In this document: piece by piece, positions 1 through 64,000 of the stretch
Layout: every line of letters begins with the position of its first letter
How positions within the stretch are numbered: position 1 is the stretch's first letter
Assembly (NCBI GenBank): GCA_001899205.1
Contig: MKVL01000025.1
Coordinates: forward strand, 186,001-250,000
Length of the DNA: 64,000 bases
Direction of reading: 5' to 3'
DNA from: Mesorhizobium sp. 65-26
Lineage (GTDB): Bacteria; Pseudomonadota; Alphaproteobacteria; Rhizobiales; Rhizobiaceae
Notes under the pieces: model-generated
What the model saw: the letters and a program-made list of their open reading frames with translations, nothing else
What the model was told of the DNA's origin: nothing
Database searches by the model: none
Program-made: the position numbers and the translations under genes

Positions 1-123
1 GCGGTCAAGGAGGTCGAGCCAATGGCCAGGATCATCGCCAATCTGCACCATGAATACCAGCAGGCGATCCGCGCGGAGAGCAACGACCCGTGGTTCCGCA
101 AATACAGCGCCGCCTGCGCCTGA
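1..123 (+). CDS. 3' end of an unidentified protein (partial)
   Basis: Only the last 40 codons are inside the window; the frame is open from base 1 to a TGA at 121-123. The tail is charged (it ends ...PWFRKYSAACA) and shows no motif that I recognise. It lies 23 bases before the start of a periplasmic binding-protein gene on the same strand, so it is probably the preceding gene of the same transport operon. No function is proposed. Confidence 0.6.
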   Translation, partial: AVKEVEPMARIIANLHHEYQQAIRAESNDPWFRKYSAACA

Positions 124-146
124 CGGCCCTATTCGGAGACAATAAC

Positions 147-1166
147 ATGATTGAAAATGCCGTATCCCGCCGCTCTTTCCTGAAGGGCGCCGCCGTCGGG
201 TCTTCGGTGTTCCTCGCCGGCGGCCTGCCGGTCTTCGCCGAGAGCGCCACCAAGCTGGTGTTCATGGAACCTTTCGACCTGGCGCTGGAATACGCGCATG
301 AGATGAACGCCGTCGCCGGCGGGCATTTCGAGAAGGAAGGCCTGGACGTCTCGATAACCAATGCGCGCGGCACCGCGGTCGGCATCCAGCAGGTGATAGC
401 CAACCAGGCCACCACCACCCGCATCGGCCTGCTCGACCTGCTCAAGGCGGCCGGCTCCCAGGAAGCCAAGATCCTCTCCGTCGGCACCAGCCTGCAGGGC
501 GGCATCTTCAACGTCGTCAGCCGCAAGGACGCCCCGATCAACTCGCCCGCCGACTTCAAGGGCAAGACCGTCGGCGTCGCCTCGCTCGGCGGCGGCCAGG
601 AAAATGTGCTCAACCTCATGCTGTCCAGCGTCGGCATCAAGCCGGAGGAGGTCGAGCGCCAGGCGATCGGCTCCAACGCCGGCAACGTCGAGATCCTCAA
701 GCAGGGCCGCGTCGACGCCTTCATCGCCAGCACCGAGACCGCGCTGATCCTGCAGATGAACAAGGAGCCGATCGACGTCTGGCCGACCTCGAAGTTCACG
801 CCGCTGCCCGGCGGAGTCATCATGATGACCAGCGCGTTCGCGGAAGGAAATCGCCCGACCGTGGTCAAGTTCCTGCGCGCCATGCGCGCCTCGGCGCTGG
901 AGATCATCGACACCGATCCGGCCGTCATCCTCGACCGCATCGTCGCCAAGTTCGATATCACGACCAACGACGACCGCGCCTTCCGGCTCGCCGCCATCAA
1001 GACCTACAACGAGTTGACGCTCGCCCAGGGCCGCGACAACGTGATGCGCAACGTGCCTTCGGTCTTCGAGGCCGCCGCCAAGCTGGTCAACGACGCGGGT
1101 ATCGTCGCGGTGCCGAACGTCGCCGCCCTCTACGACAACAGCTTCGCGGACGAGGCCTTCAAATGA
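147..1166 (+). CDS. NitT/TauT-family ABC transporter substrate-binding protein
   Basis: The 339-residue product is a periplasmic solute-binding protein of the NMT1/THI5-like group, used by nitrate, taurine, sulfonate and pyrimidine-precursor importers. The N-terminus carries a twin-arginine export motif, SRRSFLKGAA, followed by a hydrophobic stretch, so it is probably exported folded by Tat. ATG 147 is preferred because GGAGAC lies just upstream and the Tat motif then begins at residue 7; a longer reading from base 90 would put extra residues ahead of the signal. The gene overlaps the ATPase gene by four bases (ATGA). The ligand cannot be deduced; the downstream acyl-CoA synthetase and MaoC genes suggest an organic acid rather than a sulfonate, which is inference. 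Confidence 0.85.
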   Translation: MIENAVSRRSFLKGAAVGSSVFLAGGLPVFAESATKLVFMEPFDLALEYAHEMNAVAGGHFEKEGLDVSITNARGTAVGIQQVIANQATTTRIGLLDLLKAAGSQEAKILSVGTSLQGGIFNVVSRKDAPINSPADFKGKTVGVASLGGGQENVLNLMLSSVGIKPEEVERQAIGSNAGNVEILKQGRVDAFIASTETALILQMNKEPIDVWPTSKFTPLPGGVIMMTSAFAEGNRPTVVKFLRAMRASALEIIDTDPAVILDRIVAKFDITTNDDRAFRLAAIKTYNELTLAQGRDNVMRNVPSVFEAAAKLVNDAGIVAVPNVAALYDNSFADEAFK

Positions 1167-1963
1167 GGGCTGCCGCCGCCGACAAAAGCGACAAGTCGAT
1201 CTCGCTCAAGGCGACCGAAAAGGAGTTCGGCGCGCGCGGGGCGGGTGTTCAGGCACTGACGCCGACGACGATCGACATTGCCGGTGGCGGAATGACGATC
1301 CTGCTTGGACCGTCGGGCTGCGGCAAGACCACCATGCTGCGCCTGATCGCCGGGCTCGAGACGCCGACCTCCGGCATCATCGAGGTCGGCGGCGTCAATC
1401 TGTGGGCCAACGGCAAGCGCAACAGCGAGGCGCTGTCGCATCTCGGCATGGTCTTCCAGGAAGCCAACCTTTTTCCGTGGCTGAACATCGAGGACAACAT
1501 CGCTCTGCCGCTCAAGCTGCGCGGCGTGAAGAAGGCCGAGCGTCTCGCCAAGGCGCATGAACTGTGCCGGCTCGTCGGCATCTCCGGTTTCGAACGCCGC
1601 ATGCCGCGCGAACTCTCCGGCGGCATGCGCCAGCGCGCCTCCATCGCCCGCGCGCTGAGCTACGATCCGGGCATCCTGCTCATGGACGAGCCGTTCGGCG
1701 CGCTCGACGCCATCACGCGCGACACCATGAACAACGAGCTGCAGCGCATCTGGATGGAAACCGGCAAGACGGTGGTGCTCGTCACGCACTCGATCGGCGA
1801 AGCCGTCTTCCTTGCCGACCGGATCGTGCTGCTCTCGCCACGCCCGGGCAGGGTCCAGGAAGTCATCGAGGTGCCGTTCCCGCGCCCGCGCGACCAGAGC
1901 GTTCACCATGATCCGGAATTCCAGCGGATCGTCGCCTATCTCCGCGGCAAGCTCGACCACTAG
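1163..1963 (+). CDS. NitT/TauT-family ABC transporter ATP-binding protein
   Basis: This 266-residue protein is the cytoplasmic ATPase of the importer. Walker A is GPSGCGKTT near residues 50-58, the signature is LSGGMRQR, Walker B is LLMDEPFGALD, and the switch histidine follows in VTHSI. This set and the length match SsuB/TauB/NrtD proteins. Start and stop overlap the neighbouring binding-protein gene by four bases, so the two are translationally coupled. The permease gene follows after about 70 bases. Assignment to family is firm; the transported solute is unknown. Confidence 0.9.
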   Translation: MRAAAADKSDKSISLKATEKEFGARGAGVQALTPTTIDIAGGGMTILLGPSGCGKTTMLRLIAGLETPTSGIIEVGGVNLWANGKRNSEALSHLGMVFQEANLFPWLNIEDNIALPLKLRGVKKAERLAKAHELCRLVGISGFERRMPRELSGGMRQRASIARALSYDPGILLMDEPFGALDAITRDTMNNELQRIWMETGKTVVLVTHSIGEAVFLADRIVLLSPRPGRVQEVIEVPFPRPRDQSVHHDPEFQRIVAYLRGKLDH

Positions 1964-2036
1964 GCATGGTGCGCGCAGGTCATCAGTTCAGCGGATGCAG
2001 GGCCGTGTCCCGCACCACAAATTCACGGATCGAGCG

Positions 2037-2834
2037 ATGAGTTCTCAAGGCAGCAACGTCAACGGCGGAGGCTCACCGCTGATCCCGTCCTGGGTCGGTA
2101 GCCTGATAATACTGGTGGTCTTCCTCGGTGTCTGGGAAGGCTATGTCCAGTTGTTCAACGTCAGCAAGCTGGTGCTGCCGCCGCCTTCCGAAGTCGTCGT
2201 GGCGTGGTTCGGGTTCCTGGGCAGCAAGAGCGTCTGGTTCCACACCGGCGTGACGGCGTGGGAGACCTTCCTCGGTTTCGTCTTCGCCAGCATTTTCGGC
2301 GTCGGCCTCGGCTTCCTGCTCGGCAAGATGCCGCGCCTGGAACGCATGCTCAATCCGTTCGTGATCGCCACCCAGGTCATCCCGAAAGTGGCGCTGGTGC
2401 CGCTGTTTGTCGTCTGGTTCGGCTTCGGCATCACATCGAAGGTGGTGATCGCCTCGATCCTCGCCTTCTTCCCGATCCTGCTCAACACGGTGCTGGGGAT
2501 CAAGTCCGTCGACACCGGCCATGAAGAGGTGATGAAGAGCCTGAACGCTACCCGCTGGCAGCGGCTGACGCAGCTCGATTTCCCAAGCTCGCTTCCCTAC
2601 ATCCTGACCGGCATGGAGGTGGGCGTCGTGCTCTCGATCATCGGCGCGGTGGTCGGCGAGTATCTCGGCGGAAACAGCGGCCTCGGCAATCTCGCGGTGA
2701 AGGAGATGAACTCCTACAACACCACGGCGCTGTTCGCCGTCATCATGCATCTTTCGATACTCGGCTTTGCCTTCTACGCGGTCGTCGTCGGCCTGCGCAA
2801 ATACCTGATTTCCTGGCACGGCTCGTCGAACTGA
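2037..2834 (+). CDS. NitT/TauT-family ABC transporter permease
   Basis: The 265-residue protein is the inner-membrane subunit, with about six hydrophobic segments and the SsuC/TauC-like coupling region around 'GMEVGVVLSIIGAVVGEYLGG'-type sequence near residues 200-220. It is expected to pair as a homodimer with the ATPase encoded just upstream. ATG 2037 is chosen because it gives the short cytoplasmic N-terminus usual in this family; an in-frame ATG at 1995 is possible. It completes a three-gene importer in the order binding protein, ATPase, permease. Confidence 0.85.
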   Translation: MSSQGSNVNGGGSPLIPSWVGSLIILVVFLGVWEGYVQLFNVSKLVLPPPSEVVVAWFGFLGSKSVWFHTGVTAWETFLGFVFASIFGVGLGFLLGKMPRLERMLNPFVIATQVIPKVALVPLFVVWFGFGITSKVVIASILAFFPILLNTVLGIKSVDTGHEEVMKSLNATRWQRLTQLDFPSSLPYILTGMEVGVVLSIIGAVVGEYLGGNSGLGNLAVKEMNSYNTTALFAVIMHLSILGFAFYAVVVGLRKYLISWHGSSN

Positions 2835-2945
2835 CGGGGCGTCCAGTCATCTAAACCCGTCCGGAAGAACGGCGCGGCGCTTCGGTCGCGCCGGAGCCCG
2901 CCGCCATGCGCGCGGGCGCGGGCGGAGCATGTCCGGAGGAGAAAC

Positions 2946-5144
2946 ATGTCTGACATCGAACCAAGTCTCGCGACCGCCATCAAGAAGGTGGGCGCCCTGG
3001 TCCATCCGAGGAACGTCGTGCTGGTGGGCGCCAGCGACCGGCCCGGCAGTTGGCCGGCGACCGTCTGGAAGACCGCCCACGAACATGGGTTCAAGGGCAG
3101 GATCTACGCGGTCAACCCGAACCGCGACACGATCGGCGGCGAGCCCTGCTACAAGGATTTCGCCTCGCTGCCGGAAAAGCCGGATCATGTCGCCTTCCTG
3201 ACGCCGGCCCAGCACGTGCCAGCCGGTCTTGCGGCGGCGGCGGCGGCGGGCGCGCGCAGCGCAACCGTCTTTGCCTCCGGCTTCGGCGAGGACGGCAGCC
3301 CCGACGGCCTGCGGCTTGCCGCCGAACTGGCGCGCGTCGTCGAGGAAACGGGCATCGGCGTGACCGGCCCGAACTGCACCGGCAACATCATCGCCGACAG
3401 CGGCGTCGTGACGCTGGTCGACCATCGCAAGCTCAATGTCGCGCCAGGCGTCGTCTCGTTGGTCGGCCAGAGCGGCGGCGTGCTGCTCTACGCCAACCAC
3501 ATCCTCGCCGATCGCGGCATCCAGATCGGCAAGCTGATCACCAGCGGCAACGAGATTGGCCTCAACTGCGCCGACTACATCGCCTATCTGGCGCAGGACG
3601 ACGCCACCCGCGTCATCTTCTGCTATCTGGAATCGATCAAGGACCTCGGCAAGTTCAAGGCTGCCTGCGCGCTGGCGCGCGACAATGGCAAGCCGGTGAT
3701 CGTGTTCAAGATCGGCGCCAGCGAGGAAGGCCGCAAGGCAGCGATGACCCACACGGGGGCCCTCGCCGGCAGCTCGGCGGTGTTCGACGCCGTGCTGCAG
3801 GACGTGGGCGTGCTGCGCGCCGACAGCCTCGACGAGGCGGTCGAGATGATCGAGCTCGTCGTCCATCTGGGCGTGCCGATCGGCTTCAACATCGGCGCCA
3901 TGAGCCTGTCGGGCGCCTATCGCGGCATCCTGGTCGACGCCGCGGCCGGCAGCGGCATGAAATTCCCGCCGCTCGCCGACGATGTCGAGACGCGACTGAC
4001 GGCGCTGCTCGGCGTCGGTTCCTCGGCCGGCAATCCGACCGATGGCGGTTTCACCGTGCTCACCAGTGTCGAGAAATACATCGAGGCGGTCGACATCTTC
4101 TGCGACGACCCGAACCTCGACGTCCTGGTGCTGCAGGCGGAACTGCCGCGCGAGGAGGGCATGGCCGCCCATTGGGAGGAGCGTTTCCAGGGCATACACG
4201 ACCTGGTGACGCGGCGCGGCAAGAAGCTCGCCTTCATATCGATGTTCTCGCGCATGTACACCGACTATACCCGCAAGCTGCGCGCCGACCTGCCCAACGT
4301 GGCCTTCATTCACGAGACCACCAAGTCGGTCAGCGCGCTTGCCCGGCTGGCCAGGTGGTCGCAACTCGCGGAGCGGGCAAAACGCGAGGCGGCCGCCATC
4401 TCGAACGAAAAGCGCCAGGCCTCGGCGGCGGCGATCGCCCTGCGCCAGCGCGCCGGCGTGTCGTCCGGCACATTCCTGCTCAACGAGCGCGATTCCAAGC
4501 AGTTGCTGGGTGCCTATGGCATGGCCGTGACGCGCGAGGAGGTCGCGGGGAGCGAGGACGAGGCGGTGCGTCTTGCCGACGCCATCGGCTATCCGGTGGT
4601 GCTGAAGGCGGTGTCGGACAGGCTCTACCACAAGTCGGACATCGGCGCCGTCCAGCTCGGCCTCGGCAACGCCGACGCCGTGCGGGCGGCCTATCGGCTC
4701 ATCCATGAGAACGTCGCGCGCTCCGGCTTCAAGGGTGAGCTCGACGGCATCCTCGTGTGCCAGCAGATCGACGGCGGAACGGAGCTCGTGGCCGGCATCC
4801 AGCGCGATCCCGAGATGGGCCCGGTGCTGATGGTCGGCAGCGGTGGCGTGCTGCTCGAGCTGATGCAGGACGTCGCCTTTGCGCCGCTGCCGGTGAGCCG
4901 CGAAAGGGCGCTCGAGCTGATCCGCTCGACGCGCATCAGCAAGCTTCTGGGCGGCTATCGCGGCGAGGCCGCGCATGACCTTGCGCGTGTTGCCGACTCG
5001 CTTGTGGCGCTCGGCAACCTGGCTGTCGATCTCGGCGACGCGCTGGAATCGATCGACATCAATCCGCTGGTCAGCCGGGCCGGCGACAAGGACCCGATCG
5101 CGCTCGACGCGGTCGTCGTGCTGGGCAGGGAGGCCGCGCACTGA
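2946..5144 (+). CDS. ADP-forming acyl-CoA synthetase (acetate-CoA ligase type, fused subunits)
   Basis: This 732-residue enzyme makes an acyl-CoA from a free acid, CoA and ATP, giving ADP and phosphate. The order is a CoA-binding Rossmann domain (VVLVGAS, residues 24-30), succinyl-CoA-ligase-like domains containing the phospho-histidine motif MTHTGALAG (His269), and a C-terminal ATP-grasp domain from about residue 490 to 730. This is the fused alpha-beta arrangement of bacterial ADP-forming synthetases. A strong GGAGGA ribosome site lies five bases before the ATG. It follows the importer and its stop overlaps the MaoC start (TGATG). It probably activates the imported acid, which is an inference. 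Confidence 0.9.
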   Translation: MSDIEPSLATAIKKVGALVHPRNVVLVGASDRPGSWPATVWKTAHEHGFKGRIYAVNPNRDTIGGEPCYKDFASLPEKPDHVAFLTPAQHVPAGLAAAAAAGARSATVFASGFGEDGSPDGLRLAAELARVVEETGIGVTGPNCTGNIIADSGVVTLVDHRKLNVAPGVVSLVGQSGGVLLYANHILADRGIQIGKLITSGNEIGLNCADYIAYLAQDDATRVIFCYLESIKDLGKFKAACALARDNGKPVIVFKIGASEEGRKAAMTHTGALAGSSAVFDAVLQDVGVLRADSLDEAVEMIELVVHLGVPIGFNIGAMSLSGAYRGILVDAAAGSGMKFPPLADDVETRLTALLGVGSSAGNPTDGGFTVLTSVEKYIEAVDIFCDDPNLDVLVLQAELPREEGMAAHWEERFQGIHDLVTRRGKKLAFISMFSRMYTDYTRKLRADLPNVAFIHETTKSVSALARLARWSQLAERAKREAAAISNEKRQASAAAIALRQRAGVSSGTFLLNERDSKQLLGAYGMAVTREEVAGSEDEAVRLADAIGYPVVLKAVSDRLYHKSDIGAVQLGLGNADAVRAAYRLIHENVARSGFKGELDGILVCQQIDGGTELVAGIQRDPEMGPVLMVGSGGVLLELMQDVAFAPLPVSRERALELIRSTRISKLLGGYRGEAAHDLARVADSLVALGNLAVDLGDALESIDINPLVSRAGDKDPIALDAVVVLGREAAH

Positions 5145-5617
5145 TGAGCCAGAACACCATTCCGCTCGACTTCACCTTCGACACGCTCGAAGTCGGTCAG
5201 AAATCGATCAGCGGCGGCCGCACCATCAGCGACGCCGACCATAACCTCTACATGATGCTGACGGGCGGCTGGCACCCCATCCATTGCGACGTCGAATATG
5301 CGCGTGAGGCTGGACTGGACGGCCTGCTGGTGCAGGGCACGCTGGGGCTTGCCATGTCGCTCGGCAGCCATCTGGAAGCCCCCTTGCTCAGATCCGCCGA
5401 CCCCCTTGTCGGCGCGCTTGGCGTCAAGGAATGGACCTATCTCGGCCCGATCTTCGTCGGCGACACGTTGCATATCGAGGTCGAGATCGTCGACAAGAAG
5501 CTGACCAGCGACGGCAAGCGCTATGTGGTCGACCGCCAGATCACCCTGCTCAACCAGAAAGGCAAGGCGATCCAGAAGGGCATCGCCCGGTCGATGTGGC
5601 GTCGCGCCGACGCCTGA
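5144..5617 (+). CDS. MaoC-like hot-dog-fold protein with altered catalytic motif
   Basis: The 157-residue protein has the single hot-dog fold of MaoC/(R)-specific enoyl-CoA hydratases, which add water to 2-enoyl-CoA. The hydratase motif sits at residues 39-50 as LTGGWHPIHCDV. Family members usually have Asp where this protein has Gly42, while the partner His47 is present. Loss of the catalytic Asp means it may be a thioesterase-like, binding or altered-mechanism member. It overlaps the acyl-CoA synthetase gene by one base and ends the operon just before a terminator. It probably acts on the CoA ester made by its neighbour. Confidence 0.8.
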   Translation: MSQNTIPLDFTFDTLEVGQKSISGGRTISDADHNLYMMLTGGWHPIHCDVEYAREAGLDGLLVQGTLGLAMSLGSHLEAPLLRSADPLVGALGVKEWTYLGPIFVGDTLHIEVEIVDKKLTSDGKRYVVDRQITLLNQKGKAIQKGIARSMWRRADA

Positions 5618-5639
5618 ACGCTACGGGGGCATTTGCGAG

Positions 5640-5667
5640 GCCGGCGTCCAATGGGCGCCGGCTTTTT
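5640..5667 (+). terminator. Rho-independent terminator after the MaoC gene
   Basis: A perfect seven-base-pair stem, GCCGGCG (5640-5646) with CGCCGGC (5656-5662), encloses a nine-base loop and is followed directly by five T residues. It lies 23 bases after the MaoC stop and ends the rightward operon before the leftward gene at 5755. Confidence 0.85.
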
Positions 5668-5754
5668 CACGCCCTTCGATGCGGAAAGGGCCCGCCGCGT
5701 CGCGCGGCGAGCCCCCTGGGAGGATGCGTGGGCCTTGCCCAGCTCCTGGATGGG

Positions 5755-6651
5755 TCAGATGCGATAGAAACGTTCCGCGGTGCCGGCAAACAGCGCATCG
5801 CGCTCGGCATCGCTGAAGTCGCGCGTGACGGTGTCGTAGGCGTCGAACAGCGTGGCAAAATCGCTGTAGAGGCTGTCGACCGGGAAGTTGCTGCCGAACA
5901 TGGCTCGCCGCGGGCCGAATATGTCGATCATGGTCAGTATGTATGGGCGGATGGATTCCACCGTCCATTTGTGGTCGACCATGCCGAGCCCGGACAGCTT
6001 GATATCGACGTGGTCGAGCTCGGCCAACAGTTTCAGGCCGTTGCGCCACTCCTTGAGCTGCGCGAGGCTGCGGTCGATCGGCATGCCGGAATGGTCGATC
6101 ACGACAGGCACGTCCGGATTGGCCTTGAGCAGGTCGTGCGCCTGCTTCATCTGCCCCGCATAGATCTGCAGGTCGAAGGACAGCCCGTATCGGGCGAGCA
6201 GGGCGAAGTTCCTCCGCCAGCCGTCATGCTCCAGGTAGTTCTGCGGCGCATAGACCTTGCTCATGTCGGAGTGCCAGTTGATCATCTGGCGGATGCCGCG
6301 GACGTTGGCATGGGCCTTGTGGCGCTCCATGTAGGATTGCGCGTCATCGCGGTGCATCTCGATCTTGGCGACGATCGCGTTCGGATAGCCATGCGCGTCG
6401 GCGATTCCCTGCAGCCACGCGGTTTCCTCCACGGCCTTGGCCGGATCGCATCCGGCCTCGACATGCACCGACTTGACCACGTTGTGGTGCCCGAACCCCT
6501 TGATGTAGCGATCCACGGTGAAGTTGTCGGTGATCGGCGTGATGTTGCCGCAGATCGTCGGCGGCACCGGGCGCATCGACAGCCATGGATAGTAAATATG
6601 GTTCAGGTCCCACAGGTGATGGTGGGCATCGACGATGCGCAAGCCGGACAT
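5755..6651 (-). CDS. Amidohydrolase family 2 (TIM-barrel metal hydrolase)
   Basis: The 298-residue protein starts with VDAHHHLWD, whose H10-x-H12 pair supplies metal ligands in the amidohydrolase superfamily. The motif and length match the COG3618 branch, which contains 2-pyrone-4,6-dicarboxylate hydrolase and L-fuconolactonase. Most such enzymes open a lactone. An AAGGAGGAGTT ribosome site precedes the ATG. It is the last gene of a leftward operon with a flavin-reductase-like gene, a crotonase and a GMC oxidoreductase, so a ring-opening hydrolysis in that pathway is likely. The substrate is unknown; a nonoxidative decarboxylase is a less likely alternative. Confidence 0.8.
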   Translation of the reverse strand: MSGLRIVDAHHHLWDLNHIYYPWLSMRPVPPTICGNITPITDNFTVDRYIKGFGHHNVVKSVHVEAGCDPAKAVEETAWLQGIADAHGYPNAIVAKIEMHRDDAQSYMERHKAHANVRGIRQMINWHSDMSKVYAPQNYLEHDGWRRNFALLARYGLSFDLQIYAGQMKQAHDLLKANPDVPVVIDHSGMPIDRSLAQLKEWRNGLKLLAELDHVDIKLSGLGMVDHKWTVESIRPYILTMIDIFGPRRAMFGSNFPVDSLYSDFATLFDAYDTVTRDFSDAERDALFAGTAERFYRI

Positions 6652-6664
6652 GACAACTCCTCCT

Positions 6665-7282
6665 TCAGCAGTCCTTGACGGTTGGGGAAATCTGCGCCCT
6701 GACGATCTCGCCGCGCGTCACGTAGAGCGGTCCGCCGATGCGGCCGAGTGAGGCATAGCCGACGGGATCGATGCGGTCCCCGAGCCACAGCGCGTCGGCG
6801 ACATGGAAGCAGACGACGTCGCCGATGATCAGTCGATGCGCATGCGCGTCGCCGACCTCGATGATGCGGTCGACGCGGCACTCCATGGCAACAGCGGCGT
6901 CGCGCACGAAGGGCGTCTCGATGACGGTGGCCGGTGCCAACGCGACGTCCAGCGTGGCTGCCTCGCTGATGCCGGCGTCGAACGCATGCGAGCTGTCGAC
7001 CATCGCCTGCAACTGGTCGGGCATGACCGAGCTGATCGAGAATTCGCCGCGCGCCATGGCGTTGGCCAGCGTGTCCTTCAGCACATCGGTGCCGGGGCCG
7101 ACGCTGATCAGCACCTTGGCCGGCAGGTAGCTGATGAAGGTGAAGCTGCTGAAGGGGGCGAGATTGACGCCGTTGCGCCCGTCGAGCGTTGCCGTCCATG
7201 CGATCGGGCGCGGCGTGACCGCCGCGGAGATCAGCTTGTAGGAGCGGTTTTCGTCGAGGTCGTGGGTGGGGATCGTGATCAT
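6665..7282 (-). CDS. Flavin reductase family protein (FMN-binding split barrel)
   Basis: The 205-residue protein matches the FMN-binding split-barrel flavin reductases. The hallmark 'SAAVTPRPIAWTAT' near residues 19-32 and 'NLAPFSSFTFIS' near 40-51 form the flavin pocket. These proteins reduce flavin with NAD(P)H for a partner monooxygenase, or act as flavoenzymes themselves. No flavin-dependent monooxygenase partner is encoded beside it, so its acceptor is unclear. It lies 13 bases upstream of the amidohydrolase gene and 58 bases after the crotonase gene, in one leftward operon. Confidence 0.85.
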   Translation of the reverse strand: MITIPTHDLDENRSYKLISAAVTPRPIAWTATLDGRNGVNLAPFSSFTFISYLPAKVLISVGPGTDVLKDTLANAMARGEFSISSVMPDQLQAMVDSSHAFDAGISEAATLDVALAPATVIETPFVRDAAVAMECRVDRIIEVGDAHAHRLIIGDVVCFHVADALWLGDRIDPVGYASLGRIGGPLYVTRGEIVRAQISPTVKDC

Positions 7283-7340
7283 TGCTCGTTCACGCCGTCG
7301 GGGCGGCTGTCCATGATGAGGGGCGGGTTGCCGCCGCGAT

Positions 7341-8138
7341 CTAGCAGGCCCGGAAGGGGCCTGGCTTGCGTTTCTCGACCATGGCGCGCACGGCCTCCTT
7401 GAAATCCTGCGTCAGGTGCAGCTTGAGGTGGCCTGTCTCGAAGGCGATCTCGCGCACCAGCTTCGAGAAGTGCCAGCGGCGGATGCGGTTTGTTTCGCGG
7501 ACGCTGAGCGGCGGGTTGGACGCTATGCTTGCCGCCATCGCCATCGCCGCCTGCAGCGCTTCGCCGGCAGGCGCGACGGCGTTGAACAGGCCGGCCTGGC
7601 GTGCCTCCTCCGCGCCGAACATGCGTCCGGTGAGGCATACTTCATCGGCCCAGATGCCGCAGCCGCGCGCCTTCATTAGCGCCAGGTGGCGGTAGCCGCC
7701 CAGCCCGCGCGGTGTTTCCGTGACCTGGAGCCGCGCGGCCTCGTCACAGACGATGAGGTCGCAGTCGAGCGCCAGGCCCAGCCCCAGCCCCAGCACGTTG
7801 CCGTGCAGGGCGGCGATGACTGGCTTGTGGTGAAGCGAGCGGGAGAAGAGCTCGAAGAACGGATGGCCGACGCTCATCTGGTCGCGGCTTGCCGCCAGCT
7901 CCTCGCGGCTTGCCATCTGGCTTTCCGCGATGTCCGCGCCGCTGCAGAACGATTTGCCGCGACCCGAAAGCACCGCCACGTCGGCCTCGCCATCGGCGTC
8001 GAAACGGTCGAGCTCCTCACCGAGCCGCCGGATCTGCGCCAGGGTGAGCGCATTGTGCCTGGCCGGCCGGTTGATCTCGATCCGCGCGATCCGGTCGCTG
8101 ACGGCGTATTCGATCGTGCCCTGATCCAGATCCTGCAT
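7341..8138 (-). CDS. Enoyl-CoA hydratase/isomerase family protein (crotonase fold)
   Basis: The 265-residue protein belongs to the crotonase superfamily, which acts on acyl-CoA thioesters. It has the oxyanion-hole region 'GRGKSFCSGADI' near residue 65 and 'HGNVLGLGLGLAL' near 110. Two glutamates equivalent to the hydratase pair appear to be present (TETPRGLGG and WADEVCLTG), so hydratase activity is plausible. ATG 8138 is favoured by GGGAGG just upstream; an in-frame start 60 bases earlier lacks that signal. It lies between the GMC and flavin-reductase genes. The exact CoA substrate is unknown. Confidence 0.85.
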   Translation of the reverse strand: MQDLDQGTIEYAVSDRIARIEINRPARHNALTLAQIRRLGEELDRFDADGEADVAVLSGRGKSFCSGADIAESQMASREELAASRDQMSVGHPFFELFSRSLHHKPVIAALHGNVLGLGLGLALDCDLIVCDEAARLQVTETPRGLGGYRHLALMKARGCGIWADEVCLTGRMFGAEEARQAGLFNAVAPAGEALQAAMAMAASIASNPPLSVRETNRIRRWHFSKLVREIAFETGHLKLHLTQDFKEAVRAMVEKRKPGPFRAC

Positions 8139-8220
8139 GCATGCCTCCCTTTGCGCGGGAGACACTAGACGCCCTGCCGGAGTGGATAAGGCATGCAATC
8201 GTCTTCACTATAGCTCGTGG

Positions 8221-9831
8221 TTATAGCTGGCGCATCCGGTCCGCCACGCGCTCGGCCGCCATGATGATCGGCGCGTTGATGTTGCCGCCGATGGGCTCCG
8301 GGAAGATCGACGCATCGACCACGCGCAGCCCTTCGACGCCGTGCACGCGGCACTCGCTGTCGACGACGTTCATGGCGTCGCGATCGGGCCCCATGCGGCA
8401 TGTGCCGGCGGGGTGGTATGAGAGGGTGACGATGTTGCGGATATATTCGTCGATCTCCTGGTCGCTCTTCCTGGCGAGCCCGGGACCGATCTCCGTGCAA
8501 TGCGCGGTCAGGGCGCTCTGCTGGCCGATCTCGCGGAAGAGCTTGACGCCTTCGCGCAGGCGCCTGATGTCGGCATCCCTGTCCAGCACGGCCTCCTCGA
8601 TGATCGGAGCGCCGAACGGATCGGCCGATTTCAGCGCGACGGAGCCGCGCCCTTCGGGCCGGCACATGATCACGCGCGTCATGAAGCGATCCTGATAGGG
8701 TTGCACGAAGGGGCGCATCCACGGATGCGCGTCCATGGGGGCGCCGACAAACAGGAGCTGCAGGTCGGGCAGCCTCTGGCCGGCCTCGCTGCGCACGAAG
8801 CCGGTGATGCCGCCCGGCAGGCGTGAGGCGAAGCCCCCGCCGGTGAGATAGGCGCGCGCGAAGCCGAACGCCGCCTTGTCGGCCCGCATATTGTCGTGGA
8901 ACGGACCCGGCTTGTGCCGCTTGTAGACGATCGATACGCCATAGTGGTCGTGCAGGTTGCGGCCCACGCCCTTGAGATCGACCTTGCAGTCCACGCCCAG
9001 CGCGGCAAGCCGGTCGGCATCGCCGATGCCCGAAAGCATGAGGATCTGCGGCGAGTTGAACGCGCCGCCGCTCAGGATAACCTCGCGCTCGGCCCTGGCG
9101 GTGGTGACGATCTCGTCGCGGACGAAGTCGACACTGGTCGCCCTGCCGCCTTCCAGGTTGATGCGGGTTACCTGCGCATGATCGATGATGGTGAGGTTCT
9201 TGCGGCCGGCCGCCGGCTTGATGTAGCCGAGGTTGGTCGAGCAGCGCCGGCCGTCGCGCAAGGTCAGCTGCATGCGCGAAAAGCCCTCCTGTGAGGGGCC
9301 ATTATAGTCGTCCACCCAGGGATGGCCGGCCTGGCCGATCGCGTCGGCATAGGCTTCTATCGCGTCGTCCGTGTATTTCGACGTGCCGGTGCTGATCGGG
9401 CCGGACCCGCCTCGGTAGGCGCTCTCGCCGCCTTCCCAGCTTTCCTGCTTGCGGAAATAGGGAAGCACGTCCTCGTAGGACCATCCCTCGATGCCGAGCG
9501 CGCCGAGCCCGTCATAGTCCTGCCGGTTGCCGCGCACATAGGCCATGGTGTTGATCGACGAGGTGCCGCCCATCACCTTGCCACGCGGACAGTCCAGCAC
9601 GCGCCCGCCGAGCGCCTTCACGGGTTCGCTCTTGTAGTTCCAGTTGTGCATGCCGAGCCGTATCAGCATGCCCCAGCCGATCGGCACGTGGATCAGCGGA
9701 TTGAAGTCCGATCCGCCGGCCTCGAGCAGGAGAACGCTCACCTCGGGGTCTTCCGACAGCCGCGCAGCCATCGCGCAGCCGGCCGAGCCGGCGCCGATCA
9801 CGACATAGTCGAAGGACAGGGAGTTAGGCAT
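8221..9831 (-). CDS. GMC-family FAD-dependent oxidoreductase (choline dehydrogenase-like)
   Basis: This 536-residue flavoprotein oxidises an alcohol. The N-terminal dinucleotide motif GAGSAG is at residues 13-18, the GMC signature 'PRGKVMGGTSSIN' is near residue 85, and the C-terminal active-site pair lies in SYHPAGTCRMG and in GGNINAPI. Start 9831 is chosen because GGAGGG is five bases upstream and the FAD motif is then close to the N-terminus. It is the first gene of the leftward operon below the LysR gene. Choline itself is unlikely to be the substrate, since no betaine-aldehyde dehydrogenase gene or BetI-type regulator accompanies it. Confidence 0.9.
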   Translation of the reverse strand: MPNSLSFDYVVIGAGSAGCAMAARLSEDPEVSVLLLEAGGSDFNPLIHVPIGWGMLIRLGMHNWNYKSEPVKALGGRVLDCPRGKVMGGTSSINTMAYVRGNRQDYDGLGALGIEGWSYEDVLPYFRKQESWEGGESAYRGGSGPISTGTSKYTDDAIEAYADAIGQAGHPWVDDYNGPSQEGFSRMQLTLRDGRRCSTNLGYIKPAAGRKNLTIIDHAQVTRINLEGGRATSVDFVRDEIVTTARAEREVILSGGAFNSPQILMLSGIGDADRLAALGVDCKVDLKGVGRNLHDHYGVSIVYKRHKPGPFHDNMRADKAAFGFARAYLTGGGFASRLPGGITGFVRSEAGQRLPDLQLLFVGAPMDAHPWMRPFVQPYQDRFMTRVIMCRPEGRGSVALKSADPFGAPIIEEAVLDRDADIRRLREGVKLFREIGQQSALTAHCTEIGPGLARKSDQEIDEYIRNIVTLSYHPAGTCRMGPDRDAMNVVDSECRVHGVEGLRVVDASIFPEPIGGNINAPIIMAAERVADRMRQL

Positions 9832-9951
9832 GAACCCTCCGGGCTGGGCAGACGGCAACCTGCCCGCCTGGAGGCGGCGATAGGGCCGGTCGTTGGTGCT
9901 TTTGGGCGAGCCTAACGCCCCGGATGACGTTCCGGTATATATCTGCCCATG

Positions 9952-10923
9952 CTAGCCATTCGCATTGGTTATGGCCCGGGGCCCCTTGCCGATCAGATTG
10001 AGCTCGAAGCAGACCGTGTTGATGCTGCGCAGCAACGCCTCGGCCGTCTGGGTGAGCTCGATCTCGGCCGGATGCACGAGGCCAAGCGAACGCGTCAGGT
10101 TGGGCAACTGGTCATGGTGGGAGATGCGCTCCAGCGGGATGTAGCGCAGATTGCCTGACGCGGTGCTGATCTCGGCGGCGTAGGCCGGGATGATGCCGAT
10201 GAAGTCGGTCTTGCGCACCACCTCGCGGATGAAGACCAGCGAATTGCTCTCGATCGGCCCCTTCGATGCCTCGATCTGGTTCTTGCGGGCGAGGTCGAGC
10301 ACGCCATCCCAGAGCGGCAACGCATCCTCCAGCATGACCCACCGGTGGGCGATCAGGTCGTCGAGGGAAATCTCCTTCTGGCTGAGCAGGCTGTGGCCCG
10401 TCCTGACCACCAGCGCGAAGGAATCATCGAACAGCTTCTGTGTCTTGAGGTCCGGCCCCTTGGTGCGCTCGTCCAGGATGGTGAAGAGCATGTCGAGGTC
10501 GCCGCGATGCAGGTCGACGAGCAGTTCCGAGATAGCGCCGCTGCGGATCTTGAACTTGAGGTTGGGCCGCTTCAGCGCGATGCGCACGATGGCCTTGGGG
10601 ATGATCTGGTCGAGAATGCCGGGGCCGGGCGTCACCCCCAGCGACACGCATCCGGTGAACTGCCCCTTGATGTGGTTGAGGTCGTCATTGGCCCGCCGCA
10701 GCTCCGATGTGACCGAGCGCGCGCGCTTATAGAAGGCTTCGCCGAACTTGGTCAGCTTGACGCCGCGCGGGCCGCGCTCGAGCAGGCGCACACCGAGCTG
10801 TTCCTCCAGGAGGCGCAGGCTTTTCGACAGCGCGGGCTGCGAGATGTAGAGCCGTTTCGACGTGCGGCTGAGGCTGCCGCTCTCCGCCACGTCAACGAAA
10901 CGCTCGAGTTGCTTCTGATCCAC
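9952..10923 (-). CDS. LysR-family transcriptional regulator
   Basis: The 323-residue protein has an N-terminal winged helix-turn-helix ('GSLSRTSKRLYISQPALSKS', about residues 16-35) and a C-terminal effector domain from about residue 90. The start is GTG at 10923; I see no nearby ATG and no strong ribosome site. It is divergent from the NicX-like/molybdenum hydroxylase operon and lies head-to-tail above the GMC operon, so it is the natural regulator of both. The intergenic DNA holds a direct repeat, CTGGCTAT. Confidence 0.9.
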   Translation of the reverse strand: MDQKQLERFVDVAESGSLSRTSKRLYISQPALSKSLRLLEEQLGVRLLERGPRGVKLTKFGEAFYKRARSVTSELRRANDDLNHIKGQFTGCVSLGVTPGPGILDQIIPKAIVRIALKRPNLKFKIRSGAISELLVDLHRGDLDMLFTILDERTKGPDLKTQKLFDDSFALVVRTGHSLLSQKEISLDDLIAHRWVMLEDALPLWDGVLDLARKNQIEASKGPIESNSLVFIREVVRKTDFIGIIPAYAAEISTASGNLRYIPLERISHHDQLPNLTRSLGLVHPAEIELTQTAEALLRSINTVCFELNLIGKGPRAITNANG

Positions 10924-10933
10924 GCTATACCCA

Positions 10934-10972
10934 CTGGCTATATCTAAAACAAAATATGTCCTATCTGGCTAT
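10934..10972. promoter_or_regulatory. Candidate LysR control region with spaced direct repeat
   Basis: CTGGCTAT occurs at 10934-10941 and again at 10965-10972, 31 bases apart, which is close to three helical turns. An A/T-rich stretch lies between the copies. The pair sits directly upstream of the LysR start and 82 bases before the NicX-like gene. Paired sites on one DNA face are typical for LysR tetramers, but no clear T-N11-A palindrome is visible, so the assignment is tentative. Confidence 0.4.
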
Positions 10973-11053
10973 CGGAAGCCTGTCTACTCCGTAACGGCTC
11001 AGCGTCGGTGCATGCTAGAATCACGCCAACGCAAATGGACAGGCAGGTGTCGA

Positions 11054-12097
11054 ATGATCCGGTTACCCATCACGCAGGAGAGCGCCGCGGACGTCATCCC
11101 GATCTTCCGGGAAGGACTGAAGCAGTCCAAGGTCGTGGCGGGCGAAAAGGTTGTCATCTACGCCGACAGCTTCACCAACCCGGTCTATTCGGCCGCCTTC
11201 ATGGCCGCCGCGCGCGATCTCGGTGCCAGCGCCTTCGTCATGACGCAGCCGCTGATCAATGCCGACGCCTCCAACAGCCTCGGCCGCGCCAATCCGCAGC
11301 CACTGATGATCGAGGTCATGAAGATGGCCGACTTCGTGGTCGATGTGTCGACCGGCGGCATGCTGTACTCCAGCGACCATGAGGCGATCCTCGCCACGGG
11401 CACGCGCATCCTGCGGGTGCGCGAGCCGGAGGACATACTGCTGCGCCTGATGCCCAGCGAACTGGTGAGGGACCGCGCCAATCGCGGCGTCGAGCGCTAC
11501 AAATCCGCCCGCACGATCCGCCTGACCTCGGCTGATGGAACCGATCTGGTCATGAGCAAGGGCGATCGCCCGGCGTCAAACCAGTATGGCATGGCCGATG
11601 CCATTGGCCGCTGGGATCACTGGGGCACGGGCCTGGTCTGCACCACCGTCGAGGAAGAGGCGGTCGAGGGCGTCCTTGTGCTGTCGCCCGGCGACATCCT
11701 CTTCCCGTTCGAGCGCTATGTGACCGAGCCGCTGAAGATCCATTTCGAGAAGGGCCTCGCCCATCGTCTCGAGGGCGGGCGCGAGGCCGTGATGCTGCGC
11801 ACCATGCTCGACGATCGCGGCGACGAAGGCGCTCGGCGGCTTTCTCACGTCGGCTGGGGCATCGAGCACCGCGCGACCTGGGACACGCTGTCGATCCGCG
11901 GCTGGGACAATGCAGGCGGCGTTGAATCCCGCTCGTGCTACGGCAACGTGCTGATGGCCATTGGCGAGAACCGCGACCTCGGCGGCAAGAACCCGTCGCG
12001 GCTGCATATCGACATGGCCTTCCGTTCGACGCGGCTGGAGATCGACGGCCAGCCGATCGTGGACTGCTGCAAGTTCCTCGACAAGTCGGTTGCCTAG
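11054..12097 (+). CDS. nicX: 2,5-dihydroxypyridine 5,6-dioxygenase-like ring-cleaving enzyme (NicX family)
   Basis: The 347-residue protein resembles NicX of Pseudomonas putida along its length, including 'GRWDHW', 'LVLSPGDILFPF' and 'SHVGWGIEHRATW'. NicX is a non-heme Fe(II) dioxygenase that opens 2,5-dihydroxypyridine to N-formylmaleamate. Its iron ligands are H265, H318 and D320; with ATG 11054 as start, this protein has His265 (SHVGWG), His318 and Asp320 (HIDMAF) at the same numbers. The stop is three bases before the molybdenum hydroxylase gene. Dioxygenase activity is likely, but the exact hydroxypyridine is not proven. Related proteins are often mislabelled leucyl aminopeptidase. Confidence 0.8.
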   Translation: MIRLPITQESAADVIPIFREGLKQSKVVAGEKVVIYADSFTNPVYSAAFMAAARDLGASAFVMTQPLINADASNSLGRANPQPLMIEVMKMADFVVDVSTGGMLYSSDHEAILATGTRILRVREPEDILLRLMPSELVRDRANRGVERYKSARTIRLTSADGTDLVMSKGDRPASNQYGMADAIGRWDHWGTGLVCTTVEEEAVEGVLVLSPGDILFPFERYVTEPLKIHFEKGLAHRLEGGREAVMLRTMLDDRGDEGARRLSHVGWGIEHRATWDTLSIRGWDNAGGVESRSCYGNVLMAIGENRDLGGKNPSRLHIDMAFRSTRLEIDGQPIVDCCKFLDKSVA

Positions 12098-12100
12098 GCA

Positions 12101-14422
12101 ATGACCATCGGCAAGCCCGTAGTCAGGGTGGAGGACGAGCGCTTCCTGCGCGGTGAGGGGCGCTTCACCGCTGACTACACACTTCCCTTCATGGTCGAGG
12201 CGCACATATTCCGCAGCCCTTACGGCCACGCCCGCATCGCGGCTATCAATCTCGATGCGGCCCTGGCGCTGAAAGGCGTGCATGCAATCGTCACCGGCGC
12301 CGACTTGCCGGAGGGCCTGGCGCCGATCCAGTGCCGCATCCCGACGCATGGCGACCTGTCGCCCTACCTGCAATATCCCCTGGCGCGCGACAAGGTGCGC
12401 TATGTCGGTGAGCCCATCGCCGTCATCGTCGCCGACACCCGCGCCGTCGCGGAGGATGCGGCGGAACTGATCGAGATCGACTTCGATCCGCTTCCCGCGG
12501 TGACCGATCCGGCACGCGCGATCGAGCCTGGCGCCGAGCCGATCCACGAAAGCGGCAATCTCGCCGGCCGGTGGGGCTTCGACCTCGGCGACGTACCGGG
12601 CGCGCTCAGCGAAGCCGCCTTCATCGCGTCCGACAGCTTTTCCATCCAGCGCCACTCGGCCATGCCGATGGAGACGCGCGGCCTGCTCGCCTCCTACGAT
12701 GCCGGCCGCAACCTGCTCGACATCTACGGCCCGACCAAGGTCGTGCACACCAACCGCAACATGCTGGCGGCGATGCTCGGCATGGGCGAGGCCGAAATTC
12801 GCATGATCGAGCCCGATGTCGGCGGCAGCTTCGGCGCGCGCGGCGAGTTCTATCCCGAGGACTATCTCATCCCGTTCGTTGCCATGCGTGTTCGCCGGCC
12901 GGTGCGCTGGATCGAGGATCGCGTCGAGCATTTCGCGGCGATCAACCATTCGCGCGACTGCGCTTTCCATGTCACCGTCGCCGCCAACAGGGACGGCATC
13001 ATCACCGCCTTCGACGTGAAGCTGGTGACCGACATGGGCAGCTATATCCGCACCCATGGCGACGTCGTCCCCTCGCATGCCGCCGCGTCCTTTCCGGGGC
13101 CGTATCGCGTTCGCAACTACCGCATCGACGCGATGACAGTGATGACCAACAAGACGCCGACCGGGACCTACCGCGCGCCCGGCATGTTCGAGGCCAATTT
13201 CGCTCGCGAGCGCGCCATCGACCGTCTCGCCGACAAGATGGGCATCGACCGCGCCGAACTGCGCCGCCGCAACCTGATCCAGCCGGAAGAGATGCCCTGG
13301 TATGTCGGTACCGAAAGCGTCAAGCGCCCGACCATCTTCGACAGCGGCAATTTCCCGCTGATCATGGACCGGGCGCTGAAAGCGTACGGCTGGGACGCTC
13401 CGTTCGAGCGCGAGGTGAATGGCTGGAAGCGGGGCAGGGGGCTCTGCGCGCTGGTCGAGCCGTCGGGGCTCGGGCCGTTCGAGGGCGTACGCATCGAGGT
13501 CGACCAGCACGGCAAGGTGCAGATCTTTTCCGGCTCGAGCAATCAGGGGCAGGGCCACGAGACCATCCTGGCGCAGATCGCCTCCGAGGTGCTGACCGTG
13601 CCGATGGAGAAGATCCGCGTGCGCCACGGCGACACCGGCATCATCACCTTCGGCGGCGGCACCTATGCCAGCCGCACTGCCATAATGGGCGGCAATGCGG
13701 TCCACAGCGCGTCCGTCGGCGTGCGCCAGAAAGCCCTCGACGCCGCCTCCCGCAAGTTCGGTATCGCCGTCGAGGATCTCGACCTGCGCGAAGGTGCCAT
13801 CTGGCATGGCCACAGGAACGAGCCGGTCGTCACCCTGGGCGGCATCGCGCGCATGCTGATGCCGGGCAACCAGGAGATCCTCGTCTCGCCCTCGGCCGGC
13901 AACATTCCCGACAATGACGGTCTCGTGGTGACCAGCTACGTGCGCGGCGTCACCGCCGGGGCAGCGGTCTTTGCCGTCCACATGGCCGATGTGCTGGTCG
14001 ATCCGGAAACGGGGGAGACCAAGGTCGAGCGTTACTTCGTCGCCTGCGACGTCGGCCGCCAGCTCAACCCGCTTATCGTCGAGGGCCAGATCGTCGGCGG
14101 TGTCGTCCAGGGCCTTGGCGGCACCTTCCTGGAGGAGCTCGCCTACAATGAGGACGGGCAACTGACGACCGGCACTTTCGCCGACTATCTGATGCCCAAC
14201 GTCTACGACGTGCCGCCGATCACCGCCCTGGTGTTCGAGGAATCGCCGGCCCTCACCAACGTGCTGGGGGTCAAGGGCGTCGGCGAGGTCGGGCCGTCAG
14301 GCGTCGGCGCCACCATCGGCAACGCCATCGCCAACGCGCTGGCGACCGATACCGGCCTCAACAAACTGCCGCTGACGCCGGAGCGCATCCTGCAATCGAC
14401 CGGCTTCGGAGGCCTGCAATGA
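12101..14422 (+). CDS. Molybdenum hydroxylase large subunit (xanthine dehydrogenase/CoxL family)
   Basis: The 773-residue protein binds the molybdopterin cofactor and carries the hydroxylation site. Visible family landmarks are 'EDERFLRGEGRF' at the N-terminus, 'GGSFGARGEFYPED' near 240, 'TYRAPGMFEANFARERA' near 350 and the catalytic-glutamate loop 'GVKGVGEVGPSGVGA' near 725. It lacks the CO-dehydrogenase loop with the active-site cysteine, so it is not a CO dehydrogenase. Enzymes of this class hydroxylate aza-aromatic rings next to nitrogen using water, for example quinoline, nicotinate and picolinate. Its place beside a NicX-like gene supports an N-heterocyclic substrate. Confidence 0.9.
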   Translation: MTIGKPVVRVEDERFLRGEGRFTADYTLPFMVEAHIFRSPYGHARIAAINLDAALALKGVHAIVTGADLPEGLAPIQCRIPTHGDLSPYLQYPLARDKVRYVGEPIAVIVADTRAVAEDAAELIEIDFDPLPAVTDPARAIEPGAEPIHESGNLAGRWGFDLGDVPGALSEAAFIASDSFSIQRHSAMPMETRGLLASYDAGRNLLDIYGPTKVVHTNRNMLAAMLGMGEAEIRMIEPDVGGSFGARGEFYPEDYLIPFVAMRVRRPVRWIEDRVEHFAAINHSRDCAFHVTVAANRDGIITAFDVKLVTDMGSYIRTHGDVVPSHAAASFPGPYRVRNYRIDAMTVMTNKTPTGTYRAPGMFEANFARERAIDRLADKMGIDRAELRRRNLIQPEEMPWYVGTESVKRPTIFDSGNFPLIMDRALKAYGWDAPFEREVNGWKRGRGLCALVEPSGLGPFEGVRIEVDQHGKVQIFSGSSNQGQGHETILAQIASEVLTVPMEKIRVRHGDTGIITFGGGTYASRTAIMGGNAVHSASVGVRQKALDAASRKFGIAVEDLDLREGAIWHGHRNEPVVTLGGIARMLMPGNQEILVSPSAGNIPDNDGLVVTSYVRGVTAGAAVFAVHMADVLVDPETGETKVERYFVACDVGRQLNPLIVEGQIVGGVVQGLGGTFLEELAYNEDGQLTTGTFADYLMPNVYDVPPITALVFEESPALTNVLGVKGVGEVGPSGVGATIGNAIANALATDTGLNKLPLTPERILQSTGFGGLQ

Positions 14423-15294
14423 AGCCGGCTCCGTTCGACTATTTCGCGCCGACGACGCTGGAGGAAGCGCTCGGCCTGCTCAAGCAGTACGGTTCCGATG
14501 CCCGCGTCATCGCCGGCGGCCAAAGCCTCGTGCCGATGCTGGCGCTGCGGCTCGCGCGGCCGGAAGTGATCGTCGACCTCAACCGCGTAGCGGCGCTTGC
14601 CGGCATCGCCGAGGATGGCGAAAGCCTGCGCATCGGCGCCATGACGCGCCAGGCGAGGGCGCTGGCCAGCCCGTTGGTGCACGAGAAGCTTCCTTTGCTG
14701 CGTCATGGGCTGGAGAATGTCGGCCACCCGCCGACGCGTGCCCGCGGCACGCTGGGCGGCAGCATCGCGCATGCCGATCCCGCGGCCGAGACGCCGATGG
14801 TGATGCTTGCCTACCGCGCGACGATGGTGCTCGCCGGCGGCGCCGGCGAGCGCGCCGTGCCGGCGGATGAGTTCACGCTCGGCACATTCGATACCTGCAT
14901 CGCGGAAGGCGAGATCCTCAAGGAGATCGTTGTCGAGGTCCGGCCCGACGAGGGCACCGGCTTCTTCGAACTGTCGCGGCGGCGCGGCGATTTCGCCATG
15001 GCCTCGGCGGCGGCGCGTATGCGCCTCGACGCGGCAGGCACATGCATCGAGGCGCATCTGATGATCGGCGCCGTGGCGCCGGTGCCGCTGCGCTGCGACG
15101 CGGTGGCCGAAGCGCTCGTCGGCGCCATCCCCACCGAGGTGCGCATCCGCGAGGCCGTACGGCTCATCGACCTCGATGCATTCGAATTCGACAATCCGGA
15201 GATCAGCCTCGCCTACCGGCGGCACATCGCGCCGGTGCTGGCGCGCCGCGCCCTGATGCAGGCGGCAAGCCGTGCGGGAGACCTGCGCCAATGA
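14419..15294 (+). CDS. Molybdenum hydroxylase FAD-binding medium subunit
   Basis: The 291-residue protein is the flavin subunit of the three-part hydroxylase. The FAD motif 'AGGQSLVPML' is near residues 33-42 and the second motif 'TLGGSIAHADPAAE' is near 111-124, as in CoxM/QorM proteins. It passes electrons from the iron-sulfur subunit to an acceptor. It overlaps both the large-subunit and small-subunit genes by four bases (ATGA), which favours equal synthesis of the three chains. Confidence 0.9.
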   Translation: MKPAPFDYFAPTTLEEALGLLKQYGSDARVIAGGQSLVPMLALRLARPEVIVDLNRVAALAGIAEDGESLRIGAMTRQARALASPLVHEKLPLLRHGLENVGHPPTRARGTLGGSIAHADPAAETPMVMLAYRATMVLAGGAGERAVPADEFTLGTFDTCIAEGEILKEIVVEVRPDEGTGFFELSRRRGDFAMASAAARMRLDAAGTCIEAHLMIGAVAPVPLRCDAVAEALVGAIPTEVRIREAVRLIDLDAFEFDNPEISLAYRRHIAPVLARRALMQAASRAGDLRQ

Positions 15295-15773
15295 AGAAGC
15301 ACTCCGTCGATCTCACCGTCAACGGCCGCGAGGCCTCGCTGCTGGTCGAGCCGCGCCAGAGCCTGGCCGATGCGCTGCGCGGCGAACTGGGCCTGACCGG
15401 TTCGCATCTCGGCTGCGAGCACGGCGTCTGCGGCGCCTGCACGATCATCGTCGACGGCGATCCCGTGCGCGGCTGCCTGATGCTGGCGGTGCAGGCACAG
15501 GGCGCCGACGTCGTCACCGTGGAGGGCGTATCGCCCAAGGTCGGCCTCAGCGAGATCCAGGCCGCGCTCCGGGAATTCCATGGCTTGCAGTGCGGGTTCT
15601 GCACGCCCGGCATGGTGGTCGTCCTGCACCATCTTTTCTCGGAGAATCCGCGGCCCAGCGAGGCCGAGATCCGCGAAGCCATTTCCGGGCAGCTGTGCCG
15701 CTGCACCGGCTACCAGGGCATCATGAACGCGGCAAAGGCCGTCGCCGCCCGTCACCAGTCCAAGAACGTCTAG
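15291..15773 (+). CDS. Molybdenum hydroxylase [2Fe-2S] small subunit
   Basis: The 160-residue protein carries two [2Fe-2S] clusters. The plant-ferredoxin-type cluster uses C42, C47, C50 and C62, and the helical-domain cluster uses C101, C104, C136 and C138; all eight cysteines are present. Length and layout match CoxS/QorS-type subunits. It overlaps the FAD subunit gene by four bases and completes a large-medium-small set. Confidence 0.95.
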   Translation: MKKHSVDLTVNGREASLLVEPRQSLADALRGELGLTGSHLGCEHGVCGACTIIVDGDPVRGCLMLAVQAQGADVVTVEGVSPKVGLSEIQAALREFHGLQCGFCTPGMVVVLHHLFSENPRPSEAEIREAISGQLCRCTGYQGIMNAAKAVAARHQSKNV

Positions 15774-15806
15774 CCACTAGAAGATCGAGAAGAACAGGGA
15801 TCAGAA

Positions 15807-16313
15807 ATGCCGATTTGCGTGAACATCGACGACATCGAAGAAGGCCAGAACGTTCTGCAGACGCGCGGTGGCGCGATGTCGACCAAGATGGTCTACGGCA
15901 ACGACTGCAACATGATGATTGCGGTGCGTGGACCCGGCTACCATTCCCACCCGCACACCCATGATGCCGAGCAGATCAACTACGTGACCGCGGGCGAGGT
16001 CTGGGTGTTCATCGGCGAGGGCGGCTTCCTGATGAAGGCCGGCGATCTCTGCCGCATCCCGCGCAACGCCGTGCACTGGGCCTGGAACCGCAGCGATGCC
16101 GACGTCACGCTGATCGAGGTGCATGCGCCGGCTTGCGACCCGCTGGTCCGCAAGGGCGCCATGGGCCTCTATTTCGATGGCGAGACCCCCGATCTGTCGA
16201 CTGCGGTCAACACCGTGCGCTCGGGCTTCGAGGCCGATCCGATGGAAATCGAGGCTCGTGTGCTCGGCATGACGGTCGATGCATTGAAGGCGGAGCTTGC
16301 CGCCGCCAAATAG
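15807..16313 (+). CDS. Cupin-domain protein
   Basis: The 168-residue protein has a single cupin barrel. Motif 1 is HSHPHTHDAEQINYVTAGE (about residues 49-67), giving His and Glu metal ligands, and the second-motif histidine is in 'NAVHWAWN' near residue 90. The C-terminus carries an extra helical part. An AGGGATC ribosome site precedes the ATG. Cupins of this size may be isomerases, dioxygenases or ligand sensors, and the sequence does not decide. It lies between the hydroxylase and the aldehyde dehydrogenase genes, so a step or sensor in the same pathway is likely. Confidence 0.8.
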   Translation: MPICVNIDDIEEGQNVLQTRGGAMSTKMVYGNDCNMMIAVRGPGYHSHPHTHDAEQINYVTAGEVWVFIGEGGFLMKAGDLCRIPRNAVHWAWNRSDADVTLIEVHAPACDPLVRKGAMGLYFDGETPDLSTAVNTVRSGFEADPMEIEARVLGMTVDALKAELAAAK

Positions 16314-16402
16314 GCCGGCGCGGCGTAGCAGGGTTCGTGTCAGGGCCGGGTGACGGCCTGGCTTCCAAAATAGGCAAGCAACAGCAGTCGACGGAGTTTT
16401 CG

Positions 16403-17866
16403 ATGACGCAGGATGCCGGGGCGCCGCTGGCGGCGATGTTCATCAACGGGCAGTTCCAGCAGGCCCAGGGCGGGGAGACGTTCGTCTCCATCAACCCGGC
16501 GAATGGCCAGCCGGTCGCGCGCATCCCGTTTGGCGACGACCGCGACGCCAGGCTTGCCGTCGATGCGGCGGCGGACGCCTTCCCGGTCTGGTCCAGGCTG
16601 AGCGCCGCCGTCCGTGCTAGGCATCTGCATCGCGTCGCCGACATCCTGGAGCGCCGTCGCGGCGAGATGGCGCTGGTCATCACCAGCGAGGAAGGCAAGC
16701 CGCTGCACGAGGCGCAGGGCGAACTCCAGCTCTCCATCGATTCGCTGCGCTGGTATGGCGAGGAGGCGCGACGCGCCTATGGCTCCTGGATTCCCGACCC
16801 CGTTCCCGGCCGGCGCCTGCTGACCCAGCGCGACCCGGTCGGCGTCTGCGGCGCCATCATTCCCTGGAATGTCCCGTGTGGCATGATCTTCCGCAAGGCA
16901 GCCCCAGCGCTCGCGGCGGGCTGCACCATGGTGCTGAAGCCGGCCGAGGCGACGTCCTACGTGGCGCTCAAGATCGCCGAGGTTTTCGCCGAGGCCGACC
17001 TGCCGGCCGGCGTGATCAATTTCGTCACCGGCAAGGCCTCGGCGATCGGCAACGTTTTCCTGACCGACGAGCGGGTGCGCAAGATCTCCTTCACGGGCTC
17101 GACCGAAACCGGGCGCGTGCTGTTGCGCGGCGCCGCCGATCACATCAAGCGGACCTCGATGGAGCTCGGCGGCAACGCGCCGGTGATCCTGTTCGAGGAT
17201 TGCGATCTCGACGCCTCGCTGCGCGCGGTGGCGGCGCTCAAGTTCCTCAACGCCGGCCAGGCCTGCATCGGGGCCAACCGCATCTATGTCCAGTCATCGA
17301 TCCATGACGAGGTCGGCCGCCGTCTCGCCGACCACGCCCGGCAGATGAAGGTCGGCGAAGGCTCCCTGCCCGGCGTGGCGATGGGGCCGCTGGTCGACAT
17401 GAAGGCGGTCGAGAAGGTCGAGGAACTGGTTGGCGATGCCGTCAGGAAGGGCGCCAGCGTGCGCGCCGGCGGCTCGCGCATGCAGGGCGAGGCCTATGAG
17501 AAGGGCAGCTTCTATGCCCCGACCGTCCTGACCGAGGTGCCGAGGACCGCGCGCATGCATGACGAGGAGATCTTCGGTCCGGTCGCGGCCCTCTATGCCT
17601 TCGAGACCGAGGAGCAGGCTGTCGAACTGGCGAACGACGTTCCCTACGGGCTCTCGGCCTATATCTTCACCGAGAACATGGACCGCGCCATCAGGGTCGG
17701 TGAACGGCTGGAGACCGGCATGGTCGGCATCAACGAGATCCGGCTTGGCGCGGCCGAAGCGCCGTTCGGCGGCGTGAAGATGAGCGGCATCGGCCGCGAG
17801 GGCGGTCGAGAGGGGCTCGACGAGTATCTCGAGACCAAGCTGCTGGCGATCCGCGTCAAGGGCTGA
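16403..17866 (+). CDS. NAD(P)-dependent aldehyde dehydrogenase (succinate-semialdehyde dehydrogenase-like)
   Basis: The 487-residue protein is a complete, apparently active ALDH. It has the oxyanion asparagine N156 in PWNVP, the general base E254 in MELGGNAP and the catalytic C288 in NAGQAC. Overall it most resembles GabD-type semialdehyde dehydrogenases. ATG 16403 is chosen because ACGGAG lies six bases upstream and gives a normal N-terminus. It is the last gene of the operon that starts with the NicX-like dioxygenase, so it probably oxidises an aldehyde formed after ring opening; the substrate is inferred only from context. Confidence 0.9.
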   Translation: MTQDAGAPLAAMFINGQFQQAQGGETFVSINPANGQPVARIPFGDDRDARLAVDAAADAFPVWSRLSAAVRARHLHRVADILERRRGEMALVITSEEGKPLHEAQGELQLSIDSLRWYGEEARRAYGSWIPDPVPGRRLLTQRDPVGVCGAIIPWNVPCGMIFRKAAPALAAGCTMVLKPAEATSYVALKIAEVFAEADLPAGVINFVTGKASAIGNVFLTDERVRKISFTGSTETGRVLLRGAADHIKRTSMELGGNAPVILFEDCDLDASLRAVAALKFLNAGQACIGANRIYVQSSIHDEVGRRLADHARQMKVGEGSLPGVAMGPLVDMKAVEKVEELVGDAVRKGASVRAGGSRMQGEAYEKGSFYAPTVLTEVPRTARMHDEEIFGPVAALYAFETEEQAVELANDVPYGLSAYIFTENMDRAIRVGERLETGMVGINEIRLGAAEAPFGGVKMSGIGREGGREGLDEYLETKLLAIRVKG

Positions 17867-17899
17867 GGTCGGCAGGTTCCGGCCGCTCCCGACCCTCAG
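17863..17899 (+). terminator. Hairpin at the end of the dioxygenase/hydroxylase operon
   Basis: CTGAGGTCGG (17863-17872) can pair with CCGACCCTCAG (17889-17899) with one bulged C and a 16-base loop. The stem includes the ALDH stop codon. No T-run follows, so intrinsic termination is uncertain; it may act with Rho or protect the 3' end. Confidence 0.35.
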
Positions 17900-17993
17900 G
17901 GACGTCATCTTCATGAGCGAGGCCTGGGAACTTTTCTCCGGCGCGCGATTTTGGTTGTATGGTGAGGACTGGACAGCCGGGAGAGCTCCGCCG

Positions 17994-18263
17994 ATGACGA
18001 CCAAAACCCTTGCGATCTGTGCCCTGGTTCTCGGATTGGGCAGCGGCATCTCGGCCCCGGCCTTCGCCGGGGATCGTGACCACAAGCCCCGGCACGAACG
18101 CTACGTTCCAGCTGACGGCGACATCATCGACTTCCTGTTCGGTGGCCCGCGCTACTATGACCAGCATCTGTTCACGACGGCCGCCGGCGCCTGCTCCTAC
18201 CAGCGGGTCGGCCCCGACGCCAACGCGCTGAATGTCATCAACGACCATCACTGCGGAAAGTAG
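17994..18263 (+). CDS. Small secreted protein of unknown function
   Basis: The 89-residue product begins with a typical Sec signal peptide, MTTKTLAICALVLGLGSG... with a likely cut after APAFA at residue 25. The mature chain of about 64 residues is rich in His and Asp and has two cysteines, which may form one disulfide. ATG 17994 is preferred because GGGAGAG lies upstream and the signal peptide then starts at residue 1; the frame is open further upstream to 17913. I do not recognise the family. It converges on a LysR gene 26 bases later and has no evident partner. Confidence 0.55.
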   Translation: MTTKTLAICALVLGLGSGISAPAFAGDRDHKPRHERYVPADGDIIDFLFGGPRYYDQHLFTTAAGACSYQRVGPDANALNVINDHHCGK

Positions 18264-18289
18264 CCTGGCACGTGGCCGGATGAGGCGTA

Positions 18290-19132
18290 TCACCCGCGCC
18301 GCTGCGCGAGCACGCCCGATATGAGCTCGGTAAGCTCGGCGATCGGCCCGGTCTCTTCCCAAGCATAGACGGAAACGGCCATCGCCTGCTCCTGCCCCAG
18401 TGACGGGTAGGGGCGCACGCCCCGGCCCGCTGTTGCCGCCACCGGTATCAGCGTAATGCCGAGGCCTGTCTCCACCGCCTGGAGCACGCTGGCGAGGCTG
18501 CTGCCGGTGAAGGCCACATACCAGCCCATGCGTTCCCGCTCGAGGCGCTCGAACATCGCGTCGCGATAGAGACCGCCGGCAGGGAAGGCGACAAGGGGCA
18601 GGGGATCGCCCCACGAGGCGGGTGCATGGGTGCTTTCGAACCAGCCGATCGGTTCCGCGAAGGTGGCCCGGTGGTCGGCCGTGGGCGCTTCCTCCTTGAC
18701 GACGATGATGTCGAATTCGCCGGCGTGGAAACGTCCGGCGAGGTCGCGGCTGAGGCCTATGGTCACGTCGAGGCGCAACTCGCGATGTCTCTCCCTGACA
18801 CCGCGAAAGACCTGTCCCATCGCCGGGGTGAACAGGTCGTCCGGCATGCCTATGCGCAGCGAGGCGGTGCCGGCCGCGTCGGATAAGAGCGTCTCGGCTT
18901 CCGCCTGCAGTATCAGGATGCGGCGGGCATGGCCGAGCAGCCGTTCGCCGGCGGCGGTGGGCCGCACCGGACGCGCTGCGCGATCGATCAGGAGGTGCCC
19001 CAGGGCATCTTCCAGGCGGCCCAATTGCTGGCTGATCGTCGACTGGGTCATGTGCAGGCGTTCGGCGGCAAGGGTAAAACCGCCATCGTCGGCGATGGTC
19101 ACGAAGGCGCGCAGCAGCCTGGGATCAAGCAT
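18290..19132 (-). CDS. LysR-family transcriptional regulator
   Basis: The 280-residue protein has the LysR helix-turn-helix in 'GGFTLAAERLHMTQSTISQQ' (about residues 17-36) and a shorter than usual effector domain. The ATG has GGAG about eight bases upstream. It is divergent from a deaminase and MFS transporter pair across a 211-base A/T-rich gap, so those two genes are its probable targets. The effector is unknown. Confidence 0.9.
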   Translation of the reverse strand: MLDPRLLRAFVTIADDGGFTLAAERLHMTQSTISQQLGRLEDALGHLLIDRAARPVRPTAAGERLLGHARRILILQAEAETLLSDAAGTASLRIGMPDDLFTPAMGQVFRGVRERHRELRLDVTIGLSRDLAGRFHAGEFDIIVVKEEAPTADHRATFAEPIGWFESTHAPASWGDPLPLVAFPAGGLYRDAMFERLERERMGWYVAFTGSSLASVLQAVETGLGITLIPVAATAGRGVRPYPSLGQEQAMAVSVYAWEETGPIAELTELISGVLAQRRG

Positions 19133-19198
19133 CGGAGAACTCCAGCGGATGCGGTCGCGGTGGCATTCGGCCCCTCGATATTTATATCCATGATGAAA

Positions 19199-19211
19199 AT
19201 GATGAAATCAT
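19199..19211. promoter_or_regulatory. Palindrome in the A/T-rich LysR/deaminase intergenic region
   Basis: ATGAT-GAA-ATCAT is a perfect inverted repeat with T-N11-type spacing, as expected for a LysR site. It lies about 67 bases upstream of the LysR start and 133 bases upstream of the deaminase start, in the only markedly A/T-rich stretch nearby (about 19180-19225). It is probably the shared operator and promoter region. Confidence 0.45.
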
Positions 19212-19343
19212 TTAATTTTAAAATGGGCGGCTGATCCGCTAGAGCAAGGCGGCGCCGGTCCAGCAGTCGACCGGAAGCCGGCCGGCGGCCAGCGGCACGG
19301 ATTGTCCGTGAACCCGGCCTGATCCCCGGGAAGGAAACCAACC

Positions 19344-19817
19344 ATGAGCGACGAAGCGGCTTTCCTGCGTCAAGCATTGGCGCTGGCTTTCGCCAACAGC
19401 GAGCGTGGCGGTCGTCCCTTCGGCGCCGTCCTCGTCAGGGATGGCGAGGTCGTCGCCACGGGGGTGAACGAGATTTTGAACAGCGGCGATCCGACCGCGC
19501 ATGCCGAGATGAACGCGATCCGCGCGGCGAGCCGATCCATCGGTGCCGCCGACCTGCGGGGCAGCCGGGTCTACGCCAGCGGCCACCCCTGTCCGATGTG
19601 CCTGGCGGCCATGCGTCTGGCCGGCATCGACCGGGTCGCTTACGCCTATTCCAACGACGAAGGCGCGCCTTACGGCCTCTCGACCGCCGCCATTTACGAA
19701 GACCTCGCCAAGCCCTTCGCCGAACAGTCGATGGCGATCAGCCATATTCCCGTACGGCTCGAGGGGCAGTTCGACCTTTATGCCGAGTGGAAGCGAAGGC
19801 AGGACGGCAATGTCTGA
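19344..19817 (+). CDS. Nucleoside/nucleobase deaminase (cytidine/guanine deaminase superfamily)
   Basis: The 157-residue protein has the zinc deaminase signature: H53-A-E55 with the proton-shuttle glutamate, and PCPMC with C83 and C86. It would hydrolyse an exocyclic amino group from a purine, pyrimidine or related ring. Its length fits the guanine-deaminase-like branch rather than tRNA-adenosine deaminase TadA, though the substrate is not fixed. AAGGAAA precedes the ATG. It overlaps the MFS gene by eight bases, which suggests that the transporter moves the substrate or product. Confidence 0.85.
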   Translation: MSDEAAFLRQALALAFANSERGGRPFGAVLVRDGEVVATGVNEILNSGDPTAHAEMNAIRAASRSIGAADLRGSRVYASGHPCPMCLAAMRLAGIDRVAYAYSNDEGAPYGLSTAAIYEDLAKPFAEQSMAISHIPVRLEGQFDLYAEWKRRQDGNV

Positions 19818-21045
19818 CGGCGCCGCGATGATGCGACACGGCAGGTTGGCCTTCCTGCTCCTTGTCGCTGTTGTCGGCCTCAATCTGCGGCCGTTCCTGA
19901 CCGGAGTCGGCCCGCTGGCTGCCGAGATCGGCGGGGAGACCGGGCTCGGCCTGCAGGGGCTGGCGATGCTGACCCTGGTGCCCATGCTCCTGATGGGATG
20001 CTTCGCCTTTGCCGGCCCCTGGCTGCAGCGCCGTTGCGGCGCGCGACCCGCCATGATCGCCGCCCTTGCGCTGCTGGCGCTTGGATCGTTCCTGCGTCTC
20101 TACGCTTCGGCCGGCTGGATGCTGCTGGCTACGGCGGTGCTGCTCGGACTGGGAGCCGCGGTCGTCCAGGCCATCTTTCCCGGTGTGATGAAAGGGCGCT
20201 TCCCACGGCATGTGCCCGCCGTCATGGGCCTCTACGCCTCGATGCTGATGGGCGGCGGCGCGGTCGGCGCTCAACTGGCGCCGTTCTTTGCGAGCATTTC
20301 CGGCAGTTGGCATTCCGGCTTGGCATGGATGGCATTGCCGGCAATCCTGGCGTTGCTGATGGCCGTCCGGATCCTGCCACGGGCGGAGGAGGACGAGGAC
20401 GGAGAGCGTGGTGGCACCATGGCCTTGCTGCGCCGCCCGCGTACCTGGCTGTTGATGGCCTGCTTCGGCCTGGTCAACGGCGGCTATTCCTCGGCCGTCG
20501 CCTGGATGGCGCCAGCCTACCGCGCGCTGGGCTGGAATGCCGCGGCGAGCGGAAGCCTTATTGCCCTGATGGCCTGTGCACAGGCGGCAACCGCACTGCT
20601 GCTGCCGATGGCGGTGGCGAAAGTGCCCGACCGTCGTTCAGCTCTGTGGCTCACGCTTGGCGCGCAGGTCGCGGGTTTTTCGGGACTGGCCTTCTGGCCT
20701 CAACTGGCGCCAGTGGCCTGGGCCATGCTTGCCGGCGCCGGATTGGGTGGATGTTTCGCGCTGATGATGATCGTCGCGCTTGAACACCTGCCAGGCCCGC
20801 GCGAGGCGGGTGCGCTGAGCGCGCTCATGCAGGGCGGAGGATTTCTCATCGCCTCGATCCCGCCCTGGCTGGTCGCTGTGCTGCACGACCGCACGGGCGG
20901 CTTCCAGGCTGGCTGGATGTTTCACATCGGCTGCGTGGCGGTGGTCTCGGTGTTGACAGTGAGGCTGGCGCCATGGAGCTATGCCGATGCGATGAGGCAA
21001 TCCCCGGGCATAACGCGCCCGGTGGGAGAGGCGGGTCGCGGATAG
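19810..21045 (+). CDS. MFS transporter, CynX/NimT type
   Basis: The 411-residue protein has about twelve membrane segments and the family hallmark LNLRPFLTGVGPL in the first helix, as in the cyanate (CynX) and 2-nitroimidazole (NimT) transporters. It sits in the inner membrane and probably moves a small nitrogenous or amide compound. ATG 19810 overlaps the deaminase gene by eight bases with GGACGG upstream. It converges on the acyl-CoA synthetase gene only nine bases away. Confidence 0.85.
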   Translation: MSDGAAMMRHGRLAFLLLVAVVGLNLRPFLTGVGPLAAEIGGETGLGLQGLAMLTLVPMLLMGCFAFAGPWLQRRCGARPAMIAALALLALGSFLRLYASAGWMLLATAVLLGLGAAVVQAIFPGVMKGRFPRHVPAVMGLYASMLMGGGAVGAQLAPFFASISGSWHSGLAWMALPAILALLMAVRILPRAEEDEDGERGGTMALLRRPRTWLLMACFGLVNGGYSSAVAWMAPAYRALGWNAAASGSLIALMACAQAATALLLPMAVAKVPDRRSALWLTLGAQVAGFSGLAFWPQLAPVAWAMLAGAGLGGCFALMMIVALEHLPGPREAGALSALMQGGGFLIASIPPWLVAVLHDRTGGFQAGWMFHIGCVAVVSVLTVRLAPWSYADAMRQSPGITRPVGEAGRG

Positions 21046-21054
21046 GCGGCCGCC

Positions 21055-22650
21055 TCAGCCGGCCAGTTCGCGCAGCAGGAATTTCTGGATCTTCCCGGTC
21101 GCCGTCCTGGGCAGTTCGCGAAAGACGAAGCGTTTCGGCACCTTGAAGCCGGCGAGCCGGGCGCGGCAGAAGGCCGCCAGTTCCTGCTCGCCGACCGCGC
21201 CTTCGGCCTTTGCCTCGATGAAGGCGCAGGGCACCTCGCCCCATTTCTCGTCACGCATCGCCACCACCGCCGCCAAAAGCACGGCCGGGTGCTGATGCAG
21301 CACGTTCTCGATCTCCAGGCTGGAGACATTCTCGCCGCCCGATATGATGATGTCCTTGAGGCGATCCTTGATCTCGATCGCCCCGTCGGGGTGCACCACG
21401 GCGAGATCCCCGGTGTGGAACCATCCGTCCAGGAAGGCCTTTTCCGTCGCCGGCGCGTCACCGAGATAGCCGGCCATCAGCGTGTTGCCGGCAAGCTGGA
21501 TTTCGCCCAGGCTCTGTCCGTCGGCTGCGACAGGAGCACCCTGGTCGTCGGCGACCCGGACTTTGCTCGCCGTGATGTGGCGCACGCCCTGCCGCGCCAG
21601 GAAAGCGGCCTTGTCGGCGGCGGATGCGTCGATGAGCTGCTCCGGCAACACGCACAAGGTCGCCGGTCCGTAGGATTCGGTCAGGCCGTAGAGATGGATA
21701 AGATCGATGCCCAGCGCATCGAGTTGCTCGATCAGCGAACTGGTCGGCGAAGCGCCGCCGGTCGCCACCGTTACGCGCCGCTCCAGCGGCCGGTCGGGGC
21801 GCTCCGGATGGTTGAGCAGCATGTAGAGCACGACGGGCGCGCAGGAGAAATGCGTTACCCCGTGCCGGCGCAACGCGGCGTGGATCAGAACCGGGTCGAT
21901 GCGGTCGAGACAGACATGCAGGCCGCCTGCGGCGGTCACGGCCCAGGTGTGGCACCAGCCGTTGCAGTGGAACATCGGCAGCGTCCACAGATAGACGGAG
22001 CCGCGCCCGAGGCCGAGTGAAAGCACATTGCCGAGCGCGTTGAGATAGGCGCCGCGATGATGGTAGACGACACCCTTCGGCCGCCCGGTGGTGCCCGACG
22101 TGTAGTTGACGCAGATCGGCTGCCACTCGTCGTTGACGCCGGTGACGTCGAAGCGCTCGTCGCCGAAGTCCTCCGACAACAGGTCGAGGCAGTCAGCGTC
22201 GCCGCTGTCCGATAGCAGCACGACGGGCACGCCGGCCTGCGCCGCGGCCCGCCGCGCCGTCTCGAAGCTGGCCGGATCAGCCACCAGCAATCGGCTGCCG
22301 GAGTGGTCGAGTATGTAGGCGACGGTGTCGACGTCGAGGCGGATGTTGATGCTGTTGAGCACGGCGCCGATGGCCGGCGCCGCGTAATGCGCCGCCAGCA
22401 TTTCGGGCCGGTTGGCGCACATGACGCTCACCGTGTCGCCCGCCTCGACACGCCGTTCGCGAAGCCAGGCGGCGAGACGCGCGGCCATGCCGGCGAATTG
22501 CCGGTAGCTCCACGACCGGTCCTCCCAGGCGACGGCCGGCCGCTCCGGATGAACCGCCGCGGCGCGCACGAGAAAATCCGCCGGTGTGAGCGGCTGGAAA
22601 TTCGCCTCGCGTCGCGCCAGATGCGGCTCGGCCCGTCTGCTCTCACCCAT
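21055..22650 (-). CDS. AMP-forming acyl-CoA synthetase
   Basis: The 531-residue enzyme activates a carboxylic acid to an acyl-CoA through an acyl-AMP. The ATP motif YTSGTTGRPKG is near residue 190, the 'GWFHTGDLAVVHPDG' motif is near 410 and the hinge 'KDIIISGGENVSSLEIE' is near 435. It resembles medium- and long-chain ligases, but the acid is not predictable. It is the last gene of a nine-gene leftward operon that starts with an ABC binding protein at 31881, and lies 22 bases after the alpha/beta hydrolase gene. Confidence 0.9.
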   Translation of the reverse strand: MGESRRAEPHLARREANFQPLTPADFLVRAAAVHPERPAVAWEDRSWSYRQFAGMAARLAAWLRERRVEAGDTVSVMCANRPEMLAAHYAAPAIGAVLNSINIRLDVDTVAYILDHSGSRLLVADPASFETARRAAAQAGVPVVLLSDSGDADCLDLLSEDFGDERFDVTGVNDEWQPICVNYTSGTTGRPKGVVYHHRGAYLNALGNVLSLGLGRGSVYLWTLPMFHCNGWCHTWAVTAAGGLHVCLDRIDPVLIHAALRRHGVTHFSCAPVVLYMLLNHPERPDRPLERRVTVATGGASPTSSLIEQLDALGIDLIHLYGLTESYGPATLCVLPEQLIDASAADKAAFLARQGVRHITASKVRVADDQGAPVAADGQSLGEIQLAGNTLMAGYLGDAPATEKAFLDGWFHTGDLAVVHPDGAIEIKDRLKDIIISGGENVSSLEIENVLHQHPAVLLAAVVAMRDEKWGEVPCAFIEAKAEGAVGEQELAAFCRARLAGFKVPKRFVFRELPRTATGKIQKFLLRELAG

Positions 22651-22672
22651 GCCTCGGCCCTCGCATGCCAGC

Positions 22673-23590
22673 CTATGGCTTCAGCGTCTCGACGAACCAG
22701 TCGCGCGCCATCGCCGCCGCCACCTTGACCTTGGACTGGTCGGAGTAAAGCGTCATGTGCGAAGTGTGCGGCAGCACTTCCAGTTTTTTCTTGGTCGTAG
22801 GGATCTGGTTGAAGGCGCCGATCTCGAGGTCCCACAGGGTGAGGTCGTCGCCCTCTGCCACGATCATCAGCGTCGGCGTGTTGAGGATGCGCTTCACGAA
22901 CGGGCCGACATCATAGTTCATCAGCAGGTCGACCGATTCCACCGTGCTGCGGTTTTCGTAGAGCGGCGCTTCCGAGGCCTTGATGGCCATGAAAGTGCGG
23001 ACGGTCTCCGGGAACGGCCAGGACGAGATCTCGGCGGCCGAGTTCTCTGTCGCGTGCGGCAGGTAGAGGCGCTCGCCGGGCTTCTCGTAGCGAAGCTTGC
23101 GGTCTTTCAGCACGAGGTCCCACAGCGCCCGGTATTCCATCGTGCCGTGTGCCCGACGCATGTTCTCGTACCCGTCGATCACCGGAATCTGGCTGACGAT
23201 CGTCTTCACGCGCGGGTCGATGGCCGCGAGGATGAGCGCATGGCCGCCTGAATAGGAGATGCCCCAGACGCCGAGGCGATCCGGATCGACGTTCGGGTGC
23301 CCCTCCAGGAAGCTCAGGGCATTCTGGTAGTCCCGGACCTGCGCCCAGGGGTCGAGATGCTGGCGGTTGTCGCCGTCGCTGACGCCCAGGTTGCGATAGT
23401 CGAAGATCAGCGCGTTGATGCCCGCGTCGGCGAAGGCCTGCGCGTAGGTCGGCATGACGATCTCGCGCACGTAGCACCAGCCGCCGGCCAGCACCACGGT
23501 CGGCGAGCGCTTGCTGTCATTGGCCAGGTACAGCCAGCCGCGCACGGTCGTCCCCTCGGACTTGAATTCGACGTCCACTCGTTTGGTCAT
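22673..23590 (-). CDS. Alpha/beta hydrolase
   Basis: The 305-residue protein has the alpha/beta hydrolase nucleophile motif GISYSG near residue 118, an oxyanion region 'VLAGGWCY' near 34 and a late histidine in 'LPHTSHMTLY' near 280. It lacks a signal peptide, so it is cytoplasmic. The family covers esterases, acyl hydrolases and C-C hydrolases and the sequence does not decide. ATG 23590 follows AGAGGAAA. A LacI-type operator lies 17 bases upstream, which suggests separate control from the preceding E1 gene. Confidence 0.85.
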   Translation of the reverse strand: MTKRVDVEFKSEGTTVRGWLYLANDSKRSPTVVLAGGWCYVREIVMPTYAQAFADAGINALIFDYRNLGVSDGDNRQHLDPWAQVRDYQNALSFLEGHPNVDPDRLGVWGISYSGGHALILAAIDPRVKTIVSQIPVIDGYENMRRAHGTMEYRALWDLVLKDRKLRYEKPGERLYLPHATENSAAEISSWPFPETVRTFMAIKASEAPLYENRSTVESVDLLMNYDVGPFVKRILNTPTLMIVAEGDDLTLWDLEIGAFNQIPTTKKKLEVLPHTSHMTLYSDQSKVKVAAAMARDWFVETLKP

Positions 23591-23607
23591 GAGGTTTCCT
23601 CTGCTTT

Positions 23608-23617
23608 CAATCGATTG
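23608..23617. promoter_or_regulatory. LacI-type operator copy 1 (CAATCGATTG)
   Basis: The perfect ten-base palindrome CAATCGATTG lies in the 59-base gap between the fused E1 gene and the alpha/beta hydrolase gene. Read on the minus strand it is TTGCAATCGATTGAAAG, which differs in only two positions from the 17-base operators at 31930 and 33211. It probably gives the distal two genes an internal control point. Confidence 0.7.
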
Positions 23618-23649
23618 CAATTCGGGGTGAAAAACGGATGCGGCATACG

Positions 23650-25674
23650 TCAGCTTCGATAACAGACGCTTCTCACCGCCTGGGCGATGCGGGCCGCGTT
23701 GGGGATCAGTTCGCGCTCCAGCCCGGCATTGTAGGGCATGGGCAGGTCGGCCATGCCGACCCGCGCCACCGGCGCGTCCAGCCAGTCGAAGGCGCCTTCC
23801 ATGACCAGCGCCGAGATCTCGGCGCCGAAGCCATAGGTGGTCCAGCCTTCGTGAGCGACGACGCAGCGATTGGTCTTGCGCACCGAGGCCAGGATCGTCT
23901 CTCCGTCCAGCGGACGCAGGCTGCGCGGATCGATCACCTCGGCCTCGATGCCGTCGCGGGCAAGCTCGCGCGCGGCCGACAGCGCGGCATCGACCATGGC
24001 CATGGTGGCGACGATGGTAACGTCCTTGCCCTGCCGCCGCACGGCCGCCTTGCCGATCGGCAGCGCATAGGGCGCTTCCGGCACTGCGCCCCGGCTTTGC
24101 TGGTAGAGCAGCTTGTGCTCGATGAACACGACCGGATTGTCGTTGCGGATCGCTGCCGCCAGCAATCCCTTGGCGTCGTAAGGATTGGACGGCGCCAGAA
24201 CGACGAGCCCGGGAATATGGGCGAACCAGGTTTCCAGCGATTGGGAATGCTGTGCGCCGAGGCGGATGCCGCCGCCTTGCGGGCCGCGGATCACCAGCGG
24301 GATGCGCGCCTCGCCGCCCAGCATGAAGCGCAGCTTCGCCGCCTGGTTGACGATGGCGTCCATCATGTGGGTGATGAAATCGAAGAACTGCACCTCCACG
24401 ATCGGGCGCATGCCGGTCAGCGCCGCCCCCACGGCGGCATTGGCCATCACGTTTTCCGAGATCGGCGTGTCGCGCACGCGCTCCGCGCCGAAGGCTTCCT
24501 GCAGGCCGACCGAGCAGTGAAACAGGCCACCAATGCGGCCGACATCCTCGCCAAGCAGGATGACGCTGTCGTCGCGTGCCATTTCCTGGTGCATGGCCTC
24601 GCGCACCGCCTCGACATAACCAAGCTGTCGGGACCCGGCGTCCGGCTCCGGCGAGGTGTCCGGCGATGGCGCCATGACGGCCGGATGCAGGATCTCCATC
24701 GTCGGCTCCGGCGCTTCACCGGCGGCCGCTATCGCTTGTTCGATCTCGGCGTCTGCCCTCGCGGCGACGGCGTCGAGATGATCCTGCGCCACCTGCCTCT
24801 GCCTGAGCTGCTCGGCGACCTTGAGGATCGGGTCACGCTGGCGCCAGGCCTCTTCCTCGGCCTCGGGGCGGTAGCGGGGCAGGTTCGTGCGCATCGAATG
24901 GTCGCCGAAGCGATAGGTCATCGCCTCGATCAGGCTGGGGCCCTGGCCGGCGCGCGCGCGTTCGGCCGCCTGCTTCACGGCGTCTCTTACGATTGTGGCG
25001 TCGTTGCCGTCGATCGTCTCGCCGGGCATGCCGTAGGCGGCGGCACGGAGCGACAAACGGGGCTCGGCGGAAGCGCTTTCCACGCCGAGCGACAGGCCGT
25101 AGCCATTGTTCTCGCAGACGAAGATCACCGGCAGCTTCCACAGCGCGGCGAGGTTGAGGGATTCGTGAAAGATCCCTTCGTTGGAGGCGCCGTCGCCGAA
25201 GAAGACGACGGTGACCTGGTCGCTGTCCCGGATCCGCGCCGACAGCGCCGAGCCGGTGCCGATGCCAAGCCCGGCGCCGACGATGCCGTTGGCGCCGAGA
25301 ATGCCGTGCTCCAGCGCGGCGATGTGCATGGAGCCGCCGAGCCCGTGGCCGTAACCGGTCACGCGGCCGAACAGTTCGGCCATCATCTTGCCGGTGTCGG
25401 CGCCCTTGGCGATGCAATGGCCGTGGCCGCGATGGTGCGAGACGACGTAGTCGTCGTCCCGCAGCGCGGCGCAGGCGCCCACGGCAATCGCTTCCTGGCC
25501 GACGCAGGAATGCGCGGTGCCCTTGATGACACCCGACTTGAACAGTTCCGCCGCCCGCTCCTCGAAGCGGCGGATGCGCAGCATGTCGAGAAAATAGGTT
25601 TCGAGCGCGGCGGTCTCCGGTGCTGGAGACACGCCGGCCGGCGAAACCGTCCTTTCACGACGCGCGGTCCTCAT
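23650..25674 (-). CDS. Thiamine-diphosphate dehydrogenase E1, fused alpha and beta subunits
   Basis: The 674-residue protein fuses the E1-alpha (about residues 20-330) and E1-beta (about 345-674) chains of 2-oxoacid or acetoin dehydrogenase complexes. The thiamine-diphosphate motif runs from GDGASNEG at 160 to ENNGYG near 190, and the beta part starts at 'YVEAVREAMHQEM'. E1 normally decarboxylates a 2-oxoacid or cleaves acetoin and passes the acyl group to a lipoyl E2. No E2 or E3 gene is nearby, so it must borrow them or act alone. ATG 25674 overlaps the SDR stop by four bases. Confidence 0.85.
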   Translation of the reverse strand: MRTARRERTVSPAGVSPAPETAALETYFLDMLRIRRFEERAAELFKSGVIKGTAHSCVGQEAIAVGACAALRDDDYVVSHHRGHGHCIAKGADTGKMMAELFGRVTGYGHGLGGSMHIAALEHGILGANGIVGAGLGIGTGSALSARIRDSDQVTVVFFGDGASNEGIFHESLNLAALWKLPVIFVCENNGYGLSLGVESASAEPRLSLRAAAYGMPGETIDGNDATIVRDAVKQAAERARAGQGPSLIEAMTYRFGDHSMRTNLPRYRPEAEEEAWRQRDPILKVAEQLRQRQVAQDHLDAVAARADAEIEQAIAAAGEAPEPTMEILHPAVMAPSPDTSPEPDAGSRQLGYVEAVREAMHQEMARDDSVILLGEDVGRIGGLFHCSVGLQEAFGAERVRDTPISENVMANAAVGAALTGMRPIVEVQFFDFITHMMDAIVNQAAKLRFMLGGEARIPLVIRGPQGGGIRLGAQHSQSLETWFAHIPGLVVLAPSNPYDAKGLLAAAIRNDNPVVFIEHKLLYQQSRGAVPEAPYALPIGKAAVRRQGKDVTIVATMAMVDAALSAARELARDGIEAEVIDPRSLRPLDGETILASVRKTNRCVVAHEGWTTYGFGAEISALVMEGAFDWLDAPVARVGMADLPMPYNAGLERELIPNAARIAQAVRSVCYRS

Positions 25675-26444
25675 GAGAACAGGCAGCCGCCGTTGACGTC
25701 GATGGTGGTGCCCGTCAGATACGACCCGTCTGGCCCCGCCAGGAAGCTGATCGCGGAGGCGATCTCCGACGGATAGGCCGCGCGGCCGAGCGGGATCTTG
25801 TCCCACTCCGTCTTCTTCATCTCCTCGAAGCTCACATTGCGCTTGGCGGCCTCCTCATGCAGCGCATCGAGATGCATGGAGGTGGCGACGTTGCCGGGCG
25901 CGACGGAGTTGACGCGGATGTTGTCGCCGGCAAGCTCCGCGGCGGCCGTGTGGGTCAGCGAGATGACGCCGGCCTTCGACGCGCAATAGGCGCCGAAATA
26001 GCCGTGGCCGCTCTTGCCGTACCAGCTCGACACGGTGACGATCGAGGCGCCCTTGGCCGCGCGCAGGGCCGGGATGAAGTGCTTCATCAGCAGCAGGTTG
26101 GCGCGCAGGTTGATGTTGAAGACGCGGTCCCATTCCTCGATGTCGAGCGTCTCGATCGACCCCACCTTCTGCAGCACCCCGGCCACCAGGCCGAGGAACT
26201 TCAGCGGCGCGCCGATCGATGCCACGGCGGCGTCGATCTTGCCGTACTGGTCGGGCCTGGTGATGTCGGCGGCGACGCCGACGACCTTCTGGCCGTCGCC
26301 GACCTTCATCTGCCTGGCCACCTCGGCGACGGCGTCCGTCTGGTCGACGAGCACCAGCGACCAGCCGTCGCTGACAAGCCGTTCCGCCGTGGCGCGTCCG
26401 ATGCCTCCGGCCGCGCCGGTCAGGATTCCGGTTCTCGCGCTCAT
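25671..26444 (-). CDS. Short-chain dehydrogenase/reductase (SDR)
   Basis: The 257-residue protein is a classical SDR with the NAD(P) motif TGAAGGIG (residues 9-16) and the catalytic Ser139/140, Tyr153 and Lys157 in 'SSWYGKSG...YCASK'. The usual NNAG motif reads LVAG, which is uncommon. Its start and stop overlap the genes on both sides by four bases. It probably oxidises a sugar or polyol hydroxyl imported by the operon's ABC system; the substrate is not known. Confidence 0.85.
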   Translation of the reverse strand: MSARTGILTGAAGGIGRATAERLVSDGWSLVLVDQTDAVAEVARQMKVGDGQKVVGVAADITRPDQYGKIDAAVASIGAPLKFLGLVAGVLQKVGSIETLDIEEWDRVFNINLRANLLLMKHFIPALRAAKGASIVTVSSWYGKSGHGYFGAYCASKAGVISLTHTAAAELAGDNIRVNSVAPGNVATSMHLDALHEEAAKRNVSFEEMKKTEWDKIPLGRAAYPSEIASAISFLAGPDGSYLTGTTIDVNGGCLFS

Positions 26445-27226
26445 TGCAGGATCATCCCGCCGTCGATGAGCAGGACCTGCCCGGTCATGTAGTCGGATTG
26501 CGGCGACCACAGGAAGCGGACCGTGCCGACGACGTCGGACGGCTTGGCGACCCTGCCGAGCAGGATCTGGCTGGCCAGCGAGCTCATCGCTTCGCCGGGC
26601 TTGGAGCTTGCGCCCATCGCCAGCAGGTCGGCGTCGAGCTTCTCCCAAAGCGGCGTGTCGACGACACCGGGGCCGAAGGCGTTGACGGTGATGCCCTTGC
26701 CGGCGAGCGCGCGGGCGCCTGCCTGGGTCAGGCTGATGACGGCCGCTTTGCTGGCGGAGTAGGGCGCGAAATCGGGGAAGCCGGTGCGGCCGGCGATCGA
26801 GGCGGTGTTGATGATCTTGCCCTTGATGCCGTGCTCGATCATCGTCTTGGCCGCTTCCTGGATGCCGATCAGCACGCCGAGCGCGTTGACGTCCATGATC
26901 GCGTGCCAGGTCTTCTCGGTCGCTTCCAGGAAGGGCTCCGGCTTGTTGAAACCGGCATTGTTGACCATCACCGTGAGCTCGCCGAACGCCTTGCGGCAGG
27001 CGGCGATCGCTGCCTGCACCTCGGCGCGCTTGGTCACGTCGACCTTGCTGAAGACGACGCGCCCCGCATGGGCCTTCGACAGCTCCTTGACGGTCTGTTC
27101 CCCGACCGCCGGATCGACGTCGGCGATGACCACGCCATAGCCGTCCTCAAGCAGCGCCGTCGCGATCTGCCGGCCTATGCCTCGCGCCGCGCCTGTGACG
27201 ACGGCTCCCTTCTTGTCGTTGCTCAT
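26441..27226 (-). CDS. Short-chain dehydrogenase/reductase (SDR)
   Basis: The 261-residue classical SDR has TGAARGIG (11-18), NNAG (89-92) and the catalytic S143, Y156 and K160. Among family members it resembles acetoin/diacetyl and sorbitol dehydrogenases, which would suit the downstream E1 gene, but this is a loose likeness. AAGGAGG lies seven bases before ATG 27226; a GTG one codon earlier is also possible. It follows the permease genes after 49 bases. Confidence 0.85.
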   Translation of the reverse strand: MSNDKKGAVVTGAARGIGRQIATALLEDGYGVVIADVDPAVGEQTVKELSKAHAGRVVFSKVDVTKRAEVQAAIAACRKAFGELTVMVNNAGFNKPEPFLEATEKTWHAIMDVNALGVLIGIQEAAKTMIEHGIKGKIINTASIAGRTGFPDFAPYSASKAAVISLTQAGARALAGKGITVNAFGPGVVDTPLWEKLDADLLAMGASSKPGEAMSSLASQILLGRVAKPSDVVGTVRFLWSPQSDYMTGQVLLIDGGMILQ

Positions 27227-27275
27227 CACGAAACCTCCTTCTTCACGATTTACAGATCTGTTGTGCGAATGGTTC

Positions 27276-28235
27276 TCACGCGCGCGCCGGTTGCGGTTCG
27301 CGCCCGCGCCGGCGCAGCCAGTAGTCGAGCAGCAGCATCGCTAGCAGTATGCCGCCGATGACGATGTTCTCGAACGAGCCCGGTATGCCGCCCAGCGAGA
27401 CCGCCGACGATATCAGCCGGATGATCAGCGCGCCGAGCAGCACGTTGACGATGGTTCCGCGTCCGCCTTCCAGCGGCACGCCGCCAACCACCGCGACAGT
27501 GATGCCCGACAACAGGAAGCTGTCGAAGCCGATGCCGGAGGCCGATCCCGAGCGCAGCGCCGCGAGGATGCCGGCCGTGGCGCCGAGCATGGCGGAACCG
27601 GCGAAGGCCGCCATATGCACCGGCAGCGTGGCGACGCCGGAGCCGCGTGCCCGTTCGATGTTGCCGCCCACCGCGTACATGGCAAGCCCGAGCCTGGTGT
27701 AGCGCATCAATATGCCGACGATGACGACGACGGCGAGCCCGATGAGGCCGAGCAGGGTGACCGGCCCCATCGGCGCGACGAGCGCGTCCGATGCCCAGAA
27801 CAGCCGTTCGGGCAGGATGGCCGGCCGCTGCGGCGCCATGACCAGCGCCAGGCCGCGCAAGGCGATCAGCATGCACACGGTGAGCACCAGCGAGTTCACG
27901 CCGGTCCGGTCGATGACGTAACCGATCACCGCGCCATAGAGGCCGGCGGTGAGCAGTGCCACCGCGATGCCGAGCGCAAGCGACGTTTCGGAGAGCGACA
28001 GGGCCATGATCGCCGCGACCGCCGCCACCGAGGCGACGGCAAGATCGAGCTGGCCGACGATCATGGTCAGCATGATGCCGGTCCCGACCAGCGCGATCAG
28101 GCCGATGTTTTCGGTGATCGACGCCGCGTTGGCGATCGAGGCGAAGCCCGGCATGGTGATCGAGAAGGCGACGAGCAGGACCGCGCACAGCACGAGGCGG
28201 ACCTTGAAGCCGGTGTCGAGGAAGCTGGTCTTCAT
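27276..28235 (-). CDS. Sugar-type ABC transporter permease (RbsC-like)
   Basis: The 319-residue inner-membrane protein has eight to ten hydrophobic segments and the RbsC/XylH-type motif 'VVGGVPLEGGRGTIVNVLLGALI' late in the chain. It overlaps the preceding permease gene by four bases, and the pair probably forms a heterodimeric channel with the RbsA-like ATPase encoded upstream. The solute is unknown. Confidence 0.85.
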   Translation of the reverse strand: MKTSFLDTGFKVRLVLCAVLLVAFSITMPGFASIANAASITENIGLIALVGTGIMLTMIVGQLDLAVASVAAVAAIMALSLSETSLALGIAVALLTAGLYGAVIGYVIDRTGVNSLVLTVCMLIALRGLALVMAPQRPAILPERLFWASDALVAPMGPVTLLGLIGLAVVVIVGILMRYTRLGLAMYAVGGNIERARGSGVATLPVHMAAFAGSAMLGATAGILAALRSGSASGIGFDSFLLSGITVAVVGGVPLEGGRGTIVNVLLGALIIRLISSAVSLGGIPGSFENIVIGGILLAMLLLDYWLRRRGREPQPARA

Positions 28236-29203
28236 GGGTTGCGCGCCTTGAGCAGTTTCATCGACAGGAGCACGGCCGCCGCGAGTAGCCCCTTCAGCAG
28301 GTCGCGCACACCGGCGTCGATGCCGAGCAGCAGCATGATGTTGCCGAGCATGGTCAGCACGATCGCGCCGAAGCCGGCGCGCCAGAGTTGGCCTTCACCG
28401 CCCTGGATCGCGATGCCGCCGACGAGGATCGCGGCAACCACGTCGATGGTCAGGCCGCGGAACATGTCGCTCTTTGCCTGCGAGACCTGACCGACGACAA
28501 GGATGCCGACGAGCGCGGCGGTGAGGGCCGCCGCGACGAAGGCGATCATGATGATGCGCCGGGTCGGCACGCCGATCAGGTCGGCCGCCTTGGGATTGGC
28601 GCCAGTCAGCACCATCTGGCGGCCGAGCCTGGTGCGCGCCAGGAACAGCGAGCCAAGCACAAGCAGGATGATGAAGATGATCGCCTGGTTGGGGACGCCG
28701 AAAGTGGTGCCGCCGCCGAGCCAGGCGATCGGGTTGGGGCTGAGCGTGATGGTGCGGTTGTCGGCAAGCATGACGACGGTGCCGAACAGCGCCGATCCGA
28801 AGGCGAGCGTGGTGACGATCGGGTTGAGGCCGCGCGACACCAGATAGCCCTGGACGAGGCCAAGCACGATGGCGACGGCGAAGGCCAGCGCGAAGGCGAG
28901 TACCACCGGCTGGCCGGCCGATACCGTCGCCGCGAACACATAGGCCGCCGTCACCGCCTGCTGCTCGATGGCCAGGCTGACGAACTTGCCCGAGATGGTG
29001 ATGGCCGCGGTGCCGATGGCGGCGATGCCGGTGATCGCCGACGCCTGCACGACGGCGATCAGGTTGGGCGTCGTGCCGAAGCCGTCGACGGTCAGCGAGG
29101 CGATGACGGCCAGCGCTATGATCGGCAGGAACGGCCCGAGCCTCTTCAGCCAGATGCGGCCCATGCCTTGAGCGCCGTTCGCGCCCTGCTGTTTCGCGCT
29201 CAT
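28232..29203 (-). CDS. Sugar-type ABC transporter permease (RbsC-like)
   Basis: The 323-residue inner-membrane protein is a second RbsC-type permease of the same importer, with 'ILVGGIAIQGGEGQLWRAGFGAI' as the coupling region. ATG 29203 is one base after the ATPase stop and has GAG spaced about six bases away. A start at 29227 would add eight residues and overlap the ATPase gene. Two distinct permeases in one importer are common in this family. Confidence 0.85.
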   Translation of the reverse strand: MSAKQQGANGAQGMGRIWLKRLGPFLPIIALAVIASLTVDGFGTTPNLIAVVQASAITGIAAIGTAAITISGKFVSLAIEQQAVTAAYVFAATVSAGQPVVLAFALAFAVAIVLGLVQGYLVSRGLNPIVTTLAFGSALFGTVVMLADNRTITLSPNPIAWLGGGTTFGVPNQAIIFIILLVLGSLFLARTRLGRQMVLTGANPKAADLIGVPTRRIIMIAFVAAALTAALVGILVVGQVSQAKSDMFRGLTIDVVAAILVGGIAIQGGEGQLWRAGFGAIVLTMLGNIMLLLGIDAGVRDLLKGLLAAAVLLSMKLLKARNP

Positions 29204-29204
29204 G

Positions 29205-30683
29205 TCACTCACGCTCGATACCGCCATGCGTAATCCATGTCGCCAGTTGGTCGCGCGTCAGCTGCGCGGAAGGGGCCTCGTGCACCAGCCTGTTGGCGTG
29301 GAACACCTGCACGCGTTCGCCGAAGCCGAGCACCTCGTCGAGATCTGTGCTGGCGAACAGGATCGCCAGTCCGTCCTCGGCGAGCGCGCGGAGCAGGCGA
29401 TAGATTTCCGCCCGCGCGCCGACGTCGACGCCGCGCGTCGGTTCCTCCAGCAAAAGGATGCGCGGCTTGCCCGACAGCCATTTGCCGATCGAGACCTTCT
29501 GGGCATTGCCGCCCGACAGGGCGTGTACCGGGCGTTCGCGATAGGCCGGCAGGATCGTCATGCGGTCGGCGACCACCTCGACCGACTGCCGCAGGCGCGA
29601 CGGGCTGACCAGCCCCCACAGCCCGGACTGCGCCAGGGCCGGCGCGCTCATGCTTTCCCAGACCGGCAGGTCGCGGAAGAAGCCGTCGAGCTGGCGATCG
29701 TCCGAGCAATAGGCGATGTCGCCCTGGGCCACGCGGCGGGCGGTGTGACCATCGAATTCTATCGTGCCGGCGGTGAGCGGGCTTACGCCGGCGATGGCGC
29801 GCAGCGGCTCGACGAAACCGCTGCCGAGCTGGCCGCAGGCCGCGACGATCTCTCCGGGACGCAGGTCGAGGTCGATCGGTGACGCAATACCGCGCGTGGC
29901 GACGCCCTTGAGCCGCGCCACGGGTGCTGGAAGGGCTGATTGGTCGCGCGTGGGTACGCCGGGATAGAGCTCGTCGAGTTCACGCCCGATCATAGCGTGC
30001 ACGATGCGCGCCATGCTGGCCTCCTTGATGGGGAAGGCATCGGCGAGCCGGCCGTTGCGCAGCACCACGGCCGCGTCGCAGATCTCTTCGAGCTCGTTAA
30101 GGCGATGTGTGATGTAAAGGACGACATTGCCTTCGCTGGCAAGGCGCAGCACGGCCTTGTGCACGAGGTCTATGTCGGTGTCGGCCAGGGCCGCCGTCGG
30201 TTCGTCCAGCACGAGCACGCGCGCGTTCTGCGACAGCATGCGTGCGATCTCGACCAACTGCCTTTCGCCGATCGTCAGCGCGCCGACGGGCGTGTCCGGA
30301 TCGACATGGCCGAGGCCAAGCCGTTCGAGGTAGGGCTTGCAGAAAGCCGCTGCCGAGCCGCGGCGCAACCAGCCCGACGGCTGCGTCAGCATGAAATTCT
30401 CGGCGATGCTGAGATTGGCCAGCACGCTGATCTCCTGCTGCACGACCGCGACGCCGGAGCGGCTGGCGCGCTCGGGACTGGAGAGATCGACCGGCGCGCC
30501 GTTGACCCGGATCGTGCCGGCGGACGGAGTGACCAGGCCGGACAGGATCTTGACCAGCGTGGACTTGCCGGCGCCGTTCTCGCCGAGCAGCGCGGTGACC
30601 TTGCCTGCCTCGACGCTGAAGGAAACGTCGGTCAGGGCATGCACCGGCCCATAGGATTTCGACAGATCGCTGATCTCGAGCAT
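29205..30683 (-). CDS. Sugar-type ABC transporter ATP-binding protein (RbsA-like, two ATPase domains)
   Basis: The 492-residue protein has two fused ATPase domains. The first has a full Walker A, GENGAGKST, near residue 37. In the second the corresponding loop reads GQLGSGFVE, without the Lys, as is usual for RbsA-type second domains; its signature LSGGNAQK and Walker B LLLEEPTRGVD remain. ATG 30683 gives the normal N-terminus MLEISDLSKSYG; the ribosome site is weak. A stable hairpin separates it from the binding-protein gene. Confidence 0.85.
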   Translation of the reverse strand: MLEISDLSKSYGPVHALTDVSFSVEAGKVTALLGENGAGKSTLVKILSGLVTPSAGTIRVNGAPVDLSSPERASRSGVAVVQQEISVLANLSIAENFMLTQPSGWLRRGSAAAFCKPYLERLGLGHVDPDTPVGALTIGERQLVEIARMLSQNARVLVLDEPTAALADTDIDLVHKAVLRLASEGNVVLYITHRLNELEEICDAAVVLRNGRLADAFPIKEASMARIVHAMIGRELDELYPGVPTRDQSALPAPVARLKGVATRGIASPIDLDLRPGEIVAACGQLGSGFVEPLRAIAGVSPLTAGTIEFDGHTARRVAQGDIAYCSDDRQLDGFFRDLPVWESMSAPALAQSGLWGLVSPSRLRQSVEVVADRMTILPAYRERPVHALSGGNAQKVSIGKWLSGKPRILLLEEPTRGVDVGARAEIYRLLRALAEDGLAILFASTDLDEVLGFGERVQVFHANRLVHEAPSAQLTRDQLATWITHGGIERE

Positions 30684-30700
30684 TCGTAACACCGGCCATA

Positions 30701-30726
30701 GCTGACGAGGTCGATGCCTCGTCAGC
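30701..30726. other. Intercistronic hairpin between binding-protein and ATPase genes
   Basis: GCTGACGAGG (30701-30710) and CCTCGTCAGC (30717-30726) form a perfect ten-base-pair stem with a six-base loop. No T-run follows on either strand. It lies between the binding-protein stop (30760) and the ATPase start (30683). Such hairpins often block 3' exonucleases or cause partial termination, so that the binding protein is made in excess over the membrane parts. Confidence 0.65.
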
Positions 30727-30759
30727 AGCTTGGTTCGTCTGGAAATTTCCGTTCGCGGA

Positions 30760-31881
30760 TCAGTAGACGCAATGATCCGAGAAGGATTCACCCCACAGCT
30801 TGAAGCTGGAAAGGATGGTTCCGGCCTTGTCCTTGTCCGTGCCGACGATGACCTGCGGGTTGGGGATGATGTTGATCTTGCTCGGCGCGAAGTCGAAGTC
30901 GGGCCGCTTGTCGGCCGTATCGGGCGCGATGTACTGGCCGTCCTTCACCTGCTTGCCGTAGGCGAAATAGCGGGCCACGACATTGAGCGAGAACCAGCCC
31001 TCCAGGCCGGCAGCCTGCACGCCGGTGGCGAACTCTTTGGCCGACTTGATGGCCGAGATGTCGGCGATGCAGGTGGCGCTGATCAGATAGACGTCCTTAC
31101 CGGGAACGAGGCCGACTTCTTCAAGGGCCTGCACGGCGCCCGTGACCGGACCGTCGGAAGCGCCATAGACGAAGTTGATACCCTTGTTGCGGATGCTCGG
31201 AATGAGCTGGCTCATGGCCTTGTAGCCGCTGGCGTTGTCGAAGCCGGCATATTCCGACGCGATGACGTTGAACGGCTTGTCCTTGGTCACTTCCTGGAAG
31301 CCGGCCTCGCGGTCGTCGCCGGCCGAATAGCCGGGGATGAACTTCAGGATGACGAGGTTGCCGCCGTCGCTGGAGAGCTTTTTGCCTGCCGCGACATAGG
31401 CGTCACGCGCCGCCAGCGCGTTCTTGCCGGCGATCTGGCCGTTGAAATGGTCGTCGACGCCGGCATAGGCGACGACCAGGTCCTTGGCCTCCGGCCGCAG
31501 CGCCTGGTTGACCTGGAACACCGGCACGCCGGTGCGGCTCAGGCGGCGCAGCGTGGCGAGGCCGGCCTGGTTGTCGGCGGGCCACCAGACATAGGCCGCC
31601 GGCTGGTTCGGCGAGCTGATGCGCTGCTGCGCCTGCGCGTCCTGTTCGGTCTGGTCGAAATTGTTCTCGATGATGGTGATCTTGTAGTTGGCCTCCGCCG
31701 CGCTCTTCTCCGCGCCGCGAATCCACTGCGCCAGGTAGGCGTTGCTGCGGCTGGGCATCAGCACGACGATCTCCTTGCCGTCGCCGTTGAGCTTGGCGTC
31801 GGCCGCCGCGGCCACCGACGGCGCCCATGCCAGGGCCAGTCCACACAATACAGCCAGGGCTGCACCGATCTTGGTTCTCAT
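30760..31881 (-). CDS. Sugar-type ABC transporter substrate-binding protein
   Basis: The 373-residue periplasmic protein has a Sec signal peptide (hydrophobic residues 6-26, likely cut after SVAAA) and a periplasmic-binding-protein type 1 fold like RbsB, with 'IVVLMPSRSNAYLAQWIRGAEK' at the start of the mature domain. GGGAGGAACCT precedes the ATG. It is the first gene of the nine-gene leftward operon. A 17-base LacI-type operator overlapping a TTGACA box lies 49 bases upstream. Confidence 0.9.
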   Translation of the reverse strand: MRTKIGAALAVLCGLALAWAPSVAAAADAKLNGDGKEIVVLMPSRSNAYLAQWIRGAEKSAAEANYKITIIENNFDQTEQDAQAQQRISSPNQPAAYVWWPADNQAGLATLRRLSRTGVPVFQVNQALRPEAKDLVVAYAGVDDHFNGQIAGKNALAARDAYVAAGKKLSSDGGNLVILKFIPGYSAGDDREAGFQEVTKDKPFNVIASEYAGFDNASGYKAMSQLIPSIRNKGINFVYGASDGPVTGAVQALEEVGLVPGKDVYLISATCIADISAIKSAKEFATGVQAAGLEGWFSLNVVARYFAYGKQVKDGQYIAPDTADKRPDFDFAPSKINIIPNPQVIVGTDKDKAGTILSSFKLWGESFSDHCVY

Positions 31882-31929
31882 AGGTTCCTCCCAATTGGTC
31901 GCCGGAATGAGTAAGCGTCCGAAAACATC

Positions 31930-31946
31930 TTGTCAATCGATTGCAA
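31930..31946 (-). promoter_or_regulatory. LacI-type operator copy 2 with overlapping -35 box
   Basis: On the minus strand this reads TTGCAATCGATTGACAA, exactly as at 33211-33227 on the plus strand. Its right half contains TTGACA, a consensus -35 box, followed after about 17 bases by a TACTCA-like -10. Repressor binding here should block the promoter of the operon starting at 31881. Confidence 0.75.
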
Positions 31947-32150
31947 AAAGTGTTGTCTTGTGGTGGTCGCCGGGATCATGTCGGCGGCCTGACGGGGGGT
32001 AATCTTGATCTCGATGAGGCAACCAGTTCCTCGCCTGGCCGTTTCAATCCACAGGGCGAAAGCGGGTCCGGCGTGCGGTCTCTTGTCAAACGCTCGCCGA
32101 TCTGTCAGCAAGATCAAGGGGTTGGGCAACGCAATGATGATGCGGGCAAG

Positions 32151-33167
32151 ATGATGGCGCGCTTGAACATGCGAGAGCTCGCGCTGAAGCTGGGGGTGGA
32201 CCGGGCGACCATCTCCCGCGCTCTCAGCAGCGACAAGGCCCATCTCGTCGCTCCGGCCACGCGCGAGCGCATCCGCCAGGAAGCCTTCGCCGCCGGCTAC
32301 CGGCCGGACCTGACGGCGGCCGCGTTGCGCCGTGGCCGCTCGAACACGATCGGCATCCTGGTGTCCGATCTCGGCAACGAGACCTTCATCGAGGTCATCC
32401 GCACAATTTTCCGTTATCTGGACAAGCGCCCCGGCGAGGCGTCGCTGACGCCGCTCATCGCGGAAACGCTGGACCAACCGGACGCCACGCGGCGCCTTAT
32501 CGACACCTTCCTGTCGCGGCGTGTCGACGCCATCATCTCGCTCGCTTCCACCGAGGCCGACACGCCGATCCTGCAGCAGGCGGCCCGCGAGGTCCCTGTC
32601 GTGCTGGCGATTCGCAGCATCGCGGGCGCCGTCTTTCCATCCTCGCTCTGCGACGACAGGGCGGGCGGCGCGATGGTCGCGACGCACTTCGCCGAGCGCG
32701 GCCACAAGGTGGTCTGCCAGGTGCAGGGACCGCCGCTTTCCGCCACTTTCAAGAACCGGGCGCTTGGGTTTTCCGAGGTTTGCGCGGCGCGATCGATCGT
32801 CGAGATGCCGCAGCGCATCTTCGCCGAGAACGCAACGTCGGCCGCCGGCAAGCGCGCGCTCGACGCCATGCTGGGGATGTCGCCACGCCCCACTGCCGTC
32901 TTCGCGCACAACGATGCGCTGGCGCTCGGCGTCATCGAGGCGATGCGCCATCGCGGCCTTCGCTATCCCGAGGATCTGGCGATCGTCGGCTTCAACAACA
33001 CGCATCTCTCGCGTGTGCTGGCGGTGCCGCTTTCGACGGTGGACTACCCGGTGGAGGATGTGAGCCGCCATGCAGGGGAACTCGTCCGCAACCTGATCGA
33101 CAACCCCTCCTATCGGTTCGAGAGCCGGCTGTTCGTGCCGTCGCTGATCGTTCGCGCGTCCTCCTGA
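32151..33167 (+). CDS. LacI-family transcriptional regulator
   Basis: The 338-residue protein has a LacI helix-turn-helix at the N-terminus ('MRELALKLGVDRATISRALS', about residues 7-26), the hinge 'AAALRRGRSNTIGILVSDLG' and a sugar-binding type effector domain. The start is ATG 32151 or 32154; a ribosome site is not obvious. It lies between two ABC operons whose promoters carry the palindrome CAATCGATTG with a central CG, the operator form expected of LacI/PurR proteins. It is therefore the likely repressor of both. The effector is probably the shared sugar-like inducer. Confidence 0.9.
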   Translation: MMARLNMRELALKLGVDRATISRALSSDKAHLVAPATRERIRQEAFAAGYRPDLTAAALRRGRSNTIGILVSDLGNETFIEVIRTIFRYLDKRPGEASLTPLIAETLDQPDATRRLIDTFLSRRVDAIISLASTEADTPILQQAAREVPVVLAIRSIAGAVFPSSLCDDRAGGAMVATHFAERGHKVVCQVQGPPLSATFKNRALGFSEVCAARSIVEMPQRIFAENATSAAGKRALDAMLGMSPRPTAVFAHNDALALGVIEAMRHRGLRYPEDLAIVGFNNTHLSRVLAVPLSTVDYPVEDVSRHAGELVRNLIDNPSYRFESRLFVPSLIVRASS

Positions 33168-33210
33168 ATGGCTGGAACGGGCTCTTTGCAAAGGTGTTGC
33201 CGTGAATTTC

Positions 33211-33227
33211 TTGCAATCGATTGACAA
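33211..33227 (+). promoter_or_regulatory. LacI-type operator copy 3 with overlapping -35 box
   Basis: TTGCAATCGATTGACAA is identical to the minus-strand site at 31930-31946. TTGACA at 33221-33226 can serve as -35 with CTTATT at 33245-33250 as -10 after 18 bases. It lies 44 bases after the regulator stop and about 330 bases before the second binding-protein gene, so transcripts from it would have a long leader. The gap from 33168 to 33560 otherwise holds an A-rich stretch near 33310 and a fourth operator, and no credible gene. Confidence 0.7.
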
Positions 33228-33520
33228 ACTCACGCCGAGCGGCTCTTATTTCGACAGGGAACAGTTGCATGGTACCCGCTTCCTTGCCGGGGTGGGTGCC
33301 CGAAGCATCTCAAAATGAAAAAAATAGCGGTTTGATCCGAGGGTCGAAACTGCAAGGCATAGCGGTGCCGGGGAGGGCACCTCAAGTCGAATCAAGGAAT
33401 TGAACCGACGTCGGCGCCTGGGGATCTTCCCCGAGCCTGATGTCGATGCGTATCGGGCGGTCGCGGGATCGTTCGCGTGTGATGCCGCCCAGGAGGGGGC
33501 GGCATGGCACCCTGAAAAAG

Positions 33521-33530
33521 CAATCGATTG
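33521..33530 (+). promoter_or_regulatory. LacI-type operator copy 4
   Basis: CAATCGATTG occurs again 30 bases before the ATG of the second binding-protein gene, just upstream of its GAGGGAG ribosome site. With copy 3 about 300 bases upstream it gives a pair that could support DNA looping or a transcription roadblock. Confidence 0.7.
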
Positions 33531-33560
33531 TAAAACTGCATCGATAAGAGGGAGTGAAGC

Positions 33561-34808
33561 ATGTCTCATGAGGAAGAAATTGTAAGGGCCGTTTCGCGAA
33601 TCCAGAATCCGGTTTCGCGACGGGTGTTCATGCAACTCGCCACCGCGGCCGGGGTCAGCCTGCCGCTCGGCCTGCGGGGCGGTCCGGCATTCGCGGCGCC
33701 TTCCGGCAAGGCGGCGACCTGCGTCGCGACGCTCGCCAACGACTACTGGGCGGCGTTCATCAAGGGTTTCAAGGCCACCACGTCGGCACTCAAGATCGAC
33801 CCTGTCGAACTCTACCACGACAATGACGCGGCCCGCGAAATCAGCCAGGTCCGTGGCCTGCCCACCCAGGGCGTCAACATGCTGATCAACACGGTCGTCG
33901 CCGCCGGCGAGGTGCCGATGGTCGCCAAGCTCTGTCAGGAGAACAAGGTCTACTATTCGGCGATCTGGGAGATTCCGGCCTGGTTCACACCCTCGGATGT
34001 CGGCGACTATTTCGTCTCCTACATGACCGCCAACTCGGTCGAGGCCGGGTATCAGGTCGCCAAGGAACTGTTCAAGTCGATCGGCGGCGAGGGCGAGGTG
34101 GTCCATATCAAGGGCCTTGCGACGCCCACCGATGATGCCCGCACCGCCGGCATGATGAAGGCGGCCGCCGAGTTCCCCGGCATCAAGGTGGTCGGCGGCC
34201 TGCGTGGCGACTGGGTGCGTGAAAAGGCGCGTACGGTCATGCTCAGCATGGTCACGGCCTACCCGAACATGAAGGCCGTCTTCGCGCAGAACGATTCCAT
34301 GGCGCTGGGCGCGCTCTCCGTTCTCAAGGAGCGCAAGCTGACCAACGTCAAGATCGCTGGTATCGACGGGCTTTCGGAAGGTCTCCAGGAAGTCGCCAAG
34401 GGCGAGCAGTTCGTGGCCACCAACACCTCGCTCGCGCCGTACCAGGCGGGTTTTGCCGCCGTCATGCTGTTCGACGCGCTGAACGGATGGAAGCCGTCGC
34501 TGGCCGAGCGGCTGCTCTACACCGGCTCGCTCACCGCGACCGCCGGCACCGCCGCCTCGATCGACGAGAAGGTCTACAAGAGCGCCGAACTGCCTTTCGA
34601 TTTCGCCAAGATGAGCCGCACGCTGCATCCCGACAACTGGGACCCGCAGAACAACGTCTATCCGATCGACCCGGCCACCCAGTGGGCCGGGCAGGCTGGC
34701 CAGGACAAGCTCAATGCCGCCTACGGCGACGCGGCGAAGTGGAAGGCCGAGTTCGACACCGTCACCAAGCTCTACGCCGACCACTATAAGAGCGGTCCCT
34801 TCAAGTGA
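33561..34808 (+). CDS. Sugar-type ABC transporter substrate-binding protein (second system)
   Basis: The 415-residue protein is a type-1 periplasmic binding protein with a twin-arginine signal, SRRVFMQLA at residues 19-27, so it is probably Tat-exported. The effector fold is RbsB-like ('ATLANDYWAAFIKGFKATTS' after the signal). The C-terminal 100 residues are longer than in ribose-binding proteins. GAGGGAGTGAAGC precedes the ATG. It starts the rightward operon and its stop overlaps the ATPase GTG start. Confidence 0.9.
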   Translation: MSHEEEIVRAVSRIQNPVSRRVFMQLATAAGVSLPLGLRGGPAFAAPSGKAATCVATLANDYWAAFIKGFKATTSALKIDPVELYHDNDAAREISQVRGLPTQGVNMLINTVVAAGEVPMVAKLCQENKVYYSAIWEIPAWFTPSDVGDYFVSYMTANSVEAGYQVAKELFKSIGGEGEVVHIKGLATPTDDARTAGMMKAAAEFPGIKVVGGLRGDWVREKARTVMLSMVTAYPNMKAVFAQNDSMALGALSVLKERKLTNVKIAGIDGLSEGLQEVAKGEQFVATNTSLAPYQAGFAAVMLFDALNGWKPSLAERLLYTGSLTATAGTAASIDEKVYKSAELPFDFAKMSRTLHPDNWDPQNNVYPIDPATQWAGQAGQDKLNAAYGDAAKWKAEFDTVTKLYADHYKSGPFK

Positions 34809-36373
34809 CCTCCCAGACCGTGGCCGTCCGTCCGGAACTTCCGGGCGGGCGGCCGGCCGCCGCGGCCCTCGAACTTCGCGACATCACCAAGACCTATCCC
34901 GGCACCAACGCGTTGACCGGGGTCGGCTTCGTGCTGCGCCGTCACCAGATGCTGGGCCTTGTCGGCGAAAACGGCGCCGGCAAGTCGACATTGCTGTCGA
35001 TCATCAACGGAACCGTGCGTCCCGACAGCGGAACCATTTCCATCAACGGAGAGGCCGTGCGTTTCGGCCATCCGACCGAGGCCGCGCGCGCCGGCGTCGC
35101 CACCGTCTTCCAGGAGCAGGGGCTTATCCCCAACATCCCTGTCTTCGAGAACATCTTCCTCGGCCGTGAGGACAAGTTCTGCGTCGCCGGGGCGTTGCGT
35201 CGCAAGGCGATGATCGCCGAGGCCCGCGCGGTGCTGGAGGAACTCGAGGTCGATGTCAGCCCCACGGCGCTTACCGGCGCCCTGTCCTTCGGCCAGCGCC
35301 AGCTTGTCGAGATCGCCAAGGCGTTCGCGCTGAGCCGGGTCTATCCCGTCGAGCCGATCATCCTGCTCGACGAACCGACCAGCGCTCTGTCCGACCATGA
35401 GACGGCGAAGCTCTTCGACGGCATCAGCCGCTGGCGCTCGCGCGCTTCCTTCGTGCTCGTCTCGCACCGTCTCTCCGATGTGTTCGCGACCTGCGACGAG
35501 GTCGTCGCCCTGAAGGATGGCCGCGTCGTCGAGCAGCGGTCGATCGGCAGCATCGACGAGGTCGGCCTGCACGAGCTGATCGTCGGCCGGCAGCGCAATG
35601 CGGAATATTATCGCGAGGCGCTCCAGCGCGAGCCGTCGCCGACAATCGCCCTGCGCGCCAGCGAGATCGGCAAGCCGGGCCATCTCGGCGGGGTTTCGCT
35701 CGAGCTGCGCCAGGGCGAGATCCTCGGCGTCGCCGGTGTTCTCGGCTCCGGCAAGTCGACGCTCGCGCGTGTGCTCGCCGGCGCCGAGGCGCAAGGCAGC
35801 GGCGATGTCGTCGTGGGCAGCGCGAAATTGCGCCCGGGGTCGCGGCGGGACGCCATCCGCCATGGCATCGGCTTCGTGCCGGCCGAGCGCAGCGTCGCCG
35901 GCATCATCGGCACCGACACGGTCGACTGGAACCTGACCTTGCCCAATCTCGGGCAGATCGCGCTTGGCCTGCTCGGCCTGATATCGCCCGGACGCAGCCG
36001 GGCGTTGACGCTCGACTGGATGCGGCGCCTAAAGGTGCGCGCGCCGGGGCCATCGGCCGCCTGCCGCACCTTGTCCGGCGGCAACCAGCAGAAGATCGTC
36101 TTCGCCAAATGGCTGGCGCGCGGCGTCAGCATCCTGGTGCTGGACGATCCTGGCCGTGGCCTCGATGTCGGCGCCAAGGAAGACATCTACTCGCTCATGC
36201 GTGAAATCGCCGACAAGGGAGCCGCCGTGCTGCTCGTGTCGGACAACCTGCCCGAACTGATCGGGCTCTCAAACCGGATCATGGTGCTTCGCGACGGCAA
36301 GGTCTCCGCCGTCTTCGAGGCGCCGAAGGACGCCAAGCCACGCGAAGTCGACGTGGTGGCGGCAATGCTATAG
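34805..36373 (+). CDS. Sugar-type ABC transporter ATP-binding protein (two ATPase domains)
   Basis: The 522-residue protein starts with GTG overlapping the binding-protein stop (GTGA). Both ATPase domains keep a full Walker A: GENGAGKST near 57 and GVLGSGKST near 315. Signatures are LSFGQRQ in the first and LSGGNQQK in the second. The intact second Walker A differs from the paralogue at 29205, so both sites may turn over ATP. It energises the single permease encoded next. Confidence 0.9.
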   Translation: MTSQTVAVRPELPGGRPAAAALELRDITKTYPGTNALTGVGFVLRRHQMLGLVGENGAGKSTLLSIINGTVRPDSGTISINGEAVRFGHPTEAARAGVATVFQEQGLIPNIPVFENIFLGREDKFCVAGALRRKAMIAEARAVLEELEVDVSPTALTGALSFGQRQLVEIAKAFALSRVYPVEPIILLDEPTSALSDHETAKLFDGISRWRSRASFVLVSHRLSDVFATCDEVVALKDGRVVEQRSIGSIDEVGLHELIVGRQRNAEYYREALQREPSPTIALRASEIGKPGHLGGVSLELRQGEILGVAGVLGSGKSTLARVLAGAEAQGSGDVVVGSAKLRPGSRRDAIRHGIGFVPAERSVAGIIGTDTVDWNLTLPNLGQIALGLLGLISPGRSRALTLDWMRRLKVRAPGPSAACRTLSGGNQQKIVFAKWLARGVSILVLDDPGRGLDVGAKEDIYSLMREIADKGAAVLLVSDNLPELIGLSNRIMVLRDGKVSAVFEAPKDAKPREVDVVAAML

Positions 36374-36381
36374 GGGTTGAA

Positions 36382-37356
36382 ATGGCCGACAAGCCGGCAA
36401 GTGCAGCCAAGAAGAGCAGCGATCTCAGCCTGCGCACGATCATCCTGCCGATCGTCGCGATCGTCCTGCTGATCGCCTATTTTTCCTACGTCAATCCGCT
36501 GTTCTTTTCCTCTTCCAACGCGCTCAACATCGGTCGCCAGTCCTCGGTGCTGCTGATGGTCGCGCTGGCGGGCACGGTGGTCATCCTCATCGGCTCGATC
36601 GACCTTTCGGTCGGCGCGCTGGTGACGCTGACAGGCATCCTTGCCGCGCTCACCGTCGACCAGTACGGTCTCCTCGGCGCCACGCTGGTCGGCGTCGGCG
36701 TCGGCGCGCTGGTCGGGCTGGTCAACGGCAGCCTGGTCACCATGCTCAGGGTGCCTTCCTTCCTGGTCACGCTCGGTATGCTGTCGATCCTGTCCGGCGT
36801 CTCGAACCAGATATCGCAGGGGCAATCGATCCTGTTCACCGACAGCCTGCTGCCCGATCTGGTCAACGGTTCCTTCGTGCTCGGCGTGCCCAACGTCATC
36901 TGGTTCGCGCTGATCGCGACGGGGCTTCTCACCGTGGTGGCATTCCGCACCAAACTCGGCCGCTATCTCTATGCGCTCGGCGGTGGCGAGATCGTCGCGT
37001 CGCACGCCGGCGTGCCCGTCACTTTCTACAAGATCCTCGCTTTCATGCTGGCGGGCGCGATCTGCGGACTGGCGGGGGTGATGCTGACGGGACAGGTGGG
37101 GGCCGGAACACCGACCGCGGGAAGCAGCCTGCTACTCAACTCGATCGCGGCCGTCGTGATGGGCGGCACCGCCCTGTCTGGCGGCATCGGCGGGCCGCAT
37201 CGGACCTTCCTCGGCGTGCTGGTGATCGCCATCCTGACCAATGGCATGGACGTTACCGAGGTCAACAGCTTCACCCAGGACATCGTCAAGGGTTTCGTCA
37301 TCATCCTGGCGGTCTCGCTGACCATCGACCGCTCGAAATATCTGTTCATCAAGTAG
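36382..37356 (+). CDS. Sugar-type ABC transporter permease (second system)
   Basis: The 324-residue protein has about ten membrane segments and the RbsC motif 'VVMGGTALSGGIGGPHRTFLGVL'. It is the only permease of this importer, so it probably works as a homodimer, in contrast with the paired permeases of the other LacI-linked system. It starts nine bases after the ATPase stop and is followed by the aldo/keto reductase gene. Confidence 0.88.
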   Translation: MADKPASAAKKSSDLSLRTIILPIVAIVLLIAYFSYVNPLFFSSSNALNIGRQSSVLLMVALAGTVVILIGSIDLSVGALVTLTGILAALTVDQYGLLGATLVGVGVGALVGLVNGSLVTMLRVPSFLVTLGMLSILSGVSNQISQGQSILFTDSLLPDLVNGSFVLGVPNVIWFALIATGLLTVVAFRTKLGRYLYALGGGEIVASHAGVPVTFYKILAFMLAGAICGLAGVMLTGQVGAGTPTAGSSLLLNSIAAVVMGGTALSGGIGGPHRTFLGVLVIAILTNGMDVTEVNSFTQDIVKGFVIILAVSLTIDRSKYLFIK

Positions 37357-37364
37357 GAGGATTC

Positions 37365-38384
37365 ATGAAGGCGTCAGGCAAGAGGAAGTTCGGCCGCAGC
37401 GGCCTCGAAGTCACGGCCATGGGGTTCGGCACCGCACCCATCGGCAACCAGTTTCGCGCCGTGGCGGAAGAGGATGTGCGCGCCGTCATCGGTGGCGCCT
37501 GGGACGCGGGCCTGCGCTATTTCGACACCGCGCCGATGTACGGCCATGGTCTGTCCGAGCGTCGCCTGGGCGAGTCGCTGCGCGCCTTCCCGCGTGACGA
37601 ATATGTCCTGTCGACCAAGGTTGGCCGGTTGCTCGCTCCCGTGCCGGCGGGTGGGTTGACCTCGTTCTTCTGGGTCGACATGCCGCCGTTCGAGGTCGTC
37701 CACGACTACAGCTATGACGGCTGCATGCGCTCCTTCGAGGACAGCCTGCAGAGGCTTGGCGTCTCGCGCGTCGATATCCTGTTCATCCACGACATCGACG
37801 TCTTCACCCACGGGCCGGAGCTGCAGAAGCAGCATTTCCGCACCGCCATGGACAGCGGCTACAAGGCTCTCGAGAAGCTCCGCTCCGAAAAACTCGTCTC
37901 TGCCATCGGTGTCGGCTGCAACGAGTGGCAGGTCTGCGAGGCGGCGCTGCGCGAGCGCGACTTCGACTGCTTCCTGCTTGCCGGCCGCTACACGCTGCTT
38001 GAGCAGGACGCGCTCGACACCTTCCTGCCGCTCTGCGAGGAGCGCGACGTCGCGGTCGTGCTCGGCGGCGGCTACAACAGCGGCATCCTGGCGACCGGCG
38101 CGGTCGAAGGGGCGCACTACAATTACAGCCCGGCCGAACCGCCGATCCTCGAGCGTGTCGCCAGGATCGAGGCCGTATGCCGCACGTTCAACGTGCCGCT
38201 TAAGGCCGCCGCGCTTCAATTCGTGCTGGCGCATCCGGCGATACCGACCAACATCCCCGGCACGCGCACCAAGAAACACCTCGACGAAAACGTCGCGCTC
38301 ATCAACCACCCGATTCCGACGGAATTCTGGGCCGAGTTGAAGAAGCAGGGCCTCATCCGCGAGAACGCGCCCACTCCGGTCTGA
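37365..38384 (+). CDS. Aldo/keto reductase (aldose 1-dehydrogenase-like)
   Basis: The 339-residue TIM-barrel enzyme has the AKR catalytic tetrad D54, Y59, K85 and H142 and an NAD(P)-binding C-terminal part. Its sequence most resembles D-threo-aldose/L-fucose 1-dehydrogenases and pyridoxal 4-dehydrogenase, which oxidise a sugar hemiacetal or an aldehyde. TAGGAGGA precedes the ATG by a few bases. As the last gene of the LacI-controlled importer operon it probably takes the first step on the imported sugar; the substrate is inferred from context. Confidence 0.85.
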   Translation: MKASGKRKFGRSGLEVTAMGFGTAPIGNQFRAVAEEDVRAVIGGAWDAGLRYFDTAPMYGHGLSERRLGESLRAFPRDEYVLSTKVGRLLAPVPAGGLTSFFWVDMPPFEVVHDYSYDGCMRSFEDSLQRLGVSRVDILFIHDIDVFTHGPELQKQHFRTAMDSGYKALEKLRSEKLVSAIGVGCNEWQVCEAALRERDFDCFLLAGRYTLLEQDALDTFLPLCEERDVAVVLGGGYNSGILATGAVEGAHYNYSPAEPPILERVARIEAVCRTFNVPLKAAALQFVLAHPAIPTNIPGTRTKKHLDENVALINHPIPTEFWAELKKQGLIRENAPTPV

Positions 38385-38396
38385 TACATGGAAAGG

Positions 38397-38427
38397 CCAC
38401 ACCGGCCGGCTTGTCCGGCCGGTGTGG
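38397..38427. terminator. Bidirectional hairpin between convergent operons
   Basis: CCACACCGGCCGG (38397-38409) pairs perfectly with CCGGCCGGTGTGG (38415-38427) around a five-base loop. It lies in the 48-base gap between the convergent aldo/keto reductase and hydrolase genes. There is no strong T-run on either side, but position and stability favour a shared transcription end. Confidence 0.65.
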
Positions 38428-38432
38428 ATCCG

Positions 38433-40460
38433 TCAGTTCAGGTCGCGCGGGAACTCCCTGACCTCGCTGCGCTCGACCACCACCTCGTCGCCATCATGGG
38501 CGATCATGTAGGTCTCCATTCGCCAGACATCGCGAAGCGCGCGCACCGTGGCACTGACGGCGATCGAGGCCTGCCAGTCGTCTCGCGAATAGGATTTCTC
38601 CCACGTGCAGGTGCCTTCGGCCGAATTCGGGTCGTCCGGATGGATGCTGAACCGGTCGACATGGCGCGCCGACACCGTGATGCCGGTGTGCGGATGCAGC
38701 ACCTTGCCGGAATCGGCAAGCATCTGATGGACGGTGAGCCCGGTGACCTGGTCCGTCCACACCGAGCGCTCGAAGGGCTCGGCTTCCTCGATCACCACCT
38801 GTTCCATCGGCTCGGCGCTTTCCGGGCCGAGGAAGGCGCCGAGCGTGGCGTCGAGCGGCTGCGCGTCGCGCACCGGCAGGATCAGCCGGCTCGCTCCGCA
38901 ATGGATCGACAGGGTCGCATTCTCCGCCGTCGGGAAGACGATCGGCCAATGCGCGGTGGCGATGGCCAGCCTGATCCGCTCGCCCGCCTCGAAGCGCTGG
39001 CCGCAGCAGCGCAGCGTCAGCCGGATCGTCTCGGCCTTGCCGGGCACCATCGGCTCGATGGCGAGGTCGTCATTGCGGTGGCTGAGGTTGAGGATGCCGT
39101 AGCTCACCCGCGAGGCCGCGCCGTCCGCGAAGACCTGTGACAGCGTGGCCGAGAGAAGCGCGGTCGGCTTGTCGGAGGCGAGCGTCACCTCGAACTCGGG
39201 AAAACCGAGGATCTCGATCGCTTCCGCGAGCGGCTCCGTCTCGAAGATCAGCGCGTTGCCTTCCTCGGTCCGCTGGTCGATCGGCAGCGTCGGCGCCACG
39301 CCGTAGCCGCACCATGCGCCCGACGACAGGCCGGCCGTCTGCGGCGAACAGATCGTCAGCACCTCGTCCTTGCCTTTCGTCTCGCTCAGCCGGCGTGGCG
39401 CAAGGTGAAGCGCCTTTTCCCCTACGCCGGGCCCAGGCCAGGACGGCTCCGCCACCCAGCGGCCGGGGCGCTCGTCATAGATCGCCGCCGGCCGGGCCGG
39501 CTCCTGGATCCAGGCACGCAGCATCGGCTCCTCCTCGATACCGGTGTCGATCCCCTTCAGATACTGGTCCCACCAACGCAGGCATTCCTGCAGGAAGCCG
39601 ATGCGCGGCCCCGGCATGGCGAAATGCGGATATTTATGACCCCACGGGCCGATCAGGCCCTTGCGCTTGCCAGGCAGGCTCTCCAGCAGCCGGAAGATCG
39701 GGTTGGGATAGCCATCGACCCATCCGCCGACGGCATAAACCGGGATCTCGATGTCGGCATAGTTCTCGCGAACGGAGCCATGCTTGTAGAAGTCGTCGCG
39801 GCGCTGATGCTCGAACCAGTCGTACATCCAGATGCCGTTGCCGTTGAGGCGCTGCTCCCACATGGCGCGCCAGCGGTCGCCGACGATCACCGGATCGGGC
39901 GGAGTCATGGCGATGGCCCAGGCGGTCGAGCCCCAGCGCAACTTGTCGCCGGCCACGGCGCCGCCGACGAAATGGATGTCGTCGGCGTAGCGATCGTCGG
40001 TGGAACACAGCGACACCACGGCCTTCAGCGCCGCCGGCCGCCGAGCGGCCACCTGCAGGCCGTTGAAGCCGCCCCAACTGATGCCGATCATGCCGACGCT
40101 GCCCGAGCACCAGGGCTGCCTGGCCAGCCATTCGATCACGGCCAGGCAATCGTCCTGCTCCTGCTTGAGATATTCGCCCTTGCAAAGGCCCTCGCTGTCG
40201 CCCGAGCCGCGCATGTCGACACGCACGCCGGCATAGCCGTGGCCGGCGAAATAGGGATGGGTCAGCGCGTCGCGCTCGACGGTTCCGTCGCGCTTGCGAT
40301 AGGGCAGATACTCCAGGATCGCCGGCACCGGATCGGCCTCGGCATCCTCCGGCAGCCAGATGCGGGCGGCGAGCTTCACGCCGTCCGGCATCGGGATCCA
40401 GAGGTTCTCGATCTCGCGCACCTTGCGCGGGAAGTCGGTGACGACGCGGATGTCTTCCAT
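38433..40460 (-). CDS. CocE/NonD family hydrolase (X-Pro dipeptidyl-peptidase/acyl-esterase type)
   Basis: The 675-residue serine hydrolase has the S15 alpha/beta hydrolase domain with nucleophile S128 in GISWGG, preceded by 'YRKRDGT' and 'DMRGSGDSEG', and a C-terminal beta-rich galactose-binding-like domain from about residue 440. Members include cocaine esterase, glutaryl-7-ACA acylase and X-Pro dipeptidyl peptidase, so it cleaves an ester or amide. No signal peptide is seen. It follows the oligopeptide-type importer genes after 43 bases and probably hydrolyses the imported compound. Confidence 0.88.
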   Translation of the reverse strand: MEDIRVVTDFPRKVREIENLWIPMPDGVKLAARIWLPEDAEADPVPAILEYLPYRKRDGTVERDALTHPYFAGHGYAGVRVDMRGSGDSEGLCKGEYLKQEQDDCLAVIEWLARQPWCSGSVGMIGISWGGFNGLQVAARRPAALKAVVSLCSTDDRYADDIHFVGGAVAGDKLRWGSTAWAIAMTPPDPVIVGDRWRAMWEQRLNGNGIWMYDWFEHQRRDDFYKHGSVRENYADIEIPVYAVGGWVDGYPNPIFRLLESLPGKRKGLIGPWGHKYPHFAMPGPRIGFLQECLRWWDQYLKGIDTGIEEEPMLRAWIQEPARPAAIYDERPGRWVAEPSWPGPGVGEKALHLAPRRLSETKGKDEVLTICSPQTAGLSSGAWCGYGVAPTLPIDQRTEEGNALIFETEPLAEAIEILGFPEFEVTLASDKPTALLSATLSQVFADGAASRVSYGILNLSHRNDDLAIEPMVPGKAETIRLTLRCCGQRFEAGERIRLAIATAHWPIVFPTAENATLSIHCGASRLILPVRDAQPLDATLGAFLGPESAEPMEQVVIEEAEPFERSVWTDQVTGLTVHQMLADSGKVLHPHTGITVSARHVDRFSIHPDDPNSAEGTCTWEKSYSRDDWQASIAVSATVRALRDVWRMETYMIAHDGDEVVVERSEVREFPRDLN

Positions 40461-40503
40461 GGCTGCTCTCCGGATTTCGGGCGCGCCTGACAGGCGCGGC
40501 GGT

Positions 40504-41481
40504 CTATGTGTTCAACGGGAAATGACAGGTGAGCCGGCTGTCGCCGACCACCACGGGCAGCGGCGCCTCGGTCGAGCAGCGCGGCTGAGCCTGCGGGCAG
40601 CGCGTGTGGAACTCGCAGCCCTTCGGCCGTGCCAGCAGCGAGGGGACGTCGGCCGGCAGCGATATGCGCTGGTGGACCTTGTCGGGATCCGGCTCGGGGT
40701 TGGCCGACAGAAGCGCGGCCGTGTAGGGGTGGCGCGGCTTGGTGAAGATCGCCTCCGTCTCGCCCTGTTCGACGAAGCGCCCGAGATACATCACCGCCAT
40801 GCGGTCGGCGATCTGTCGCACGACATGCAGGTTGTGCGTGATGATGAGCATCGAAAGCCCCATCCGGTCGCGCAGGTCGTTGAGCAGGTTCAGCACCTCG
40901 CCCTGGACGGACACGTCCAGCCCGGCCGTCGGCTCGTCGGCGATCACCAGCACCGGGTCGAGGGCAATCGCGCGCGCCACGCCGACGCGGCGCGCCTGGC
41001 CACCGGAAAGCTGGTGCGGATAGCGCTCGGCGAAATCACGCGGCAGGCCGACCAGCGCCAGCAGACGCCGCACCTCGGTGTCGAGATCGCGGTTCGAAAG
41101 CCCGTGGATGGCAAAGGGCTCGGTGAGCAGCGAGCGCACGCTGAGGCGCGGCGAAAGCGATCCGACCGGATCCTGGAACATCATCGGCATGCGCTGCCGG
41201 ACCGGCTTCATCCCGGCGTTGGACAGCCCGCGCAGTTCCTGTCCGTCGAAACGGATCGATCCCGCGACTGCCGGCTGCAGGCCATTCAGCGCGCGCGCCA
41301 GCGTCGTCTTGCCGGAGCCGGATTCGCCGACGAGGGCGAAGGTCGAGCCGCGATCGAGGCTGAAGCTCACCCCCGATACAGCCTCGATCTCGGTGGCGCG
41401 GCCGGCGAGCCTGGCGGACAGGCCGCCGACGCGGAACGAGACGCGCAGGTCGTTGACTTCGAGCAGGCTGCCGGCGCTCAT
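40504..41481 (-). CDS. Oligopeptide-type ABC transporter ATP-binding protein (DppF-like)
   Basis: The 325-residue ATPase has Walker A GESGSGKTT near 52, signature LSGGQARR, Walker B VLVIADEPTAGLD and a C-terminal peptide-transporter domain with the cysteine cluster 'CEFHTRCPQAQPRCS' that holds an iron-sulfur cluster in DppF/OppF proteins. Its start overlaps the DppD-like stop by four bases. It works as a heterodimer with that protein. Confidence 0.9.
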   Translation of the reverse strand: MSAGSLLEVNDLRVSFRVGGLSARLAGRATEIEAVSGVSFSLDRGSTFALVGESGSGKTTLARALNGLQPAVAGSIRFDGQELRGLSNAGMKPVRQRMPMMFQDPVGSLSPRLSVRSLLTEPFAIHGLSNRDLDTEVRRLLALVGLPRDFAERYPHQLSGGQARRVGVARAIALDPVLVIADEPTAGLDVSVQGEVLNLLNDLRDRMGLSMLIITHNLHVVRQIADRMAVMYLGRFVEQGETEAIFTKPRHPYTAALLSANPEPDPDKVHQRISLPADVPSLLARPKGCEFHTRCPQAQPRCSTEAPLPVVVGDSRLTCHFPLNT

Positions 41482-42461
41482 GCCGTCACCTCGGCGAGCG
41501 GAACCTCGGCATGCCAGCAGCGGGCGCTATGGCTGCCACCCAGCGAGGCGCGAGGGGGAACGGTCAGGCACTGCGTGTCGGCGCGGTCGCAGCGCGGCTG
41601 GAAGACGCATCCGGGCGGACGATGGCGCAGGTCCGGCAGGGTTCCCGCGATGGTCGGCAGGCGCGGGACACGATGCGAAAGCCGGGCCGGGTCGCAGGCG
41701 AGCAATCTCTGGGTGTAGGGATGGCGGGCGTCGTGGAAGATTTCGCGTGTCGTGCCGCTTTCCACCACCTCGCCAGCATACATGACGATCATTTCGTCGC
41801 AGAGCTCGGCGATCACGCCGAGATGGTGCGAGATGAACAGGACCGAACAGCCGATGTCGCGCTGCAGGTCCTTCAACAACTCGATTGTGGCTACTTCCAG
41901 CGTCGCGTCGAGCGCGGTGGTCGGCTCGTCAGCGATCAGCAGCGCGGGTTCCATCATCAGCGCCATGGCTATGGCTATGCGCTGCTTCATGCCGCCGGAG
42001 AATTCGTGCGGAAACTGTGCCAGCCGGCTTTCCGGATCGGGAATGCGCACCTTGCGCAGCATGGCGACCGAACGGGCATCCTTGTCGCGCTTGGACAGGC
42101 CGGAGCGATACTGGATGTCGCGCATCTGCCGTCCGACCGAAAGCACCGGGTTGAGCGCGCCCATCGGATCCTGGAACACGGTAGCGATGCGCTGGCCACG
42201 CAGCGCGCGCATGCTGTCGGCATCGAGCCGGGCGAGGTCCTTGCCGCCTTCGAAGACGATTTCGCCGGAGGTGATCTCGCCATTGTCGGCGAGCAGGCCG
42301 AGGACGGCGTTGATGAGCGTCGACTTTCCGCAGCCGGATTCGCCGACCACGCCGACGCTGCGATTGGCCGGAACGGTGAAACTGACCTGCTTCAACGCCT
42401 CCAGCCGTCCGCCTTCGGTCTGGAAATCGACGCTGAGATTCCGGACATCGAGGACCGTCAT
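41478..42461 (-). CDS. Oligopeptide-type ABC transporter ATP-binding protein (DppD-like)
   Basis: The 327-residue ATPase has Walker A GESGCGKST near 39, signature FSGGMKQR, Walker B LLIADEPTTALD and the C-terminal 'CVFQPRCDRADTQCL' cysteine segment. ATG 42461 overlaps the permease stop by four bases (ATGA) and gives the standard N-terminus; longer readings run into the permease gene. It pairs with the DppF-like protein. Confidence 0.9.
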   Translation of the reverse strand: MTVLDVRNLSVDFQTEGGRLEALKQVSFTVPANRSVGVVGESGCGKSTLINAVLGLLADNGEITSGEIVFEGGKDLARLDADSMRALRGQRIATVFQDPMGALNPVLSVGRQMRDIQYRSGLSKRDKDARSVAMLRKVRIPDPESRLAQFPHEFSGGMKQRIAIAMALMMEPALLIADEPTTALDATLEVATIELLKDLQRDIGCSVLFISHHLGVIAELCDEMIVMYAGEVVESGTTREIFHDARHPYTQRLLACDPARLSHRVPRLPTIAGTLPDLRHRPPGCVFQPRCDRADTQCLTVPPRASLGGSHSARCWHAEVPLAEVTA

Positions 42462-43348
42462 GAGCGCCTCTTCAGCCGCGGGTCGAAGAGGTCGCGCAGC
42501 GTTTCGCCGAGGAAGGTGAAGCCGAGCGTGGTCAGCACGATGGGCAGGCCGCCGGCGATCACGATCCAGTAGGAATCGCGGATGTTGGCGAAGCCGTCGT
42601 TGAGGATGGCGCCCCAACTCGGCGTCGGCGGCCGCACGCCAAGGCCGAGAAAGCTCATGCCGGCCTCGATCGCCACCACCACGGGCACGTCCATCGATAC
42701 CAGGATCAGGATCGGGCCGATGATGTTGGGAAGGATGTGGATGCCGAGGATGCGTGTGGCGCTGGCGCCCATCGAGCGCGCCGCCATCACGTGCTCGGCC
42801 GATTTCAGCACCAGCGTCTGGGTGCGGATGATGCGGGCATAGCCCGGCACGTTGACCAGCATCACCACCAGGACCACCGCGTAGAGCGATGGTCCGAACA
42901 GCGTCACCAGCGTCAGCGCCAGCATGACGGTCGGGAAGCTCTTCACCGCGTCGAACACCAGCAGCATGATGTTGTCTAGCCAGCGCGGGCCGTAGCCGGC
43001 GATGAGACCGAGCACCACGCCGACGACGAGGGAGGCCAGCGTCGCGCCGAGCGCGATCATCAGCGCGATCCGCCCGCCGTAGAGCACGCGGGTGAACAGG
43101 TCACGGCCGAGGTGGTCGGTGCCGAGCAGGTGCAGGAGGCTGGGCGATGCGAAACGCTCGGTCGGCGAGATCTTGCTCGGCGCGTAGCTGGTCAGCACTC
43201 CGGCGAAGATGGCCGAGAGCACGACCACCGCGACCAGCGTCAGACCGAGCGCGCCGAGCGGCTCGCGCAGGATACCACGCAACACGCGCCTGAGGCCGGA
43301 TATCCGGCCGCCGCTTGCCGGCAGATCAGTTGAAGCTTGCTCTGACAC
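42458..43348 (-). CDS. Oligopeptide-type ABC transporter permease (DppC-like)
   Basis: The 296-residue inner-membrane protein has six hydrophobic segments, the DppC hallmark 'LLGTDHLGRDLFTRVLYGGRIAL' and the late 'EAGMSFLGLGVRPPTPSWG' motif. It starts with GTG inside the end of the DppB-like gene (23-base overlap). It forms the channel with that protein. Confidence 0.9.
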   Translation of the reverse strand: MSEQASTDLPASGGRISGLRRVLRGILREPLGALGLTLVAVVVLSAIFAGVLTSYAPSKISPTERFASPSLLHLLGTDHLGRDLFTRVLYGGRIALMIALGATLASLVVGVVLGLIAGYGPRWLDNIMLLVFDAVKSFPTVMLALTLVTLFGPSLYAVVLVVMLVNVPGYARIIRTQTLVLKSAEHVMAARSMGASATRILGIHILPNIIGPILILVSMDVPVVVAIEAGMSFLGLGVRPPTPSWGAILNDGFANIRDSYWIVIAGGLPIVLTTLGFTFLGETLRDLFDPRLKRRS

Positions 43349-44273
43349 GGGGATCCAGTGTGCCGACCAGTATGTCGGCCGCTACGTTGACGAGGACGAA
43401 GAACACCGTGGTGACGAGCACGGCGCCCGAGACGATCGGATAGTTGCGTGTCGATATCGCTTCGTACACCAGCTTGCCGATGCCCGGCCGCGCGAAGACG
43501 ATCTCGGCGAAGACGGACGATGACAGCATCTGGCCGATGCCGACGCCGAGCAGCGTGATCGTCGGCAGCACGGCGATGCGCAGCGCATAGGTGTAGATGA
43601 TGCGCCGTTCCGGCAGGCCGAAGGCACGCGCGGTGCGGATGTGACTGGCCTCGAGCGTTTCCAGCATCGAGGCGCGCACCATGCGCGAGATGTAGCCGAT
43701 CCAGCCCAGCCCCACCGCGAGCGATGGCAGGATGAGGTGCAGCAGCCGGCTGGACAGGTTGCCCGGCTCGCCGGCGCCGATCGCGGGCAACCATTGCAGC
43801 GCCACCGCGAAGACCAGCAGCGAATAGATGGCGACGACGAAGGACGGGACGGCGATCATCGCCACGGACATGACGCCGATCACACGGTCGACGAAGCCGC
43901 CGCGCCGCACGGCCGCGATGCAGCCGAGCGGGATGCCGAGCGCCACCGACCAGCTTATGCCGCCCAGCACGAGGATCAGCGTGAACGGCAACTGCTCCAT
44001 CACCACGTCGAAGACGGGGCGGTTGGAGAGGACCTCGGTGCCGAGGTCTCCCCGCAGCACCGAGCCGTAGAAATGCAGGAATTGCCGCCAGATCGGCTGG
44101 TCCAGGCCCATGCGCGCGCGCAAATCCGCGATCATGGCAGGCGTCGCGCGCGGACCGAGCGCGACGGAGGCCGGATCGCCGGGGATCAGGTAGACCATGG
44201 CGAAGAGCATCATCAGCGCGACGGTGATGATGACGGCGCCAAGGCCAAGGCGCTTGAGGGCGTAGCGAAACAT
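43326..44273 (-). CDS. Oligopeptide-type ABC transporter permease (DppB-like)
   Basis: The 315-residue protein has the DppB N-terminus 'MFRYALKRLGLGAVIITVALMM' and 'IPGDPA' loop and six membrane segments. It lies 50 bases after the binding-protein gene and overlaps the DppC-like gene by 23 bases. The set binding protein-B-C-D-F is complete. Confidence 0.9.
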   Translation of the reverse strand: MFRYALKRLGLGAVIITVALMMLFAMVYLIPGDPASVALGPRATPAMIADLRARMGLDQPIWRQFLHFYGSVLRGDLGTEVLSNRPVFDVVMEQLPFTLILVLGGISWSVALGIPLGCIAAVRRGGFVDRVIGVMSVAMIAVPSFVVAIYSLLVFAVALQWLPAIGAGEPGNLSSRLLHLILPSLAVGLGWIGYISRMVRASMLETLEASHIRTARAFGLPERRIIYTYALRIAVLPTITLLGVGIGQMLSSSVFAEIVFARPGIGKLVYEAISTRNYPIVSGAVLVTTVFFVLVNVAADILVGTLDPRVRASFN

Positions 44274-44323
44274 TCAGGGCCTGCCGGAAACTCTCCGGGC
44301 GCGATACGCCCCCACCCGTTCGA

Positions 44324-45883
44324 TCATACCGGCTTGAAATCCGTGAATACGGGCTCGCCGTTCGGCTTCAGTGCCGCGTTGACGCTGTCACGATACATGA
44401 TGCCGGTGACCTCATGGGTCAGGAAGACGTAGCATCCGCTCTCTTCCATCAGGTCCTGCAGCTTCTTGTAGATGACGTCGCGCTTGGCCGGGTCGAGCTC
44501 GACCATGCCTTCGGCGTTGAGCTTGTCGAATTCCTCGCTGTCGAAGCGTTCCCAGTTCCAGACGCCGATCTGGTCGCGCGTGAACCAGGCCGTCGCCCAG
44601 CTCGGGTCGGGCTGCATGGAGAAGCGGCTGAGGACCATCTGCAGCTTCTTCCAGTAGTCGCCTTCCTTGGAGCCGAGCGTCCAGAAGGTGCCGCTGTCGT
44701 TCTGCTTGATCTCGACGTTGATGCCGACGTCCTGGAGGTTGGCCTGGATGACCTGGGCGGCGGTGAGGCGCTCTGTCTTGTTGAGGATGTCGAGCGTGAT
44801 CGACAAGCCGCTGACGCCTTCCTTGGCGAGCAGGTCGCGGGCCTTGTCCGGATCGTATTCGAACAGGTTCTTCTCGCGATGGCCGGGCAGGCCGGGCGCG
44901 ATGATGCCGGTCGAGGTCGCGGCGGCGCCGAAATAGGCGGCGTCGACGACGGCCTTGCGGTCTACGGCGTATTGCACGGCGCGGCGCACGTTCGGGTTAT
45001 CGAACGGAGCGACGTCCTTGTTCAGGCCGAGCCAGACGAAGGCCAGCGACGGCTTCTCGATGACCTTGGTCTTCGGCGGCGGCGTCTGCTTCAGCCGCGC
45101 GATCGAGGAGACGGCAGTCCAGGTATAGTCGAGGTCGCCGGCTTCGTAGCCGAGTTCCGCCGTCTTTTCGTCCTCGATCGGATGGATATGGATTTCGGCG
45201 AAGCCGCCCTGCTCATACTTCCAGTCGGGATTGCGCACCAGCACGGTGCGCTGCTTGGGCAGCCATTCCTTGAGGATGTACGGGCCGGACTGCGCGACAG
45301 GCTTCACGCCCATCTTGCCGCCGAGCTCCGTGATGGCCTTCTTCGAGAGGATGGTGCCCGAGGGCGTCGGCAGGGTCGAGGTCCAGAGCGGCGCGAAGGC
45401 CTTGTTGAGATGGATGATGCCGGAGAGCTTGTCCTTGACCTCGACCTCCTTGAGGGTCGCCCAGTCGCCGGAATAGGGGCTCTTGTTGGCCGGGTCGGCG
45501 ATGCGCTCGATCGAGAACTTGACGTCCTCGGCCGTCATCTGGCCGTAGCCGTCCGTGAAGCCGATATTGTCGCGCAGCTTGAAGGCGATGGTCAGCGGGT
45601 CGAGCTGCTCGATCTTTTCGGCCGCCATCGGCCGCCAGCCCCAGCTGTCGCCGGGCGTGGTCACGACGAGGCCGGCGAAGATGATGTTGGTGATGTCGCC
45701 CTCCGGCGCTGCCAGGCGGAAGCACGGATCCAGCGTCTGGATATCGGCGTAGGAGCGGACCTTCAGGATCGGGCCGTCGGCCGACCATACGACCTTAGGG
45801 TTGACCATTGAAGCAAGGCCGAAAGCGCCGGCGCCGGCGAGGACGCCGCGGCGGGAAATCCTGGTGTTGGTTAGGACGGACAT
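44324..45883 (-). CDS. Oligopeptide-type ABC transporter substrate-binding protein (SBP family 5)
   Basis: The 519-residue periplasmic protein has a twin-arginine-like signal, RISRRGVLAGAGAF, near residues 7-20 and the SBP_bac_5 fold seen in DppA, NikA and opine/glutathione binders. ATG 45883 follows GAGGGG five bases away and is preferred to a GTG two codons earlier. It heads the six-gene leftward operon. An AGACA-N4-TGTCT palindrome lies 80 bases upstream. The ligand is unknown; neighbouring peptidases suggest a peptide-like compound. Confidence 0.88.
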   Translation of the reverse strand: MSVLTNTRISRRGVLAGAGAFGLASMVNPKVVWSADGPILKVRSYADIQTLDPCFRLAAPEGDITNIIFAGLVVTTPGDSWGWRPMAAEKIEQLDPLTIAFKLRDNIGFTDGYGQMTAEDVKFSIERIADPANKSPYSGDWATLKEVEVKDKLSGIIHLNKAFAPLWTSTLPTPSGTILSKKAITELGGKMGVKPVAQSGPYILKEWLPKQRTVLVRNPDWKYEQGGFAEIHIHPIEDEKTAELGYEAGDLDYTWTAVSSIARLKQTPPPKTKVIEKPSLAFVWLGLNKDVAPFDNPNVRRAVQYAVDRKAVVDAAYFGAAATSTGIIAPGLPGHREKNLFEYDPDKARDLLAKEGVSGLSITLDILNKTERLTAAQVIQANLQDVGINVEIKQNDSGTFWTLGSKEGDYWKKLQMVLSRFSMQPDPSWATAWFTRDQIGVWNWERFDSEEFDKLNAEGMVELDPAKRDVIYKKLQDLMEESGCYVFLTHEVTGIMYRDSVNAALKPNGEPVFTDFKPV

Positions 45884-45962
45884 ACGCACCCCTCTGATGT
45901 TGTCGTCGCCTGGGTGGAACCGGTTGCCGGTTCTCTTCCCGAATGTTCAAACTGCTAATAAT

Positions 45963-45976
45963 AGACAGGCCTGTCT
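45963..45976. promoter_or_regulatory. Operator-like palindrome AGACA-GGCC-TGTCT
   Basis: The site is part of a 16-base perfect palindrome, TAGACAGGCCTGTCTA (45962-45977). It lies upstream of the importer operon, next to a TATTAT element on the minus strand that could be its -10. The same arms with a different four-base spacer recur at 47241-47254. The form suits a GntR/FadR-type regulator, which is inference. Confidence 0.6.
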
Positions 45977-46030
45977 AGCAAAAATTTTTCATAGCCTGCC
46001 GAATCTTGTTGGTTCTGCGGAGCGCCGACG

Positions 46031-46064
46031 AGGCGCGCCGGATCGGCTCCTGTCTCGCGCGCCT
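46031..46064 (-). terminator. Hairpin after the M19 dipeptidase gene
   Basis: AGGCGCGC (46031-46038) and GCGCGCCT (46057-46064) form an eight-base-pair stem with an 18-base loop, 31 bases after the dipeptidase stop on the minus strand. No T-run follows, so it is only a possible transcription end between this gene and the importer operon. Confidence 0.35.
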
Positions 46065-46094
46065 GGCATGGTGAAGGGCGCTGCGGCTACCGGT

Positions 46095-47090
46095 TCATTT
46101 CCAGATTTCGCCGGCAAGCCGAATGAAATTGCCGCCCATGACATCGCGGACGGTCTGTTCCGCATGCCCGCGCTTGAGCAGGATTTCGGCCAGCTCCAGC
46201 ATCTGTCCCGGATTCGAATAGGCGGTGGTGATGCCGCCGCTATACTCCTCGGCCGGCCAGAATTGCGGATTGTCCGCGATGATGCGGTCGATGCCCTCGA
46301 CCTCGACCGGAAAAGCATAGTCCAGCCCGATGCCGACATGACGGGGCCCGACAAGGTCGACCAGATAATCGATGTGGTCGGCCAGGCGGTCGGAATCGAT
46401 CCGGTCCTCGCCGAGGAACCGGCTGAGGCCGACAATGCCGATAATGCCGCCGGTGCGGGCGCAAGCCTTGATCTGGTCGTCGGTGATGTTGCGGCCGTGG
46501 CCGCACAGCGCCTTGGGGTTGGAGTGCGAGAAGATCACCGGCTTGTTGGTGTACTCCATGACCTCCATGGTGGTGCGATAGCCGGTGTGGGTGACGTCGA
46601 CGAACATGCCGACGCGATTCATTTCGTCGATGACGGCACGGCCGAAATCGGTGAGGCCGGTATCGTTGTCGTGGCAACCGCCGCCGGCGAGGTTGTTGCG
46701 GTTGTAGGCGAACAGCATCTGGCGCACACCCAGCCGGTGGTAGAACTCGACCATCTCGATACGGCCATTCAGCGCGTTCATGCCTTCCAGGTCGAAGGTG
46801 ATAGCCAGCTTGCCCTCGGCCTTGGCCTTGCGGATCTCCGCCACCGTGGAGACCAGCGCGTAGTGCTCGGGATGGGCCTGGATCCAATGGCGGAAGGCCG
46901 CGAGCGTCGCCACGGTGCGTTCCCAGGGCAGCAGGTCGAAGCCGACATCGACGGACAGGTAGTTCACACCCGCGTCGCGCCAGATGGCGAGATTGTTGAG
47001 GTCCGCCACCGGGTCCGGCATGAAGCCGGAATGCGCGTCCCATATGATCTCGCTGTCGAAAATGGCTTTCGCCGTCGCTGAAATGCTCAC
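46095..47090 (-). CDS. Membrane dipeptidase-like protein (peptidase family M19) lacking one metal ligand
   Basis: The 331-residue TIM-barrel protein belongs to the renal dipeptidase family, binuclear zinc enzymes that cleave dipeptides, often with a D-residue. It keeps H20, E102 (DLEG), H168 (VTHTG), H189 (FSHSN) and R200. The family's HxD motif reads H20-S21-G22, so the aspartate ligand is absent. No signal peptide is seen. GTG 47090 is chosen because AGGACAC lies just upstream and the metal motif then falls at the usual position. It is divergent from an S9 peptidase gene. Confidence 0.8.
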   Translation of the reverse strand: MSISATAKAIFDSEIIWDAHSGFMPDPVADLNNLAIWRDAGVNYLSVDVGFDLLPWERTVATLAAFRHWIQAHPEHYALVSTVAEIRKAKAEGKLAITFDLEGMNALNGRIEMVEFYHRLGVRQMLFAYNRNNLAGGGCHDNDTGLTDFGRAVIDEMNRVGMFVDVTHTGYRTTMEVMEYTNKPVIFSHSNPKALCGHGRNITDDQIKACARTGGIIGIVGLSRFLGEDRIDSDRLADHIDYLVDLVGPRHVGIGLDYAFPVEVEGIDRIIADNPQFWPAEEYSGGITTAYSNPGQMLELAEILLKRGHAEQTVRDVMGGNFIRLAGEIWK

Positions 47091-47240
47091 GTGTCCTCGC
47101 TTGTCCAGACAGGGCCTTGCCTGAGGTCGTGGCGCAGCCATCGGCCTCGGAACCGCCGCCGCGAACACAGCCCGGCCGCTTCGAATGAAACGGTCGCGCG
47201 AGCCACTGCCATGGTGATCCCGTCCCAATTATCCACCAAC

Positions 47241-47259
47241 AGACACATATGTCTAGACA
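47241..47259. promoter_or_regulatory. Operator-like palindromes in the M19/S9 divergent promoter
   Basis: AGACA-CATA-TGTCT (47241-47254) shares its arms with the site at 45963-45976, and it overlaps a second perfect palindrome, TGTCTAGACA (47250-47259). The pair lies between the divergent M19 and S9 genes. A GATAAT-like -10 for the M19 side is close by at about 47227-47232. One regulator probably controls this region and the importer operon. Confidence 0.6.
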
Positions 47260-47359
47260 GCCGGAGATGACGAAGTATGTTCTTCGCCGGCGTGGCGCGA
47301 CACCGCCCGCGACAGCCTTCCCGCTCGCCTGCGTGGATCACAGACATGAGGAATCCCTG

Positions 47360-49354
47360 ATGGAACGGGACTTTCGTTCTTCGCCGCAGTTCGAGGCCAT
47401 GCGCGCGTTCTACGGCAGCCTTGTCGGCGCTCCCGGCCATGTCTATGGCGGCCGGTCGCTTTGCGGCCATGCCGATGCGCGGCATTTCCATTTCCTCGGA
47501 CAGAGCTTCGAGAAGGCCATCGAGGACGGGGCGAGCAACCGGCTTTACCGGATCGCGCGTGGCGGCGGCGCGATCGAAAGGCTCGATGACCGGGAGATTC
47601 GCCAGATCCGGCTTTCGCCCGACGGGCAGGTTCTGGCGTTCGCCTGCCAGGGCGACGATTCGGAGGCCGATACGATTGCGATCCGCTCCGACGAAAAGGT
47701 CCTGGCCACGGCCACCGTGCGCGGACGCATCGAGCAGATCGACTGGTCGCCCGATGGCACGAAGCTGCTGGTGGTGGTCGCCGGGACAGCCGCCGATCTT
47801 GCCGGTATCCATGGCGGCTACGCCCAGAAGACGAAGGCGGAGACGGCGGCATGGTTGCCCGAGGTGCGGCTCGGCGAGGGAGACGATCTCTGGCGCACGA
47901 TCTGGATCTGGGATCTCGACGGCGCGCCGCGCCAGCTTACCCGGCCGCCGCTCAACATCTGGGAAGCGAGCTGGTGTGGAACCGCTTCGATTGCCGCGCT
48001 GGTCAGCGACGACCACAGCGAAGGAAGCTGGTACGAGGCGCGGCTCGCCCTGGTCGACGCCTCGTCGGGGATCGCCCGCACCGTCCATGTGCCGGCCGAT
48101 CAGATCGGCGTGGTGCGGGGCGCTCCCGACGGCAGCCGCGTCGCCTTCATCCAGGCGTTCTGCAGCGATCGCGGCCTGGTCTCGGGTCTGCTCTCGATCC
48201 TTGATGTCGGCACCGGAACGCTTGCGACGCCCGATACGCTGGGCGTCGACGTCACCTCGCTGGAATGGCGTTCGGCAACGGTGATCCACTTCGCCGGCGC
48301 GCATGGCCACGAGACGGTGACCGGCGACTTTTCGCTGGAGGGATCGACGGCAGCCCGGCACTGGGCATCGCGCGAACTCACCAATGGCGAGTGGGTTCCG
48401 ACCTCCTATCCCATCGGCGAAACGGGCTCGTTGTTCATTGCCGAATCCTGGTCGCGGGCGCCGTTCCTGGCTCAAGAGACGGACGGCGCCATCGTCGAGC
48501 TTCTGTCGCTGGCGGCGCCCAGCGCCGGCGCGGCCATGGCCTCCTGTGGCGTGGTCGAGCCGGTCGAGTGGCTGGCGCCGGATGGGCTGGAGATCCAGGG
48601 CTGGCTTTGCCGGCCTGCGGGCGTCGACGGGCCTACGCCGCTGCTGGTCGACGTTCATGGCGGTCCGGTCTCGGCTCACCGCAACCGTTGGCTCGGTCGC
48701 TCGCGCGCGGCCGCCATTCTAGCCAGCCGTGGCTGGACGATCCTGTTCCCCAACCCGCGCGGCAGCACCGGCCGTGGCGATGCCTTCGCCCGCGCCGTCA
48801 AGGACGACATGGGCGGCGCCGACACGCTGGACATATTGAGCGGCGTCGATGCGCTGATCGCGCGCGGCATGATCGATGCCGGACGGGTCGCCGTGACCGG
48901 CACCAGCTACGGCGGCTTCATGTCGGCCTGGTTGCCCACGCAAAGCGATCGTTTCGCCGCCGCCATCCCGATCTCGCCCGTCGGCGACTGGTACAGCCAG
49001 CACAGGACCTCGCAGATCCCTGAATTCGACGCTATCATGCTGGCCGGCTCACCATGGTCGGCGGGTGGCCAGTATTTCTCGCGCAGCCCCGCTTTCTTCA
49101 AGCACAAGAAGGCCGTTCCGACCCTGATCATGGCCGGCGGCATCGACAAGAGCACACCGCCCGGACAGGCGGAGGAATGTCATTTCGCCGCCTTGAGGTC
49201 GGGCGCGCCGAGCACCCTCCTCATCTATCCGCGCGCCGGCCACAGCCTGCGCAGCTATCCCGAATACATCGACAGTGCCGCCCGGATTCTTTGGTGGCTC
49301 GAGAAACACGTCGCGTCGAACGGCGCGACGACAGCGAAGGGAGACAAGCAATGA
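47360..49354 (+). CDS. Prolyl oligopeptidase family serine peptidase (S9)
   Basis: The 664-residue protein has an N-terminal beta-propeller-like half with WD40-type repeats ('IRLSPDGQVLAFAC', 'IDWSPDGTKLLVVV') and a C-terminal alpha/beta hydrolase half. The triad is Ser516 in GTSYGG, Asp in 'GGIDKSTPP' and His in 'RAGHSLRS'. It resembles acylaminoacyl peptidases and dipeptidyl peptidases, which cut short peptides. ATG 47360 follows GAGGAA and is preferred to an upstream start inside the operator. No export signal is seen. It overlaps the flavoprotein gene by four bases. Confidence 0.88.
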   Translation: MERDFRSSPQFEAMRAFYGSLVGAPGHVYGGRSLCGHADARHFHFLGQSFEKAIEDGASNRLYRIARGGGAIERLDDREIRQIRLSPDGQVLAFACQGDDSEADTIAIRSDEKVLATATVRGRIEQIDWSPDGTKLLVVVAGTAADLAGIHGGYAQKTKAETAAWLPEVRLGEGDDLWRTIWIWDLDGAPRQLTRPPLNIWEASWCGTASIAALVSDDHSEGSWYEARLALVDASSGIARTVHVPADQIGVVRGAPDGSRVAFIQAFCSDRGLVSGLLSILDVGTGTLATPDTLGVDVTSLEWRSATVIHFAGAHGHETVTGDFSLEGSTAARHWASRELTNGEWVPTSYPIGETGSLFIAESWSRAPFLAQETDGAIVELLSLAAPSAGAAMASCGVVEPVEWLAPDGLEIQGWLCRPAGVDGPTPLLVDVHGGPVSAHRNRWLGRSRAAAILASRGWTILFPNPRGSTGRGDAFARAVKDDMGGADTLDILSGVDALIARGMIDAGRVAVTGTSYGGFMSAWLPTQSDRFAAAIPISPVGDWYSQHRTSQIPEFDAIMLAGSPWSAGGQYFSRSPAFFKHKKAVPTLIMAGGIDKSTPPGQAEECHFAALRSGAPSTLLIYPRAGHSLRSYPEYIDSAARILWWLEKHVASNGATTAKGDKQ

Positions 49355-50625
49355 GTTCGAATGGCAGCCACGCCGGCGCGGACGTGAACCGGCACATCGC
49401 CGTCATCGGCGGCGGCATCATCGGCGCCAGCACGGCGTTTCACCTGCTGCAGGCCGGTGTGCGCCAGGTCACGCTCATCGACGCCGGCAAGCCGGGAAGT
49501 GCCACCACGGGTGCGGGCGCCGGCTTCGTCTCGCACTGGTCCGCCGGCATGATACCGCTCGGCGAGGAGGGGTTTCATGTCCAGCAGTACGGCCTGGATT
49601 TCTATCGCCGGCTTCACGAGGTGGGCGTCGAGATCGGCTATCGGCCAAACGGCACGCTGATCATGGCGCTGACCGAGGAAGGCCGCGAGCAGTTCGTGCG
49701 GCCGGTCCTGGAATCGCCCTACGCGCCGGCCGAGATGCAGGACCTCGACGCCGCGCAGATCGGGCGCAAGATGCAGGGGCTGGTCGACCCGGCGAAGGTG
49801 CACTCGGCTGCCTACAACCCGCACGGCATCCAGCTCGACACCTCGCTGGCGATGGCCGTGCTGACCAGCCAGATCAAGGAGCGCGGCGGCATCGTGTGTG
49901 ACGGAACCCGCGTCACCGCGGTGCACGACGACGGCGACGGCGTCCGCATCGAAGCCGACAAGGGCGAGATCAAGGCCGATGCCGCTGTCGTGGCCGCCGG
50001 CGCCTGGACCAACCAGCTTCTCGCCGGCCTCGGGTGGAACATGCCGCTGCTGCGGGTCGTCGCCACCCGCATCGTTACCAACGATCGCGGCCTGCCCTCG
50101 ACCATTCCCACCGTCCAGTGCCGCGAACTGCGCCTCTGGCTGCGCGAGACGTTCGGCGCCGTGATGTGGGGGACGGGGCGGCACTACAAGCCGCTTCACC
50201 GTACCGGCGAGGAACTGGCCGATCCCGGCCAGCCGCGCAACACGCAGTTGATGCGCGAGACCTTCGAGCAGGAATCGGCCGAGCTTGAGACCGTCTTCCC
50301 GCCGCTGCGCGGCGCCGAGCTGGCGAGCTGGGCTCAGGGCGTGCCGTGCTATACGCCCGACAATGCCTTGATGGTCGGCAAGGTGCCCGGACACGACAAC
50401 ATCGTCGTGGTCGGTGGTGACAACGAAAGCGGCGTCACCCACGGTCCCGGCCTTGGCCGGCTGGCCAGCGAACTGGCGCTCGGCCAGACGCCTTTCGTCT
50501 CGCTGGATCGCTTCCGCGTCGATCGCTTCGATCCGGCGGCGTTCAAGTCGGAAGCCGATGTCGAGGCGGCGATGCCGGCCTGGGGCTCGCGCCACAACGC
50601 CCAGCGTTTCGGCCGGGAGGCTTGA
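49351..50625 (+). CDS. FAD-dependent oxidoreductase (DadA/sarcosine oxidase-like)
   Basis: The 424-residue flavoprotein has the N-terminal FAD motif VIGGGIIGAS near residues 18-27 and the DAO fold of D-amino acid, sarcosine and dimethylglycine oxidoreductases. It would oxidise the C-N bond of an amine to an imine. AAGGGAG precedes the ATG, which overlaps the S9 peptidase stop by four bases. Linkage with peptidases and the Rieske gene suggests it oxidises an amino acid or N-methyl amine released in this module. Confidence 0.87.
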   Translation: MSSNGSHAGADVNRHIAVIGGGIIGASTAFHLLQAGVRQVTLIDAGKPGSATTGAGAGFVSHWSAGMIPLGEEGFHVQQYGLDFYRRLHEVGVEIGYRPNGTLIMALTEEGREQFVRPVLESPYAPAEMQDLDAAQIGRKMQGLVDPAKVHSAAYNPHGIQLDTSLAMAVLTSQIKERGGIVCDGTRVTAVHDDGDGVRIEADKGEIKADAAVVAAGAWTNQLLAGLGWNMPLLRVVATRIVTNDRGLPSTIPTVQCRELRLWLRETFGAVMWGTGRHYKPLHRTGEELADPGQPRNTQLMRETFEQESAELETVFPPLRGAELASWAQGVPCYTPDNALMVGKVPGHDNIVVVGGDNESGVTHGPGLGRLASELALGQTPFVSLDRFRVDRFDPAAFKSEADVEAAMPAWGSRHNAQRFGREA

Positions 50626-50639
50626 CGAAAGCGAGGACG

Positions 50640-50662
50640 CGGAGCGCTCGCATCGCGCTCCG
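50640..50662. terminator. Hairpin between convergent flavoprotein and LysR genes
   Basis: CGGAGCGC (50640-50647) pairs perfectly with GCGCTCCG (50655-50662) around a seven-base loop. It lies 15 bases after the flavoprotein stop and 12 bases beyond the LysR stop. No T-run follows, so a two-way, possibly Rho-assisted end is the likely role. Confidence 0.5.
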
Positions 50663-50673
50663 TCGTCGGTAGG

Positions 50674-51564
50674 TCATGCGCGGACGCTGTCGAGCAGCGC
50701 CCGCGCCACGGTGCGCACCACAGGGCCGGCATTTCGCCTCGTCAGTATGTAGAAGCCGCCCTCGTGGCGCCGCGCCGTCGCCGCCAGCCTGACGATCTGC
50801 CCGCGCCGCAGATGCTCGTCCGCGAACCCACCCCAGGCCAGCGCCGCGCCCCGGCCGGCAATGGTTTCGTGCATCATCGACATGTAGCTGGAGAATCTGG
50901 GTCCGGGCAGGAGACGCTCGCTTCCGATCCATGATTCCCAGCTATCGATGGCGCCGGGCTGTGTCGCCTGATGCAGCAGGGGCACATTGGCGAACGCCTT
51001 CGGGTCGGCGGAGGCAAGTGCTGGATAGCGCGCCAGGAAGTCGGGGGCGCAGACGGGAAACCACTCGCCGTCGAGCAATTTCTCGGCCTGCAGATGCGGC
51101 CATTGCTCCGGCGTGCCGAAGCGGATCGACAGCGCCACTTGCGGCTGGTCGAAATCACGGTAGTCGCTGGAGGTCTGGAGCAGCACCCGTCCGCCGGCGA
51201 TCTCGGCGGTGACGAGGCCGAAACGCGGCATCAGCCAGGCCTGGGCGAAGTCATGGCTGCAACCGATCACGAATGTGTCGGCGTCGCGCGCCGACAGCCT
51301 GTCTACCGCCTGGCTGATCGCGCCGAGCCCCTCGCGGATCGCGTCGGCTAGGAAGGCGCCGGCTTCGGTCAGGGTGACCCGATTGCCCTTGCGCGCGAAC
51401 AGGGCGATCGAGAGGCTGCGCTCGAGATTGGCGACATGCCGGCTGACGGCCGATTGCGCGATGTTCAGCTCATGCGCCGCTGCGGTCAGGCCGCCATGCC
51501 GCGCCGCCGCCTCGAAGACGACCATCGCGTTCAGCAAGGGAAGGGATGTCTTGAGTGTTCGCAT
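50674..51564 (-). CDS. LysR-family transcriptional regulator (GcvA-like)
   Basis: The 296-residue protein has the LysR helix-turn-helix in 'GGLTAAAHELNIAQSAVSRH' (about residues 24-43) and a GcvA/AmpR-type N-terminus, 'LPLLNAMVVFEAAARHG'. ATG 51564 is used; a TTG seven codons earlier is possible. It is divergent from the Rieske oxygenase gene, with a canonical T-N11-A palindrome at 51586-51598 between them, so that gene is the probable target. Confidence 0.9.
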   Translation of the reverse strand: MRTLKTSLPLLNAMVVFEAAARHGGLTAAAHELNIAQSAVSRHVANLERSLSIALFARKGNRVTLTEAGAFLADAIREGLGAISQAVDRLSARDADTFVIGCSHDFAQAWLMPRFGLVTAEIAGGRVLLQTSSDYRDFDQPQVALSIRFGTPEQWPHLQAEKLLDGEWFPVCAPDFLARYPALASADPKAFANVPLLHQATQPGAIDSWESWIGSERLLPGPRFSSYMSMMHETIAGRGAALAWGGFADEHLRRGQIVRLAATARRHEGGFYILTRRNAGPVVRTVARALLDSVRA

Positions 51565-51584
51565 CAACGTCCGCTCTGGCTTCA

Positions 51585-51599
51585 ATGCCTTTTAGGCAT
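51585..51599. promoter_or_regulatory. LysR T-N11-A operator before the Rieske oxygenase gene
   Basis: ATGCCT-TTT-AGGCAT is a perfect inverted repeat whose inner T51586 and A51598 give the exact T-N11-A spacing of LysR sites. It lies 21 bases upstream of the regulator ATG and about 100 bases before the Rieske gene. Confidence 0.65.
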
Positions 51600-51695
51600 G
51601 ATGCTCTGTCATTTTTGTATTTGCCGCAAGCATTTGTGCGACGCAAACTGTATCGAAAGATCATTGTCCAACGCCAGCCTAGAAGGAGGTCGTCC

Positions 51696-53036
51696 ATGCA
51701 GTTCCACGCGCCGACCGGCCAGCCCACCGATCGTGAAAGCACGGTCCACCTCATCGACCGGCAGCGCCCCGGATGGTCGCTGGAACAGGCTTTCTATGCC
51801 GATCCGGCGATCTTCGCGCTGGAGCAGGAACTGTGGTTTCCGCGCCAGTGGGTGCTCGTCGCCCATGCCAGCGAGGTGCCCGAGAAAGGCAGCTACATCG
51901 TCCGCCGGCTCTTCAATGAGGAGGTCATCGTCGCGCGTTTCGGCGATGGCGAGGAAGACATCGCCGTCTACTACAATGTCTGCACGCATCGCGGCTCGCG
52001 GCTCTGCACCAAGGATGGCCGTGGCCGGCTGCTCGTCTGCCCGTATCACGCCTGGTCCTTCCGGCTGACCGGCGAATTGCAGTCGCGCCAGGACATTCCG
52101 GAAGGCGTCGATCCGGACGCGCTCGGCCTGCACCGCGTTCCCTCGAAATGCTTCGGCGGCCTCGTCGTCTGCGGTCTCGAGCAGGACAAGCTGCCGGACA
52201 TTCAGCCGGTGGCCGACGGCCTCACACCGGGTCTGCTGGAGAATGGGATCAACCGGGCGCGCATCGTCGCCCGCAAAAACTATCTGACGAAGGCCAACTG
52301 GAAGCTGGTGCTCGAGAATTTCCTCGAATGCTACCACTGCCGGCCGGCGCATCCCGAATATTACCGCGTGAACGGGCATGTCAAAGTCACCGCCACGCGG
52401 GACGCCGACAAGGCCGAGGAATGGAAGAACGAGGTCGAGGCCTGGCATAGCGTGATCGGCGACGCCGAGTTCAACAAGGGCGCCTGGGAGGCCGGCAGCC
52501 TGGAGGCGATGCCGTTCGCCATGCACCGCAAGCCGATCGGCTCCGGCCGCAAGACGCTTTCCGATACTGGCGAATCCGTATCCTGCCTGATGGGTGGCCG
52601 TCAGGACTATGATGGCGGCGAGAGCGGCTTCCGCATCGGCCGCCTGTCCTTCGCCAGCGCCGCCAACGACTATGTCACACTGTTCCAGATGGTGCCGCTC
52701 AGCGCCACCGAGACGGACGTCATCCTCACATGGCTGGTCGACAAGGACGCCGACGCCAATGTCGATCCCGATGCCATCAGCTGGATGTGGGATGTCACGA
52801 CGGTGCAGGACAAGAAGATTACCGAGGACAATGCCGACGGCGTCATGTCCAGGGTCTACCGGCCCGGGCCGTACACGCCTCTGGAAAGCCAGACGTCGTT
52901 CTTCGTTCAGACCTATCTGTCGGAACTGCGCTCGCTGGTCACCGGTGAGCGGAGCGAGCCGCTAACCGCGTGGTCGGCGCCGAAGGAACTGTTCGCATCA
53001 TCCAAGGCGGCCACCAAGAAGGTCGTCAACGGATAA
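51696..53036 (+). CDS. Rieske non-heme iron oxygenase, alpha subunit (CntA/GbcA-like)
   Basis: The 446-residue oxygenase binds a Rieske [2Fe-2S] cluster through C96-T-H98 and C115-x2-H118, and a mononuclear iron through H214 and H219 in 'ENFLECYHCRPAHP'. The bridging acid in the (D/E)-x2-H-x4-H motif is Glu211, as in carnitine and glycine-betaine monooxygenases, where most ring-hydroxylating oxygenases have Asp. Such enzymes cleave a C-N bond or N-demethylate quaternary amines. AAGGAGG precedes the ATG. No reductase gene is adjacent, so electrons must come from elsewhere. Confidence 0.88.
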   Translation: MQFHAPTGQPTDRESTVHLIDRQRPGWSLEQAFYADPAIFALEQELWFPRQWVLVAHASEVPEKGSYIVRRLFNEEVIVARFGDGEEDIAVYYNVCTHRGSRLCTKDGRGRLLVCPYHAWSFRLTGELQSRQDIPEGVDPDALGLHRVPSKCFGGLVVCGLEQDKLPDIQPVADGLTPGLLENGINRARIVARKNYLTKANWKLVLENFLECYHCRPAHPEYYRVNGHVKVTATRDADKAEEWKNEVEAWHSVIGDAEFNKGAWEAGSLEAMPFAMHRKPIGSGRKTLSDTGESVSCLMGGRQDYDGGESGFRIGRLSFASAANDYVTLFQMVPLSATETDVILTWLVDKDADANVDPDAISWMWDVTTVQDKKITEDNADGVMSRVYRPGPYTPLESQTSFFVQTYLSELRSLVTGERSEPLTAWSAPKELFASSKAATKKVVNG

Positions 53037-53050
53037 CGCGTGCCTGCAGG

Positions 53051-53848
53051 CTAGCGCCACTCGGGGCCGAGCCTTTCGAGCGAAACGCCCGGTAACGAGG
53101 CTCGACGCCTCGCTACCGCCGCCTCGACGATTGCGCAGACCGCGTCGACATAGGCGGCGATCGTGGTGTTGCGCCGGCGGTATTTCGCCCGCTTTACATA
53201 CCAGTCCTGCAGCAGCGGCTTGATGAGCGACGCCGTCAGTGTGATGTCGCTGATCTCGAAGTCGCCGTTGGCGACGCCGCGCCGCAGCACGTCGGCGAAG
53301 ATCTCCTCCGTCGCCGCCTCGCTGTCGACGGCCATGCGGCGCGCGTTGGATGGAAACGACTTTGCCTCCATATAGGCGAAGGCGAACCAGGGCTGCATGG
53401 CCTCGGTCAGCCTGACATGCGTGTCGACCAGCCATCGCAGATGCGCCGACGGACTGGCGACGACCTCTTCCGGCGGGGCGCCGAGAACCTCGCTCACCGT
53501 CGCTGACACCTCGCCCAGGATCATCAGCAGCAGCGTCGTCTTGTTGTCGAAGCAGGAATAGAGCCCGCCCATGCTGATGCCGGATGCCTCCGACAGGTCG
53601 CGAAGGCTGGTGGCATGGAAACCCTGCCTGTTGGAGAGCTTCAGCGTCGCCTCGATGATGCGGGCGAGGTTGGCGATCGCGACGCGCGGCTTCTGCACGC
53701 GCACCACGTCGCGATGACGTTCCAGTATGCGCGCGCAGAGCGCTTCGGTCGAGAACGCTCCGGTCAACTGCCGGTGCCCTGCAAGGGTCAAGTTGCCTCC
53801 GATCACGCCGCGCCAAATGGGCCGGACACTTCGCCGGGATAGCAGCAA
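53051..53848 (-). CDS. TetR-family transcriptional regulator
   Basis: The protein of up to 265 residues has a TetR helix-turn-helix in 'TSLRDLSEASGISMGGLYSCF' and a helical C-terminal ligand domain. The start is uncertain: no ATG precedes the helix-turn-helix, the longest reading uses TTG 53848, a TTG at 53791 has GGAGG upstream, and a GTG at 53698 would give the usual short N-terminus. It is divergent from an SDR/acyl-CoA dehydrogenase/kinase operon and probably represses it through the palindrome at 53887; acyl-CoA-like effectors are common in such settings. Confidence 0.82.
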   Translation of the reverse strand: MLLSRRSVRPIWRGVIGGNLTLAGHRQLTGAFSTEALCARILERHRDVVRVQKPRVAIANLARIIEATLKLSNRQGFHATSLRDLSEASGISMGGLYSCFDNKTTLLLMILGEVSATVSEVLGAPPEEVVASPSAHLRWLVDTHVRLTEAMQPWFAFAYMEAKSFPSNARRMAVDSEAATEEIFADVLRRGVANGDFEISDITLTASLIKPLLQDWYVKRAKYRRRNTTIAAYVDAVCAIVEAAVARRRASLPGVSLERLGPEWR

Positions 53849-53886
53849 ATGAGCGGTTGCAAAAGGGGATGCGAGCTCATAATAAA

Positions 53887-53900
53887 AGCGAGCGCTCGCT
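53887..53900. promoter_or_regulatory. TetR operator-like palindrome AGCGAGCGCTCGCT
   Basis: This 14-base perfect palindrome lies between the TetR gene and the SDR gene, six bases before the AAGGAG ribosome site of the SDR gene. It can be bound by a dimer of the adjacent regulator and would shut off the rightward operon and possibly the regulator itself. Confidence 0.65.
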
Positions 53901-53922
53901 CTAAAAAGGAGTTTTCGCCGTC

Positions 53923-54675
53923 GTGTTTCAGGATCTCCAAGGCAAGTCGGCGCTGGTCACGGGCGCCTCCGGTGGTCTCGGTCTCTATTTCGCCGAGCTG
54001 CTGGCCCGGAATGGCGTCTCGGTCGCTCTCGCGGCGCGGCGAAAGGAGGCCCTGGACGAAGCCGTCGCGCGTATACGCTCCGCCGGTGGCGACGCGCGGG
54101 CCTTGCCCATGGACGTCAGCGACGGCACATCGGTGGCGGCGGCGTTCGCGCAGGCACCGGACGGCTTCGATATCCTTATCAACAATGCGGGCATCGCCGG
54201 CGCGGTGCCGGCGCTCGATCTTGACGAGGCCGGCTGGGACCAGGTGCTCGACGTCAATCTGAAGGGCTCGTTCCTGGTGGCTCAGGCTGCCGCGCGCGCC
54301 TTGAAACAGGCGGGGCGCGGCGGCGCCATCGTCAACATAGCCTCGGTTCTCGGCCTGCGCGTCGCCGGCAATGTCAGCGCCTACGCGGCTTCGAAGGCGG
54401 GCATCATCCAGTTGACCAAGGCACTGGCGCTGGAATGGGCGCGCCACGGCATTCGCGTCAACGCGCTCTGCCCCGGTTATATCGAGACGGAGATGAACAC
54501 GGCCTTTTTCGCCTCCGAGGCCGGGCAGGGCATGGTCAGGCGCATTCCGCAACGCCGCTTGGGCAAGCCCGAGGAATTGGCCGGCGCGCTGCTGTTGCTG
54601 GCCTCCGATGCCGGCAGCTACATGACCGGCTCGACCATCGAGGTCGATGGCGGCCATCTCGTCTCTTCACTCTAG
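53923..54675 (+). CDS. Short-chain dehydrogenase/reductase (SDR)
   Basis: The 250-residue classical SDR has TGASGGLG (13-20), NNAG (87-90) and the catalytic S141, Y154 and K158, and a C-terminal 'GSTIEVDGGH'. The start is GTG 53923 with AAGGAG eleven bases upstream. It is the first gene of an operon with an acyl-CoA dehydrogenase and a kinase-fold gene, and probably handles the hydroxyacyl or ketoacyl form of the same substrate. Confidence 0.85.
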   Translation: MFQDLQGKSALVTGASGGLGLYFAELLARNGVSVALAARRKEALDEAVARIRSAGGDARALPMDVSDGTSVAAAFAQAPDGFDILINNAGIAGAVPALDLDEAGWDQVLDVNLKGSFLVAQAAARALKQAGRGGAIVNIASVLGLRVAGNVSAYAASKAGIIQLTKALALEWARHGIRVNALCPGYIETEMNTAFFASEAGQGMVRRIPQRRLGKPEELAGALLLLASDAGSYMTGSTIEVDGGHLVSSL

Positions 54676-54691
54676 CCACAGCAGGCATGCC

Positions 54692-55924
54692 ATGAATTTC
54701 GACATTCCGGCCCGCACCGAGGACTTTCGCCGCCGCATCGCCGATTTCGTGGGCGAGCATATCCTGCCGCTCGAGGGCGACCGAGCCTCCTACGACGATC
54801 ACGGCAACATCACGCTGCCGCTGCTGGAAAGTTTGCGGGAAAAGGCCAGGGCCGCCGGGCTGTGGGCGTTGCAGTTGAAGCCGGAGACTGGCGGGGCGGG
54901 TCTCGGCAAGATGGACATGGCCGTCTGCTACGAGGAGATGAACCGCTCCATCTTCGGTCCGGTGGTGTTCAATTCGGCCGCCCCCGACGATGGCAACATG
55001 ATGGTGCTGGAAGCGCTGGCGACGTCCGAGCAGAAGCGCAAATGGCTGGCTCCGATCGTCGAGGGAAAGGTGCGCTCCGCCTTCGCGATGACCGAACCCC
55101 ATCCCGGCGGCGGCTCCGACCCGTCGATGATCACCACCCGGGCGGAACGACGCGGCGACGTCTACGTGGTTCGCGGCCGGAAGTGGTTCATCACCGGTGC
55201 CGGGGAGGCCAGCCATTTCATCCTGGTCGCGCGCACGTCGGACGATCCGCGCCACGGTCTTTCAGCACTGCTTTTCCACAAGGACCAGCCGGGCTGGCGC
55301 ATCGTGCGGCGCATCGGGATCATGGGCCCGGAGGAACATGGCGGCCATTGCGAGCTGGAGTTCGACGGGTTGGAAATTCCCGCCGAGAACCTGCTCGCCG
55401 GAGAGGGCAAGGGGCTGAAAGTCACGCAGGTCCGGCTCGGTCCGGCCCGTCTCACCCATTGTATGCGCTGGCTCGGGCTTTCGAAGCGCTGCGTCGAGAT
55501 CGCGCGCGCCTACGCCGCCGAACGCAAGGGCTTCGGGCAGCGTCTCGCCGACCGCGAGAGCATCCAGCTCATGCTGGGCGATCTCGCCATGCGCATCGAG
55601 ATCGGCCGGCTGCTGGTGATGAAGGCCGCCTGGGAGCTCGACAGGGGCGGCTTTGCCCGCAAGGAAGTGTCGATGGCCAAGGTGCAGGTCGCCAACGTCC
55701 TGCATGATGCGGCCGATGTGGCGATCCAGATCAATGGCGCGCGTGGCTATTCGACGGACACGCCGCTCGAATGGATTTATCGCTACGCTCGCCAGGCCCG
55801 TCTGGTGGACGGCGCCGACGAGGTGCACAAGATGGTGCTCAACCGGTTCCTCGCCGAGGAGGGAAGTGACTTCTGGCGCTGGAACATTATGTCCGGCGCG
55901 GCCGATGGCGGACATCATGAATGA
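54692..55924 (+). CDS. Acyl-CoA dehydrogenase (ACAD10/ACAD11-like)
   Basis: The 410-residue flavoenzyme has the ACAD fold, with '[15 protein letters not shown]' as the FAD/substrate loop near residue 130 and '[22 protein letters not shown]' near 350. The C-terminal motif LVDGADEVH carries Asp where many acyl-CoA dehydrogenases have the catalytic Glu; the DG-x-DEVH form is typical of the ACAD10/ACAD11 branch. It follows the SDR gene by 16 bases and overlaps the kinase-like gene. It probably acts with that protein on a hydroxyacyl-CoA. Confidence 0.87.
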
Positions 55925-56948
55925 GCGGACCCTGAAGACGGATTTCGATCCGTCTCGCCTGGAAGACTTTCTGCGGTCACGCTTCGGCGCCGGCAAGCTG
56001 TCGCTGGAGCGGATCGGCGGCGGCCAGTCCAACCCCACCTATTTCGTCGATTTCGGCGGGCGCCGCATGGTGCTGCGCAAGAAGCCGGCCGGGCCGATCC
56101 TGCGCGGCGCGCATGCCATCGACCGCGAGTACCGTGTCATCCAGGCACTGGCCGCCACCGATGTGCCGGTTCCGCGCCCGGTGCTCTACAACGAGGACGA
56201 GGAGCTGCTCGGCACGCCCTTCTACCTGATGGAGCGGCTGGAGGGGCGCGTCTTCCACGACTGCGCCTTGCCGGGCCTGTCGCCGGAAGAGCGCCGTGAG
56301 ATCTATTTCGCCATGGCCGAAACCATGGCGAAGCTGCATGCCGTCCGGCCGGAGGACGTCGGGCTCGCCGATTTCGGGCGGCCGGGCAATTATTTCGAGC
56401 GGCAGCTCGCGCGCTGGACGAAGCAGTTGCGGGAATCGCCGGGCGAGCGGATCGGCGTCCTCGAGGCGGTCGCCGAATGGCTGCCAAGGCACCTGCCGCC
56501 GGACGACGGACGTGTGTCGATCGCTCATGGCGATTTCCGCCTGGGCAACCTTCTCTTTCATCCCGATCGGCCGGAAGTCGTCGGCATACTCGACTGGGAG
56601 CTCTCGACGCTCGGCCATCCGCTCGCCGACCTCGGTTTCTGCTCGATGCTGTGGCATTCCTCGCCTGAGGAGTATGGCGGCGTGCTCGGCCTCGACCAGA
56701 CTGCCCTGGGCATTCCCACGCAACGCGAGTTCCTCGACCGCTACTTTGCCCATGCGGCGCCCACCGGGCCGCTGCTGCGCTTCCACCTTGTGTTCGGGCT
56801 GTTCCGCTTCGCCGTCATCTTCGTCGGCATTGCCGACCGGGCGCAGGCGGGCAGCGCCGCGGGCGCCGACGCGACGAGCGTCGCGCCGCTTGCCACCCGG
56901 TTTGCCGTGCGGGCGATGGAAGTGATCGAGGGCGCTCGCCCCTGGTGA
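55917..56948 (+). CDS. Aminoglycoside-phosphotransferase-family kinase (ACAD10/11 N-domain-like)
   Basis: The 343-residue protein has the APH kinase fold: '[24 protein letters not shown]' as the nucleotide loop near 30-53, the catalytic loop HGDFRLGN near 195 and the metal motif ILDWE near 215. In ACAD10/ACAD11 a domain of this type is fused to an acyl-CoA dehydrogenase and in bacterial levulinate catabolism a separate one phosphorylates 4-hydroxyacyl-CoA. Here the two are separate, overlapping genes. ATG 55917 follows GGCGGA; ATG 55905 is an alternative. Antibiotic resistance is unlikely given the context. Confidence 0.85.
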
Positions 56949-57034
56949 TCCTTCCTCGTCGCTGCGGCGGGCGCTTCTCACATCCTGTCGGTGCCCGTCG
57001 CGATCGCCTGCCCGAGGCTGCCTCGAACGCAACC

Positions 57035-57057
57035 TGATACATTTCCAGGTTGTATCA
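57035..57057. promoter_or_regulatory. Inverted repeat TGATACA-N9-TGTATCA before the ALDH-like gene
   Basis: Seven-base perfect arms at 57035-57041 and 57051-57057 flank a nine-base spacer. It lies about 190 bases before the ALDH-like gene in a 297-base gap (56949-57245) that also holds a small CGAGG-CTG-CCTCG hairpin at 57013-57025 and no credible gene. The repeat is probably a regulator site; the cognate protein is not encoded next to it. Confidence 0.45.
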
Positions 57058-57245
57058 AGTCGTTTGCGGGAAACAATTCAGACACAACGTTCAACAGTGC
57101 GGACAAACTGGCGAAAAGACCGGGTGTCATAGTCCTTCCATAGCGGCCACGGCCGCGGCGTCCGCCTCGTCAGAGGCACCGAAAGTCAATGCCGGGGGAG
57201 GGGTCCCGTTGGTGTTTGGCTTCTTCGAAGGCGGCCGGAGGGACA

Positions 57246-58670
57246 ATGAAGACATACACCTATCCTGATACTCCGCTCTACATAAACGGGCGTTGGCGCG
57301 GTGGGCACGCGCCAGGTTTCACGGTCATAGACCCAGCCACGGAAACCCGGATCGGCACCTGCGCCGCTGCCGGCCCGAGGGATCTGGACGAGGCTCTCGC
57401 CAGCACCGAGCGCGGGTTCTGGAAATGGCGTCAGGCCAGCGCGCTCGAACGCTGTCAGATCATGGTGCGGGCGGCAGACCTGTTGCGCGAACGCATCGAG
57501 CCGATCGCGCACCTGATGACGATGGAACAGGGCAAGCCGCTCGCGGACGCGCGCGCCGAGGTGGCGGCGGCCGCGGATCTGATCGACTGGTTTGCCAATG
57601 AAGGCCATACCGGCCTAGGCAAGGCTTTGGCGCCGCGCGGACAGACAACGCAACTCCTCGTGAAGGAGCCGGTCGGTCCCGTAGCGGCGTTCGTGGCGTG
57701 GAGCTTTCCGATCGGGCAGGCCGCGCGCAAGGTTTCGGCGGCCCTGGCCTGCGGCTGCTCGGTGGTCCTGGTCGGGCCGGATGCCGCCCCGGCCAGTTGC
57801 GCGGCGCTTGTCGTTGCCTTTGCCGACGCCGGTCTGCCAGCCGGCGTGCTCAACCTGCTGTATGGCTCGCAGTCCGATATCGCGACGTATCTCATCGGCC
57901 ATCCGACGATCACCGCCGGCTCGTATAGTGGCCCGGCCCTGCTCGGGGCACGATTGGCGGCGCTCGCGGGGGTGCGGGGCAAGTCGCTGGTTCTGGAACT
58001 CAGCGGACACGCGCCTGCAATCGTGTTCGACGATGCCGATATCGAGCTTGCGGTGCGTCTGCTCTGCAAGGCGAAGTTCAGGAATGCCGGACAGGCCCGC
58101 TTCGCGCCAACGCGCATCCTTGTTCAGGGAGCTGTCTACGAGCGGTTTCTCGATGACTTCGTCGAGGCGTCGAAGAACATGACGGTAGGAAACGGGCTCG
58201 GCGACGGCGTGGGGATGGGGCCGCTGGTGAGCGCGGCTCGCCTCGATAGAATGGAAGCGCTGGTGCCCGATGCCGTGGACGCTGGAGCTGCCTTGATGGC
58301 AGGCGGGCATCGCATGGGCAACCTTGGCTTTTTCTTCTGGCCGACTGTGCTCGCCGGTGTGACGACGCAAGCCCGCGTGATGAACGCCGAGCCCTTCGGG
58401 CCGATCGCGGTGGTCAATCGCTTCGATCGGCGCGAGGCCGCGATCGCCGAGGTGAACCGCCTGCGTCCCAGCCTTGCGACCTACGCCTACACGACATCGG
58501 AAGCGACCATGCGCGATCTCGGTCGCGACATCGCGAGCCCCACGTTGTTCATCAACCAGCGCGACGGCAGGTCTCTTGAAGCGGGGCTCGGTGGTATCGG
58601 TGCCGGCTTCGCCAACGAAGACACGCTGGAGAGCTACCTTCAAGCCAGGCTGATCAGCCTGTCGGCGTGA
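57246..58670 (+). CDS. Aldehyde-dehydrogenase-fold protein, probably catalytically inactive
   Basis: The 474-residue protein aligns with the ALDH family over its whole length and has no frameshift. The catalytic cysteine is replaced: the usual NAGQxC segment reads NAGQAR with Arg285. The oxyanion asparagine is Ser153 (AWSFP), the LGGNAP segment reads LSGHAP with E251 kept, and the NAD-site KPAE segment reads VGPDAA without the lysine. Normal dehydrogenase or esterase activity is therefore unlikely. GGAGGG precedes ATG 57246. It stands alone between a repeat and a terminator. A binding, scaffold or sensor role is possible; none is proven. Confidence 0.85.
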   Translation: MKTYTYPDTPLYINGRWRGGHAPGFTVIDPATETRIGTCAAAGPRDLDEALASTERGFWKWRQASALERCQIMVRAADLLRERIEPIAHLMTMEQGKPLADARAEVAAAADLIDWFANEGHTGLGKALAPRGQTTQLLVKEPVGPVAAFVAWSFPIGQAARKVSAALACGCSVVLVGPDAAPASCAALVVAFADAGLPAGVLNLLYGSQSDIATYLIGHPTITAGSYSGPALLGARLAALAGVRGKSLVLELSGHAPAIVFDDADIELAVRLLCKAKFRNAGQARFAPTRILVQGAVYERFLDDFVEASKNMTVGNGLGDGVGMGPLVSAARLDRMEALVPDAVDAGAALMAGGHRMGNLGFFFWPTVLAGVTTQARVMNAEPFGPIAVVNRFDRREAAIAEVNRLRPSLATYAYTTSEATMRDLGRDIASPTLFINQRDGRSLEAGLGGIGAGFANEDTLESYLQARLISLSA

Positions 58671-58733
58671 CCTTCGAAATGGCTTTGCGCCACGCTTCCC
58701 GTGGCCGCGCATAAGCCGGCTTGATGCGGGGGG

Positions 58734-58764
58734 AGAGCATCGCGAAAGACCGCGACGCTTTCTT
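58734..58764 (+). terminator. Rho-independent terminator after the ALDH-like gene
   Basis: A stem built on TCGCG/CGCGA and GC/GC with one A-C mismatch (58737-58758) encloses a six-base loop and is followed by TTTCTT. Further A-T pairs extend it. It lies 64 bases after the ALDH-like stop and just before the convergent ALDH gene. Confidence 0.6.
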
Positions 58765-58772
58765 CCCCTGGA

Positions 58773-60218
58773 TCAGAACGGATAGTGCTGGCCCGGATCC
58801 TCGATCGTCACCCAGCGCAGGTCGGTGAACTCGGCGATCGAGGCCTTGCCGCCGAAGCGGCCGTAGCCCGAGCCCTTCATGCCGCCGAAGGGCATCTGCG
58901 CCTCGTCGCCAACCGTGGGGCCGTTGATGTGGCAAATGCCGGCCTGGATGCGCGCGGCAACCGCCATGGCGCGGCGGATGTCGCGGCTGAAGACGGCGGA
59001 AGAGAGGCCGTATTCCGTGTCGTTGGCGACGCGTATAGCCTCTTCCTCGCCCTTGACGCGAATGACAGGCTTGACCGGTCCGAACGACTCTTCCGAATAG
59101 ACGCGCATCGCCGGTGTGACGTGGTCGAGCAATGTCGCTTCAACGATAGTGCCGGCACGCTTGCCTCCAGCCGAGAGTTTCGCGCCCTTCGCGGTTGCGT
59201 CGGCGATCAACTCTTCCATCTTGTCGGCCGCCTGATTGCTGATCAGCGAGCCGAGCACGACATGGCCGCGCGGGTCGCCGGCCGGAAGCTGAGAGGCGCG
59301 GGCCGAGAGCTTGCTGACGAATTCGTCGGCAACCTTCTCGTCGACGATCAGGCGTTCGGTCGACATGCAGATCTGGCCCTGGTGCATGAAGGCGCCGAAG
59401 GTCGCGGCGTTGACCGCGGCGTCGATGTCGGCATCGTCCAGCACGACGAGCGGCGCCTTGCCGCCAAGCTCGAGCAGCGCCGGCTTGAGGTGCCGTCCGG
59501 CAAGCTCCGCGATGATGCGGCCGACCTTCGTCGAACCGGTGAAGTTGACGCGCTTGACCGCCACATGCGCGATCAGCGCCTCGACAATGCCGGCTGCGTC
59601 CTTCGGATCGTTGGTGACGACGTTGACGACGCCCTTCGGCAGGCCCGCCTCGACCAGCACCTGGCCGATCAGCCTGTGCGTGCCGGGACAGAGTTCGGAA
59701 GCCTTCAGAACCACCGTGTTGCCGCAGGCGAGCGGCATGGCCAGCGCGCGCGTGCCGAGGATGACCGGGGCGTTCCACGGCGCGATGCCGAGGCAGACGC
59801 CAGCCGGCTGGCGGATCGCCATGGCGAGCGTGCCGGGCTTGTCGGAGGGAATGATCTCGCCCGAAATCTGCGTCGTCATGGCCGCCGCCTCGCGCAGCAT
59901 GTTGGACGCGAGCATGACGTTGAAGCCTGCCCAGGGGCTAGTGGCGCCGGTCTCTTCCATCATCAGTTTCGTGAATTCGCCGACCTTGGAGGCCATGACA
60001 TCGGCTGCCTTCAGGAGCAGGGCGCGGCGCTCGCCGGGGCCGGTCTTCGACCAGGCGGGGAAGGCGGCCGCGGCGGCTTCGACGGCGGCATTGGCGTCGG
60101 CGATGCTTGCCGCGGCCGCCCGGGTCGCCAGCTTGCCCGTGAACGGGTCCATGCGCTCGAAGGAGGCCTTGCCGGTGGCGGCTCGTTCGTCGCCGTCGAT
60201 CAGAAGTCCGATATCCAT
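58773..60218 (-). CDS. Aldehyde dehydrogenase, vanillin/salicylaldehyde dehydrogenase-like
   Basis: The 481-residue enzyme is a complete ALDH with N149 (PWNAP), E250 (LELGGKAP) and catalytic C284 in HQGQICMSTER, a motif typical of aromatic aldehyde dehydrogenases such as vanillin and salicylaldehyde dehydrogenase. ATG 60218 has GGAG six bases upstream; an ATG four codons earlier is possible. It is the last gene of a leftward operon with an SDR and a LivHMGF-type importer, which would fit uptake and oxidation of an aromatic alcohol or aldehyde; this is inference. Confidence 0.87.
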   Translation of the reverse strand: MDIGLLIDGDERAATGKASFERMDPFTGKLATRAAAASIADANAAVEAAAAAFPAWSKTGPGERRALLLKAADVMASKVGEFTKLMMEETGATSPWAGFNVMLASNMLREAAAMTTQISGEIIPSDKPGTLAMAIRQPAGVCLGIAPWNAPVILGTRALAMPLACGNTVVLKASELCPGTHRLIGQVLVEAGLPKGVVNVVTNDPKDAAGIVEALIAHVAVKRVNFTGSTKVGRIIAELAGRHLKPALLELGGKAPLVVLDDADIDAAVNAATFGAFMHQGQICMSTERLIVDEKVADEFVSKLSARASQLPAGDPRGHVVLGSLISNQAADKMEELIADATAKGAKLSAGGKRAGTIVEATLLDHVTPAMRVYSEESFGPVKPVIRVKGEEEAIRVANDTEYGLSSAVFSRDIRRAMAVAARIQAGICHINGPTVGDEAQMPFGGMKGSGYGRFGGKASIAEFTDLRWVTIEDPGQHYPF

Positions 60219-60258
60219 GACTGTCTCCATCGCTCCAGCCGGAGCATCGCATATGAGA

Positions 60259-61050
60259 TTAGAAACCGAGCACTTCGGCGTTTATAGAGGCTTCGAGGCC
60301 GCCGTCGACCGGCACATTGGCGCCATTGATCCAGCGCGCGCCATCGGAGCACAGGAACAGCACCACCGGGGCGATGTCGCCGGAGGTGCCGGCGCGGCCG
60401 ACCCGCGAGATGTCGCTGTCGACACGGGCATCGCCGAGCACGGTTCGAAACTGCTTGAGGATCGGCGTCTCGACCGGACCGGGGCTCACCGCGTTCACCC
60501 GGATGCCCCGGCTCTTGAACAGCTCCTGGTGCGCCGCGCGGAAGGTCCACAGCAGCAGCAGTTCCTTCGAGACGGGATAGCCCTCTTCATTCTTGACGTC
60601 GTGGTCGGCGAGCACCCTGGCGACATCGGGGAAGCCTTCGATGCCGACCATCGAGGCGGCCCGGTTGAGGTTGGCGCGCCAGCCGAAGCCGGCGATCGAC
60701 GCGACATTGACGATGGCGCCGCCCTCGCGGAGCCTTGGCGCCAGCGCTTCGGAGAGCGTACGCAGCCCGTAGAAATTGACGGATATGGTCGGCACCGCGC
60801 CGGTGTTGCCGGAGAGGCCGGCGACATTGCACAGGGCATCGATGCGCTGCGGCAGGCGCGCCACCAGGTCGTCGACGCCGGCCTTCGACGAAATGTCCGC
60901 CTTGACGAAGCTGCCCTGATGCTCCGCCGGCTCGCGCATGTCGACGCCGATGACGTCGGCGCCGAGCTGTCCCGCCAGTTCCGCGGTCCGGGCGCCGATG
61001 CCGGAGGCGACGCCGGTGATGAGGATCGTCTTGCCGAACAGCATGGTCAT
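60259..61050 (-). CDS. SDR of the coniferyl-alcohol dehydrogenase/3-alpha-hydroxysteroid dehydrogenase type
   Basis: The 263-residue SDR has the cofactor motif TGVASGIG (12-19), S118 in NVASIAG and the pair Y158-x3-K162 in GYPVSKE. The C-terminal 'GPVETPILKQF' and 'INGANVPVDGGLEAS' segments match the branch holding coniferyl-alcohol dehydrogenase and 3-alpha-hydroxysteroid dehydrogenase/carbonyl reductase. GGAGAAGG precedes the ATG, which overlaps the permease stop by four bases. With the downstream ALDH it could take an alcohol to an acid in two steps. Confidence 0.82.
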   Translation of the reverse strand: MTMLFGKTILITGVASGIGARTAELAGQLGADVIGVDMREPAEHQGSFVKADISSKAGVDDLVARLPQRIDALCNVAGLSGNTGAVPTISVNFYGLRTLSEALAPRLREGGAIVNVASIAGFGWRANLNRAASMVGIEGFPDVARVLADHDVKNEEGYPVSKELLLLWTFRAAHQELFKSRGIRVNAVSPGPVETPILKQFRTVLGDARVDSDISRVGRAGTSGDIAPVVLFLCSDGARWINGANVPVDGGLEASINAEVLGF

Positions 61051-62099
61051 GCCTTCTCCCGATGTGTCGTGGTGTTTGCCGGTAACGCGGCGCCGCCGGT
61101 CGCTTCGTCCGCTGGCAGCCTGACGCGGTAGCCCACTGACAGCAGGCGCCAGCCGAAGCGCTCCTCCAGCGTCCCCCAGAGGCCGCGCGGCAGGAACAGC
61201 GAGAAGACGAGCGCGGTGGCGCCGAGGCCGATCAGGTACCAGACGCCGGTGCCGCCGAACCAGGTCTCGATCAGGAAGAACAGCAGTGCGCCGAGGATTG
61301 CGCCCTCGAAGGTGCCGATGCCGCCGACCAGCACCATGAAGATCATGTAGGCGGTCCACTGCACGTTGAAATAGGTCTTCGGCTGGAAGGTGATGGCGGT
61401 CGCCAGCCACAGCGCGCCGGCGACGCCGATGCCGAAGGCGGCGAGCACGAAGAGCAGCCGTTTGGTGCCGGTGACGCGCACCCCGACGGAAGCGGCGGCA
61501 TCCTCGTTGTCGCGAATGGCGCGGATGGCAGCGCCGGTGCTGCCGCGCAGCAGGCCGAAGAGGATGGCGAGCAGCGCCGTCATGGACGCCAGCGCCAGCC
61601 AGTAGATCGTCAGCCGGCGCGTCGATGCGTCGTAGACGTTGAGCGAGATCAGCGAAGTACCGGTCTCGCCTTGTATCAGCCGGTCGAGATTGACGAGAAG
61701 ATGGGTGAGTGCCGCGATCACCCACATGCCGATGGCGAACTCGCCGTTCTTCAGCCGCAGCATGAACAGCGAGATCGGCCACGACACCGCGCCGACCACG
61801 ATCGCCGAGACGAAGAGCGAGACGAAGGGGTTGAGCCCGGCATTGGCCAGCCGGATTGCGAAATACGCGCCAAGGCCGAAGAACAGTTGCTGGCCGACCG
61901 ACACCAGCCCGCCGAAGCCGGCAAGCGCGTTCCACATCGCCGCGAGGATCACATAGATGAACAGCGCGGTCATGCGGTCGACCATGCCGGCCGACAGGAA
62001 CTGGGGCGCGACGGCGAGCAGGACGACGATCGCGGCGATGCCAATGCCGGCGGCGCGCGAGGCGGCGGTGCCGCGCTCGATGACGGCGGAGACGCTCAT
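61047..62099 (-). CDS. Branched-chain amino acid-type ABC transporter permease (LivM-like)
   Basis: The 350-residue inner-membrane protein has the LivM hallmarks 'GGLVSVGQQLFFGLGAY' and 'VLVGGIGTFEGAILGALLFF' and about nine membrane segments. ATG 62099 overlaps the LivH-like stop by four bases. It forms the channel with that protein. Importers of this class often carry aromatic acids as well as amino acids. Confidence 0.88.
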   Translation of the reverse strand: MSVSAVIERGTAASRAAGIGIAAIVVLLAVAPQFLSAGMVDRMTALFIYVILAAMWNALAGFGGLVSVGQQLFFGLGAYFAIRLANAGLNPFVSLFVSAIVVGAVSWPISLFMLRLKNGEFAIGMWVIAALTHLLVNLDRLIQGETGTSLISLNVYDASTRRLTIYWLALASMTALLAILFGLLRGSTGAAIRAIRDNEDAAASVGVRVTGTKRLLFVLAAFGIGVAGALWLATAITFQPKTYFNVQWTAYMIFMVLVGGIGTFEGAILGALLFFLIETWFGGTGVWYLIGLGATALVFSLFLPRGLWGTLEERFGWRLLSVGYRVRLPADEATGGAALPANTTTHREKA

Positions 62100-62992
62100 G
62101 ACGCCTTCCCCGCCGACAGGCGCAGCAGGCCGCGCAGGCCGAGGCCCGATGTGTAGAGGCGGACGAACAGCACGATCAGGAAGGCGAGATGGCCGCCGAT
62201 GAGGAAGCCTTGCGGGTGGATCTTGGCGCCAAGCGTCTGCGCCAGGGCCAATACGATGCCGCCAACCAGCGTGCCCCAGAGCGACCCCGCGCCGCCGATG
62301 ACAGCCGCCTCGAAGGCAAACAGCAACTGCGTCGCGCCCGCATAGGGATCGAAGGTCGCGCGCATGCCGAGGAAGGCGCCGGCCAGCCCGACCGTCACCA
62401 TGGCTATGGCGGCGGCGATCGCCATGGCGCGACGTGAGTCGACGCCGACAAGTCCCGCCGTGTCGGGGTCTTCCGACGTGGCGCGTATGGAGCGGCCAAG
62501 CCCGGTGCGGGTGAGGAAGAGCTGCAATCCGCCGAGCAGGATGACGGCGGTGACGAAGATGATTACCGCCAGCTTGCCGACAAAGATGCTGCCCGGCCAT
62601 TCCCAGGAATCGTAGGACAGGCTGCCGATGAAGGGAGCCAGCGAACGGGTGTCGGCTCCGAACTGCTCGAACAGGACATTGTCGATGACGATGGCCAGCC
62701 CGAATGTGGTCAGGATCGGCAGCAGGGCGCCGCCCCGCGCGCTGCGTTCGAGCAGGAAGCGCTGCAGGGCCCAGCCGATCACTGCCATCAGCGGCAGGAC
62801 GATGGCCAGGCCGAGGAAAGGCGAGATGTGGAAGCGCGACGCCAGGAACCACAGCGCGAAGGCCGACAGCACGGCGAGGCTGCCATGGGCGAGGTTGATG
62901 ATGCGCATCACCGAGAACATGAAGGAGAGGCCGCAGGCGATCAGCGCGTAGTAGCCGCCCAGCAATATGCCCTGGATGATCTGGTTGCTCAT
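62096..62992 (-). CDS. Branched-chain amino acid-type ABC transporter permease (LivH-like)
   Basis: The 298-residue protein starts with 'IIQGILLGGYYALIACGLSFMF' and has the LivH loop 'INLAHGSL' and a late 'IGGAGSLWGTLVGGIVL'. ATG 62992 overlaps the LivF-like stop by four bases. It pairs with the LivM-like permease. Confidence 0.9.
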   Translation of the reverse strand: MSNQIIQGILLGGYYALIACGLSFMFSVMRIINLAHGSLAVLSAFALWFLASRFHISPFLGLAIVLPLMAVIGWALQRFLLERSARGGALLPILTTFGLAIVIDNVLFEQFGADTRSLAPFIGSLSYDSWEWPGSIFVGKLAVIIFVTAVILLGGLQLFLTRTGLGRSIRATSEDPDTAGLVGVDSRRAMAIAAAIAMVTVGLAGAFLGMRATFDPYAGATQLLFAFEAAVIGGAGSLWGTLVGGIVLALAQTLGAKIHPQGFLIGGHLAFLIVLFVRLYTSGLGLRGLLRLSAGKAS

Positions 62993-63717
62993 GCCGGCAT
63001 GCCCCCGGCGTTCTTCCGGTGCAGGCCGAAATAGGCCTTCGTCACCTCGTCGCGCGATACACTGCTGCTGTCGCCGGCCAGCGCGATCCGGCCCTCGAGC
63101 ATGCACATGACCTTGCTGGAAACCGAGAGCGCCCGGTTGAGGTCCTGTTCGACGAGGATGATCGTCGTGCCGGAGTTCATGAGCCCCTGGAGCGAGGCAT
63201 AGACACGGTCGACGACCAGCGGCGACAGACCGAGCGAGACTTCGTCGAGCAGGAGCAGGTCGGGATTGCTCATCAGCGCGCGGCCGATGGCGGTTGCCTG
63301 CTGCTCGCCTCCGGAGAGATGGCCGGCCTTGGCGTGGCGGCGCGGCTTGAGGTTTGGGAAGGTGTCGAGTACCCGGTCGACGCTCCAGTCGCCGGGCCTG
63401 CCGGCCGTGCGGCCGAGAAGCAGGTTCTCCTCGACCGTCATCTGCACGAAGAGACGGCGGCCTTCGGGCACCAGTGCGATGCCCCTGCGAACACGCTCGT
63501 GCGACGGCACGCCGGAAAGATCGGTGCCATCGAACAGCACACGGCCGGCCGCGGCCTGATGTGCGCCGGCGATCGCTCGAAGCAGCGTCGTCTTGCCGGC
63601 GCCGTTGGCGCCGACCAGCGCCAGCGTCTCGCCGCGCTCGACGCCGAAGCTCACCCCGCGCACCGCCTGCAGCAGGCCGTGGCGTATGACAAGGTCCTCG
63701 ATCGACAGCAGGCTCAT
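62989..63717 (-). CDS. Branched-chain amino acid-type ABC transporter ATP-binding protein (LivF-like)
   Basis: The 242-residue ATPase has Walker A GANGAGKTT near 37, signature LSGGEQQ, Walker B LLLLDEVSLGLSP and the LivF-type short C-terminus. It overlaps the LivG-like gene by four bases and the LivH-like gene by four bases. The gene order G-F-H-M followed by SDR and ALDH indicates one operon. Confidence 0.92.
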   Translation of the reverse strand: MSLLSIEDLVIRHGLLQAVRGVSFGVERGETLALVGANGAGKTTLLRAIAGAHQAAAGRVLFDGTDLSGVPSHERVRRGIALVPEGRRLFVQMTVEENLLLGRTAGRPGDWSVDRVLDTFPNLKPRRHAKAGHLSGGEQQATAIGRALMSNPDLLLLDEVSLGLSPLVVDRVYASLQGLMNSGTTIILVEQDLNRALSVSSKVMCMLEGRIALAGDSSSVSRDEVTKAYFGLHRKNAGGMPA

Positions 63718-64000
63718 TTAGGGCCTCCGCCGAGATAGGCGCTGATCACCTGCGGATCCGCCATGACGGCTTGCGGCTCGCCGTCGGCGATGATCTTGCC
63801 TGCGTCCATGCAGATCAGCCGCTCGGCGACCTGAAGCAGGATGTGCACGATGTGCTCGATCCAGACGATGCTGATCTTGCGGTGGCGCAATTCGCGGATG
63901 GTTTCGACGAGCTCACCGGCCTCGCCGTCGGTCAGGCCGCCGCCGATCTCGTCAAGCAGAAGCAGTGTCGGCCTCGCGGCGAGCGCCCGCGCCAGCTCCA
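63714..64000 (-). CDS. Branched-chain amino acid-type ABC transporter ATP-binding protein (LivG-like), partial
   Basis: Only the C-terminal 94 codons lie in the window; the gene continues past base 64000. The visible part has the end of the signature helix (ELARALAARP), Walker B LLLLDEIGGGL and the H-loop 'WIEHIVHILLQVAERLICMD', which is the LivG form. The stop overlaps the LivF-like start (ATGA). Confidence 0.88.
   Translation of the reverse strand, partial: ELARALAARPTLLLLDEIGGGLTDGEAGELVETIRELRHRKISIVWIEHIVHILLQVAERLICMDAGKIIADGEPQAVMADPQVISAYLGGGPK

Follow-up and report, generated by a model that had tools for sequence, protein, structure and literature searches.

The window analyzed here is a 64,000-nucleotide stretch of Mesorhizobium sp. 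65-26 (contig MKVL01000025.1, positions 186,001 to 250,000), and it holds six genes on the plus strand between its positions 11054 and 17866, all of them present as open reading frames and in an order that permits co-transcription. The first (11054–12097) encodes a 347-residue NicX-family protein, identified by phmmer and residue comparison. Three bases later begins the gene for the large subunit of a molybdenum (Mo) hydroxylase (12101–14422, 773 residues; Pfam, best solved relative 7dqx), followed by an FAD-binding medium subunit (14419–15294, 291 residues; Pfam), a [2Fe-2S] small subunit with eight cluster cysteines in its sequence (15291–15773, 160 residues; Pfam), a cupin_2 protein (15807–16313, 168 residues; Pfam and conservation) and an aldehyde dehydrogenase (ALDH; 16397–17866, 489 residues, with its start methionine at codon 89 of the reading frame). 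Both junctions between the Mo-enzyme genes are ATGA overlaps (14422/14419 and 15294/15291). This gene order had been described from the letters alone, and the reading frames and Pfam domains bear it out. Scoring by G+C content chose four of the six frames; the two that it missed, for the Fe-S subunit and the cupin, are both backed by Pfam and by conservation.

The product of the first gene matches the 2,5-dihydroxypyridine dioxygenase NicX of Pseudomonas putida (PDB 7cn3; also 7cnt and 7cup) with an E-value of 5.9e-53 over residues 11–336, at 33% identity (108 of 324 aligned residues). The phmmer alignment is gap-free beyond residue 104, and the NicX iron ligands His265, His318 and Asp320 are therefore all present at identical numbers, as the sequence-only reading had stated. 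Arg293, His189, Trp187, Asp188 and Leu104 are likewise kept. In contrast, the fourth proven iron ligand, Ser302, is replaced by Ala; Glu177, which in NicX contacts the pyridine nitrogen and oxygen, is replaced by Gln, while the contact residue His189 is retained; and His105 is replaced by Tyr. The sequence-only reading counted three ligands and overlooked the change at position 302. Its term 'NicX-like' is sound for the family and for the 2-His-1-carboxylate triad, but on three ligands alone it overstates the resemblance, since the fourth ligand and a main substrate-binding acid are both replaced. The protein received no family assignment in Pfam or NCBIfam, and aminopeptidase T gave a weak match only (phmmer, E 0.3); M29 aminopeptidases have a two-metal site of Glu, His and Asp. 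The predicted structure of the Ala302 clade has a mean pLDDT of 34.4, which is too low for inspection of the site.

Mutants of the P. putida enzyme give an indication of what these replacements may mean. In the paper on NicX, the S302A variant loses both iron binding and activity, E177A retains 2.7% of activity and H105F is active, while Arg293 positions Asp320. According to the same paper, NicX defines its own subtype among the non-heme iron ring-cleavage dioxygenases, marked by an essential Ser ligand unseen in other non-heme dioxygenases. Because S302A abolishes iron binding in P. putida NicX, the Ala302 enzyme may, by analogy, bind no iron at all.

To place these residues in the family, we aligned 90 rows, comprising P. 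putida NicX, the window protein and the matches retrieved as loci (two of which, L030 and L122, are identical). Ser302 is found in 83 of the 90 rows; those lacking it are the window protein and its three orthologues (Ala), two sister proteins, L083 and L036 (Glu), and one remote row, L023, which has Ala302 too but lacks His265. The triad is complete in 87 rows. In the sister clade Glu302 is accompanied by Gly at position 320 and by the loss of Arg293, so that the carboxylate appears to have moved from position 320 to 302. Constancy of Ala302 within the window clade is by itself weak evidence, since the orthologues are 85–88% identical to the window protein. A scan of 398 sampled genomes from the phylum yielded no further member of the clade. 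Among 18 loci chosen by a neighboring NicE/NdpH-type isomerase gene, the NicX protein has both Glu177 and Ser302 in every case, as does the canonical copy in Corticibacterium (genome G831), and position 105 is Phe in 17 of the 18 rows. A separate 24-row 'nic set' was chosen among rows with Glu177 and is hence no evidence for that residue.

In the phylogenetic tree, from which the short or fragmentary rows L011, L015, L018, L040, L049 and L053, the remote L023 and the duplicate L009 were omitted, the window protein and its orthologues form a separate clade on a long stem (support 100/99). A tree of this kind had been proposed to show whether the protein groups with proven dioxygenases: it falls inside no clade of nic-cluster NicX proteins, while its sister placement varies. 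With the two sister rows included, the clade is split from all others at 99/98; without them it joins the rhizobial nic clade at low support (72/38), so the deep placement may reflect long-branch attraction. A topology that unites the clade with P. putida NicX and the two rows closest to it is disfavored (p-AU 0.037). The five genes tested (those for the NicX-like protein, the Mo large and small subunits, the cupin and the LysR regulator) are under purifying selection. For the NicX-like gene this selection is strong (dN/dS 0.05–0.10), which rules out a decaying nicX copy; on these sequence comparisons the protein is a remodelled enzyme.

Pfam detected all domains of the Mo enzyme, which matches the xanthine oxidase family in having a Mo-binding subunit, an FAD-binding subunit and a [2Fe-2S] subunit with two clusters, as well as a GE motif, the Glu of which we take to be catalytic. 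The best solved match of the large subunit is 6-hydroxypseudooxynicotine dehydrogenase (7dqx, 470 bits), with which it shares a YRAPG loop and the GE motif. Quinoline 2-oxidoreductase (1t3q) scores 378 bits, and CO dehydrogenases 356 bits and less. Among solved structures the enzyme is nearest to pyridine and quinoline hydroxylases. The operons of 7dqx and 1t3q differ from that in the window, and no nicotine genes were recognized around the window operon. Aerobic CO dehydrogenase carries an AYRCSFR loop with a Cu-binding Cys; here TYRAPG replaces that loop, which rules out a CO dehydrogenase, and the score of 592.5 lies below the NCBIfam cut-off of 950 for that enzyme. At E 1e-220, a search of 397 genomes of the order returned close orthologues of the large subunit from the own genome only. 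The nearest NCBIfam model for the ALDH is SSADH, with a score under its cut-off.

The six genes are not a stand-alone unit but close a syntenic block that spans about 34 kb and has half its length upstream of the window. Going leftward, a divergent promoter region (10924–11053), in which 31 of 38 columns of positions 10937–10974 are invariant across four genomes and likely form a regulator site, separates the NicX-like gene from a LysR-family regulator on the minus strand (9952–10923; 89–95% identical to its orthologues). Also on the minus strand are a GMC oxidoreductase, a choline-dehydrogenase-like flavoprotein (8221–9831), an enoyl-CoA hydratase/isomerase family protein (7341–8138), a flavin-reductase-like FMN protein (6665–7282) and a remotely lactonase-like hydrolase of the amidohydrolase_2 family (5755–6651). 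The plus strand carries a MaoC-like hydratase (5144–5617), an NDP-forming acyl-CoA synthetase of 732 residues (2946–5144), an ABC transporter of the taurine/sulfonate type (1163–2834; ATPase 1163–1963, permease about 1977–2834) and an NMT1/THI5-like substrate-binding protein (147–1166). The last has an 88% identical orthologue in genome G830 and none adjoining the ABC ATPase in G832. NMT1 proteins and GMC and ALDH enzymes are common and unspecific.

A search for co-occurrence of the six genes, which had been suggested as a check, found that three other genomes carry all of them in an identical order, with amino-acid identities of approximately 75–93%. Together with the LysR, GMC and enoyl-CoA hydratase genes they are syntenic in L054, L055 and L056, and L054 and L056 share more. 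This synteny, with the purifying selection described above, rules out a chance assembly. The right-hand border of synteny is the ALDH gene. The block as a whole recurs with some gaps in two other genomes, and in a third it is cut by a contig end. Beyond the six genes it contains one or more NMT1-type binding proteins, the GMC oxidoreductase, CoA ligases, an amidase and a malonyl-CoA synthase (812.9 against a cut-off of 558), and in G830 and G832 it continues with the amidase, the malonyl-CoA synthase and an AllG-like gene. A malonyl-CoA decarboxylase belongs to the block in two of three genomes; the G832 block lacks it, along with CoxG, a 2-hydroxyacid dehydrogenase, an aldolase and one member of the NMT1 pair.

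We also compared rhizobial nic clusters, whose gene names we assigned from annotated products and tblastn. The three annotated ones, from Phyllobacterium (L063), Mesorhizobium AR07 (L064) and Rhizobium ruizarguesonis (L068), likewise join a Mo hydroxylase to a NicX-family protein in one locus. Their Mo hydroxylase is encoded by two genes and is accompanied by NicC, NicD, NicE, NicF and a MarR regulator, whereas the window block has a three-subunit Mo enzyme and a LysR regulator, and NicC, NicE and NicF have no match on its contig. The nic cluster of Corticibacterium (L141) has matches to NicC, D, E, F and X, with no Mo-subunit match in the 20 kb covered. By E-value, the best own-genome matches are 28% identical for NicE and 27% for NicF, against 72% and 73% in the positive control, G831; lesser NicF matches rise to 34% across 150 residues or, in a stretch of just 47, to 43%. 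The genome holds no convincing maleate isomerase or maleamate amidase, and we reject the canonical nic/pic pathway. The sequence-only reading's statement that the further enzymes of that pathway are not recognizable stands on the contig for NicC, NicE and NicF, and genome-wide for NicE and NicF, but is less secure genome-wide for NicC, whose best own-genome match (C4:222633) is 35% identical when the true nic cluster of G831 reaches only 37%. NicF-like proteins outside the block (49% in G830 and 45% in G832) leave some room for a maleamate-type end in those two genomes. As for the N-formylmaleamate deformylase NicD, the Pfam scan of genes from the window part of the block brought up no alpha/beta hydrolase.

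Of the 45 other loci examined, nine have genes for a three-subunit Mo hydroxylase close to a NicX-family gene. Two of the nine, L119 and L134, have an operon with no nicC, nicE or nicF match, in the order NicX-like, CoxG, FAD subunit, Fe-S subunit, Mo subunit and alpha/beta hydrolase. As in the window, a Gln177 NicX-family protein is joined to a three-subunit Mo hydroxylase; unlike the window protein, theirs keeps Ser302 and has Phe in place of Trp187, and their Mo large subunits are 29% and 32% identical to that of the window.

Having lost one of the four iron-holding residues, the NicX relative probably acts on a different ring and belongs to a so far undescribed route. Of the outcomes the sequence-only reading had foreseen, another N-heterocycle or another ring-opening sequence fits best, and the best solved relative of the Mo subunit acts in nicotine breakdown. 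We give a little short of an even chance to the block serving the breakdown of an N-heteroaromatic compound that is not 2,5-dihydroxypyridine, with ring opening by the NicX-like enzyme and perhaps malonate at the end. The NMT1-type ABC transporter would import the compound, and the GMC enzyme and ALDH would oxidize an alcohol side chain to the corresponding acid. With oxygen taken from water, the Mo enzyme would place a hydroxyl group next to the ring nitrogen. The NicX-like enzyme, with Fe(II) on a bare 2-His-1-carboxylate triad, would then add O2 and open the ring; loss of the Ser302 ligand would free a site on the iron, to which the substrate may bind directly, as in extradiol dioxygenases. 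The amidase or amidohydrolase, CoA ligases and hydratases would complete the chain, and the malonyl-CoA synthase in the block, with the decarboxylase, suggests malonate as the end product instead of maleate or fumarate. A fuller version is possible but rather doubtful: an undescribed aerobic route that ends in malonate and whose N-heteroaromatic substrate might be a pyrimidine or a pyridine with an alkanol substituent. In this version the window clade would have rebuilt the four-ligand Ser site to the bare triad, and the sister clade would have shifted its carboxylate. The literature searched held nothing on point for malonate- or barbiturase-linked routes or for this gene combination.

An ordinary 2,5-dihydroxypyridine 5,6-dioxygenase in a shortened pathway, with the Mo enzyme making 2,5-dihydroxypyridine straight from, for example, 3-hydroxypyridine and with unrelated enzymes for the deformylase and amidase steps, would account for the retained triad, R293, H189, L104 and W187-D188. 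Tyr105 alone is no obstacle to it, given the Phe105 of nic-type rows and the active H105F variant, and the weak placement beside the rhizobial nic clade points the same way. For Agrobacterium DW-1, PMC6525221 proposes conversion of 3-hydroxypyridine through 2,5-dihydroxypyridine to N-formylmaleamate; such a route would need no flavin monooxygenase. We nevertheless regard this reading as highly unlikely, in view of the inactive S302A and nearly inactive E177A variants, the invariance of both residues in the 18 isomerase-gene loci and the lack of a convincing match to NicE or NicF in this genome.

It is also unlikely that the protein descends from the NicX/M29 line as a hydrolase or lyase that depends on a metal and uses water, not O2, to open a cyclic amide made by the Mo enzyme. 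The protein has lost a ligand that the dioxygenase needs, and the weak aminopeptidase T match and the Ala302 of L023 lean the same way, while the amidase, malonyl-CoA synthase and AllG-family gene would suit hydrolytic conversion of an oxidized pyrimidine-like ring to a malonate derivative; but H265, H318 and D320 are kept together with the Arg293 that positions Asp320 in the dioxygenase, and L023 is no close model because it lacks H265. Extradiol dioxygenases have a three-ligand site used by bidentate substrates, and the bare triad could similarly open a hydroquinone- or gentisate-like carbocycle, with the Mo hydroxylase acting elsewhere on the molecule or on an aldehyde. The block's CoA ligases, enoyl-CoA hydratase and MaoC protein are typical of aromatic-acid routes. 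There is little chance that this is so: we know of no characterized NicX-family enzyme that cleaves a carbocycle, the nearest solved relatives of the Mo subunit are N-heteroaromatic hydroxylases, and the block contains an amidase.

The conserved block supplies a set of genes with which to test a catabolic route that we did not find described in the literature searched. Corticibacterium G831, the genome of one orthologue, has a canonical nic cluster and a canonical NicX beside the Ala302 variant, and this coexistence of a Ser302-less member under purifying selection with the canonical enzyme offers a natural test of the role of the fourth ligand. In public records, such proteins are often named 'leucyl aminopeptidase' or 2,5-dihydroxypyridine dioxygenase, and for proteins of this kind these labels should be read with caution.

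The six genes at 11054-17866 that the sequence-only reading had proposed are real, as seen from ORF reading and a Pfam domain search. The Mo enzyme is complete in Pfam: its large subunit has two Mo-cofactor domains and a hammerhead domain, its medium subunit FAD_binding_5 and CO_deh_flav_C, and its small subunit Fer2 and Fer2_2. The first gene encodes a NicX-like protein of 347 amino acids, which has no family in Pfam or NCBIfam at E 0.001 and only two PDB sequence matches up to E 10, NicX (7cn3, E 5.9e-53) and aminopeptidase T (E 0.3). Its alignment to Pseudomonas putida NicX is gapless after residue 104, so that the numbering of H265, H318 and D320 is common to both; these residues do stand at the numbers of the NicX iron ligands, as had been claimed.

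The published NicX study (PMC7910607) gives the iron four protein ligands, His265, Ser302, His318 and Asp320, with activity and iron lost in each of the H265A, S302A, H318A and D320A variants; Arg293 supports Asp320, the substrate is held by Glu177 and His189 (residual activity 2.7% in E177A and 6.9% in H189A), and the H105F variant is active. In the alignment to NicX, the window protein keeps H265, H318, D320, R293 and H189, and has Ala302 for Ser, Gln177 for Glu and Tyr105 for His. Position 302 is Ser in 83 of the 90 family rows aligned; Ala replaces it in the window protein and the three orthologues, and Glu in two sister proteins, L083 and L036, while the last exception, the remote row L023, has Ala302 and also lacks H265. 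Gln177 is not peculiar to the window protein, occurring in 28/90 rows, some of them from a group whose genes are coupled to those for HpaB-type flavin hydroxylases and amidases. Glu177 is combined with Ser302 in all 18 retrieved loci where the NicX gene has an isomerase gene of NicE/NdpH type as a neighbour. Phe occupies position 105 in 17 of these 18, and the H105F variant of NicX is itself active, so we give Tyr105 little weight. Ala302, Gln177 and Tyr105 are unchanged in the window protein and all three orthologues (4/4). The NicX-like protein is a new variant within the NicX superfamily, and since two of the features tested do not fit, we do not class it among the 2,5-dihydroxypyridine dioxygenases.

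The orthologues came from a genome_contigs scan of one genome per species (84,980 species), made with exact short peptide patterns of limited reach: Mesorhizobium sp. LHD-90 (88%), Corticibacterium sp. UT-5YL-CI-8 (85%) and a Rhizobiaceae MAG (86%). No further orthologue was found in 101 genomes of relatives, 385 of the class, 397 of the order and 398 of the phylum, samples that partly overlap, each include the window's own genome and differ in E-value limit. The best non-orthologous match there has 40% identity, and the best in 206 plasmid records 39.5%. The NicX-like gene is under selection, with dN/dS of 0.05-0.10 between the window and the orthologue loci L054, L055 and L056; for the Mo large and small subunits, cupin and regulator, all pairs of the same four genomes give 0.02-0.15.

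The tree of NicX homologues suggested in the sequence-only reading places the window protein inside no clade of nic-cluster enzymes, while its sister placement varies with the rows used. Among 73 rows, the window protein and its orthologues form a clean Ala302 clade (100/99), which groups with L083/L036 against all other rows (99/98), and a quick tree is concordant. When L083/L036 are removed, the clade weakly adjoins the rhizobial nic clade (72/38). Forcing it into one group with P. putida NicX and the two rows closest to that enzyme is disfavoured (p-AU 0.037). The clade has a long stem, which makes its grouping with any one sister tentative.

The gene content suggests that the window cluster is not a maleamate (nic) route. 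In Phyllobacterium, Mesorhizobium AR07 and Rhizobium, by contrast, annotated loci of nic type combine NicC, D, E, F and X, names that we assigned from products and gene order, with a MarR regulator. The nic/pic helper genes had been called unrecognisable; this holds for NicC, NicE and NicF on the window's contig, C25, but the genome does have an ambiguous NicC match of 35% (37% in Corticibacterium), and its best NicE and NicF matches are 28% (E 2e-12) and, by E-value, 27% (E 3e-19). In Corticibacterium, NicE (72%) and NicF (73%) adjoin a NicX of the canonical form (Glu177, Ser302); the presence of this system together with the variant argues that the Ala302 variant has a job other than that of canonical NicX. 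However, NicF-like proteins outside the conserved block in the other two orthologue genomes, G830 (49%) and G832 (45%), count against this argument. Among the open-licence papers matched by searches on NicX with dihydroxypyridine, on ring-cleavage gene clusters and on malonate-linked routes, none describes such a cluster in its title or abstract.

The best solved relatives of the Mo large subunit are 6-hydroxypseudooxynicotine dehydrogenase (470 bits), with which it shares a YRAPG loop, and quinoline 2-oxidoreductase (378), followed by a putative oxidoreductase (363) and then CO dehydrogenases. It lacks the CO-dehydrogenase Cys loop. A three-subunit Mo enzyme also lies near the NicX-family gene in 9/45 other loci (L096, L101, L103, L104, L119, L125, L127, L128 and L134), with large subunits 29-38% identical to the window's. 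L119 and L134 have an operon of NicX-like, CoxG, FAD subunit, Fe-S subunit, Mo subunit and alpha/beta hydrolase genes, and no nicC, E or F match; the pairing of Mo subunits with a NicX-family gene without maleamate genes thus extends beyond the window's clade. Their NicX-like proteins carry Gln177, Phe187 and Ser302, and a branched-chain-type ABC transporter, read by eye, follows the operon.

The six genes co-occur elsewhere in the same order. The window, L054 and L056 share ABC ATPase, CoA synthetase and MaoC; amidohydrolase, flavin reductase, enoyl-CoA hydratase, GMC and LysR; and NicX-like, Mo enzyme, cupin and ALDH genes. In L055 synteny ends at the contig end, inside the flavin reductase. 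Beyond ALDH, 0/5 window genes tested match in about 4 kb per orthologue locus. Upstream of the window (L091), synteny extends some 16 kb in G830 and G832, as far as an NMT1-type binding protein, and takes in MaoC, a second flavin reductase, a second ABC transporter, an amidase, malonyl-CoA synthase and an AllG-family gene. Taken with the synteny inside the window, this makes the block about 34 kb long, at C25:170.1-203.9 kb in the own genome. G830 additionally shares the 2-hydroxyacid dehydrogenase, class II aldolase, CoxG, malonyl-CoA decarboxylase and the second NMT1 protein, which opens the window; none of these matches in G832's stretch. No malonyl-CoA decarboxylase other than the block's was found in G830, whereas the own genome has a second one; those of Corticibacterium and G832 lie elsewhere in their genomes. 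The AllG-family gene (oxamate carbamoyltransferase subunit; L091:17439-18755) adjoins the genes for malonyl-CoA decarboxylase and malonyl-CoA synthase, an arrangement that is new to us. In the divergent LysR/NicX-like promoter (window 10937-10974), the four genomes agree in 31 of 38 columns, and CTATCTGGCTATCG is wholly unchanged.

The gene neighbourhood points to malonate as a possible end product. The overall order would be import, side-chain oxidation, hydroxylation next to the nitrogen, ring opening, then hydrolysis and CoA-linked steps. Without Ser302, the NicX-like enzyme is left with a 2-His-1-carboxylate triad; in classical extradiol enzymes such a triad keeps three sites free, which O2 and a bidentate substrate can occupy. 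The simplest mechanism that we can propose is that in enzymes of the Ala302 clade the substrate would bind the iron directly. In NicX, which has Ser302, dihydroxypyridine is not an iron ligand according to the published study (PMC7910607).

Other variants occur in the family. L083 (G529:C79:900-1880) and L036 (G228:C5:174079-175062) have Glu302, Glu293 and Gly320 and keep His265 and His318; judged from these residues, the carboxylate ligand seems to have shifted from 320 to 302, with the supporting Arg lost too. Neither has a Mo hydroxylase match beside the gene, and inspection by eye of the genes near L083 suggests a TRAP transporter and an enzyme of the enolase superfamily. A recurring set of a NicX-like protein (Gln177), an HpaB-type flavin hydroxylase and two amidases (L093, L110, L113, L114, L115, L116 and L118; flavin-reductase match in 6/7) is probably another heterocycle route. 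The own genome holds a second NicX-family gene (L092; G000:C15, 248007-248984), 27% identical to the first, with Ser302 kept and Thr177. Its neighbours are double cupin, FAA hydrolase, nitrilase-like, flavin reductase and glutamine-synthetase-like genes, and a quick tree gives it close relatives in genomes G005, G042, G054 and G055.
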